Source of the DNA: Vicingaceae bacterium
GTDB taxonomy: Bacteria > Bacteroidota > Bacteroidia > Flavobacteriales_E > Vicingaceae
Reading direction: 5' to 3'
Length of the DNA: 40,008 nt
NCBI GenBank assembly: GCA_029251425.1
Contig: JAQXDJ010000337.1
Coordinates: 1 to 40,008, forward strand
The position numbers were made by a program, and so were the translations under genes. The notes beneath the pieces are model-generated. The model ran no database searches. It was not told where the DNA came from and was given only the letters and a program-made list of their open reading frames with translations. This document shows, piece after piece, positions 1 to 40,008 of the stretch; within the stretch, counting starts at the first letter, position 1; each line of letters begins with the position of its first letter.

Positions 1-1
1 A

Positions 2-2032
2 ACTTTTGTAGGAGAGGTAATAAATAAAAGAAAAAATGAAGAAGTTTTTACTTCATTTCTTTCAGCCTCTATACTTTACGATGATGATAATAATATTATT
101 GGAACAATGGGTGTTTCAAGAGATATTTCAGAATTAAAAGAAGCAGAAGAACAGTTAATTGAAAGTGAAGAGAGATATAGAGACTTGTTTGAAAATGCTT
201 CTGATTTGATTCAAAGTTTAGATATGAATGGTAACATTTTATATGTAAATAAGGCTTGGAAAGAAACTTTAGGTTATTCAGAAGAAGATATAATAAACAA
301 GAATATATTTGATTTTATTCATAATGATTGTAAAGACAAATGTAAAAATCATTTTGAAAGTTTATTAAATAGTAACAAAGGAGAAGCTTTAGATATTTCA
401 TTTGAATTATTAACGAAAGACCTAAAGAAAGTTATTGTTAAAGGTAATGTTGGTTTGAGGTTTAAGGATGGAAAACCACAATCAACAAGAGGCATTTTAA
501 GAAATATTACTAAAGAAGAGTGGGAAAATTCATTACAAAGAACATATAATAATATTGCAAAAATTGTAACAGAAACAATTACTCCAGAAGAAACCTATGA
601 AAATATTAGAAGAGAATTAGGTAAAATAATAAATACAGATATTTTTATTATTTCTTATTTAATAGATAATGAAACAATATCTTTTCCTTATTATTTTGAA
701 GGTGAAAAAGGAATAATAGATAAAAAAGATAGAAAAAAAGGAGAAGGTATTAATGAATATTTTCTAACAAAAAAGAAACCACAATTATTAAAAAGAAAAG
801 AATTAGATAAAAATTTAGGTAAAGGAGAATATAAACTTTTAGGAACAAAATGTCTTTCTTTCATAGGTGTTCCGTTAAAAATTAAAAATAAAACAGTAGG
901 TGTGCTTTCTGTACAATCTTACAAAAATGAAAATGAATTTAGCAATAAAGATGTTGAAGTATTAGAGTTTATTTCTGGATTATTAGCCTTAACGGTTCAA
1001 AGAAAACAAGACGAAAATATTATATATAATCAGTCTGCAAAACTAAGATCAATAATAGAAAATAGTACACACCTTTTTTGGACTTATAACAAAGAAAAAG
1101 GAGTAACAACTTCAAACAAAAATTTTAATAATTATATTAAAAAAGCATATAATAAAGATGATATAACAAACAGTAAAGAAGAAAAAGTAAGGTATTCTGA
1201 CGAAAGTCAACATGATTTTTGGGATAAAAAATATAGTAAAACCTTTAAAGGTGAATCTCAATATTTTATTTCTACTAAAGAAGACGGTAAAGGAAATAAA
1301 ATAATTAAAGAAGTTTTTTTAAACCCTATTTATGATGAAAAAGGAAAAATAGTAGAGGTTTCAGGAATAGGTCATGACATAACAGAAAAAACATTATCAG
1401 AACAAAAACTTAAAGAATCGCTGTCAGAAAAAGAGGTTTTACTTAAAGAGGTTCACCATAGAGTTAAAAATAACCTACAAGTAATATCAAGTATTTTAAA
1501 TTTACAATCATCTTATGTTAAAGATGAAAATACATTAAATATTTTAAGAGAAAGTCAGAATAGAATAAAGTCAATGTCTTTTATTCATGAGAGCTTATAT
1601 AAAACAGATGATTTTTCTAAAATTAACTTTTCTGAATATATTTCTTCTTTGTCTAAAAATTTAGTACATTCATACGGTATTTATTCAGATTTAGTAGAAT
1701 TAGAAACCAATTTAGAAGAGGTTTATTTAAACTTAGACCTATCAATTCCATGTGGTTTAATAATTAATGAATTAGTTTCAAATGCACTGAAATATGCCTT
1801 TTCAGAAGACAGGAAAGGAATAATTAAGATTGATTTGTTTGAAAAAAACGATTTAATTAATTTAATTGTACAAGATAATGGCTTAGGTTTGCCAAAAGAT
1901 ATAAACTATAAAGAAACTGAATCTTTAGGTTTACAGTTAGTGATGACTTTAGCTGAACAAATTGATGCAAAAGTTGAATTAAACAACACAAAAGGAGCAA
2001 AATATACGATCATATTTAAAAAAGAACAATAA
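2..2032 (+). CDS. PAS/GAF sensor histidine kinase, HisKA_2-type (5' truncated by window start)
   Basis: Frame is open upstream of the listed ATG at 107 to base 2 (TFVGEVINKRKNEEVFTSFLSASILYDDDNNIIGTMGVSRDI, PAS-like). EVHHRVKNNLQVISSILNLQSSYV matches a HisKA_2 box, with a C-terminal HATPase. Confidence 0.85.
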   Translation, partial: TFVGEVINKRKNEEVFTSFLSASILYDDDNNIIGTMGVSRDISELKEAEEQLIESEERYRDLFENASDLIQSLDMNGNILYVNKAWKETLGYSEEDIINKNIFDFIHNDCKDKCKNHFESLLNSNKGEALDISFELLTKDLKKVIVKGNVGLRFKDGKPQSTRGILRNITKEEWENSLQRTYNNIAKIVTETITPEETYENIRRELGKIINTDIFIISYLIDNETISFPYYFEGEKGIIDKKDRKKGEGINEYFLTKKKPQLLKRKELDKNLGKGEYKLLGTKCLSFIGVPLKIKNKTVGVLSVQSYKNENEFSNKDVEVLEFISGLLALTVQRKQDENIIYNQSAKLRSIIENSTHLFWTYNKEKGVTTSNKNFNNYIKKAYNKDDITNSKEEKVRYSDESQHDFWDKKYSKTFKGESQYFISTKEDGKGNKIIKEVFLNPIYDEKGKIVEVSGIGHDITEKTLSEQKLKESLSEKEVLLKEVHHRVKNNLQVISSILNLQSSYVKDENTLNILRESQNRIKSMSFIHESLYKTDDFSKINFSEYISSLSKNLVHSYGIYSDLVELETNLEEVYLNLDLSIPCGLIINELVSNALKYAFSEDRKGIIKIDLFEKNDLINLIVQDNGLGLPKDINYKETESLGLQLVMTLAEQIDAKVELNNTKGAKYTIIFKKEQ

Positions 2033-2784
2033 TGTCGAAAAACAACATACTGGTTATAGAAGATGAAGCAATTGTTTCAAAAGATATTCAACAAAGCCTT
2101 AAAAAATTAGGTTATAATATTGTTGGTTCTGCGGCAACTGGAGAAAAAGCAGTTGTTTTAGCATTAGAAACTAAACCAGATTTAGTTTTAATGGACATTA
2201 TGCTTAAAGGAGAAATGAGCGGAATTGATGCTGCTGAACAAATCAGAGAAAAACTATCTATTCCTGTTATATATTTAACTGCTTACGCTGACGAAAGCAC
2301 TTTGGCAAAAGCAAAAGTTACTGAGCCTTATGGATACATTATTAAACCATTTAAAGAGGTTGATTTGCACACATCAATAGAAATGGCACTTTATAAACAT
2401 TCTAAAGAAAGAGAAGTTATTAAAGAGCGTGATTTTCTATATTCTGTTGTTGAAAACCAGAGTGCTGAAGGAGTTATTTTTGTAAAATCGAACTCTAGGC
2501 TGGTTAAGGTAAAAACGAGCAGTATTTTGTTTGTAGAAGCTTTAAAAGACTATGTTGTTATAAACGTAGATGATGTGAAATATACGATACACTCAACAAT
2601 GAAAGATATTCAGAAAAAACTTCCTGCAAGCGAGTTTCAAAGAATACACAGGTCTTATATTGTTCGTTTAGATAAAATTATAGCAATTGAACAACCAAAC
2701 GTTGTTATAGAAGGGGGTAAAAAACTTTTACCTATAGGTGGCTCTTACAAAGAAGAGCTTTTTAAAAGAATAAACTTAGTTTAA
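2032..2784 (+). CDS. LytTR-family response regulator (REC + LytTR)
   Basis: ILVIEDEAIVSKDIQ receiver, VLMDIMLKGEMSG phospho-site, LytTR tail (FQRIHRSYIVRLDKI). Start overlaps the kinase stop. Confidence 0.9.
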   Translation: MSKNNILVIEDEAIVSKDIQQSLKKLGYNIVGSAATGEKAVVLALETKPDLVLMDIMLKGEMSGIDAAEQIREKLSIPVIYLTAYADESTLAKAKVTEPYGYIIKPFKEVDLHTSIEMALYKHSKEREVIKERDFLYSVVENQSAEGVIFVKSNSRLVKVKTSSILFVEALKDYVVINVDDVKYTIHSTMKDIQKKLPASEFQRIHRSYIVRLDKIIAIEQPNVVIEGGKKLLPIGGSYKEELFKRINLV

Positions 2785-2787
2785 ACT

Positions 2788-3540
2788 TTATTTTCTATTT
2801 ATATAAAAAGAATTTGCTTGTGACAATGATGTTACAATCAAATCGTTTATACATAAGTTTTTAGGAAGTGTCGCAACATAAAAAATAATAGAAGCAATAT
2901 CTTCAGCAGTCATAGGTTCATAACCTGCATAAACTTCTTTTGCTTTTTCAACGTCCCCGTGAAGCCTTACTTCTGAAAATTCTGTTTCTGCAGCACCTGG
3001 AGAAACTTGACTAACTTTTATACCGTGTTCTAACAACTCTATACGCATGGCTTTAGATATGGCATTTACAGCGTGTTTTGTAGCACAATAAACATTGCCA
3101 TTCATATAAACTTCTTTGCCTGCAGTAGAGCCTATATTTATAATATGACCTTCTTTATTTTGAATCATTAAAGGCATAATAGCCTTAGAAACATACAACA
3201 ATCCTTTAACGTTGGTATCAATCATTTTATCCCAATCATCAAGAGCGCCATCTTGAATTTTATTTATACCACTAGCCAGACCAGCATTGTTTATTAAAAT
3301 ATCAATTACTTTATTTTCTAAACTATTGATTGCCGCAACAACCTCATCATTATTTCTAACATCGAAGCAGAGTGAGGTAACTTTTACATTATGTTCCAAT
3401 TTTAGTTGTTTTGATAAAGTATTTAATAGTTCTTGTCTTCTTCCGGTAATGATTACATTATCACCATTCCCTGCAAAAATTTCAGCTGTTGCTTTGCCAA
3501 AGCCAGAAGTAGCTCCTGTAATAAAAACTGTTTTAGCCAT
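2788..3540 (-). CDS. SDR family NAD(P)-dependent oxidoreductase (YdfG-like)
   Basis: FITGATSGFGKATAE Rossmann motif, NNAGLA, YCATKHAV active site. Confidence 0.9.
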   Translation of the reverse strand: MAKTVFITGATSGFGKATAEIFAGNGDNVIITGRRQELLNTLSKQLKLEHNVKVTSLCFDVRNNDEVVAAINSLENKVIDILINNAGLASGINKIQDGALDDWDKMIDTNVKGLLYVSKAIMPLMIQNKEGHIINIGSTAGKEVYMNGNVYCATKHAVNAISKAMRIELLEHGIKVSQVSPGAAETEFSEVRLHGDVEKAKEVYAGYEPMTAEDIASIIFYVATLPKNLCINDLIVTSLSQANSFYINRK

Positions 3541-6113
3541 TACTTTATTTCTTTTAATGCGTTAGCTATTAATGTTTTTAAATGAGCTTTATGCGCTTTT
3601 GTAGAAACATTTCCAGCTCCATTTCCAGCCATTTTTTCAATTTGTTTTAAATTATAAATAGCCATAGATTGAGCTGCAGAAACATACCTTTTACTTCTTG
3701 GGCCAACAATCATACTAATTAATTTTTTAGTATAGCTAACCTGCAAGTTTTGTCTAAAAGAATTTACATTGCTAGAAATGTCGGCCTTAAAAACAGCATT
3801 ATTTAGGTCTGTCATCATTGTTGACAGACTATACTCGTTTCCATATAATTCAGAATCAACCAACCTTTGTGTGGTGTTGTAATGTAAAATATGAGCCAAT
3901 ACGTTTTTTTGATAAGTTAAAACCTGATTGTGAATTTTTGGATCTTCAGGCCCTCTAAAAAAATTATAACCTCTTCTTTGTAAGGCCAAATAATTATATA
4001 ATTCATTTGGCGCATTAAAAGCATCTGGAGCAAAAACATATTTTTCTAGTGTTTTCATTGCTCTTTTTTGGTCTGCCAAACTAACAGGGGTATATGGCTT
4101 TGTTTCACCTTTTTGACCAACCATTGCTCTATCAACATAAACACCCCCAATAAATCTTGAAACAACCCCTGCTGCAGTTGCTCGTTGTCCGCTTAAAACG
4201 TAATAAACCCTTCGTAGCTCTTGGTAAGACTCTCCACCAACAGAAAACTTAGTTTTTACACTTTTCATCATTTCATCAATCAACTCAAAAATATTGTTAG
4301 AGTATGTTATTTGATCATTAGATAAATCTCCAATCATAACCCTTGGATCAATTGCTTTTCCTGGAGCACGCATGTCATCAGCATCATTTCCAAAGATCAG
4401 TTCTGGCTCTGTAGACCTTGACAGTAAATCATTTTTTTCTTTTTCAGACTTAAAAGGAGTATAACCAAACTGAATTGCCCACACATCATAAGGCCCAACA
4501 GCAACATCTACATACTGTCCCTGTTTACTTCTATCCTTAGTTAGATTAATAGCCGCATAATCCATTACAGATCCTGTAAGACACTTTCCTTTAATAAAAC
4601 TAGCATCTGCTAATTGTTCTGGAGAAAACAGCTGACTTGCTTTCATATTATGATTTAAACCTAATGTATGACCAACTTCATGCATTATTAATGCAATCAT
4701 TGCTTCTTCTTTCATTTTTTTAAGCTCTACATCAGAAGCTCCTTGTGCTGTTAAAATAGCATTTCCAAACATGGTATTTTCATGCATTACATGTCCTAAA
4801 GAACAAGTTGCTTTATGTATATCATTTTCAAATAATGGAGCTTCAAATTCTTTTTCTAAAGAAGCGAGGTTAAAAATTTTGTCATACATCACTCTATTAG
4901 TAAAGTGAACAAATTCTAACATAACATCTGCACCTAAAATTTCTCCAGTTCTTGGGTTAACAAAACTCGGTCCATAACCTCCAAAAGGAGCTCTAGGAGA
5001 TGATGTCCATCTTAATACATTGTAACGAATATCTCCTGCATCCCACTCTGCATCATCTGGTTGCATTTTAACCTCAACAGCATTTTTAAAACCAGCTTTT
5101 TCAAAAGCAACATTCCATTGTAAAACGGCATTTTTAATAGTTTCTCTCCATTCTACTGGTGTGGAGTTTTCCATCCACCAAGTAATAGGTTTTACTGGTT
5201 CAGAAATTGCAGCATTAGGATCTTTCTTTTTTAAATTCCAACGATGAACTAAATCTCTGTATGGAGATGAACTTGTTGAGGTCATATCCGTTACTTGAGT
5301 CATAAAATAACCAACACGAGGATCATCCATTAACGGTTCATAATCGTTCTCAGGCATTTTTATTAAGCTATGATAAATCTTTACACTTACATTTCTTCCA
5401 TCAGAAACAGCTCTAGACCCACCATTTAATACAGATCCTTTAGAATAAATATATTCAATAGCTAAGTCTGTATTTTCAGGATAATTTCTGATGGCATTAA
5501 TCTTTGTTTTTTCTTTATTTAAAGCACCTAAAGTAAAAGCCATTGGAGACTGTTTAGGATATCTTGGTGGCTTAACTTGAGAAAGAGTTTCCTTTAAAAA
5601 AAGGTTGTCAGCATTAATTAAATATAAACCACTATCAGCTGCTTCAATTTTTAAACTTGCCATTGTACCTTCACTTAAATTTGCATTAGCAGATTTAGAA
5701 AGAGCACTATTTGGATCAAAATAAGAAGAAGTGTTCTGTGTAATAAACTCTATTTTATTAAAATATTTTTGAATTCTAAAGACTTTAGACCCGCGGTAAG
5801 CACCTCTAAAAGAACCTGCCTCTAAAACACCATCGGCTATTTGGCTAAAATAAATAAACTCATTATTAAGTTGATCTTCACTAACAACCATTTTGATAGA
5901 TCCTGTAATGGTATCTTGATATATAGTAAAAAGACCATCTATTTTTTTACTTTTCTTGGTAACTTCAGAAATCTTTTTTAAAGCTGTTTTATCCTTTTTT
6001 GGAGCTTCAGTTTTTCCTTTTTTACCCTTTTTTTTCTTTTGTGCAACGGCATTACTGCTTGTTAAAAAAAGAAAGGAAATTAATGCAATTCCGGTAAGTT
6101 TTAAAATTCTCAT
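3540..6113 (-). CDS. Secreted zinc-dependent metalloprotease (DUF5117/DUF4953-like)
   Basis: Signal peptide MRILKLTGIALISFLFLTSSNAVAQ; HEVGHTLGLNHN metzincin-like zinc motif; whole-protein family resemblance. Confidence 0.88.
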   Translation of the reverse strand: MRILKLTGIALISFLFLTSSNAVAQKKKKGKKGKTEAPKKDKTALKKISEVTKKSKKIDGLFTIYQDTITGSIKMVVSEDQLNNEFIYFSQIADGVLEAGSFRGAYRGSKVFRIQKYFNKIEFITQNTSSYFDPNSALSKSANANLSEGTMASLKIEAADSGLYLINADNLFLKETLSQVKPPRYPKQSPMAFTLGALNKEKTKINAIRNYPENTDLAIEYIYSKGSVLNGGSRAVSDGRNVSVKIYHSLIKMPENDYEPLMDDPRVGYFMTQVTDMTSTSSSPYRDLVHRWNLKKKDPNAAISEPVKPITWWMENSTPVEWRETIKNAVLQWNVAFEKAGFKNAVEVKMQPDDAEWDAGDIRYNVLRWTSSPRAPFGGYGPSFVNPRTGEILGADVMLEFVHFTNRVMYDKIFNLASLEKEFEAPLFENDIHKATCSLGHVMHENTMFGNAILTAQGASDVELKKMKEEAMIALIMHEVGHTLGLNHNMKASQLFSPEQLADASFIKGKCLTGSVMDYAAINLTKDRSKQGQYVDVAVGPYDVWAIQFGYTPFKSEKEKNDLLSRSTEPELIFGNDADDMRAPGKAIDPRVMIGDLSNDQITYSNNIFELIDEMMKSVKTKFSVGGESYQELRRVYYVLSGQRATAAGVVSRFIGGVYVDRAMVGQKGETKPYTPVSLADQKRAMKTLEKYVFAPDAFNAPNELYNYLALQRRGYNFFRGPEDPKIHNQVLTYQKNVLAHILHYNTTQRLVDSELYGNEYSLSTMMTDLNNAVFKADISSNVNSFRQNLQVSYTKKLISMIVGPRSKRYVSAAQSMAIYNLKQIEKMAGNGAGNVSTKAHKAHLKTLIANALKEIK

Positions 6114-6139
6114 GTTGTTGTATTTTTAATAATCACGGT

Positions 6140-6169
6140 TAAAGATAATTATAAATATATATTGGTCAA
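6140..6169 (-). promoter_or_regulatory. Putative sigma-ABfr-type promoter of the metalloprotease/SDR unit
   Basis: Minus strand TTG-N19-TATCTTTA (one mismatch to TAnnTTTG), just upstream of the start at 6113. Confidence 0.5.
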
Positions 6170-6195
6170 TTAAAAAAGGATGAGCGGTTAAAGCT

Positions 6196-6567
6196 TTAGT
6201 AACTATTAAGGGATAAAAGAACAAGTGTACATGCAATTTCTGTTTCAATTCCTTTATCTTTTGCTAAACTTATCAATTCATCATTTTCTGTTCCAGGATT
6301 AAATATAATTCGTTTTGGTTGAATGGTGTTGATTATATATTCGTAATATTCTGGTTGGTTTTTAGCACCAACATAAAGGGTTACAGTGTCTATATTTTTT
6401 AATTCAGGTTTATTTAATAAAATCTCATAACCCTCAATTGTTCCTTTTCTTATTCCAACAGGAGAAACAGTATACCCCTTTTCTAAAAGCATTATCGCTG
6501 CTTTGTAAGAATACCTAACTGGTTTAGGGCTTGCCCCAAGTATTAGTGTCTTTTTCTTCATAGTCAA
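6196..6567 (-). CDS. CoA-binding domain protein
   Basis: KKTLILGASPKPVRYSYKAA...NPGTEND motifs of the small CoA-binding family. Confidence 0.85.
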   Translation of the reverse strand: MTMKKKTLILGASPKPVRYSYKAAIMLLEKGYTVSPVGIRKGTIEGYEILLNKPELKNIDTVTLYVGAKNQPEYYEYIINTIQPKRIIFNPGTENDELISLAKDKGIETEIACTLVLLSLNSY

Positions 6568-6612
6568 ATTTAGTTATAATTGAGATTTGTGGCTGTCATT
6601 TTTCAGAGAAAC

Positions 6613-6643
6613 AAAAAAAGCCCCGAATAATCGAGGCTTTTTT
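6613..6643 (-). terminator. Rho-independent terminator after sdhB
   Basis: AAAAAAGCCCCGAATAATCGAGGCTTTTTT hairpin with T/A tracts on both sides, between sdhB and the CoA-binding gene. Confidence 0.75.
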
Positions 6644-6659
6644 AAATATGTAGTGTTTT

Positions 6660-7412
6660 TTATTTTTCTGAAGAAGTAGAAGCATTAAGATACTCCTTGT
6701 TCATTCTAGCAATAAACTCTAATGAAATTCCTTTCGGACATTCAACTTCACATGCTCCTGTGTTAGTACAGTTTCCAAAACCCTCTTGATCCATTTGGTC
6801 TACCATGTTTAAAACACGTTCTTTGCGCTCAACCTGACCTTGTGGTAAGTAGGAGTATTGAGATACCTTAGCAGCAACAAATAACATTGCAGAAGAGTTT
6901 TTACAAGTTGCAACACAAGCACCACAACCAATACAAGTTGCAGCATCCATTGCTTTATCAGCCATTGGCTTAGGAATTGGTAATGCATTTGCATCTTGAG
7001 TGTTTCCCGAAGTGTTGACCGAGATAAATCCTCCTGCTTGTTGAATTCTGTCAAAAGAACCCCTATCAACGACTAAATCTTTTAATACAGGAAATGCCTT
7101 AGATCTGAAAGGTTCAATATGCACCGTTTCACCATCTTTAAACATTCTCATGTGTAACTGACAAGTAGTTACTTTTCTATCTGGCCCGTGAGCTTCACCA
7201 TTTATGTATAAAGAGCACATTCCACAAATACCTTCTCTACAATCATGATCGAAAGCAACAGGTTCTATTCCTTGAGTAATTAGCTGCTCGTTTAAAACAT
7301 CTAACATTTCTAAAAAAGAAGCGTGCTCAGAAATTCCTGTTACAGGATAAGTAACCAAACCACCCTTATCTTCTTTGTTTTTTTGTCTCCAAACTTTTAA
7401 CGTTAAATTCAT
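6660..7412 (-). CDS. sdhB: Succinate dehydrogenase/fumarate reductase iron-sulfur subunit
   Basis: [20 protein letters not shown] [2Fe-2S] motif; [13 protein letters not shown] and [15 protein letters not shown] clusters; next to sdhA. Confidence 0.95.
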
Positions 7413-7422
7413 AGTCTTCTAA

Positions 7423-9438
7423 TTATTTGTAAGAACGTTGTTTTAGTTCAATATCATTAAATTCTAATTCTTCTTTGTGCATCACTGCTTCTCTTGGGTC
7501 TCCTTTGTATTCCCATGCAGCTACGTAAGCAAAATCTTTATCGTTTCTTTTTGCCTCGCCTTTTTGTTCTCCGTCTAACTCAACTGACTCTTCTCTAAAG
7601 TGGCCACCACAAGATTCTTCTCTTGCTAATGCATCTTTAGCAAATAATTCTCCAAGCTCTAAGAAATCAGCAACTCTAGTTGCTTTTTCTAATTCTGGGT
7701 TCAATTCGTTCATTCCTCCAGGAACACAAACATCTTTCCAAAACTCTTCACGGATTTGTTTGATTTCGTCCATTGCTTCAATTAATCCTTTTGCATTACG
7801 AGACATACCAACTTTATTCCACATTACTTCTCCTAATCTCTTATGGAAGTGATCTACAGACTTAGTTCCTTTAATGTTGATTAACTTTTCTAATTGATCT
7901 GTTACTTCTTTAGCAGCAGCATTAAATTCAGGGCTATCGGTTGGAATTGGCCCAGTTCTAATATCATCAGCTAAGTAATCACCAATTGTGTAAGGTAGTA
8001 CAAAATAACCATCAGCTAAACCTTGCATTAAGGCAGACGCTCCTAATCTGTTTGCTCCGTGATCAGAGAAATTTGCCTCACCAGCAGCGTAACATCCAGG
8101 AATAGTTGTCATTAAGTTATAATCACACCAGATACCACCCATTGTATAGTGCACAGCAGGATAAATCATCATTGGTGTTTTGTAAGGGTTTTCATCAATA
8201 ATCTTCTCGTACATTTGGAAAAGGTTACCGTATTTTTCTTCGATAACCCCCTCTCCTAATTCTAAAATTTTAGCATCGCCAGGATTGTGAAGCCCTAAAA
8301 CGTGAGCTTTTTCGTTTCCGTAACGGTTAATGGCAGATTTGAAATCTAAGTAAACAGCTTCTCCTGTTGCATTTACACCGTAACCAGCATCACATCTTTC
8401 TTTAGCAGCACGAGATGCAACATCTCTTGGCACTAAGTTTCCGAATGCAGGATATCTTCTTTCTAAGTAATAATCTCTTTCGTCTTCACCTAAATCAGTA
8501 GGCTTTTTTCTTCCCTCTCTAATAGCCATTACATCATCCATGTTTTTTGGCACCCAAATTCTACCATCATTTCTCAACGACTCAGACATTAGGGTTAACT
8601 TAGACTGGAAATCTCCAGCTCTAGGGACACATGTCGGATGAATTTGCGTATAACAAGGGTTTGCAAAGTAAGCTCCTTTTTTGTGAATTTTCCATGCAGC
8701 ACTTGCGTTAGATCCCATTGCATTGGTAGATAAGAAGAAAACGTTTCCGTAACCACCAGAAGCAATAACAACCGCGTGAGCAGAATGTTTTTCAATTTCT
8801 CCAGTAATCATATTACGAGCAATAATTCCTCTTGCTTTTCCATCAACCTTTACTATATCCATCATTTCATGACGGTTATACATGGTAATTTTTCCTTTAC
8901 CAATTTGTCTATTCATTGCAGAATAAGCACCTAATAAAAGTTGTTGTCCAGTTTGCCCTTTAGCGTAAAAAGTTCTTGAAACCAACACACCGCCAAAAGA
9001 ACGGTTGTCTAATAAACCACCATACTCTCTTGCAAAAGGAACTCCCTGTGCAACACACTGGTCAATAATATTTGTAGAAACCTCAGCTAAACGATATACG
9101 TTTGCTTCTCTAGCTCTGTAATCCCCTCCTTTAACCGTATCGTAAAATAAACGGTAAGTAGAATCTCCATCATTTTGATAGTTCTTTGCTGCATTAATTC
9201 CTCCTTGAGCAGCAATTGAGTGTGCTCTACGTGGAGAATCTTGATAAGCAAACGCTTTTACCTTATAACCCATTTCGGCTAAAGATGCAGCAGCAGCTCC
9301 ACCAGCCAATCCTGTTCCAACAACAATAATGTCGATATGACGTTTGTTGGCAGGGTTAACTAAGTTAATATCGTTTTTATGTTTTGTCCACTTATCTTTA
9401 ATTGGACCTTCTGGTGTTTTTGAATCTAATTTTGACAT
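7423..9438 (-). CDS. sdhA: Succinate dehydrogenase/fumarate reductase flavoprotein subunit
   Basis: [24 protein letters not shown] motif; [48 protein letters not shown]. Confidence 0.96.
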
Positions 9439-9459
9439 ATTCTTTCTAAATAAAAAAGA

Positions 9460-10128
9460 TTAATGAGAACATAAATGGTGAAATACTGCTATAAAAATGA
9501 ATCCCAGAGGAACAACTATGGCAAATAAATAACCTAATTTTTTAATTAATGGAGTGTACTTTGTGTGGTTGAAACCAGCCGACTGAAAAGCTGACTGAAA
9601 ACCATGTAACAGGTGAAGCGCTAAAAAGACAAAAGAAACACAGTAAATAATTACCCTAATAGGATCTTCAAATTTGTGTACTAGGTGAGGAAAATATTTT
9701 GTAGGGTTATCCCAAATACCATCAACAAATTTATCTTGAATTTCTGGAATCCAAAAATCATAAAAGTGTAATCCTAAAAATAATAAAATCATGATTCCTG
9801 TAATTAACATGTTTCTGCTAATCCAAGAAGAGTTTTCGTTAGCCTTGTTCATTGCGTACTTAATTGGACGGGCAGCCTTGTTTTTTAGCTCTAAGTTTAT
9901 TCCCATACCCAAGTGAAATAATGTTCCAAACATTAAGACGGGCTGCATTAAAAACTGGATGATCCAATTAGTTCCCATAAAGTGAGAGGCCATGTTAAAT
10001 AAGTCTGCACTAAAAACAGACAAGAAATTAATAACAAAATGGAGTGTTAAAAATGTAATTAAGAAAAAGCCTGACAGAGCCATAAGCACCTTTCTACCAA
10101 CAGAAGAATTTGAAAATCCGTTACTCAT
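9460..10128 (-). CDS. sdhC: Succinate dehydrogenase cytochrome b subunit
   Basis: Five-helix membrane protein (SSVGRKVLMALSGFFLITFLTLHF), immediately upstream of sdhA on the same strand. Confidence 0.9.
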   Translation of the reverse strand: MSNGFSNSSVGRKVLMALSGFFLITFLTLHFVINFLSVFSADLFNMASHFMGTNWIIQFLMQPVLMFGTLFHLGMGINLELKNKAARPIKYAMNKANENSSWISRNMLITGIMILLFLGLHFYDFWIPEIQDKFVDGIWDNPTKYFPHLVHKFEDPIRVIIYCVSFVFLALHLLHGFQSAFQSAGFNHTKYTPLIKKLGYLFAIVVPLGFIFIAVFHHLCSH

Positions 10129-10159
10129 AATATTGTTTGTTTTTTAATAAATAGATGTA

Positions 10160-10189
10160 CAAATGTAAAAATTGTATGGGAGGTTACAA
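10160..10189 (-). promoter_or_regulatory. Promoter of the sdhCAB operon
   Basis: Minus strand TTG-N19-TACATTTG, a full match to the Bacteroidota TTG/TAnnTTTG architecture, upstream of sdhC. Confidence 0.7.
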
Positions 10190-10301
10190 GGTTTACATTC
10201 GCTTTTTTTGATGGGGAGCTTATTTAGAATCAATTAAAATATTCTTTTGTAAAACCTTTGACAGGGAATAAGTTTAAAATTGTTGAATTTAGCCTTGAAT
10301 T

Positions 10302-11330
10302 ATGAAAACATTACAAAAAGAACACAACAAACTGTCCGAGGCTTCTTTCCAAGTAAAAACACTTGAAAACACAAAAGAAATTAAGTTTTCGGAGAAACTT
10401 AAAGAGGCGGGGTTGTTCCCTTTAAAACCAACAAAAATAGAAACCCTTCAAATTAACCTAGGAAAGTTGTGTAACCAGATTTGTGAACACTGTCATGTAG
10501 ATGCTGGCCCTGATAGAAAGGAAATAATGATAAAAGAGGTTTTGTTGCAATGTTTGGAAGCGGCAAAAACACCTTCAATCCACACAGTAGATTTAACAGG
10601 AGGTGCTCCAGAGATGAATCCTGACTTTAGATGGTTTGTTTTGGAATTGTCCCAATTAGGAAAAAAAGTAATAGTAAGAAGTAATTTAACTATTTTGACT
10701 TATAAAAAGTATTTAGACATTCCTCAGTTTTATGCTGACAACAAGGTTACAGTTGTTTCTTCTATGCCTTGTTATTCAAAAGATAACGTAGATAAACAAA
10801 GAGGGAATGGTGTTTTTGAAAGGTCTATTCAAGCACTTCAAAAATTAAACGAAGTTGGTTATGGAAAAGACGGTTCGGGACTAGAGTTAGATTTGGTTTT
10901 TAATCCAGGAGGAGCATCTTTACCTCCAGAACAAAAAGCTTTAGAATTAGACTATAAAAGAGAGTTAAAAGAGCTTTTTAATGTTGAGTTTAATAATTTG
11001 TTTACAATAACAAACCTTCCTATTAGTCGGTTTTTAGACTTTCTTTTGAAAGAGGGGAAGTATGAGGACTACACGAATAAGTTAATAGAGTCTTTTAATC
11101 CGCTTGCTGCGAAAGAAGTTATGTGTAGAAATACAATTTCTGTTGGCTGGGATGGCAAACTTTTTGATTGTGATTTTAATCAAATGTTAGAATTAGGGGT
11201 CGCCTCCTCTTCACAAAACATAAAAGAATTTAATAATCTTGAATTAGAAAAAAGAGACATTATTTTAGGGCAACATTGTTATGGTTGTTCTGCGGGATCG
11301 GGATCAAGTTGCCAAGGCTCATTAGCATAG
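10302..11330 (+). CDS. arsS: ArsS-type arsenosugar biosynthesis radical SAM protein (DUF3641 C-terminus)
   Basis: CNQICEHC CX3CX2C radical SAM motif with HVDAGPDR; Cys-rich C-terminus CYGCSAGSGSSCQGSLA; adjacent DUF2064 glycosyltransferase. Confidence 0.85.
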   Translation: MKTLQKEHNKLSEASFQVKTLENTKEIKFSEKLKEAGLFPLKPTKIETLQINLGKLCNQICEHCHVDAGPDRKEIMIKEVLLQCLEAAKTPSIHTVDLTGGAPEMNPDFRWFVLELSQLGKKVIVRSNLTILTYKKYLDIPQFYADNKVTVVSSMPCYSKDNVDKQRGNGVFERSIQALQKLNEVGYGKDGSGLELDLVFNPGGASLPPEQKALELDYKRELKELFNVEFNNLFTITNLPISRFLDFLLKEGKYEDYTNKLIESFNPLAAKEVMCRNTISVGWDGKLFDCDFNQMLELGVASSSQNIKEFNNLELEKRDIILGQHCYGCSAGSGSSCQGSLA

Positions 11331-11335
11331 AAAAA

Positions 11336-11839
11336 ATGAAACAAGGGTTAGTAATATTTTTTTTGATTGTTGGAAACATCTGTTTTTCTCAAAACTATTC
11401 TTCGTTTGAAGAGATGAAGAACAATATTGTTTCTAAAACAGTTCCATTAATTACTGTCGAGGAGTTTAAAAAAGTAGAAAACACAAAAACACCCCTATTG
11501 ATTTTGGATGCTAGAGAAAAAAAAGAGTATGAAGTTAGTCATTTAAAAAAAGCCAAACATATTGGTTACGATAATTTTAAAATAAGTGATTTGACTAAAC
11601 TTGACAAGGAAACAACTGTTGTTGTTTATTGTTCAGTTGGATATAGAAGCGAAAAGATTGGTGAGAAATTGAAAAAAGTAGGGTTTAAAAAAGTAATGAA
11701 TTTAAAAGGTGGGATTTTTGATTGGGTAAATTCTAGTTATCCTGTTTACGACCGTTTCGGTAATAAAACACAAAAAATACACCCTTATGATAAGTCTTGG
11801 GGAAAATGGTTAACAAAAGGAGAAAAGGTTTATGAGTAA
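11336..11839 (+). CDS. Secreted rhodanese-like protein
   Basis: Start reassigned from 11276 to ATG 11336, which gives signal peptide MKQGLVIFFLIVGNICFSQ. Rhodanese loop CSVGYRSEKIG. Confidence 0.88.
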   Translation: MKQGLVIFFLIVGNICFSQNYSSFEEMKNNIVSKTVPLITVEEFKKVENTKTPLLILDAREKKEYEVSHLKKAKHIGYDNFKISDLTKLDKETTVVVYCSVGYRSEKIGEKLKKVGFKKVMNLKGGIFDWVNSSYPVYDRFGNKTQKIHPYDKSWGKWLTKGEKVYE

Positions 11840-12428
11840 AAATTTACTAATCATTTTTGTTAAAAATATTATTCTCGGAAAAGTGAAAACGCGATTAGCC
11901 AAAACGGTTGGTGACAATAAAGCTTTTGAGGTTTATAAACAGTTGGTTGATATTACTGAAGAATGTTCTAAAAAAGTAAAAGCAGATAAACATGTTTACT
12001 TTTCAGATGTTGTAATTAATGGCAAATGGATTGATGAGTTGAAGTTTGTTCAAAATGGAGAAAACTTAGGGGAAAGAATGTGTAATGCTTTTGACTATGC
12101 TTTTAAACAAGGCTATGATAAAGTTGTTTTAATAGGCTCCGATTTACCAGATATTTCTCCAGAAATTATAGAGAAAGGGTTTGATGCTTTAGATACAGGT
12201 GAAATTGTTTTTGGACCAGCAGAAGATGGTGGTTATTATTTGGTTGGAATGAAAAAACCGCATAAATTTATTTTTGAAAACAAGCCTTGGAGCGAACCAA
12301 ATCTGTTTAATGTAACCCTTAAAGAGTTAGGAAAACAAGAAGTAAGTTTTTCTTTGCTTCAAACCTTAAATGATATTGATACTTTTGAGGACTTAAAATC
12401 TAGTAAAATTTATAATAATGTTAAATAA
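11832..12428 (+). CDS. TIGR04282/DUF2064-family glycosyltransferase
   Basis: LLIIFVKNIILGKVKTRLAKTVG; LIGSDLPDISPE; FGPAEDGGYYLVGM. Overlaps the rhodanese ORF. Confidence 0.88.
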   Translation: MSKNLLIIFVKNIILGKVKTRLAKTVGDNKAFEVYKQLVDITEECSKKVKADKHVYFSDVVINGKWIDELKFVQNGENLGERMCNAFDYAFKQGYDKVVLIGSDLPDISPEIIEKGFDALDTGEIVFGPAEDGGYYLVGMKKPHKFIFENKPWSEPNLFNVTLKELGKQEVSFSLLQTLNDIDTFEDLKSSKIYNNVK

Positions 12429-12807
12429 ATTACTAATAATTATTGCATGCTTTAACTTTTGGGGTTGTTCTAATACTACAAAAGTAAATACTACAAAAAA
12501 AGAAATCGTAACAAAGGTTAAAAAAAAGGGACGTAAAATGTTTGGAGAAATCACAACCTACACACCTAAAGTATCTAGCGCAGTAAAGACAAACGAGTTT
12601 CCAACAGATAACCTAGACTTGTTTTTCAAATCAGATAAAGATTTTTATAAGATAATAATAGCCAAAAGTGAGGTGCCTGAAACGAAAATAAAAAGTGAGA
12701 TGAATAAACCACTAAAAATATGGGGGGATATCATTTCTTCTGAGACACTAACGAAACAAAATATAGCTGGATATATTATTATTTATGAAATGTTTCCCAG
12801 TAAATAA
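12418..12807 (+). CDS. Small putative lipoprotein of unknown function
   Basis: MLNKLLIIIACFNFWGCSNTTK lipobox-like start; overlaps the preceding gene. Confidence 0.65.
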   Translation: MLNKLLIIIACFNFWGCSNTTKVNTTKKEIVTKVKKKGRKMFGEITTYTPKVSSAVKTNEFPTDNLDLFFKSDKDFYKIIIAKSEVPETKIKSEMNKPLKIWGDIISSETLTKQNIAGYIIIYEMFPSK

Positions 12808-12813
12808 AAACTT

Positions 12814-14085
12814 TTAGTACACAAAATGGAACTGTCCATTTTCGAAAAGATATTCTTTTTTCTCAATAAAGAAATGCTCTTTTTCTTTAATTTCTTGCAG
12901 GTTTATAATGTCTGAATTTTTGGTGTGAACAGAGCCTTTAGTTTGTCTAGCTAAGTCTAAATATTGGATGTTTATTCTGTTTTCAGATCCACATAAAATT
13001 ACATGGACTGGTCTTTTTATTTTGTTTAGGAATTTATAATCGCGCATGCTTTCCATATTGTCAGCAACAAGGATGGCTTCACTAACTTCAGGATGTTGCT
13101 TAAGCCCTTCTATAATTGCCTCAACATCATTTTCTAAATTTTCACCACCGCCAGAGCCATTTTTCATACATTTTGCAGCAGTATTAATAACGTTTGTTAT
13201 TGATGAGTTTTTAGTTAGGTAAACACCTTTGGTTTCTAAAGGTTGTTTTTTTCGCGAGGGTTTTTCATCGCCATCGTTAAAAAAAACAAAGCACTTCGCT
13301 AGCTTATTGTCTGCTTGTGCTTTTAGCCAAACAAAAACCTGAGCACTATATGGAGACATGCTTCCTGTAACATCTGTAACAACAATAAAGTTTTTCCAAC
13401 TATTATTTCTTGCAAAAGAGTTTAGAACAGTAGAGTCGTTGTATAGCGATTGGTTGTAAAAAAAATCTGGAGGGTTTGGAGGCTTAATAGTGTCTATGTG
13501 CCAAATAGTGTCATGTATGTATCCTTTGTTTTTGTCATAATGCGTTTTAATCTTGTAGGCTTGAGGAAGAGTGTCTTTCTCTATACTATCGTTTTTAAGC
13601 ATAGTTGTTACAATAGCATTCAAGTACTCCACTTCTTTTTTTAATGTTGTGGATGTTGAGTTGGGGCGAAAAGTAACGATAAAACCATGAAACATCTTGT
13701 TTCCTGATTCTCGTGATTCCGCTTTGGTTTGACTAGTGAGTTGAAAGTCCCAAAATCGATTTTCAAAAACAGTAGGGGCTAATTTGTTTAGTTCTTTCAA
13801 TCTGTTACTGTTGAGTTTTTTTTGGTTGAAAGTGTTGGAAGTTCTGTATTCTGTGTAAACAAGCTCCAGTTTTATAACTACTTTTTCGGTTAATTGTTTT
13901 TTTTGGTTTGGGTTAAGAACAATTTTTTTTGCAAACGGCATGGAGATGTAGAGCTGGTTTTCTTTAAGGAGGGTAATATCAACCTTTTCAACAAAAACAG
14001 GAGTTGTGTTTACAAGCTCACTATAGTTTTGCGCAAAACAAAGCCCTGTATTAATAAAAATGAATAGAAAATAAAAAAATCGCAT
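12814..14085 (-). CDS. Secreted VWA-like domain protein
   Basis: Start reassigned from 14208 to 14085 (MRFFYFLFIFINTGLCFAQ signal peptide), which removes overlap with rsmA. FIVVTDVTGSMSPYS is a MIDAS-like DxTxS motif. Confidence 0.7.
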   Translation of the reverse strand: MRFFYFLFIFINTGLCFAQNYSELVNTTPVFVEKVDITLLKENQLYISMPFAKKIVLNPNQKKQLTEKVVIKLELVYTEYRTSNTFNQKKLNSNRLKELNKLAPTVFENRFWDFQLTSQTKAESRESGNKMFHGFIVTFRPNSTSTTLKKEVEYLNAIVTTMLKNDSIEKDTLPQAYKIKTHYDKNKGYIHDTIWHIDTIKPPNPPDFFYNQSLYNDSTVLNSFARNNSWKNFIVVTDVTGSMSPYSAQVFVWLKAQADNKLAKCFVFFNDGDEKPSRKKQPLETKGVYLTKNSSITNVINTAAKCMKNGSGGGENLENDVEAIIEGLKQHPEVSEAILVADNMESMRDYKFLNKIKRPVHVILCGSENRINIQYLDLARQTKGSVHTKNSDIINLQEIKEKEHFFIEKKEYLFENGQFHFVY

Positions 14086-14099
14086 TAAAACTGTTTGAT

Positions 14100-14107
14100 T
14101 ATCTTTG
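14100..14107 (+). promoter_or_regulatory. -7 box of rsmA
   Basis: TATCTTTG matches TAnnTTTG and overlaps the ORF-track TTG start at 14105. Confidence 0.55.
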
Positions 14108-14137
14108 CGAAGATACAACTTTAAATATCCTATTATA

Positions 14138-14917
14138 TTGCAAAAAGTAAAAGCAAAAAAACACCTCGGACAACACTTTTTAACAGACTTAAGCATTGCT
14201 AAAAACATTGTTGAAGCACTTAGGCAGACCTCTAAATATAAAAAAGTGGTTGAGGTTGGCCCAGGAATGGGAGTGCTTACACAATTTTTAATTGAACATA
14301 ATGAGTACCAAACATTCCCAATAGATGTTGACAGAGAGTCGATAGGTTATTTAGTTGAAAAATACCCAGAATTAAAAGGGAACATTATTTATGGGGATTT
14401 CCTTAAAATGAATTTAACTGATTTGGCAGGAAGTGATGCTTTTGCTGTAATAGGTAACTTTCCATATAACATTTCAACGCAAATTCTTTTTAAGGTGTTG
14501 GATTATAAAGATCAAATACCAGAGGTTGTTGGCATGTTTCAAAAGGAAGTTGCAGAACGTTTTGCAGCAGCACCAGGATCTAAAACGTATGGAATAACAA
14601 GTGTTTTGTTACAAGCATTTTATGATGTAGAATATCTTTTTACAGTTGGTAGGGATGTTTTTGACCCACCCCCAAAAGTTCAATCGGCTGTTATTCGTTT
14701 TACCAGAAACAAGGAGTCAAAACTTAATTGTGATGAAAAGAAGTTTAAGCAGGTTGTAAAAATGGCGTTTAACCAACGAAGAAAAATGATGCGAAAATCT
14801 TTAAAAGCCCTTTTAAACGATTCTATTAAAGATAATAATGTTTTCACAAAACGCCCAGAACAATTGAGTGTTCAAGAGTTTGTAGAGATCACTAACCTTG
14901 TCGACAAAACCCCTTAA
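14138..14917 (+). CDS. rsmA: 16S rRNA (adenine(1518)-N(6)/adenine(1519)-N(6))-dimethyltransferase
   Basis: KAKKHLGQHFLTD N-terminus; VEVGPGMGVLT; IGNFPYNIS. TTG start at 14138 preferred over 14105, which lies inside a -7 box. Confidence 0.9.
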   Translation: MQKVKAKKHLGQHFLTDLSIAKNIVEALRQTSKYKKVVEVGPGMGVLTQFLIEHNEYQTFPIDVDRESIGYLVEKYPELKGNIIYGDFLKMNLTDLAGSDAFAVIGNFPYNISTQILFKVLDYKDQIPEVVGMFQKEVAERFAAAPGSKTYGITSVLLQAFYDVEYLFTVGRDVFDPPPKVQSAVIRFTRNKESKLNCDEKKFKQVVKMAFNQRRKMMRKSLKALLNDSIKDNNVFTKRPEQLSVQEFVEITNLVDKTP

Positions 14918-14980
14918 CATTAACTTAACATAGCCGTAAACGTCTCGTAACATCTTGTTTACTATTACTATATATTTTTG
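14914..14980 (+). promoter_or_regulatory. Pho-box array and -7 box of the porin gene
   Basis: 11-bp-period heptamers TTAACAT(14914) TTAACAT(14925) GTAAACG(14936) GTAACAT(14947) TTTACTA(14958), then TATTTTTG at 14973-14980. Confidence 0.75.
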
Positions 14981-15028
14981 TCAAAAATTAATTATTTAAC
15001 AGAAATAAGGTAACATTAACTACAAGAA

Positions 15029-16252
15029 ATGAAGAGGTTTAATTTATTATTAATTGCGGCATTATTTACTACAGTAGCTTTTGCACAAGACACAACAGAC
15101 AACAAGTTTGGAAAAGGATTTTACAATGTAGTAGCAAGAGATGGTTCTTACAGTATGAAGTTTGCTGCTAGGTTTCAGTCGTTATACATTGGAGAGTGGA
15201 ATGTAAATGACTCAACAGGAGTTGGGGCTGGGTCTTCACAGTTTTTGTTACGTAGAGCAAGATTAAAATTTGGTGGATTTGCTTTTAGCCCAAAAGTTAA
15301 GTATAAGATTGAGCTTGGGTTAACAAATAGAGACATTTCTGGAGCATCATCACACACAAAAGGAGCTCCAAGGTTAATATTAGATGCAGTAGTAAAGTGG
15401 AATTTTTATAAAAACTTATCGTTATGGGGTGGTCAAACAAAGTTGGCAGGAAACAGAGAGCGTGTTGTTTCGTCTGCAAACCTACAATTGGTTGACCGAT
15501 CAAAATTGAACTCAAACTTTAATATTGATAGAGATATGGGTGCTCAATTAAGACATCATTTTACATTAGGTAAAAACTTTGTTGTAAGAGAAATTTTTTC
15601 TGTTTCTCAAGGAGAGGGAAGAAACATTACTGACAAAAACTTAGGAGGATACCAATATACAAGTAGAATAGAATTTTTACCCTTCGGAACATTTGCAAGT
15701 AAGGGAGATTATGTTGGTGGAGATATTAAAAGAGAAGAAAAACCAAAATTAGCTATAGGAGGTACTTATGATTTACATGATAGAGCTGTAAAAAACAAAA
15801 GTAACCAAGGGAGTTATATGGAACGATTTGATGATACAGGAGATTTTGACGGTTATTTCGAAACAGATATTACAACTATTTTTGCTGATATGATGTTTAA
15901 ATACAAAGGATTTTCTTTAATGGGTGAATATGCTGTTAGAACATCAGAGCAAGACAGTGTAACAAACGCTAATGGAACAAAAACAGGACAAGTTGTTGCT
16001 GTTGGATCAGGATTGAATATGCAAGCGGGATATTTATTTAAAAATAATTGGGAAGTAGCAGGAAGATACACTTTAACAGAGTGGGACAAAACAGTTACAG
16101 GAAAAGAAGCACAAACACAATATACTTTAGGTGTTTCAAAATACTTTAAAGGACACAAACTAAAGGTGCAGTCTGATATAACATATAGCGAAACTGTTGG
16201 AAGCTTAGATAACGACTTAATTTATAGGTTACAGTTTGACTTACACTTTTAG
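15029..16252 (+). CDS. OprO/OprP-type outer-membrane porin (phosphate-selective porin family)
   Basis: Signal peptide MKRFNLLLIAALFTTVAFAQ; beta-barrel pattern ending RLQFDLHF; LRRARLKFGGFAFSPKVKYKIELGLTNRD typical of OprO/P-like porins. Confidence 0.82.
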   Translation: MKRFNLLLIAALFTTVAFAQDTTDNKFGKGFYNVVARDGSYSMKFAARFQSLYIGEWNVNDSTGVGAGSSQFLLRRARLKFGGFAFSPKVKYKIELGLTNRDISGASSHTKGAPRLILDAVVKWNFYKNLSLWGGQTKLAGNRERVVSSANLQLVDRSKLNSNFNIDRDMGAQLRHHFTLGKNFVVREIFSVSQGEGRNITDKNLGGYQYTSRIEFLPFGTFASKGDYVGGDIKREEKPKLAIGGTYDLHDRAVKNKSNQGSYMERFDDTGDFDGYFETDITTIFADMMFKYKGFSLMGEYAVRTSEQDSVTNANGTKTGQVVAVGSGLNMQAGYLFKNNWEVAGRYTLTEWDKTVTGKEAQTQYTLGVSKYFKGHKLKVQSDITYSETVGSLDNDLIYRLQFDLHF

Positions 16253-16293
16253 AGGTAACAACAAGGTTTGTTTAAGCCTTACGTGTAAAATAC

Positions 16294-16349
16294 TTAACAT
16301 TAACTTAACATAGTATTTTGCTTAAATTAATAGGACTAATATAGTTTTG
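16294..16349 (+). promoter_or_regulatory. Pho-box array and -7 box of the Na/Pi symporter gene
   Basis: TTAACAT(16294) TTAACAT(16305), weaker 11-bp-phased units at 16316 and 16327, then TAGTTTTG at 16342-16349. Confidence 0.75.
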
Positions 16350-16381
16350 TTGTACAGAATATTTATATAATAATAATTGAT

Positions 16382-18076
16382 ATGGAATTTGGTTTTGTTG
16401 ACGCATTAAAATTGATTGGAGCTCTTGGTTTTTTCATCTATGGGATGAAAATAATGAGTGAAGGAATTCAAAAAGCTGCAGGAAGCGGTTTAAGAAGAAT
16501 TCTAAGTATGATGACTAAGAATCGTTACATGGGAGTGTTAACGGGTTTTTTGGTTACATGTTTAGTACAGTCTTCTTCTGCAAGTACGGTAATGGCGGTA
16601 AGTTTTGTAAACGCAGGCTTACTTTCTTTAGTAGAGTCGGCAGGAATAATGTTGGGTGCAAATATTGGAACAACTATTACTGGTTGGTTAGTTGCAGTTT
16701 TAGGGTTTAAAGTAAAAATTGCAGCAATGGCATTACCTCTTTTAGCTATAGGGGTTCCGATGTTGTTCATGAAAAAGAACAAGATAAAGTACATTGGAGA
16801 GTTTATAGTAGGTTTTGCTATTTTATTTTGGGGTCTTGCTGAATTGAAACATGCAGTGCCAGATGTAAAAAACAACCCTGAGATTTTAAATTTTTTAGGA
16901 GCTTACGCTGATAGTGGTTTCTTAAGTAACATCTTTTTCATATTTGTAGGAACGATATTAACAATAGTGGTACAATCATCAAGTGCTTCTATGGCGTTAA
17001 CACAAACATTATGTTTTAGTGGAATTATCCCTTTTGAGGTTGCTGCAGCAATGATTTTAGGAGAAAATATAGGAACAACAATAACTGCAGAATTAGCTTC
17101 TTTGCCTGCTAATGTACACGCAAAACGTTCAGCAAGAATACACTCTATGTTTAATATAGTTGGAGTTAGTTGGGCGGTTTTATTAATTTCATTTACACCA
17201 GCTTTAGAAGGTGTAAGAGCGGTTGCAATGAACATGTTGGGCTCTGCAGATCCATATACTGCAGAAGGAGCTCCAATGGGATTAGCTATTTTCCACACTG
17301 CGTTTAACTTAGTAAATGTTTTGATTATGATTTGGTTTGTTCCATTATTGGTTAAGCTAGCAATCAAATCTGTTAAATCTAAAGGAGATATGGATGAAGA
17401 GTATCACTTAGAATATATTAGCACAGGAATTATGGCAACTCCAGAAATGTCAATTTTAGAAGCACAAAAAGAAGTTGCTAAATTTGGTGGAGTTGTTCAA
17501 AGAATGAACGGGTTTGTTAAAGAGTTAATTGTTGAAAAAGACAGCAAGAAAATTAGCAAAACATTAGCGAGAGTTAAAAAATACGAAGACATCACAGACA
17601 GAATTGAGCAAGATGTTGCGGATTACTTAGCTAAGATTTCAGAAGGAGAAATGAGCGAAAGCTCTTCTCTTAAAATTAGAGGAATGTTAAGTATCGTTGG
17701 AGATTTAGAGCGAATGGGAGACATTTATTACCAAATGTCTAAAGGTATTGAAAGAAAAGTGGAGAAGAAAGTTTGGTTTACTCCAGAACAGCGCAACAAC
17801 ATTTTAGAGATGTTTGAAATGGTTGAAGCAGCCTTAAATACAATGAATGAGAATTTGTCTGCAAGCTACAGCTCTGTCACTTTAGACAAAGCAAAAGAGC
17901 TTGAAATGGCATTAAACAAGTATCGTAAAGCATTAAGAAAAGAGCATTACGTAAATGTAGAAAAGGGAGAATACAACTTCCAAAGCGCTGCAGTTTATTC
18001 TGATTTGTTTAACTCATTAGAAAAAGTTGGCGATCACGTAATAAACGTTTCTGAAGGAATTACAGGAGAGAACTAA
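16382..18076 (+). CDS. Na/Pi cotransporter family protein with PhoU-like C-terminal domain
   Basis: Two QSSSAS repeats (VQSSSASTVMAVSF, VQSSSASMALTQ), GxNIGTTIT twice, C-terminal helical PhoU-like region. Confidence 0.92.
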   Translation: MEFGFVDALKLIGALGFFIYGMKIMSEGIQKAAGSGLRRILSMMTKNRYMGVLTGFLVTCLVQSSSASTVMAVSFVNAGLLSLVESAGIMLGANIGTTITGWLVAVLGFKVKIAAMALPLLAIGVPMLFMKKNKIKYIGEFIVGFAILFWGLAELKHAVPDVKNNPEILNFLGAYADSGFLSNIFFIFVGTILTIVVQSSSASMALTQTLCFSGIIPFEVAAAMILGENIGTTITAELASLPANVHAKRSARIHSMFNIVGVSWAVLLISFTPALEGVRAVAMNMLGSADPYTAEGAPMGLAIFHTAFNLVNVLIMIWFVPLLVKLAIKSVKSKGDMDEEYHLEYISTGIMATPEMSILEAQKEVAKFGGVVQRMNGFVKELIVEKDSKKISKTLARVKKYEDITDRIEQDVADYLAKISEGEMSESSSLKIRGMLSIVGDLERMGDIYYQMSKGIERKVEKKVWFTPEQRNNILEMFEMVEAALNTMNENLSASYSSVTLDKAKELEMALNKYRKALRKEHYVNVEKGEYNFQSAAVYSDLFNSLEKVGDHVINVSEGITGEN

Positions 18077-18097
18077 AAAACTCCAAAAATCGATAGT

Positions 18098-18123
18098 AAA
18101 GGCGAACCAAATGGTTCGCCTTT
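18098..18123 (+). terminator. Terminator after the Na/Pi symporter
   Basis: AAAGGCGAACC-AAAT-GGTTCGCCTTT perfect inverted repeat. Confidence 0.75.
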
Positions 18124-18129
18124 ATTGTT

Positions 18130-18217
18130 TTAACATTAAGTTAATATTGCTTAACCATCTAATAACATAAGCGTAAAATATGTTTTACCTTATAGCAGGT
18201 TTCTTGTCGTTACTTTG
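18130..18217 (+). promoter_or_regulatory. Pho-box array and -7-like box of the 108-aa gene
   Basis: TTAACAT(18130) TTAATAT(18141) TTAACCA(18151) ATAACAT(18162) GTAAAAT(18173) TTTACCT(18184), then TTACTTTG at 18210 (one mismatch to TAnnTTTG). Confidence 0.65.
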
Positions 18218-18234
18218 CTTTAAATTTAAAACAA

Positions 18235-18561
18235 ATGAAGATGAAAACAATTGCTATAGTTATCGCGTTATTTAGTTTAACAACTGTATTTGCAGGAAAC
18301 AACAATGAAGATAAATTGAAAAAAAGCTTTTCAATAAGTGGAAAGGTGGTTGATAACAATGAAAGCTTAACAGGAGTAAAAATCTTGTTAGATGGAAAAG
18401 AAACAGTGGTATATACTGATTTTGATGGAAACTTTACAATAGACAACGTGTTGGCTGGAGAGCATACAATTTCTTTTAGTTTAATAACTTATAACAACAA
18501 AGAGGTTAGGTTTAACCCTGCTAACGAAAGCAATTTAGAGGTTGAACTAGAGACTAAATAA
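18235..18561 (+). CDS. Secreted stand-alone CarboxypepD_reg-like domain protein
   Basis: Signal peptide then FSISGKVVDNNESLTGVKILLDGKETVVYTDFDGNFTIDNVLAGEHTISFSLITY. Confidence 0.75.
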   Translation: MKMKTIAIVIALFSLTTVFAGNNNEDKLKKSFSISGKVVDNNESLTGVKILLDGKETVVYTDFDGNFTIDNVLAGEHTISFSLITYNNKEVRFNPANESNLEVELETK

Positions 18562-18584
18562 AAAGAGATAAAACCAACTTAATT

Positions 18585-18612
18585 AAACTCCTGTAACCGC
18601 AGGAGTTTTTTT
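18585..18612 (+). terminator. Rho-independent terminator after the 108-aa gene
   Basis: AAACTCCTG-TAACCG-CAGGAGTTTTTTT. Confidence 0.8.
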
Positions 18613-18653
18613 GTGGGCTATACCTACTAATAATTACTAAAACCTATAAAACA

Positions 18654-19115
18654 ATGAAGATTAAAGCGACTTTACTTACCGTAGCATTATTTATCACTAT
18701 AGTTTCAAATGCTCAACAGATCACTAAAAAAGACGGTATTTATGTTAATGAAGATGGTCAAAAATATTCTGGTGTTTACATTTCTTATTATCAAGGTGAG
18801 GCTAAAGAAGCGGTTTATTCTATTAAAGATGGGTTGGAAAATGGATCTGTAGAGTTTTATTACCCAACAACAGAAATAATGGAGCAAGGAAGTTTTAAGG
18901 ACGGATTAAAACATGGTAAATGGACGCGTTGGTCTGTTAAAGGAAACAAGTTAGCTGAGGCAAACTATAGTAAAGGTAAAAAAGACGGTAAATGGCTTAT
19001 TTGGGATGAGTTAGGGGTAAAACGTTATGAAATGTATTACACCAAAGGAACTAAAACAGGAATTTGGATGATGTGGGATGAGAAAGGACAAATCTCTAAC
19101 AAAAAGGAGTATTAA
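18654..19115 (+). CDS. Secreted MORN-like/YwqK-type repeat protein
   Basis: Repeats such as EQGSFKDGLKHGKWTRWSVKGNKLAEANYSKGKKDGKWLIWDELG; N-terminal signal peptide. Confidence 0.75.
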   Translation: MKIKATLLTVALFITIVSNAQQITKKDGIYVNEDGQKYSGVYISYYQGEAKEAVYSIKDGLENGSVEFYYPTTEIMEQGSFKDGLKHGKWTRWSVKGNKLAEANYSKGKKDGKWLIWDELGVKRYEMYYTKGTKTGIWMMWDEKGQISNKKEY

Positions 19116-19138
19116 TCTAAGAGAGGAAATTCAAAAAT

Positions 19139-19180
19139 GTCAGTTCGAGTGAAATTCTGAAAGAATTTTGTATCGAGAAC
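19139..19180. repeat. Intergenic flavobacterial-type repeat (TGTCAGTTCGAG...CGAGAAC)
   Basis: TGTCAGTTCGAGTGAAATTCTGAAAGAATTTTGTATCGAGAAC with imperfect dyad; resembles dispersed intergenic repeats known to me from marine flavobacteria. Confidence 0.4.
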
Positions 19181-19236
19181 AGTATTTTGTAAAACCACAC
19201 GAATTGGCAATGGTTTTTTATATCAAAATCAGAGTT

Positions 19237-19292
19237 TTAATAAACCCTTAACATTAAATTAACGGGTAAACAATGCTGTGACTCTAATTTTA
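19237..19292 (+). promoter_or_regulatory. Pho-box array and -7-like box of the PhoB paralogue
   Basis: TTAATAA(19237) TTAACAT(19248) TTAACGG(19259), then TAATTTTA at 19285 (one mismatch to TAnnTTTG). Confidence 0.68.
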
Positions 19293-19303
19293 ATAATTAG
19301 AAA

Positions 19304-19981
19304 ATGGCACCAATAATAAACATATTCAGCAGTAATTTATCTGATTTAGTCGAGACCAAAAAAGTTTTTGAGAACGATGGTTTTGATGTTTTTTCGCATA
19401 CGTTGGTAAGTGAAGAAACCATTAATGAGGTTTACAAAAAACAACCAGATATTGTTTTGTTGGATTTAGAAATTGGAAATTCAGATGGAATAGAGTTGTG
19501 TTACCAATTAAAGGCAGAAAACGCCCTTAACGCTTTCATCGTCCTCTTTTCTTCACATGAAGAAGATTATATTCAAATAGAAGCTTTTAAAGCAGGAGCT
19601 GATGATTATATTGTAAAACCAATTAACCCAAGAGTTTTGGTTAAAAGAATAAGAGCGCTGCTAAAAAGAAAACCGATAAACCCTAAAAAAGACAAGGCTA
19701 AAATTCTTTCATACAACAGTTTAAAAATTGATAGAGACAGTTATTTAGTTTATAACGATGGAGCTTCATTTTCTTTACCAAGAAAGGAGTTTGAAATGCT
19801 TTACCTATTGATTAATAAACCACAAAAGGTATTTACCCGAGAAGAAATTTTTCAAAAGGTGTGGAAAGAAAAAGAGTGTGAAAATGCCCGAATTATTGAT
19901 GTTCATATTCGAAAAATCAGAGAAAAAATTGGTGACAATATCATTAACACCATTAAAGGTGTTGGGTATCAGTTAGCTTAG
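19304..19981 (+). CDS. OmpR/PhoB-family response regulator with atypical receiver
   Basis: C-terminal winged helix (FTREEIFQKVWKEKECENARIIDVHIRKIREKIG...TIKGVGYQLA). Receiver aligns with the 25383 protein but lacks the DD pair. Confidence 0.88.
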   Translation: MAPIINIFSSNLSDLVETKKVFENDGFDVFSHTLVSEETINEVYKKQPDIVLLDLEIGNSDGIELCYQLKAENALNAFIVLFSSHEEDYIQIEAFKAGADDYIVKPINPRVLVKRIRALLKRKPINPKKDKAKILSYNSLKIDRDSYLVYNDGASFSLPRKEFEMLYLLINKPQKVFTREEIFQKVWKEKECENARIIDVHIRKIREKIGDNIINTIKGVGYQLA

Positions 19982-20193
19982 GCGCCTTATTTAGGGTTAT
20001 TGATTTTATTGTTATTGCCATTGGGGTTGAAGACATCCTTTCTGCGATGTTAAATGTTGTTGCAGGACTGTAACCCTTGTAGTAATCAAAAACAACCTTT
20101 CCCCTACGTTGTTTTTCGTTATTTTTACGCTAATAGATAATGTGAATAAGGTCAATATTGCACTTATTGGACTGTTAACAGTAATTCCAGAAA

Positions 20194-20727
20194 ATGAAAT
20201 TAGAATATAAAATAGAAGAAAATGATTTTTTAGACTTCCAGCTTTTCTCCGCGTCTAAAACAGAACGAATAATGAAGAAAAAAAGGACTGGGTGGATCCT
20301 TCTTACAGCAGGTTCGTTAATTGGGGGAATCTATTTCTATTTTCAACAAAATTTTGCAATGACTATTTATTTTGTTGTAACTACAATAATATGCGGACTT
20401 TTTTACCCAAAGTATTTCAATTGGCGATATAAAAAACACTACAAAAATTATATTAAAGAAAATTACCAAAAACGATTTGGACAGGTTGAGAATATTGAAA
20501 TTACGGAAGAATATATATATTCAAAAGACAAAACTGGAGAAGGAAAAATAAAGCTGAAAGAAATTGATGAGGTGTGTGAAACACAGAATCACTTTCTTTT
20601 AAAAATTTCAACGGGAATGTCTTTAATTATCCCAAAAAGAGAAATAGAAAATATAGACTTATTAAAAACAAAATTTAATGAAATCGGATTAAATATTGTT
20701 AATGAATTAAGTTGGAAGTGGAAATAA
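20194..20727 (+). CDS. YcxB-like membrane protein
   Basis: N-terminal soluble strand, two TM helices, C-terminal YcxB-like domain (ITEEYIYSKDKTGEGKIKLKEIDEVCETQNHFLLKIS). Confidence 0.55.
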   Translation: MKLEYKIEENDFLDFQLFSASKTERIMKKKRTGWILLTAGSLIGGIYFYFQQNFAMTIYFVVTTIICGLFYPKYFNWRYKKHYKNYIKENYQKRFGQVENIEITEEYIYSKDKTGEGKIKLKEIDEVCETQNHFLLKISTGMSLIIPKREIENIDLLKTKFNEIGLNIVNELSWKWK

Positions 20728-20784
20728 AAAACAGCCACAATCATCTATATTTAACAAGACAGTTGGCAGTAATTTAATTTTAAA

Positions 20785-23598
20785 CTACCCTATCAAATAT
20801 TTAATTCCTAAAGTAAACGTAGCGCCTCTTTTGTAAGAATTGAAGATGTATTCTTCATCTTTGTAGTTGTATGTTTTCTTAATAATTGGGTTTAAAATGT
20901 TTTGTGCGTTAAACTTTAAGCTAAACTTCTCTCCCAACTTCTTTGTAATGTTAAAATCTAATTGGTTAACTGGTTGCTGGTAAACATTTGGAGTAGCTCC
21001 AACTATAACAACAGCAACTTTTTCACCAGAAACATTGTAACTTAAGTTAGCGCTTAACCCTAACGAATCGTTATTATATCCAAAAAATAGGTTTACAATA
21101 TAAGGTGATTGTCCAAAAAGACTTCTTGTTTCTTTAGCGTTAGGATCGTTTGCTTTAATTAATTCTAACTCTTGTGCATCAATATTTACTTCAGAATAAA
21201 CATAAGTAAAGTTACCTCCAGCATTGAATGAATGAATATCGTTAGAAATAAAATTCAACTTCTTTTTAATCTCGAATTCAGCACCATAAACCGTTGCTTT
21301 ATCAATATTTCTCCATGTTAATTCAGCATTTTGTGCCTCTGTGTTAAACACTAACTCTATAGGGTTAGTAAACGATTTGTAAAATGCCCCAACAGAAATT
21401 AATTCTCCAAAATTTGGAAACACTTCATACCTCACATCAATGTTATCTACCAAGGTTCTTTCTAAATCTGGATTTCCAACAATGGTCCAGTTAGTAGAAA
21501 AATCATAAGTAGCAAAAGGAGCAATTTCTCTAAACGAAGGTCGAGCCAATGTTCTAGAATAAGCACCTCTTAAATTGCTGTTTTTTGTTAAAGCGTAAGA
21601 AGTGTTTATTGCAGGTAAAATATCTACCTCATCCAATTCTCCAGTTTTTTCTTTTTGGTCAAAACTTCTTACAAAAATGTTGGTGGTTTCTAACCTTGCT
21701 CCAGTTACAATTCTCAACTTTTTTGTTGCCCATATATCTCCCATTAAATAACTCCCAATCACTAATTGATCAGCACCATAACTGTTTCTTCTTTCAGTTG
21801 CATCTTCAATATATAAATAATCAGAAATAGGGTTTCCTGGCCCAGGTAAAGCAAAGTTGGAGTTGTTTAAATAAGCAGCAACACTTCCATCATATTGTAA
21901 TAACCCTTGAGAGCGGTAGTTGTATCGGTATTCTCTTAAAACTCTTTCTTGCTTTAAAAAAGCACCACCAAATTTTAATTTCGATGCTTTTCCATCTTTT
22001 TCTTTAACGTTTAATTCAAAATCTAACTTACCATCTAAAGTTGTTTGATCTAATTCTCTGTAATATCTGGTAGGAACAGGGTAAATAGAAGCTTGTATGT
22101 TGTAGTTAGTATCTCCTGTTGCAGCATCAACTGTATAATCGTTAGAAAAATACCTTAAATCGGGTTGGTTTTGGTTCGATTGAGAAAAAGCGTACATCCA
22201 ATCCACTTTAAGTTTACTTAGTTTTTCAAAATAGTGCTCCCCTTTTGTTTGGTAGCTACTTAATGCGTTTTGTTCATACTCTAAAGCACGTGTTTGTAAA
22301 AACAAACCAGGTTGGTCTTGTGGCACTTCTCCTTCTTGGTATGATGTAGAGGTAATTCCGTTTTGATTTCTTAAATAAACAAATCCCAGTTTGTGGTTTG
22401 GTGAAATTTTATAAGATAAGTTGGCAATTGCCCCCCACAATACATTTTCTGTAGATTTTCTGTCTTTTAACGTTCTTTCAGGATTTAATTCATCTACTTC
22501 ATCTACATTTCCTGTTAAAGAATACCTATTTGTAAAAGCATCTTCATCCCTTAAACTATATTTTTTAGAGTAAGAAAGCCCCACAACAAACCCCAAACTT
22601 TTTCCAAATAGTTTTGTCTGGTTTCCTGCAGAAATTGAATAACCTTGATTTAAAAACGATGTTTTTTCGCTCACATCCATTTCTTTATTAAAAGATGTTC
22701 CCACCTTTTCTAATCTATCATTGTCAACAAATAATGCAGGTATTTTGTTAGTTGAACCAGGCTTATCTCTTGTGCCATTATCGAAACCAAACATGTCGGT
22801 TCCCCCACCCTCATAAGTTAAAAAGTTATCTTTTAAACTAGAAGCTGTATTAAACCCAAGATTACTTGAAAATTGAAAGGTAAATGCTTCCGGAAAATCT
22901 TTTGTTTCAATATCAACTAAACCTCCAGTAAAACTCCCTGGTAAGTTTGGAGTAAAAGACTTGATTACTTTCATATTTTCAATCATGTTGGTAGGAAATA
23001 AATCTAACTGTACAGCATTTTTGTTGGGGTCTAACCCCGGAATTTCAGCTCTATTTACAGTTGTTTTACTATACCTGTCGCTTAATCCTCTTACATAAAC
23101 ATATTTTCCGCCCTCTAAAGTTAATCCAGAAACTCTTTTGGCAGCAGCGGCAGCATTTCCATCACCTCTTTTAGCAATTTCTTTAGCGCCCATTACTTCC
23201 ATAACAGTTGCCGATTTCTTCTTTACTTGTAATAAAAACTGTTCGTTTTTACGATCAGCTTTTGCTTCAATAACAAAAACATCAATATCCATAGAAGAAG
23301 ATCCAAGACTAAAACTATGAGATGTTGTTTCTCCATCTTTAACAGTAACATCTATAGTGTCAGATCTAAAAGAAATATAAGCACAAATCAATTTATATTG
23401 ACCAGCAGCAACATTTGGAATTCTATAGTTTCCATCAATATCAACCATTGACCCAGTTGTTGTGCCCTTAAGTAAAACGGTTGCGCCAATTAACTCCTCC
23501 CCTGTTTCCGAACTTGTTACTTTCCCTTGAATTATACCTTGAGTATAAGTGTTAGCAACACAAAAAAGCAGTAAAGTTATAGCTATGATTTTCTTCAT
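20785..23598 (-). CDS. TonB-dependent receptor with CarboxypepD_reg-like N-terminal domain
   Basis: Signal peptide; GIIQGKVTSSETGEELIGATVLLKGTTTGSMVDIDGNYRI; plug region YVYVRGLSDRYSKTTVN; C-terminal barrel ending FTLGIKYLIG. Confidence 0.92.
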   Translation of the reverse strand: MKKIIAITLLLFCVANTYTQGIIQGKVTSSETGEELIGATVLLKGTTTGSMVDIDGNYRIPNVAAGQYKLICAYISFRSDTIDVTVKDGETTSHSFSLGSSSMDIDVFVIEAKADRKNEQFLLQVKKKSATVMEVMGAKEIAKRGDGNAAAAAKRVSGLTLEGGKYVYVRGLSDRYSKTTVNRAEIPGLDPNKNAVQLDLFPTNMIENMKVIKSFTPNLPGSFTGGLVDIETKDFPEAFTFQFSSNLGFNTASSLKDNFLTYEGGGTDMFGFDNGTRDKPGSTNKIPALFVDNDRLEKVGTSFNKEMDVSEKTSFLNQGYSISAGNQTKLFGKSLGFVVGLSYSKKYSLRDEDAFTNRYSLTGNVDEVDELNPERTLKDRKSTENVLWGAIANLSYKISPNHKLGFVYLRNQNGITSTSYQEGEVPQDQPGLFLQTRALEYEQNALSSYQTKGEHYFEKLSKLKVDWMYAFSQSNQNQPDLRYFSNDYTVDAATGDTNYNIQASIYPVPTRYYRELDQTTLDGKLDFELNVKEKDGKASKLKFGGAFLKQERVLREYRYNYRSQGLLQYDGSVAAYLNNSNFALPGPGNPISDYLYIEDATERRNSYGADQLVIGSYLMGDIWATKKLRIVTGARLETTNIFVRSFDQKEKTGELDEVDILPAINTSYALTKNSNLRGAYSRTLARPSFREIAPFATYDFSTNWTIVGNPDLERTLVDNIDVRYEVFPNFGELISVGAFYKSFTNPIELVFNTEAQNAELTWRNIDKATVYGAEFEIKKKLNFISNDIHSFNAGGNFTYVYSEVNIDAQELELIKANDPNAKETRSLFGQSPYIVNLFFGYNNDSLGLSANLSYNVSGEKVAVVIVGATPNVYQQPVNQLDFNITKKLGEKFSLKFNAQNILNPIIKKTYNYKDEEYIFNSYKRGATFTLGIKYLIG

Positions 23599-23621
23599 TT
23601 TCTTTATTTTTAAATCTGCTG

Positions 23622-23688
23622 CAAAGAAAAAAACAACACATAATTCAGCCGTTAACCGAATGTTAAGACTCTGTTAGGAACTGATTAA
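23622..23688 (-). promoter_or_regulatory. Pho-box array and -7-like box of the TonB receptor gene
   Basis: Minus-strand heptamers TTAATCA(23688) CTAACAG(23677) TTAACAT(23666) TTAACGG(23655), then TTTCTTTG from 23629 to 23622. Confidence 0.7.
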
Positions 23689-23700
23689 CTTATTGCAAAC

Positions 23701-23730
23701 AAAAAGCCCTCCTGATTTATTCAGGAGGGC
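23701..23730 (-). terminator. Rho-independent terminator after the 452-aa lipoprotein gene
   Basis: GCCCTCCTGA-N5-TCAGGAGGGC 10-bp perfect stem, followed by TTTTT on the minus strand. Confidence 0.85.
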
Positions 23731-23784
23731 TACTTTATTCAGGTTATTCTCTTCTTATGGGAAAGAGAAACCCTATCTATAACA

Positions 23785-25143
23785 CTATTGGAAAGTTAAT
23801 GTCCAACCTTGTGCCCAGTTAGTTCCATTTGCATCAAATGCTCCTAAGTATGTTACATTATCATACCATGTATCTGCAGAAGCAGTTCCAGTTCCTAATG
23901 AAGTAGAAGGTATTGGGTTTGTTGTTGTAATTCCCGCAGCAGAAGTACTAATTCCAGATATATTTGTGTGTCCAGATAAATCTGTTCCATTATTATCAAC
24001 AATATTGTTTGATCCGACAGAAGAAAGAACGATATCAGCCAATACCAATTCGCCAGCATCTAATCTTGCTTTAGAATCTTCACCAGTTGCTAAATCTTCA
24101 ATGTCAATTCCTTTACCAAAGTTATGGAATACTGTGTTGTGGTATTCACCACCAGCATTATCTCTAAAAGTAATTGCTCTACTTGCTCCGTTTCCGATGT
24201 AAGTTGCATTGTAAATTACAGGAGTTGCATAAGGCAATCCATCTTCTGGAGATGTTCCCCCATCGTGCTCACCACCTCTGTCAGAGTTTGCGTTTTCTAT
24301 AGCCACCCAAAACTGACCTTTTCCTCTAAACCCTTGGTCGTAATCAAAAGAATCATCTAGTACGTTAGAAACCAAAATGTGTTTTAAGTTTGGAGCTCCT
24401 CCAAAAAACTCAACCCCATCATCAGCATTAGCTACAACCTCAATGTGGTGAATACTTGTTGCTGCACCTACCCCACCTAATGTTAGTCCGTTAATTTCGT
24501 TTCCTGCACCAATGTCAGTACCACCATGACGAATAGAAACATAACATAAAGAACCTGAGTTGTCATTATCGTTAGTACCACCGTAAGAACCTCTTGTTTC
24601 TGATGTAGGTATTCCTTCTATATTTTGTGTAGCAGGAACCGTGTTTAACCTTGCGCTTCCTAAAAGCATTAATCCACCCCATTGTCCAGTAGTAGTCATC
24701 CCTACAGAACCGTCTAAAGGATCAGCTTCAAAAGTAAATATAATTGGGTTTGAAGCAGTACCACATGCATTAATTTGAGCTCCTCTAGTTACAATTAAAG
24801 CAGATGCGCTTGCTCCAGTTCCAGGTTTTCCTTTTATAACTGTTCCAGGCTCAATTGTTAAAACATCACCAGAGTTTACAAAAACAAAACCATCTAATAA
24901 ATACACATTGTCTTTTGTCCAAGTTGTTGTTCCTGTGTTGTCAGATACTGTTATAGGATCTTTTTCTTCAGGATTATTTGGCTCATCTTCTTCATAAATA
25001 CATGATCCATCGTCTTTTTCTGCTTCAGCACTAAAGTTTTCTGCAGTAATATCTGTACACCCTTCTTTTTTAGAACATGAAGTTAATAGGCTCCCTAACC
25101 CTAGGATAATTACCGTAACTAATAATAAGTTTTTTGTTTTCAT
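23785..25143 (-). CDS. Surface lipoprotein, right-handed beta-helix-like
   Basis: Lipobox LGSLLTSCSKKEG; CTDITAENFSAEAEKDDGSCIYEE motif; repetitive beta-helix-like region (VFVNSGDVLTIEPGTVIKGKPG...). Confidence 0.75.
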   Translation of the reverse strand: MKTKNLLLVTVIILGLGSLLTSCSKKEGCTDITAENFSAEAEKDDGSCIYEEDEPNNPEEKDPITVSDNTGTTTWTKDNVYLLDGFVFVNSGDVLTIEPGTVIKGKPGTGASASALIVTRGAQINACGTASNPIIFTFEADPLDGSVGMTTTGQWGGLMLLGSARLNTVPATQNIEGIPTSETRGSYGGTNDNDNSGSLCYVSIRHGGTDIGAGNEINGLTLGGVGAATSIHHIEVVANADDGVEFFGGAPNLKHILVSNVLDDSFDYDQGFRGKGQFWVAIENANSDRGGEHDGGTSPEDGLPYATPVIYNATYIGNGASRAITFRDNAGGEYHNTVFHNFGKGIDIEDLATGEDSKARLDAGELVLADIVLSSVGSNNIVDNNGTDLSGHTNISGISTSAAGITTTNPIPSTSLGTGTASADTWYDNVTYLGAFDANGTNWAQGWTLTFQ

Positions 25144-25178
25144 TTTTTTAATCTTTAAGTTTTATAATTTTTATGCTG

Positions 25179-25256
25179 CAAAGAAACGGCTGCACTATTA
25201 CTAAAGCATGAAAGCAATCTTATACTTATTTTATGTTCATGTTAAGGGAACATTAT
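25179..25256 (-). promoter_or_regulatory. Pho-box and -7-like box of the lipoprotein gene
   Basis: Minus-strand ATAATGT(25256) TTAACAT(25245) ATAAAAT(25234), then TTTCTTTG from 25186 to 25179. Confidence 0.6.
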
Positions 25257-25321
25257 TTGATTTGAAAATTTAATTGAAGAAGAAATTAAAAATCCAGCAA
25301 TAACAAGGATAAAACAATAAA

Positions 25322-25366
25322 TTAATATTAAATTAACATCCAGAATGAAACACTGAGCTACCTTTG
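25322..25366 (+). promoter_or_regulatory. Pho-box and -7 box of the PhoB gene
   Basis: TTAATAT(25322) TTAACAT(25333), then TACCTTTG at 25359-25366 (full TAnnTTTG match). Confidence 0.72.
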
Positions 25367-25382
25367 TTAAAAATAAAAAGCT

Positions 25383-26060
25383 ATGAGTAACGAAAAAATA
25401 TTATTAGTTGATGATGAGCCAGACATCATAGAGTTTTTGGGTTATAATTTAACAAAAGAAGGATATGATGTAACGACATCTACAAGTGGGAAAGAAGCGG
25501 TTGAACTAGCTAAAAAAATTAAACCTGATTTAATATTGTTGGATGTTATGATGCCAGAGATGGATGGTATTGAAACTTGTCAAGAAATTAGAAATGTGGC
25601 AGATATTAAAAATACGCTAATAGCTTTTTTAAGCGCAAGAGGTGAAGACTACTCACAGGTTGCAGGCTTAGATGCTGGAGCTGATGATTATATAACAAAA
25701 CCTATTAAACCAAGACTTTTAGTAAGTAGAGTTAAGGCTATTTTAAGAAGGAAATCAGGTGGTGAAGAGGTGGGTGTTGATGAGCAAGAAGGAGACATTA
25801 AAATTGATAGAGAAAAATACTTGGTATATAAAGAAGGAGAAGAGCTTTCATTTCCTAAAAAAGAATTTGAATTATTGGCGTTATTATTATCTAAACCAGG
25901 GAAAGTTTTTACTAGAGAAGTAATACTAGAGTCTGTTTGGGGAGGAGAGGTTGTTGTTGGAGATCGTACAATAGATGTACACATCAGAAAACTTCGTGAA
26001 AAATTAGGAGACCACTACATTAAAACGATTAAAGGAGTAGGTTATAAATTTGAATCTTAA
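25383..26060 (+). CDS. phoB: PhoB-like OmpR-family response regulator
   Basis: KILLVDDEPDIIEFL, LILLDVMMPEMDGIE, ADDYITKPIKPRLL, winged-helix C-terminus; followed by a PhoR-like kinase. Confidence 0.85.
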   Translation: MSNEKILLVDDEPDIIEFLGYNLTKEGYDVTTSTSGKEAVELAKKIKPDLILLDVMMPEMDGIETCQEIRNVADIKNTLIAFLSARGEDYSQVAGLDAGADDYITKPIKPRLLVSRVKAILRRKSGGEEVGVDEQEGDIKIDREKYLVYKEGEELSFPKKEFELLALLLSKPGKVFTREVILESVWGGEVVVGDRTIDVHIRKLREKLGDHYIKTIKGVGYKFES

Positions 26061-26073
26061 GTAAAAGAAACCC

Positions 26074-26081
26074 TACATTTG
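26074..26081 (+). promoter_or_regulatory. -7 box of the PhoR-like kinase gene
   Basis: TACATTTG ends 5 nt before ATG 26087. Confidence 0.5.
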
Positions 26082-26086
26082 CGTCA

Positions 26087-27115
26087 ATGAAAGACCTAAC
26101 CCCCAACGGAATAGCCCTCAGAATTTCTTTTCTAATGGCGGCTGTTCTTACCTTACTTGTTTTTGTTTTAGACACCTATAACGGAAATAGCAATTTGTTA
26201 ATTCTGGCTGTTTTTCCTGTTTCATTTATTGCATCTTATATTGGTTTTAGAATAGCTGTTGAACGATTTATTTATAAAAAGATAAAGGTTATTTACAGAA
26301 CAATTCACAACCTGAAATTAAAAAAAGTAGATGATTCGAAAGAGTTTAGTTTAGCTCAAATTCAAACAGAAGTTGAAGACTGGGATAAATTAAATAAAGA
26401 AGAAATAGGGAGGTTAAAGGGATTAGAGAGTTACAGAAGAGAATATGTAGGAAACCTTTCACATGAATTGAAGACCCCAATTTTTAATATTCAAGGGTAT
26501 TTATTGACATTATTAGAGGGAGGACTGCATGATCCAAATATTAATGTTAGCTATCTAGAAAAGGCGAGTAATAGTGTTGATAGAATGATTTCATTAATTG
26601 AAAACTTAGACGATATTTCTAAGTTGGAGTCTGGAATGATTGAGATGGACATAAAGAAGGTTGATTTGGTTAAATTGGTAAAAGAAGTGGTTGGCGCTTT
26701 GGAGATGCAAGCTCAAAACAATGATGTTAAATTGAAGTTTGTTGATGAACCCTCTAAGCCCGTTTGGGTAAGTATTGACGAGAGCGGAATTAATCAGGTG
26801 TTGGTTAACCTAATAGTAAACTCCATTAAATATGGGAAAGAGGAAAACGGGGAGACTCTGATTAAGTTGTTTGATATGGATGAGAATGTGTTGGTTGAGG
26901 TGGCAGACAATGGAACAGGTATTGCAGAGCACCATCTATCACGTTTGTTCGAGCGGTTTTATAGAATTGATAAAAGTAGAGCAAGAACGAGTGGTGGAAC
27001 AGGTTTGGGTCTTTCTATTGTTAAACATATTATTGAAGCACATAACCAAACCATTAATGTAAGAAGCACTCCAGAAGTTGGTTCTACGTTTTCATTTACA
27101 TTAAAAAAGGCTTAA
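26087..27115 (+). CDS. phoR: PhoR-like membrane sensor histidine kinase
   Basis: Two N-terminal TM helices; NLSHELKTPIFNIQGYLLTLLEGG H-box; VNLIVNSIKYG N-box; GTGLGLSIVKHIIEAH G-box. Confidence 0.82.
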   Translation: MKDLTPNGIALRISFLMAAVLTLLVFVLDTYNGNSNLLILAVFPVSFIASYIGFRIAVERFIYKKIKVIYRTIHNLKLKKVDDSKEFSLAQIQTEVEDWDKLNKEEIGRLKGLESYRREYVGNLSHELKTPIFNIQGYLLTLLEGGLHDPNINVSYLEKASNSVDRMISLIENLDDISKLESGMIEMDIKKVDLVKLVKEVVGALEMQAQNNDVKLKFVDEPSKPVWVSIDESGINQVLVNLIVNSIKYGKEENGETLIKLFDMDENVLVEVADNGTGIAEHHLSRLFERFYRIDKSRARTSGGTGLGLSIVKHIIEAHNQTINVRSTPEVGSTFSFTLKKA

Positions 27116-27123
27116 AGCCTCTT

Positions 27124-27150
27124 CGTCATTTCGGGCTTGACCCGCAATCT
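27124..27150. repeat. Intergenic repeat-like CGTCATTTCGGGCTTGACCCGCAATC
   Basis: Short CGGG-CTTGA-CCCG dyad in a sequence resembling widespread bacterial intergenic repeats. Confidence 0.35.
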
Positions 27151-27192
27151 TTGTATCGGAAAGAATATTAAAAAAAAGCGCATCTTTGTATC

Positions 27193-27951
27193 ATGCAAAT
27201 TCAGCTTTCAGTTGTAATAATTACGTTTAATGAGGAAAGAAACATCGAGAGGTGTTTGAACTCTGTTAAGCGTATAGCTGATGAAATTGTGGTGGTAGAT
27301 TCTTTTTCTACGGACAAAACCAAAGCAATTTGTCTTCAAAAAGAAGTTCGTTTTATTGAAAATAAATTTGATGGACACATTGAGCAAAAGAACTTTGCAA
27401 TTACACAAGCAAAAAACCAATATGTACTTTCTTTAGATGCCGATGAGGCCTTAACAGAAGAGCTACAACAGGCAATACTTCAAATTAAAAATAATTGGAA
27501 AGCTGACGGGTATAGTTTTAATCGATTAACTAACTTTTGTGGAACTTGGATTAAACATTGTGGTTGGTACCCAGATAAGAAATTACGTTTGTGGGATAAA
27601 ACCAAAGGCAAATGGGGTGGAGATAATCCGCACGATAAAGTAATAATGGAAAAGGACGCTGCTGTAAAACACACAAACTTAGATATTTTACATTATTCGT
27701 TTTATACCATAGAAGAACACTTAAATCAAATCGATTTTTTTACAGATATTAGCGCTAAAGCTGCTTTCGAAAAAGGAAAAACAAGTAATGGATTTACTAT
27801 TTTTTATAAATCTACCTTTAAGTTTTTTAGAGATTATATTTTAAAGCTGGGATTTTTAGATGGCTACCACGGTTATGTGGTGTGTAAAAACTCTGCTCAC
27901 GCCAAGCGTTTGAAGTATTCTAAATTGAGGAATTTAAATCGAAAAAAATAA
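27193..27951 (+). CDS. Glycosyltransferase family 2 (WaaE/KdtX-like)
   Basis: LSVVIITFNEERNIERCLNSVKRIADEIVVVDSFSTD; YVLSLDADEALTEEL; KGKWGGDNPHDKV. Confidence 0.88.
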   Translation: MQIQLSVVIITFNEERNIERCLNSVKRIADEIVVVDSFSTDKTKAICLQKEVRFIENKFDGHIEQKNFAITQAKNQYVLSLDADEALTEELQQAILQIKNNWKADGYSFNRLTNFCGTWIKHCGWYPDKKLRLWDKTKGKWGGDNPHDKVIMEKDAAVKHTNLDILHYSFYTIEEHLNQIDFFTDISAKAAFEKGKTSNGFTIFYKSTFKFFRDYILKLGFLDGYHGYVVCKNSAHAKRLKYSKLRNLNRKK

Positions 27952-27953
27952 GC

Positions 27954-29033
27954 ATGTCAACATCACAAAATATCTGTTTTTTTAATACCACTCCTTTTTG
28001 GGGAGGAGGAGAAAAATGGCATTTTGAGGCTGCACAAAACATGTCAAAAACAACCAATAAAACGTTTTTTGTTTGCGATGGAAAAGGTGAGTTGGCTAAA
28101 AAACTAAAGGAAACAAATGTTGTTCAACAACATGTTACAGCTGGTAATTTAAGTTTTTTAAACCCTACTAAAATTAACAAGTTGGTTCAGTTCTATAAAG
28201 TGAACAAGATTGACACCGTAATTTTTAACAACCCTAAAGATTTAAAATTAGGAGGAAGGGCAGCTAAAAAAGCGGGTGTAAAAAATATTGTTTATAGAAG
28301 GGGAATTGCTGTTGAGGTAAAGAAAAGCAGGTTAAACACTCACTTGTTTGCAGATGTGGTAACACACTTTATTTTTAATTCTAATGCAACAAAAGAGTTG
28401 TTAGAGAAAAATTATAAAAACATTGTTGCCACAAAAAAAACAGCCATTATTTACAATGCCATTGACTTTCCAAAGAACCCCATCACCCACAACCCATCAC
28501 CCACAACCCAAATCATTATTGGTAATGCTGGCCGTTTAGTAGAGCAAAAAGCACAACGCTTTTTAATAGATATTGCTGAAAAACTCAAAGAAAAAAATCT
28601 TGAATTTAAAATTTTGATAGCTGGTGATGGACCTTTACATGATGAATTAAAACAATCAATTTCTGATCGAAAACTAAACGAAAATATAGAATTGTTAGGG
28701 TTTGTTGATGATGTTCCGAACTTTATGGCTGGTGTAGATCTTTTTGTTTCTACCGCTATTTGGGAAGGTTTTGGTTTTGTCCTGGCTGAAGCTATGATGG
28801 CTAAAAAACCTGTTTTGGCTTTTGATATGAGTAGTAATCCAGAGTTGGTAAAAGACGGTAAAAACGGGTTTTTAGTTCCACCTAAAAATATTGATGTGTT
28901 TGCTGATAAAATACAGGAATTGATAGGGAATGAAATACTTCGAAAAAAAATGGGAGAAGAAGCCTATCGTTTTGCTGAATCTAATTTTGAAACAAAAAAG
29001 CAGTTTCAAAAACTACTTGATTTTATCCATTAA
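27954..29033 (+). CDS. Glycosyltransferase family 4
   Basis: GNAGRLVEQKAQRFLIDIA; EGFGFVLAEAMMAKKPVLAFDMSSNPELVKDGKNGFLV. Confidence 0.9.
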   Translation: MSTSQNICFFNTTPFWGGGEKWHFEAAQNMSKTTNKTFFVCDGKGELAKKLKETNVVQQHVTAGNLSFLNPTKINKLVQFYKVNKIDTVIFNNPKDLKLGGRAAKKAGVKNIVYRRGIAVEVKKSRLNTHLFADVVTHFIFNSNATKELLEKNYKNIVATKKTAIIYNAIDFPKNPITHNPSPTTQIIIGNAGRLVEQKAQRFLIDIAEKLKEKNLEFKILIAGDGPLHDELKQSISDRKLNENIELLGFVDDVPNFMAGVDLFVSTAIWEGFGFVLAEAMMAKKPVLAFDMSSNPELVKDGKNGFLVPPKNIDVFADKIQELIGNEILRKKMGEEAYRFAESNFETKKQFQKLLDFIH

Positions 29034-29160
29034 TTTTTGTGGAAATCTAACTTTAGATCAATCTAACATTTAAACAAACTTAAAATTTCGCAAAAAAAAC
29101 CGAACTTTATCTGATCGCAGTATAAGTTTTAAGGCTGTTCTGCGCTTATTTTTTTAATTG

Positions 29161-29613
29161 ATGAAACCAAAATTTACAGAAATACAGAAGTTTACACAAT
29201 GGTGGCTTTGGTTAATTATATTAATTCACTCAAGCTTTGTTGTTTGGCAATTGATTTCGGCAGGCTCATCATCATTGGTTTCCATTTTGTTTGGTGACAT
29301 TTTGATAGCAGTTCTTTTTTTTACTTTAAAGCTAAAAACAGAGGTTAATGAGGAAGGTGTTAAAATGGCATTTTTTCCTTTTATCAAAAAAGAAATAAAT
29401 TGGGAAGAAATTAAATCGTTAAGAGTGCTTGATTATGGATTTGTTGGTGGCTGGGGGATACGTTTTTGGACCAAATATGGAACTGTTTATAATGTTAATG
29501 GGCGGAAGGGTTTAGCAATAGAATTAAAAAGTGGTAAAAAATTAGCAATAGGAACTCAAAAAGAAGAAGAATTGGAAAGTGTTTTAAAAGAATTGGGAAA
29601 GATAGGTGAGTAA
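29161..29613 (+). CDS. Small membrane protein, PH-like domain (unknown function)
   Basis: Two TM helices then INWEEIKSLRVLDYGFVGGWGIRFWTKYGTVYNVNGRKGLAIELKSGKKLAIGTQ. ATG 29161 preferred over TTG 29158. Confidence 0.7.
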   Translation: MKPKFTEIQKFTQWWLWLIILIHSSFVVWQLISAGSSSLVSILFGDILIAVLFFTLKLKTEVNEEGVKMAFFPFIKKEINWEEIKSLRVLDYGFVGGWGIRFWTKYGTVYNVNGRKGLAIELKSGKKLAIGTQKEEELESVLKELGKIGE

Positions 29614-32600
29614 CAATTATCAAATATTAATACAAAAGTTAGATGCTTTTATACGGAAGTACTATAAAAATAGGCTGCTGAAAGGTGGTATTTATAGCCT
29701 TGGTTTATTGTTGGCATCATTTATAATTTTTACCACAGTTGAGTATTTTGGTCAGTTTAACACAACGGGAAGAACCATTTTGTTTTACCTTTTTGTTTTC
29801 ATAACAGCTTACTTGCTAGGGTTTTATGTTTTCATTCCACTTTCTAAACTGTATAAATTTGGCAAGGTTATTAATCACAATCAGGCAGCAGAAATTATTG
29901 GAAACCATTTTGATGAAGTTAGAGACAAATTGATTAATGTTTTACAGTTAGAACACAAAGCAATTCAAAGCTCTAATAATTTATTGCTAGCAAGTATCGA
30001 TCAAAAATCGCTCGAATTAAAGCCTGTTTCTTTTACGGGGGCTATTGATTTTAATGAGAATAAAAAACATTTAAAATTGCTGCTTATTCCACTATTGTTA
30101 TTGGTGGGCATAGCTGTTGTTTCTCCAAAAATATTTACAGAAGGTACGGACAGGTTGGTTAATCATAATGTTTATATTACGCCAACAGCTCCTTTTAAAA
30201 TGGAGCTAACCAACAGCTCTTTAAAAGTACTTAAGAGTAAAGATTACGATGTAAATGTTGCTGTTTCAGGAAGCCAATTGCCTGAGAAATTATATTTAGA
30301 GTACGAAGGGAATAAATACCCGCTAAGCAAAACCGACAAGAGAAACTATACCTACACTTTTAAAAACGTTCAAAACAATAAAAATTTTAAGTTGTACGGT
30401 TCAGGCTTTTATTCTGAAGAGCATGAGTTGGCTGTAATTCCAAACCCTATTTTAACCGATTTTTCTGTAGATTTAGAATATCCGAAATATCTAAAGAAGC
30501 CAAAAGAAACACTTAAAAACACAGGAGATTTAATTTTACCAGAAGGAACAAAAATTAAATGGAGTATTCAGGCAGAAGATGCTGATTACATTTATTTTGT
30601 TGCCACAGGAAGTTCACAACAATTAAAAAGTTCAGGAGCCCAATTTTATCATAAAAAAACAGCAGATAAAAATACAGGCTACGCAATAATTCCCTCCAAT
30701 AGTTTTGTGGAGTTTGGAGATACTGTTCAGTACGCTTTACAGGTTGTTGCAGATAAATTTCCTACTATTTCTGTAAATGAGAAAAAAGATTCAGCCAATG
30801 ATAATCGCTTTTATTTTAGAGGCGAAATTTCTGATGACTATGGTTTTTCTGGACTAACTTTTAATTATCGGATAAACAGCAAACAAGATTCTACATCAAA
30901 CAACAACAAACTTCAAACAGTTAAAATTCCATATAACTCTTCAATGGCTTTAGATGAGTTTTTTCATTTTTGGAATTTAGAAGAGCTAAATATCCTTCCT
31001 GGGGATGAAATAGCTTATTATTTTGAGGTTTGGGACAATGATGGTGTAAATGGACGAAAATCGGCAAAAACAAGCTTAAAAACGTTTAAATCAAAATCTA
31101 TTACTGAACGAAATAAGGATGCTTCAAAATCTAACAAAGAGATTAAGAAAAATTTAAGCGAAAGTATTTCTGATGCTAAGCAAATTCAAAAAGATTTAGA
31201 AGATTTAAAGAAGAAATTGTCTGAAAAGAAAAAGGTTGGTTACGAGGAAAAAGAGAAGATGAAAGAGCTGTTGGAGAAGCAAAAACAGTTAGAGAAAAAG
31301 GTTAATGAAATTCAAAAAGAAAGTGAGAAAAACAATAATCAGAAAAGCGAGTATAAGCAGTATAGCGAAGAAATGTTGCAAAAACAAGAGCAATTACAAA
31401 AGTTATTTGATGAGCTGATGACTGATGAAATGAAAAAAATGATGGAACAGCTGCAAGAAATGATGGAGAAGATGGATAAAAATATGATGGAAGAAGAGAT
31501 GGACAAGATGGATATGAGTAACAAAGATTTGGAAAAAGAGCTAGACCGATCTTTAGAACTGTTTAAGCAGATGGAATTTGAGCAAAAGCTAGAAGATGTT
31601 AAGTCGAAACTAGAAGAGTTGGCAGAAAAGCAGAATGAATTATCGGAAGATACTAAGAATAAAAAAGAAGATGCCGCAGCTTTGAAAGAGAAACAAGATG
31701 AATTAAACAAGGAGTTTGAGGAGGTTAAAAAAGAGTTGGATGAGCTTGAAAAAATGGATGAGGAATTAGAGAATCCAAACGGAATGGAAGAGACTAAAAA
31801 AGAGCAAGAAGAAATTTCAGAAGATATGGAAAACAGCTCTGAACAACTAGAGAATAAGAAAAATAAGAAATCTTCTGAATCTCAAAAAAACGCAGCGCAG
31901 AAAATGAGTGAGATGGCTCAAAAAATGGCGGCTATACAATCGCAAGCACAAAACCAGGGAGAAGATATGGATGCATTAAGACAGTTGCTTGATAATTTAT
32001 TACATCTATCGTTTGAGCAAGAAGAGTTAATGGAAAATTACAAGGTTATGGATCGAAAAAATCCAGAATACGTAGCAATTACTCAGCAACAAAAAAAGTT
32101 GAAAGACGATGCTAAAATGATTGAAGATTCTCTTTTTGCACTTAGTAAGCGTGTGGTACAATTAGAGTCAACTATTAATAAAGAAATAGCAGTGATAAAT
32201 CATAATATGGAAAAAACGATTGGGTTTATGGCTGAGCGCCAAACACCAATGGCTGCTGCTCGTCAGCAATATATCATGACATCAATAAATAATCTTGCAT
32301 TGTTGTTTGATGAAGCTTTAAAACAGATGCAAATGCAAGCACAACAAAAGCCAGGAAAAGGAAGTTGTAGTAAGCCTGGAGGAAATGGTCAACCAAAACC
32401 GGGTATGGGGTCAATATCTAAAATGCAAAAATCGCTTCAAAAGCAATTAGAGGCTATGAAAAAAACCATGGAGAAAGGAAAGAAGCCTGGAGGTAAAAAG
32501 CCGGGACAAAAACCAGGGCAAAGTGAAGGAGAGGGAATGGGTATGCCAGGTGGGAAAGGAATGAGCGAATCTTTAGCAAAAATGGCGGCACAGCAAGCGA

Positions 32601-32968
32601 AAATTAGAGAAGAGTTAAACAAGTTAAAGAATGGCAAAAATGGTTCGGGAATAAATGGCTTGTCAAAAATGATGGAGGAGAACGAAACAGATATTGTTAA
32701 TAAGCGAATTACACAACAAACAATTAACAGACAAAAAGAAATTTTAACACGGTTGTTAGAATCAGAAAAAGCAGATAGAGAAAGAGAGTGGGATGATAAA
32801 AGAGAGTCTAAAGAGGGTGAAAACCAAGAAAATGGTAACCCTGAGTTGTTTTTTGAGTATAATGAACAAAAAAAGCAGGAGGTTGATTTGTTAAAAACAA
32901 CCCCAACAAATTTGAACATCTTTTATAAGCAAAAAGTATCACAATATTTTCAAAATATTAACCAATGA
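29606..32968 (+). CDS. DUF4175 family membrane protein with long coiled coil
   Basis: N-terminal TM helices, long K/E/Q/M-rich coiled coil, GKKPGQKPGQSEGEG linker; conserved position upstream of RsbW-like/ybeY/mnmG. Confidence 0.85.
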   Translation: MSNNYQILIQKLDAFIRKYYKNRLLKGGIYSLGLLLASFIIFTTVEYFGQFNTTGRTILFYLFVFITAYLLGFYVFIPLSKLYKFGKVINHNQAAEIIGNHFDEVRDKLINVLQLEHKAIQSSNNLLLASIDQKSLELKPVSFTGAIDFNENKKHLKLLLIPLLLLVGIAVVSPKIFTEGTDRLVNHNVYITPTAPFKMELTNSSLKVLKSKDYDVNVAVSGSQLPEKLYLEYEGNKYPLSKTDKRNYTYTFKNVQNNKNFKLYGSGFYSEEHELAVIPNPILTDFSVDLEYPKYLKKPKETLKNTGDLILPEGTKIKWSIQAEDADYIYFVATGSSQQLKSSGAQFYHKKTADKNTGYAIIPSNSFVEFGDTVQYALQVVADKFPTISVNEKKDSANDNRFYFRGEISDDYGFSGLTFNYRINSKQDSTSNNNKLQTVKIPYNSSMALDEFFHFWNLEELNILPGDEIAYYFEVWDNDGVNGRKSAKTSLKTFKSKSITERNKDASKSNKEIKKNLSESISDAKQIQKDLEDLKKKLSEKKKVGYEEKEKMKELLEKQKQLEKKVNEIQKESEKNNNQKSEYKQYSEEMLQKQEQLQKLFDELMTDEMKKMMEQLQEMMEKMDKNMMEEEMDKMDMSNKDLEKELDRSLELFKQMEFEQKLEDVKSKLEELAEKQNELSEDTKNKKEDAAALKEKQDELNKEFEEVKKELDELEKMDEELENPNGMEETKKEQEEISEDMENSSEQLENKKNKKSSESQKNAAQKMSEMAQKMAAIQSQAQNQGEDMDALRQLLDNLLHLSFEQEELMENYKVMDRKNPEYVAITQQQKKLKDDAKMIEDSLFALSKRVVQLESTINKEIAVINHNMEKTIGFMAERQTPMAAARQQYIMTSINNLALLFDEALKQMQMQAQQKPGKGSCSKPGGNGQPKPGMGSISKMQKSLQKQLEAMKKTMEKGKKPGGKKPGQKPGQSEGEGMGMPGGKGMSESLAKMAAQQAKIREELNKLKNGKNGSGINGLSKMMEENETDIVNKRITQQTINRQKEILTRLLESEKADREREWDDKRESKEGENQENGNPELFFEYNEQKKQEVDLLKTTPTNLNIFYKQKVSQYFQNINQ

Positions 32969-33384
32969 TTCAAGGAGGAATTTCACAACATATTGAACTA
33001 TCTTCAGAGGTAGAAAGTATTTCTAAAATTGAAAACTTTATTGATAGGGTTTCTGACCAATATCAATTTGGAGAAGATCATTATGGAAATATACTAATTG
33101 CGTTAACTGAAGCTGTTAATAATGCCATTACACATGGTAATAAATTAGACCCTAACAAAAAAGTACATCTTAATATGGCTACAACATCAAAACATGTGGA
33201 GTTTATCGTTAAGGATGAGGGTGTTGGTTTTGATTATGATAATGTGCCAGACCCAACTTTGCCTGAAAATATTGAAAAAATTAGGGGTCGTGGAATCTTT
33301 TTAATGAAAACTTTAGCAGATAGAGTTGATTTTGAAGAAAATGGACGGATAATCAAGTTAAACTTCTCTATATCAAATAATTAA
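32965..33384 (+). CDS. RsbW-like ATP-binding protein (anti-sigma-factor-type HATPase)
   Basis: ALTEAVNNAITHGNKLDPNKKV N-box, DEGVGFDYDNVPDPT, RGRGIFLMKTLADRV. Confidence 0.88.
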   Translation: MIQGGISQHIELSSEVESISKIENFIDRVSDQYQFGEDHYGNILIALTEAVNNAITHGNKLDPNKKVHLNMATTSKHVEFIVKDEGVGFDYDNVPDPTLPENIEKIRGRGIFLMKTLADRVDFEENGRIIKLNFSISNN

Positions 33385-33809
33385 TGTTTTCAGAAAGTGC
33401 TATTTATTTTAATTCGGAGGAAGTTTCTTTTGAGTTAAACAACCCTCAAAACACTCAAAGTTGGATAGAAAACACTATCATAAAAGAGGGTAAAACTGTT
33501 GGTGAGATTTCTTATGTTTTTTGTTCGGATGAATATTTGCATAAAATGAATATTGAGCATTTGCAACATGATACTCTTACCGATATTATCACTTTTAATT
33601 ATTGTGAGGAAAGCTTAATAAGTTCAGATATCTTTATTAGTGTGGATCGGGTAAAAGAGAATGCAGAGCGTTTTAATGTTTCTTTTGAGGAGGAGTTGGA
33701 TAGGGTGATGATTCATGGAATACTTCACCTTGTGGGTTATGACGATAAGACAGAAGAGGATAAGATTGAGATGAGGTCTAAGGAAGATTTTTATTTAACT
33801 TTGCGTTAA
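33384..33809 (+). CDS. ybeY: Endoribonuclease YbeY (16S rRNA maturation)
   Basis: TDIITFNY; HGILHLVGYDDKTEED zinc motif. Confidence 0.95.
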   Translation: MFSESAIYFNSEEVSFELNNPQNTQSWIENTIIKEGKTVGEISYVFCSDEYLHKMNIEHLQHDTLTDIITFNYCEESLISSDIFISVDRVKENAERFNVSFEEELDRVMIHGILHLVGYDDKTEEDKIEMRSKEDFYLTLR

Positions 33810-33819
33810 AAATCGCACG

Positions 33820-33835
33820 TGTTCCACGTGAAACA
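33820..33835. other. parS: parS centromere-like site 1
   Basis: TGTTCCACGTGAAACA matches the parS consensus TGTTNCACGTGAAACA in full; a further CACGTG lies at 33816-33821. Confidence 0.85.
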
Positions 33836-33846
33836 ATTTTCAATTA

Positions 33847-35709
33847 ATGGTTAAAAATTACGATATTATAGTTGTTGGAGGTGGGCATGCTGGATGTGAG
33901 GCTGCTGCTGCTGCTGCAAATATGGGCTCAAAAACACTGTTGGTAACCATGAATATGGATACTATTGCTCAGATGTCTTGTAACCCTGCAATGGGTGGTG
34001 TTGCTAAAGGGCAGATTGTTCGAGAGATAGATGCGTTGGGTGGTTATTCAGGAATTGTTAGCGATAAAAGTGCGATTCAATTTAAGATGTTGAATCGCTC
34101 AAAAGGGCCAGCAATGTGGAGTCCAAGAACGCAGAATGATAGAATGCTTTTTTCTAAAGAATGGAGGTTGGTGTTGGAACAAACTGAAAATCTTGATTTC
34201 TGGCAAGATATGATGACCGAGCTCATTGTTGAGGGCGGAAAGTGTGTTGGTGTTCGAACACAAATTGGTGTTGAATTTAAATCTAAAGCGGTTATTTTAA
34301 CTAATGGAACATTTTTAAACGGATTGATTCATATAGGTGAAAAGCAGTTTGGAGGTGGAAGAGCAGGGGCAAGAGCTTCGACAGGAATAACCGAGCAGTT
34401 AATGTCTTTAGGGTTTGAATCTGGAAGAATGAAGACAGGAACTCCTCCAAGGGTAGATGGAAGATCTATTGATTATACAAAACTAGAGGAACAACCAGGA
34501 GATGAAAATCCAAGTACTTTTTCTTTTAAAGCAGATCATAAACTAACAAAACAAAGAAGTTGTTATATTGGTTATACGAATCAAAGCGTACACGATATTT
34601 TACAAACAGGGTTTGAAAAATCACCAATGTTTGCTGGAAGAATTCAAGGGTTAGGACCAAGATATTGCCCATCAATTGAGGATAAAATTGTTCGTTTTTC
34701 GGAACGAGAAAGACATCAATTATTTGTTGAGCCGGAAGGTTGGAATACTTGTGAAATCTATTTAAATGGATTTTCTACATCATTACCAGAAGATGTTCAA
34801 CAAGAGGCAATGCAGTTAATTCCCGGTTTTGAAAACGCTAAAATGTTTAGGCCCGGTTATGCTATAGAATACGATTTTTTCCAGCCTACACAATTAAATA
34901 ATACATTAGAAACCAAATTGGTTCCAGGTTTGTATTTTGCTGGTCAAATTAATGGAACTACAGGTTATGAAGAGGCGGGTGGCCAAGGCTTAATGGCAGG
35001 AATAAATGCTCATTTAAAAATAAATGAGAAAGAACCTTTTATATTAAAAAGGGATCAAGCGTATATCGGAGTTTTGATTGATGATCTTATTACAAAAGGA
35101 ACATCTGAACCTTATAGAATGTTTACTTCAAGGGCTGAATATAGAATCTTGTTGAGACAAGATAACGCAGATATTCGATTAACAAAACTTTCTTACGATT
35201 TAGGGCTAGCTAGAGAGGATCGCTTAAAAGCTGTTGAGTTAAAGTCTGAAAACATTGAAAAAATAATTCAAAGTTTTGCTAAAACTAGTTTAGTACCAGA
35301 GGAGGTTAATACATATTTAGAGGCTCAAAAATCTTCTCCCTTAAAACAAAAGGTTAAAGCAAATTCTGTTGTAACAAGACCAAACATTACTGTTCTTGGA
35401 TTAAAAGAGAACAACTCTAAGTTGGCTGAATCGTTAGTTGATTTTAATGAATTAGAGATTGAGAATGCTGAAATTTTAATGAAATACGAAGGTTATATTA
35501 AGCGTGAAAAAGAAGTTGCAGATAAGCTAATGCGTTTAGAAAACATTAAAATATATAAGGATATTGACTATTCAAAATTAAGCTCTTTATCAGCAGAGGC
35601 TGTAGATAAATTGACAAAAGTAAAGCCTTCTACAATTGGACAAGCATCTCGAATTAGCGGCATTTCCCCTTCAGATGTTTCAGTTTTGATGGTTTTTCAC
35701 GGAAGATAA
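33847..35709 (+). CDS. mnmG: tRNA uridine-5-carboxymethylaminomethyl modification enzyme MnmG (GidA)
   Basis: DIIVVGGGHAGCEAAAAAANMG; NPAMGGVAKGQIVREIDALGG; TGTPPRVDGRSID; SRAEYRILLRQDNAD. Confidence 0.97.
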   Translation: MVKNYDIIVVGGGHAGCEAAAAAANMGSKTLLVTMNMDTIAQMSCNPAMGGVAKGQIVREIDALGGYSGIVSDKSAIQFKMLNRSKGPAMWSPRTQNDRMLFSKEWRLVLEQTENLDFWQDMMTELIVEGGKCVGVRTQIGVEFKSKAVILTNGTFLNGLIHIGEKQFGGGRAGARASTGITEQLMSLGFESGRMKTGTPPRVDGRSIDYTKLEEQPGDENPSTFSFKADHKLTKQRSCYIGYTNQSVHDILQTGFEKSPMFAGRIQGLGPRYCPSIEDKIVRFSERERHQLFVEPEGWNTCEIYLNGFSTSLPEDVQQEAMQLIPGFENAKMFRPGYAIEYDFFQPTQLNNTLETKLVPGLYFAGQINGTTGYEEAGGQGLMAGINAHLKINEKEPFILKRDQAYIGVLIDDLITKGTSEPYRMFTSRAEYRILLRQDNADIRLTKLSYDLGLAREDRLKAVELKSENIEKIIQSFAKTSLVPEEVNTYLEAQKSSPLKQKVKANSVVTRPNITVLGLKENNSKLAESLVDFNELEIENAEILMKYEGYIKREKEVADKLMRLENIKIYKDIDYSKLSSLSAEAVDKLTKVKPSTIGQASRISGISPSDVSVLMVFHGR

Positions 35710-35755
35710 ACTTTCATTTCGGTTTAAGTTTATTGTAAAATCATTCAGGTTACAA

Positions 35756-35779
35756 AATTTGTTTCACGTGAAACAAATT
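35756..35779. other. parS: parS centromere-like site 2 (perfect 24-bp palindrome)
   Basis: AATTTGTTTCACGTGAAACAAATT; contains TGTTTCACGTGAAACA (35760-35775). Confidence 0.88.
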
Positions 35780-35986
35780 CAGAAAAACGCATAAGGTTTA
35801 AAAAATGATCTATATTTTTAGAATTATCCATTTAAACACGTTTTAAGCGCTTTTAACCCTTCGTTAGTATTGTCCCCTAAATTTTGTGAGAAAGTTGATT
35901 TTGCGAAACAATCAATAAATACCTGATAAACAAATAGTTGTGTTGTTTTTTGTGTGAAAATGAATAAATAGGTTATTTTAGCATAA

Positions 35987-37369
35987 ATGTCTGAGACTAA
36001 AAAAACACAAATTTTATTATTCGCTTTAATTGTTGCGATAATTCCGTATTGTTATTTATGTTTTTTTGCTAATCCGAGTGCTGATGATTTTGTGTTGGCG
36101 GCTCAATTCCAAGAAAATCATTTTTTAAATCTTATTTATGAGCAATATTTTATTCGGAACGGAAGATACATTTCTTCACCATTAAGCTTTTTAAATCCGA
36201 TTGGGTTTAATAGCTTTTTAGGCTATAAATTTTTCCCACTACTACTTATTTTACTAGTTTTTTTAAGCTCCCTCTCTGTTTTCCAACAATTATTCCATTC
36301 TAGAAAATTTCAATATAAAATGACTGGTTCACTGTTGTTTGTACTTTTATTTTTTCATAATATGCCTATTATTTCTGAAGGAATTTATTGGTTTACAGGA
36401 AGTGTTATTTATGTTTTGGGCTTAGTCTCATGTTTGCTTTATATTTCTATTTTAATAAAGGTTTTAAGTGGGAAAAAAAATGGTTATTCGCATGTAGTTT
36501 TAACTGTTTTTCTTTTTCTCTCCTGTGGTTTTAACGAAGTACTTACACTTGTAATTGTTTTTTTATTAGGAGTATTAACTTTTGTTTTTCATCAGAAAAA
36601 ATTAGTTCAAAAAAAAATAATTTTAATTCAGTTTTTGTTCGCGATTGCATTCGCAGCTATTTTAATTTTAGCTCCAGGTAACAGTGTTAGGGGTAGTGCC
36701 TATAATGAATCAAAACAACTTATATATTCGCTAACATATTCAATAATTCAAGTTTTTAGGTTTCAAATTTTATGGATATTTTCTATTCCATTAATTGTTT
36801 GTTCTTTGCTTTATGTAAACGTTAATAAAGAACTGTCAAAATCCCAGATATTATTTAGCAATTCGTTTTATTTAAGTAGGCTGTCTTCAACGTTTCTATT
36901 ATTTTCTATTATTTTTATTTGTGTTTTTCCTGCCTACTGGGCTACTGGAATTTTAGGGCAGCACAGAACACTTAACATTGCGTATTTATTTTTTCTATTG
37001 GCTTGGTTTGTCAACTTAACAGTATGGTTAAATCATTATAAAGTAAAAAGTATTATTAATTTCAAAATAATGCTTTATTTATTTTCAGCTCTTATCATTG
37101 GAATTATTTTCACAGGGAATGGTTATAACACCTTAAATGATATTTTTGCTGGAACAGCGGCTAGTTTTAATAAGCAACACGAATATAGATTTGAAGAGCT
37201 TTATAAGGCTCAAGGATTGAAAACAAATCAAGTTAGTTTACCACAAATTTTAGCTAAACCAAAATGTTTATTTACTTATGATATTGAAGAGGAACCAAAA
37301 GATTGGAAAAATAAAGCATATAATATGTATTTTCGCTTGGATTCTGTTGATATATTTTTGATTAAATAA
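35987..37369 (+). CDS. Polytopic membrane protein (DUF6056-like)
   Basis: About ten hydrophobic helices; NPSADDFVLAAQFQENHFLNLIYEQYFIRNGRYISSPLSFLNP resembles DUF6056/glucosyltransferase-like membrane proteins. Confidence 0.65.
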   Translation: MSETKKTQILLFALIVAIIPYCYLCFFANPSADDFVLAAQFQENHFLNLIYEQYFIRNGRYISSPLSFLNPIGFNSFLGYKFFPLLLILLVFLSSLSVFQQLFHSRKFQYKMTGSLLFVLLFFHNMPIISEGIYWFTGSVIYVLGLVSCLLYISILIKVLSGKKNGYSHVVLTVFLFLSCGFNEVLTLVIVFLLGVLTFVFHQKKLVQKKIILIQFLFAIAFAAILILAPGNSVRGSAYNESKQLIYSLTYSIIQVFRFQILWIFSIPLIVCSLLYVNVNKELSKSQILFSNSFYLSRLSSTFLLFSIIFICVFPAYWATGILGQHRTLNIAYLFFLLAWFVNLTVWLNHYKVKSIINFKIMLYLFSALIIGIIFTGNGYNTLNDIFAGTAASFNKQHEYRFEELYKAQGLKTNQVSLPQILAKPKCLFTYDIEEEPKDWKNKAYNMYFRLDSVDIFLIK

Positions 37370-38794
37370 GTGAGTGATAAAACGATAATAATTGGAGCTG
37401 GTCCCGCAGGGTTAGCATGTGGCTATGAGCTGACTAAAAAGAATAAAAAAGTAGAAGTTTTTGAATCTAGTCCTTTTATTGGTGGTATGTCGCGAAGTTT
37501 TGATTTGTGGGGGCAGCGAGTTGATGTTGGGCCGCACCGATTTTTTTCAAAACAAAAAGAAATTAATCAGTTTTTTTCTGAATTAATTAAAGAAGATTTT
37601 ACTCTAGTAAATAGACAGACTAGAATATATTACAATCAAAATTTTTTTGAATATCCTTTAAAATTAGGAAATGTTCTCAAAAACCTTCCGCCATTTGTTA
37701 TTGTTCAAATCCTATGGTTTTATGGCGTTCAAATTGTTAATCCAATTAAAGACCCTAAAAACTTTGAGGAATGGGTAACCAATAGGTTTGGTAAAAAATT
37801 ATTTGAAATTTTTTTTAAACACTATACTGAAAAGTTGTGGGGAATAAAATGTTCAGAAATTGATGCAGATTGGGCTGCACAACGTATTAAAACGCTAACC
37901 TTAATTGGAGCGGTTAAATCTGCTGTTTTTGGAAATAAAGGAAATAAACATAAAACCCTAGTAGATCAGTTTGCTTACCCTAAAAATGGAACAGGGGAAC
38001 TATACGAAAGAGCTGCAAATTGCATTTTAGAAAATGGAGGAAAAGTAAACAAAGAGACTCCTATTAAGCGTGTTTTATTGGATGATAAAAATCAAAAAGT
38101 AAAAGGGGTTGAATTGATGGATGGAGTTGTAATTGATGCGAAAAATGTTGTGTCAACAATGCCAATAACAACATTAATAAAAGGGTTGGACAATGTTCCA
38201 GAGAAAGTAATAAAAGCTGTTGATGAGCTATATTTTAGAAATACTATTTTAGTTTATTTAGAAATTGATCAGAAAGAACTATTTACAGATAACTGGCTGT
38301 ATATCCACTCGCCAGATGTAAAACACGGTAGAATTACGAATTTTAGAAACTGGTGCACAAGTCTAAATAAGGATAAAAAAACGACCATTTTATGTTTAGA
38401 GTTTTGGTGTTTTGAAAATGAAGACATTTGGACTGGAAATGAACAAAACGTTATTGATCTGGCAAAAGAAGAGGTTTATAAAATAAACTTAATCCCTAAT
38501 CATGCTAAAATTTTAAATAGTAAAGTGGTTAAGGTGCCGAAATGTTATCCCGTTTATGAAACGGGATATCAAGAAGGTTTAAAAACGATTGTTGACTTTT
38601 TAAAAGGGATAGAAGGGCTTTTTCCAATAGGGCGTTACGGAGCGTTTAAATACAACAACCAAGATCATTCTATTTTAATGGGCTTATTGGCTGCAGAAAA
38701 AATTGCAGACAATAACGAAGTCGATTTATGGAATATAAATACAGATACAGAATATCAAGAGGATGGAAAAATTAAAGATGTTTTGGCTCAGTAA
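37370..38794 (+). CDS. FAD-dependent amine-oxidase/UDP-galactopyranose-mutase-like oxidoreductase
   Basis: GTG start; TIIIGAGPAGLACGYELTKKNKKVEVFESSPFIGGMSRS dinucleotide-binding motif; GPHRFFSK; PIGRYGAFKYNNQDHSILMGLLAAE. Confidence 0.85.
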   Translation: MSDKTIIIGAGPAGLACGYELTKKNKKVEVFESSPFIGGMSRSFDLWGQRVDVGPHRFFSKQKEINQFFSELIKEDFTLVNRQTRIYYNQNFFEYPLKLGNVLKNLPPFVIVQILWFYGVQIVNPIKDPKNFEEWVTNRFGKKLFEIFFKHYTEKLWGIKCSEIDADWAAQRIKTLTLIGAVKSAVFGNKGNKHKTLVDQFAYPKNGTGELYERAANCILENGGKVNKETPIKRVLLDDKNQKVKGVELMDGVVIDAKNVVSTMPITTLIKGLDNVPEKVIKAVDELYFRNTILVYLEIDQKELFTDNWLYIHSPDVKHGRITNFRNWCTSLNKDKKTTILCLEFWCFENEDIWTGNEQNVIDLAKEEVYKINLIPNHAKILNSKVVKVPKCYPVYETGYQEGLKTIVDFLKGIEGLFPIGRYGAFKYNNQDHSILMGLLAAEKIADNNEVDLWNINTDTEYQEDGKIKDVLAQ

Positions 38795-40008
38795 CAATAT
38801 TAAAGCTCCAATTAATATTGTAGGCCTTTTCTTTTTCATTACCTATGGTTTGTTTGCGCTCGTTTTTTATAAAGAAAGAATGCTTGCTTTTGATTCTGCC
38901 GCATTTGCTTTTGAAGTAATACAAACTAAAACTTTTTTTACTCCATTGGGGAGGTGGGGGTCTGTTTTTTCACAAATAATGCCTCTACTATTTTTAAAGG
39001 CGGGTTGCTCTTTGGCTACGTTTTTAAAAGTGTACTCCGTTGGTTTAATTCTGCTCTATTATTTAGGTTTTTTAACAATTACATTGCTACTTAGAAATAA
39101 AAAAATAGGACTTGTTTATCTATTAACACTCTGTTTAACATTGCGTAATACATTTTACTTTTCCATTTCAGAATTTTCACAAGGGTTAGCACTGGTTGTT
39201 GTCTTGTATGCAATGCTAGAGTATTTTTATATGGAGAATGCAAAGAGAAAAAGTTTGGTGTTAGCATTATCTTTTGTTGTGATTTACACGCTTTATTTTT
39301 TTCATCAACTATTGATAATAGGTGTTTTTTTCGTTTTAATTACTACCTATATAAGGCACCAGAGTTATAAAAAGAAAGAAGTTTTAATGTTGATGTTTTT
39401 CACTTTACTTTTTTTTGGAATAAAAATAATGTTGTTATCTGGAGATAGTTACGCGGGAAAAAAAATACCCTCTTTGGCTATTTTTTTAGAACAGCTTCCT
39501 CAGTTTTTTAACTTGCCAAGTTTTAACTATTTTTTAGAGCATTTAAAAAAAGAGTTACTTGTAGCAAGCCTTTTATTCATTGTAGGTTGTAGATTGTTGT
39601 GGGTAAAAAAGAGGCTTGCGCTTTTATTTGTTTTTATTGGGGCAGTAATAGGTTATTTAGTTTTGATAGTAATTACCTATTATAAAGGAGAATCTCCAGG
39701 CATGTATCAACAGTACTATATTATGTTTGGGTTGTTTATTGCTGTATTATTAGATGTTGTTAAAAAAGAGGAGTGGAGCTTTAAAACTTATTTATTCTTA
39801 CTTATTCCAATAATGGTTTATAGCACACAAAGGGTTTATGCAGCCCATTATTTGCCGAGCTTAAGGGTTAAGTATGTTGAAGCTCTTTCTAAGCATGGAA
39901 ATAACATTAAGAATAAGAAATATATTATTAACCGTAAAGACTTCCCTTGGAGTTACGCATGGGTAACATGGGCATTACCTGCAGAAACAATATTAGCGTC
40001 TTCTTTAA
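38778..40008 (+). CDS. Polytopic membrane protein, 3' truncated by window end
   Basis: ATG 38778 (MFWLSNNIKAPINIVGLFFFITYGLFALVFYKERMLAFDSAAFAF...) stays open to the last base when read by eye; not in the ORF track, presumably because there is no stop in the window. Overlaps the preceding ORF by 17 nt. Confidence 0.75.
   Translation, partial: MFWLSNNIKAPINIVGLFFFITYGLFALVFYKERMLAFDSAAFAFEVIQTKTFFTPLGRWGSVFSQIMPLLFLKAGCSLATFLKVYSVGLILLYYLGFLTITLLLRNKKIGLVYLLTLCLTLRNTFYFSISEFSQGLALVVVLYAMLEYFYMENAKRKSLVLALSFVVIYTLYFFHQLLIIGVFFVLITTYIRHQSYKKKEVLMLMFFTLLFFGIKIMLLSGDSYAGKKIPSLAIFLEQLPQFFNLPSFNYFLEHLKKELLVASLLFIVGCRLLWVKKRLALLFVFIGAVIGYLVLIVITYYKGESPGMYQQYYIMFGLFIAVLLDVVKKEEWSFKTYLFLLIPIMVYSTQRVYAAHYLPSLRVKYVEALSKHGNNIKNKKYIINRKDFPWSYAWVTWALPAETILASSL

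Follow-up and report, generated by a model that had tools for sequence, protein, structure and literature searches.

Tandem 11-bp direct repeats, bound head-to-tail just upstream of the −10 region and comprising seven conserved and four less conserved bases, define the Escherichia coli Pho box (PMC4415409, PMC1906773), and similar repeat features occur in Bacillus subtilis (PMC4415409). In cyanobacteria, the Pho box of SphR (CTTAACCT; 8 bp plus a 3-bp linker) likewise repeats every 11 bp and has three or more units (PMC1906773). In the sea, soil and gut, Bacteroidota are major recyclers of phosphorus, and a low-phosphate regulon has already been measured in this phylum. In Flavobacterium johnsoniae, the TonB-dependent receptor (TBDT) and lipoprotein beside phoBR (Fjoh_0545/0546) are strongly induced by phosphate depletion (PMC8115612, Table 1), Fjoh_0544 is also induced (PMC8115612), and the searched part of that paper's text reports no cis element. 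In Bacteroides fragilis, PhoB (BF1576), the partner of PhoR (BF1575), controls pst and binds to the promoter of pstC, and no box sequence was found in that study (PMC3547664). A published Bacteroidota Pho-box sequence was not found in the open-access literature searched, and the candidate PhoB operator described here looks to be undescribed so far.

Heptamer arrays in a phosphate gene cluster

The window, which is the whole 40,008-nucleotide stretch analyzed here (67% AT) and comes from an uncultured Bacteroidota bacterium, contains a gene cluster of the same neighborhood type as the F. johnsoniae low-phosphate regulon:

15029..16252, + strand: Porin_O_P outer-membrane porin, 407 aa (Pfam PF07396, E 6e-8)
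16382..18076, + strand: Na+/Pi cotransporter with PhoU domain, 564 aa (PF02690, E 9e-59; PF01895)
18235..18561, + strand: 108-aa secreted carboxypeptidase-regulatory-like protein (PF13715)
19304..19981, + strand: PhoB2 response regulator, a PhoB paralogue
20785..23598, − strand: TonB-dependent receptor, 937 aa (PF00593/PF07715), homologous to TBDTs flanking phoB across Flavobacteriales
23785..25143, − strand: lipoprotein, 452 aa (no match in a Pfam search), with homologues adjoining phoB in Flavobacteriales relatives
25383..26060, + strand: PhoB response regulator, receiver plus winged helix (PF00072/PF00486)
26087..27115, + strand: PhoR-like histidine kinase, directly 3' of phoB (PF00512/PF02518)

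Upstream of seven of these genes lie arrays of TTAACAT-like heptamers, listed with their −7 boxes (consensus for Bacteroidota primary-sigma promoters, TAnnTTTG; PMC7366714) and with distances in bp from unit start to −7 box:

14914..14953, + strand: porin array, TTAACAT 14914, TTAACAT 14925 and GTAACAT 14947 (59/48/26), with an additional weak GTAAACG at 14936
14973..14980, + strand: porin −7 box TATTTTTG, strict TAnnTTTG
16294..16311, + strand: Na/Pi pair TTAACATTAACTTAACAT, TTAACAT/TTAACAT (48/37), with a further TTAATAG at 16327 (15)
16342..16349, + strand: Na/Pi −7 box TAGTTTTG, strict TAnnTTTG
18130..18190, + strand: six-unit array of the 108-aa gene, with outer units TTAACAT 18130 and TTAATAT 18141 (80/69, one nucleotide off phase) and inner units TTAACCA 18151, ATAACAT 18162, GTAAAAT 18173 and TTTACCT 18184 (59/48/37/26)
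18210..18217, + strand: −7-like box of the 108-aa gene TTACTTTG
19237..19265, + strand: PhoB paralogue array, TTAATAA 19237, TTAACAT 19248 and TTAACGG 19259 (48/37/26)
19285..19292, + strand: PhoB paralogue −7 box TAATTTTA
23649..23688, − strand: four-unit TonB receptor array, TTAATCA 23688, CTAACAG 23677, TTAACAT 23666 and TTAACGG 23655 (59/48/37/26)
23622..23629, − strand: TonB receptor −7-like box TTTCTTTG, without TA
25228..25245, − strand: lipoprotein array, TTAACAT 25245 and ATAAAAT 25234 (59/48), with a weak ATAAGAT at 25223 (37)
25179..25186, − strand: lipoprotein −7-like box TTTCTTTG
25322..25339, + strand: phoB array, TTAATAT 25322 and TTAACAT 25333 (37/26)
25359..25366, + strand: phoB −7 box TACCTTTG, strict TAnnTTTG

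The preliminary description had reported seven 11-bp arrays at distances of 26+11n from the −7 box, and on reading every claimed position we found all of them present. Its assertion of one fixed phase proved too strict, the actual rule being 26+11n ±1 (phase 4±1), and its placement of the innermost unit at 26 bp, covering −33, holds in some promoters, while the innermost unit often lies at 15 bp. Its idea that the number of units tunes promoter strength is a conjecture. Several single units match the heptamer at only 4–5 of seven letters. The −7 boxes follow strict TAnnTTTG at three of the seven promoters (porin, Na/Pi and PhoB) and retain TTTG at six of seven, the rest deviating at TA or the final G.

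Compared with the E. coli box, the core is TTAACAT rather than CTGTCAT, arrays reach up to six units, and the partner promoter element would be the Bacteroidota −7 box TAnnTTTG in place of a sigma-70 −10. The SphR box has nearly the same core as cTTAACat, but its unit ends in CT rather than AT, and it belongs to another phylum and another promoter class. The B. subtilis PhoP box consists of TTAACA-like repeats whose hexamer and period are similar to those of the window arrays, and it differs in spacer flexibility and site placement.

Period, phase and gene association beyond the window

Window statistics gave a modest signal. With the first porin unit excluded (it begins 4 nt within ksgA), an unweighted count found three pairs at 11 bp versus 0.2 in shuffles, and a general repeat search of the window missed the arrays because their units are too short and degenerate. 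Since the window holds too few intergenic bases for shuffle counts to be strong, out-of-sample tests were used. When a position weight matrix (PWM) trained on 87 sites, all from other genomes, was applied to the window, the best 12 matches all fell in the seven promoters, 56–115 bp upstream of genes, including the Na/Pi pair (rank 1) and the porin (rank 2), 108-aa gene (ranks 3, 7 and 12), TonB receptor (4 and 10), phoB (5) and lipoprotein (9 and 11) arrays. The top two matches (24.6 and 23.7 bits) exceeded the best of 20 Markov shuffles (maximum 17.7), and the weaker ones (10.6–17 bits) were individually non-significant, yet above every non-Pho site in the window.

The period recurs in relatives. 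Exact TTAACAT pairs in 60 relatives were spaced at 11 bp in 46 cases, compared with 21 at 10 bp, 12 at 12 bp and eight in a reversed control, and across 80 PhoB loci TAACAT pairs lying between genes numbered 17, 12, 7 and 7 at 11, 22, 33 and 44 bp, with 0–1 at all other distances tested. The −7 TTTG lay at phase 4 modulo 11 in 27 of 64 cases (about six expected, p = 2e-12) and, in a second set, in 31 of 78 (about seven expected); units 15 bp before the −7 box were also common. For strict TAnnTTTG boxes below blind pairs, the phase was 4±1 in 19/20. TTTG was found at phase 4 in only 26/68 blind exact-pair promoters, so a good part of the exact pairs are chance occurrences or other elements. Orthologous phoB2 promoters from six species all shared the same phase (6/6). 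In genus relatives, the phase was kept at the porin (with its array at 59), Na/Pi, 108-aa gene, TonB receptor, lipoprotein and phoB promoters, with ±1 nt shifts at some Na/Pi and 108-aa gene promoters. A genus-conserved 11-bp pair above a PorP/SprF gene (TTAACATCTTATTAACAT) was set aside as unrelated, having neither a phosphate gene nor an in-phase TTTG.

Genes below blind matches were often phosphate genes, including Na/Pi, Porin_O_P, DUF47/Pit, PstS-type, phoB, PstC-like permease and phosphoesterase genes. Among family-anchored promoters of the class, a strong 11-bp pair was present in 13/25 for DUF47, 8/29 for PstS-type and 5/29 for Na/Pi, versus 0/28 for a non-phosphate transporter family (SSF), which bears out, for pst-type promoters, the enrichment that had been put forward as a check. 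Within PhoB loci, arrays occurred at 31 of 133 phosphate-linked genes compared to 30 of 667 others (Fisher p = 1e-10). Arrays were found throughout the class and also beyond it, in other Bacteroidota classes; in F. panici, a TBDT syntenic with the phoBR-adjacent TBDT of F. johnsoniae carries a phased array (37/26) with the same weak −7 box as the window TonB receptor. The earlier proposal of a Bacteroidota Pho box is thus supported by the concentration of arrays at phosphate genes in genomes and families outside the window. As a separate observation, the array-bearing genes counted as others in PhoB loci include PstS-like, Pit-like and glycosyltransferase genes.

Searched genome-wide, the strict motif was hardly enriched in two F. 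johnsoniae-like genomes, those of F. panici (20 versus 13 in controls) and F. potami (9 versus 7), so that the motif is either looser in Flavobacterium or has few strict sites there, and this weakness counts against universality. A TAAC pair preceded only 4/71 phoB genes of relatives, indicating that PhoB autoregulation is not general. In the window's own genome, an 80% complete metagenome-assembled genome, the phased degenerate pattern matched 15 times versus eight in controls, and yielded no clear further regulon members, the recognizable sites being those already known at tonB and phoB; DUF47 and PstS-type families had no match there.

PhoB as the candidate regulator

With at least two direct repeats of about seven bases at a period of 11, at phosphate-gene promoters and in a set position relative to the core promoter, the arrays have the sequence features of a Pho box. 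We consider it very probable that they serve this Bacteroidota lineage as its Pho boxes, to be bound by phosphorylated PhoB, which would contact the primary sigma factor and switch on weak −7 boxes. Under phosphate scarcity, PhoB (25383) would be phosphorylated by the kinase at 26087. Its monomers would then line up head-to-tail along a single DNA face, each helical turn taking one of them, on the 11-bp direct repeats (cTTAACATtrr, with TAAC as the core). From arrays placed 26+11n (±1) bp ahead of the −7 box, often with units at 26 and 15, PhoB could touch the primary sigma factor or RNA polymerase, replacing the poorly defined −33 element and driving the porin, Na/Pi transporter, TonB receptor, lipoprotein, 108-aa protein, PhoB and PhoB paralogue genes. 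Binding is predicted from a compatible recognition helix, which retains the equivalents of E. coli PhoB R193, T194, H198, R200 and R203, and from the binding of B. fragilis PhoB to a pst promoter (PMC3547664). Induction by phosphate starvation would be expected only by analogy with Fjoh_0545/0546/0544 (PMC8115612).

All seven arrays are probably bound by PhoB, and the paralogue at 19304 may bind them as well. Direct repeats are bound by all OmpR/PhoB-family regulators, so a repeat alone does not name PhoB (PMC4832192), and another such regulator (RprY-like, or PhoB2 itself) might control the phosphate genes instead of or together with PhoB. PhoB2 is encoded within the cluster, an array precedes its gene, its recognition helix is almost identical to that of PhoB, and its promoter phase is kept in six species. 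We nevertheless regard this reading as unlikely: PhoB2 was detected in genus relatives only, whereas the arrays extend across the class and into other classes; arrays in loci of species without detected PhoB2 argue against it as sole binder; and the arrays are tied to phoB loci and pst/Pit genes, and direct binding of PhoB to the promoter of pstC is documented in B. fragilis (PMC3547664).

It is more improbable still that the arrays are genuine PhoB sites serving mainly in repression or storage, or acting independently of phase to the −7 box. Many exact pairs do lack an in-phase TTTG, and the F. johnsoniae porin adjoining phoR is not induced (PMC8115612), but the phase of strict boxes below blind pairs described above and the induction of most phoB-linked F. 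johnsoniae genes on phosphate depletion (PMC8115612) speak for phased activation. An origin in AT-rich promoters or DNA-bending phased A-tracts, as suggested by the AT content of the window and the closeness of 11 bp to the helical repeat, is rejected as very improbable in view of the controls, since the signal is absent from reversed patterns, other spacings and the non-phosphate transporter promoters, shuffles fall short of the two best sites, and the PWM draws most information from the C in TAAC (about 2.1 bits, partly by construction because some training sites were chosen by TAAC) rather than from an A-tract.

If the arrays are Pho boxes read by PhoB, a defined box with a set relation to the −7 element would make the Pho regulon predictable from sequence in thousands of uncultured genomes, and would single out candidate parts of phosphate uptake among uncharacterized proteins, namely TonB receptors, lipoproteins and a MIP-like protein. 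A further gain would be a concrete picture of how an activator drives transcription through the primary sigma factor of this phylum, which is unusual and has a poorly defined −33 element.

The receiver of PhoB retains the equivalents of the acidic pair, D53 and K105, while PhoB2 keeps the phospho-Asp and has lost the acidic pair in both the window copy and five orthologues. One tentative, rather speculative possibility is that Bacteroidota had the TTAAC-type, phase-locked box as their ancestral phosphate operator, and that in this genus it is read by PhoB together with a Pho-box-controlled PhoB2 whose acidic pocket is missing. PhoB2 might then serve at these boxes as a built-in feedback or memory element that does not depend on phosphorylation. 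At the positions of E. coli PhoB R201 and R219, all 74 of the 74 homologues compared carry Lys.

Phased 11-bp arrays are conserved across the phosphate cluster

The window is the entire contig C241 of a 2.54-Mb MAG that is 80% complete, and the closest named relative of its PhoB comes from a Flavobacteriales MAG (81% identity). A phosphate cluster spans 15.0 to 27.1 kb:

Porin_O_P porin; Na/Pi cotransporter with PhoU domain; 108-aa secreted protein (cpd108); MORN-like protein; PhoB paralogue (PhoB2)
YcxB-like protein; TonB receptor; lipoprotein; PhoB; PhoB's kinase

Direct reading bore out the preliminary description, in which seven cluster genes are preceded by TTAACAT-like heptamers in 11-bp steps, at distances of 26+11n to the -7 box (consensus TAnnTTTG). 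Because the number of pairs within the window alone is small, the claim was tested out of sample. When we scanned the window on both strands with a two-unit weight matrix whose 87 training sites all came from other genomes, the top 12 sites all lay 56-115 bp upstream of precisely the seven named genes. In sister species, arrays at 26+11n to the TTTG or TTTA of the -7 box are kept above the porin, Na/Pi, cpd108, PhoB2, tonB, lipoprotein and phoB orthologues, with a one-nt shift in some Na/Pi and cpd108 promoters, and persist while the sequence around them diverges. A weak 11-bp repeat, GTTACGCATGGGTAACATGGGCATTACCT, occupies 39952-39980 at the extreme contig end; the gene downstream lies outside the assembly.

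Period and phase

Across 60 relatives, exact TTAACAT pairs at spacings of 8, 9, 10, 11, 12, 13 and 14 bp numbered 7, 15, 21, 46, 12, 3 and 4, compared to 8 pairs for the reversed pattern at 11 bp. In 80 PhoB loci sampled phylum-wide, intergenic TAACAT pairs occurred at 11, 22, 33 and 44 bp (17, 12, 7 and 7 pairs) and at any other tested distance only 0-1 times. Strict TAnnTTTG boxes under exact pairs found blind lay at phase 3, 4 or 5 modulo 11 in 19 of 20 cases, centered on 4, which equals 26 modulo 11; TTTG alone lay at phase 4 in 27 of 64 cases (p = 2e-12), and in 31 of 78 in PhoB loci. Among 59 promoters selected for being in phase, units matching at 5/7 or better were present 15, 26, 37, 48, 59 and 70 bp upstream of the -7 box in 53, 73, 63, 34, 41 and 38%, versus 5% off phase. 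The proposed phase rule thus holds once two points are amended: ±1 nt of play must be allowed, and a unit at 15 is also common.

Upstream of a PorP/SprF (type IX secretion) gene, the genus conserves an 11-bp pair, TTAACATNTTATTAACAW (L130:7757, L150:8953, L156:8454, L157:8493 and L169:2497, in stretches from other genomes). This pair is followed by a long conserved leader without in-phase TTTG; it is a different conserved element from the Pho arrays.

Regulators and likely mechanism

The architecture is that of already known Pho boxes, being common to the 11-bp repeats of E. coli and the cyanobacterial box CTTAACCT of period 11 (PMC4415409, PMC1906773). Our search of mainly open-access literature, which is no proof of absence, turned up no Pho-box sequence published for Bacteroidota. 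No box sequence was found in the paper that reports binding of PhoB to the pstC promoter in B. fragilis (PMC3547664).

Most likely, PhoB-P would stack head-to-tail along the array, one monomer per turn, show the sigma factor a constant face at the -33 position and so activate weak -7 boxes. The analysis demonstrates the arrays, their period and phase, their conservation and the genes they accompany; binding, activation and sigma contact, like tuning by unit number, are what we infer. At the TonB receptor and the lipoprotein, the -7 box departs from TAnnTTTG to the point of missing the TA. The structure of M. tuberculosis PhoP explains why the spacer separating 7-bp motifs is strictly 4 bp and why three or four motifs are bound more strongly (PMC4832192), which fits tandem PhoB arrays here.

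PhoB2, with a recognition helix almost identical to PhoB's, could in part be the regulator of the arrays. As far as seen, it occurs in this genus only:

Window 19304-19981, PhoB2
L129:16911-17585, orthologue
L132:15588-16265, orthologue
L147:5528-6205, orthologue
L153:9114-9788, orthologue
L155:1523-2197, orthologue

The acidic pair is missing from the PhoB2 receiver in six species, the phospho-Asp is retained, and the gene's own promoter carries a conserved phased array. PhoB2 is possibly a phosphorylation-independent second reader of Pho boxes beside PhoB-P.

Genes carrying the array

Among the genes directly under blind exact pairs are Na/Pi transporters, Porin_O_P, DUF47 (the Pit partner), phoB, a PstS-type binding protein and a MIP-like protein. 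The genes seen in other Bacteroidota classes include Na/Pi, Porin_O_P, TonB receptors and a BPD_transp_1 permease (read as PstC); a gene for a phosphoesterase with a beta-propeller was seen within the class. In a family-anchored test on 60 genomes from the class, promoters matching the 11-bp TTAACAT pair at 12 or more of 14 positions were found for DUF47 (13/25), PBP_like_2 (8/29) and Na/Pi (5/29, one of the five being this window), compared to 0/28 sodium-solute symporter control promoters; other spacings gave 0-2 positives. Within PhoB loci, a TAAC pair was present in 31/133 promoters of genes homologous to the window's tonB, lipoprotein, porin, Na/Pi and phoB versus 30/667 promoters of other genes (p = 1e-10); these other genes include some that by eye read as PstS, Pit and a MurG-like glycosyltransferase. 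The pair precedes 4 of 71 phoB genes among relatives; judged by promoter sequence, phoB autoregulation is not general.

In F. johnsoniae, Pi depletion induces the phoBR-adjoining TBDT and lipoprotein by ~8 and ~10 log2 units (PMC8115612). The counterpart of this TBDT in F. panici and F. potami has ATAACAA-N4-GTAACAT with TTTCTTTG at phase 37/26. Genome-wide, the strict motif shows hardly any enrichment in these two Flavobacterium species (20 vs 13 and 9 vs 7 controls); matches there include the phoB-linked TBDT, DUF47 and an orphan TBDT in both genomes.

Several further genes lie below such boxes. A 250-aa MIP(aquaporin)-like protein (L128:8215-9081, L131:6247-7093), a candidate new phosphate-regulon channel, has two to three perfect TTAACAT units upstream, and in L131 its gene adjoins a Porin_O_P gene. 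Orphan SusC-like receptors with 11-bp boxes (L294, L313 (F. panici, F. potami), L346, L349 and L354; the last three have the -7 TTTG in phase, at 37) are candidate phosphate-related TonB transporters. A secreted beta-propeller and phosphoesterase (PF04185) protein (L369:1754-4000; perfect box at 26/15) resembles in make-up the Pi-induced F. johnsoniae lipoprotein Fjoh_3414. An exact pair without a strict -7 box lies 179 bp upstream of a Kup potassium transporter gene (L139:8693). Another precedes a DUF4956 gene (L164:712-1374), for which a polyphosphate link is possible because DUF4956 proteins are frequent neighbours of polyphosphate-polymerase (VTC) genes.
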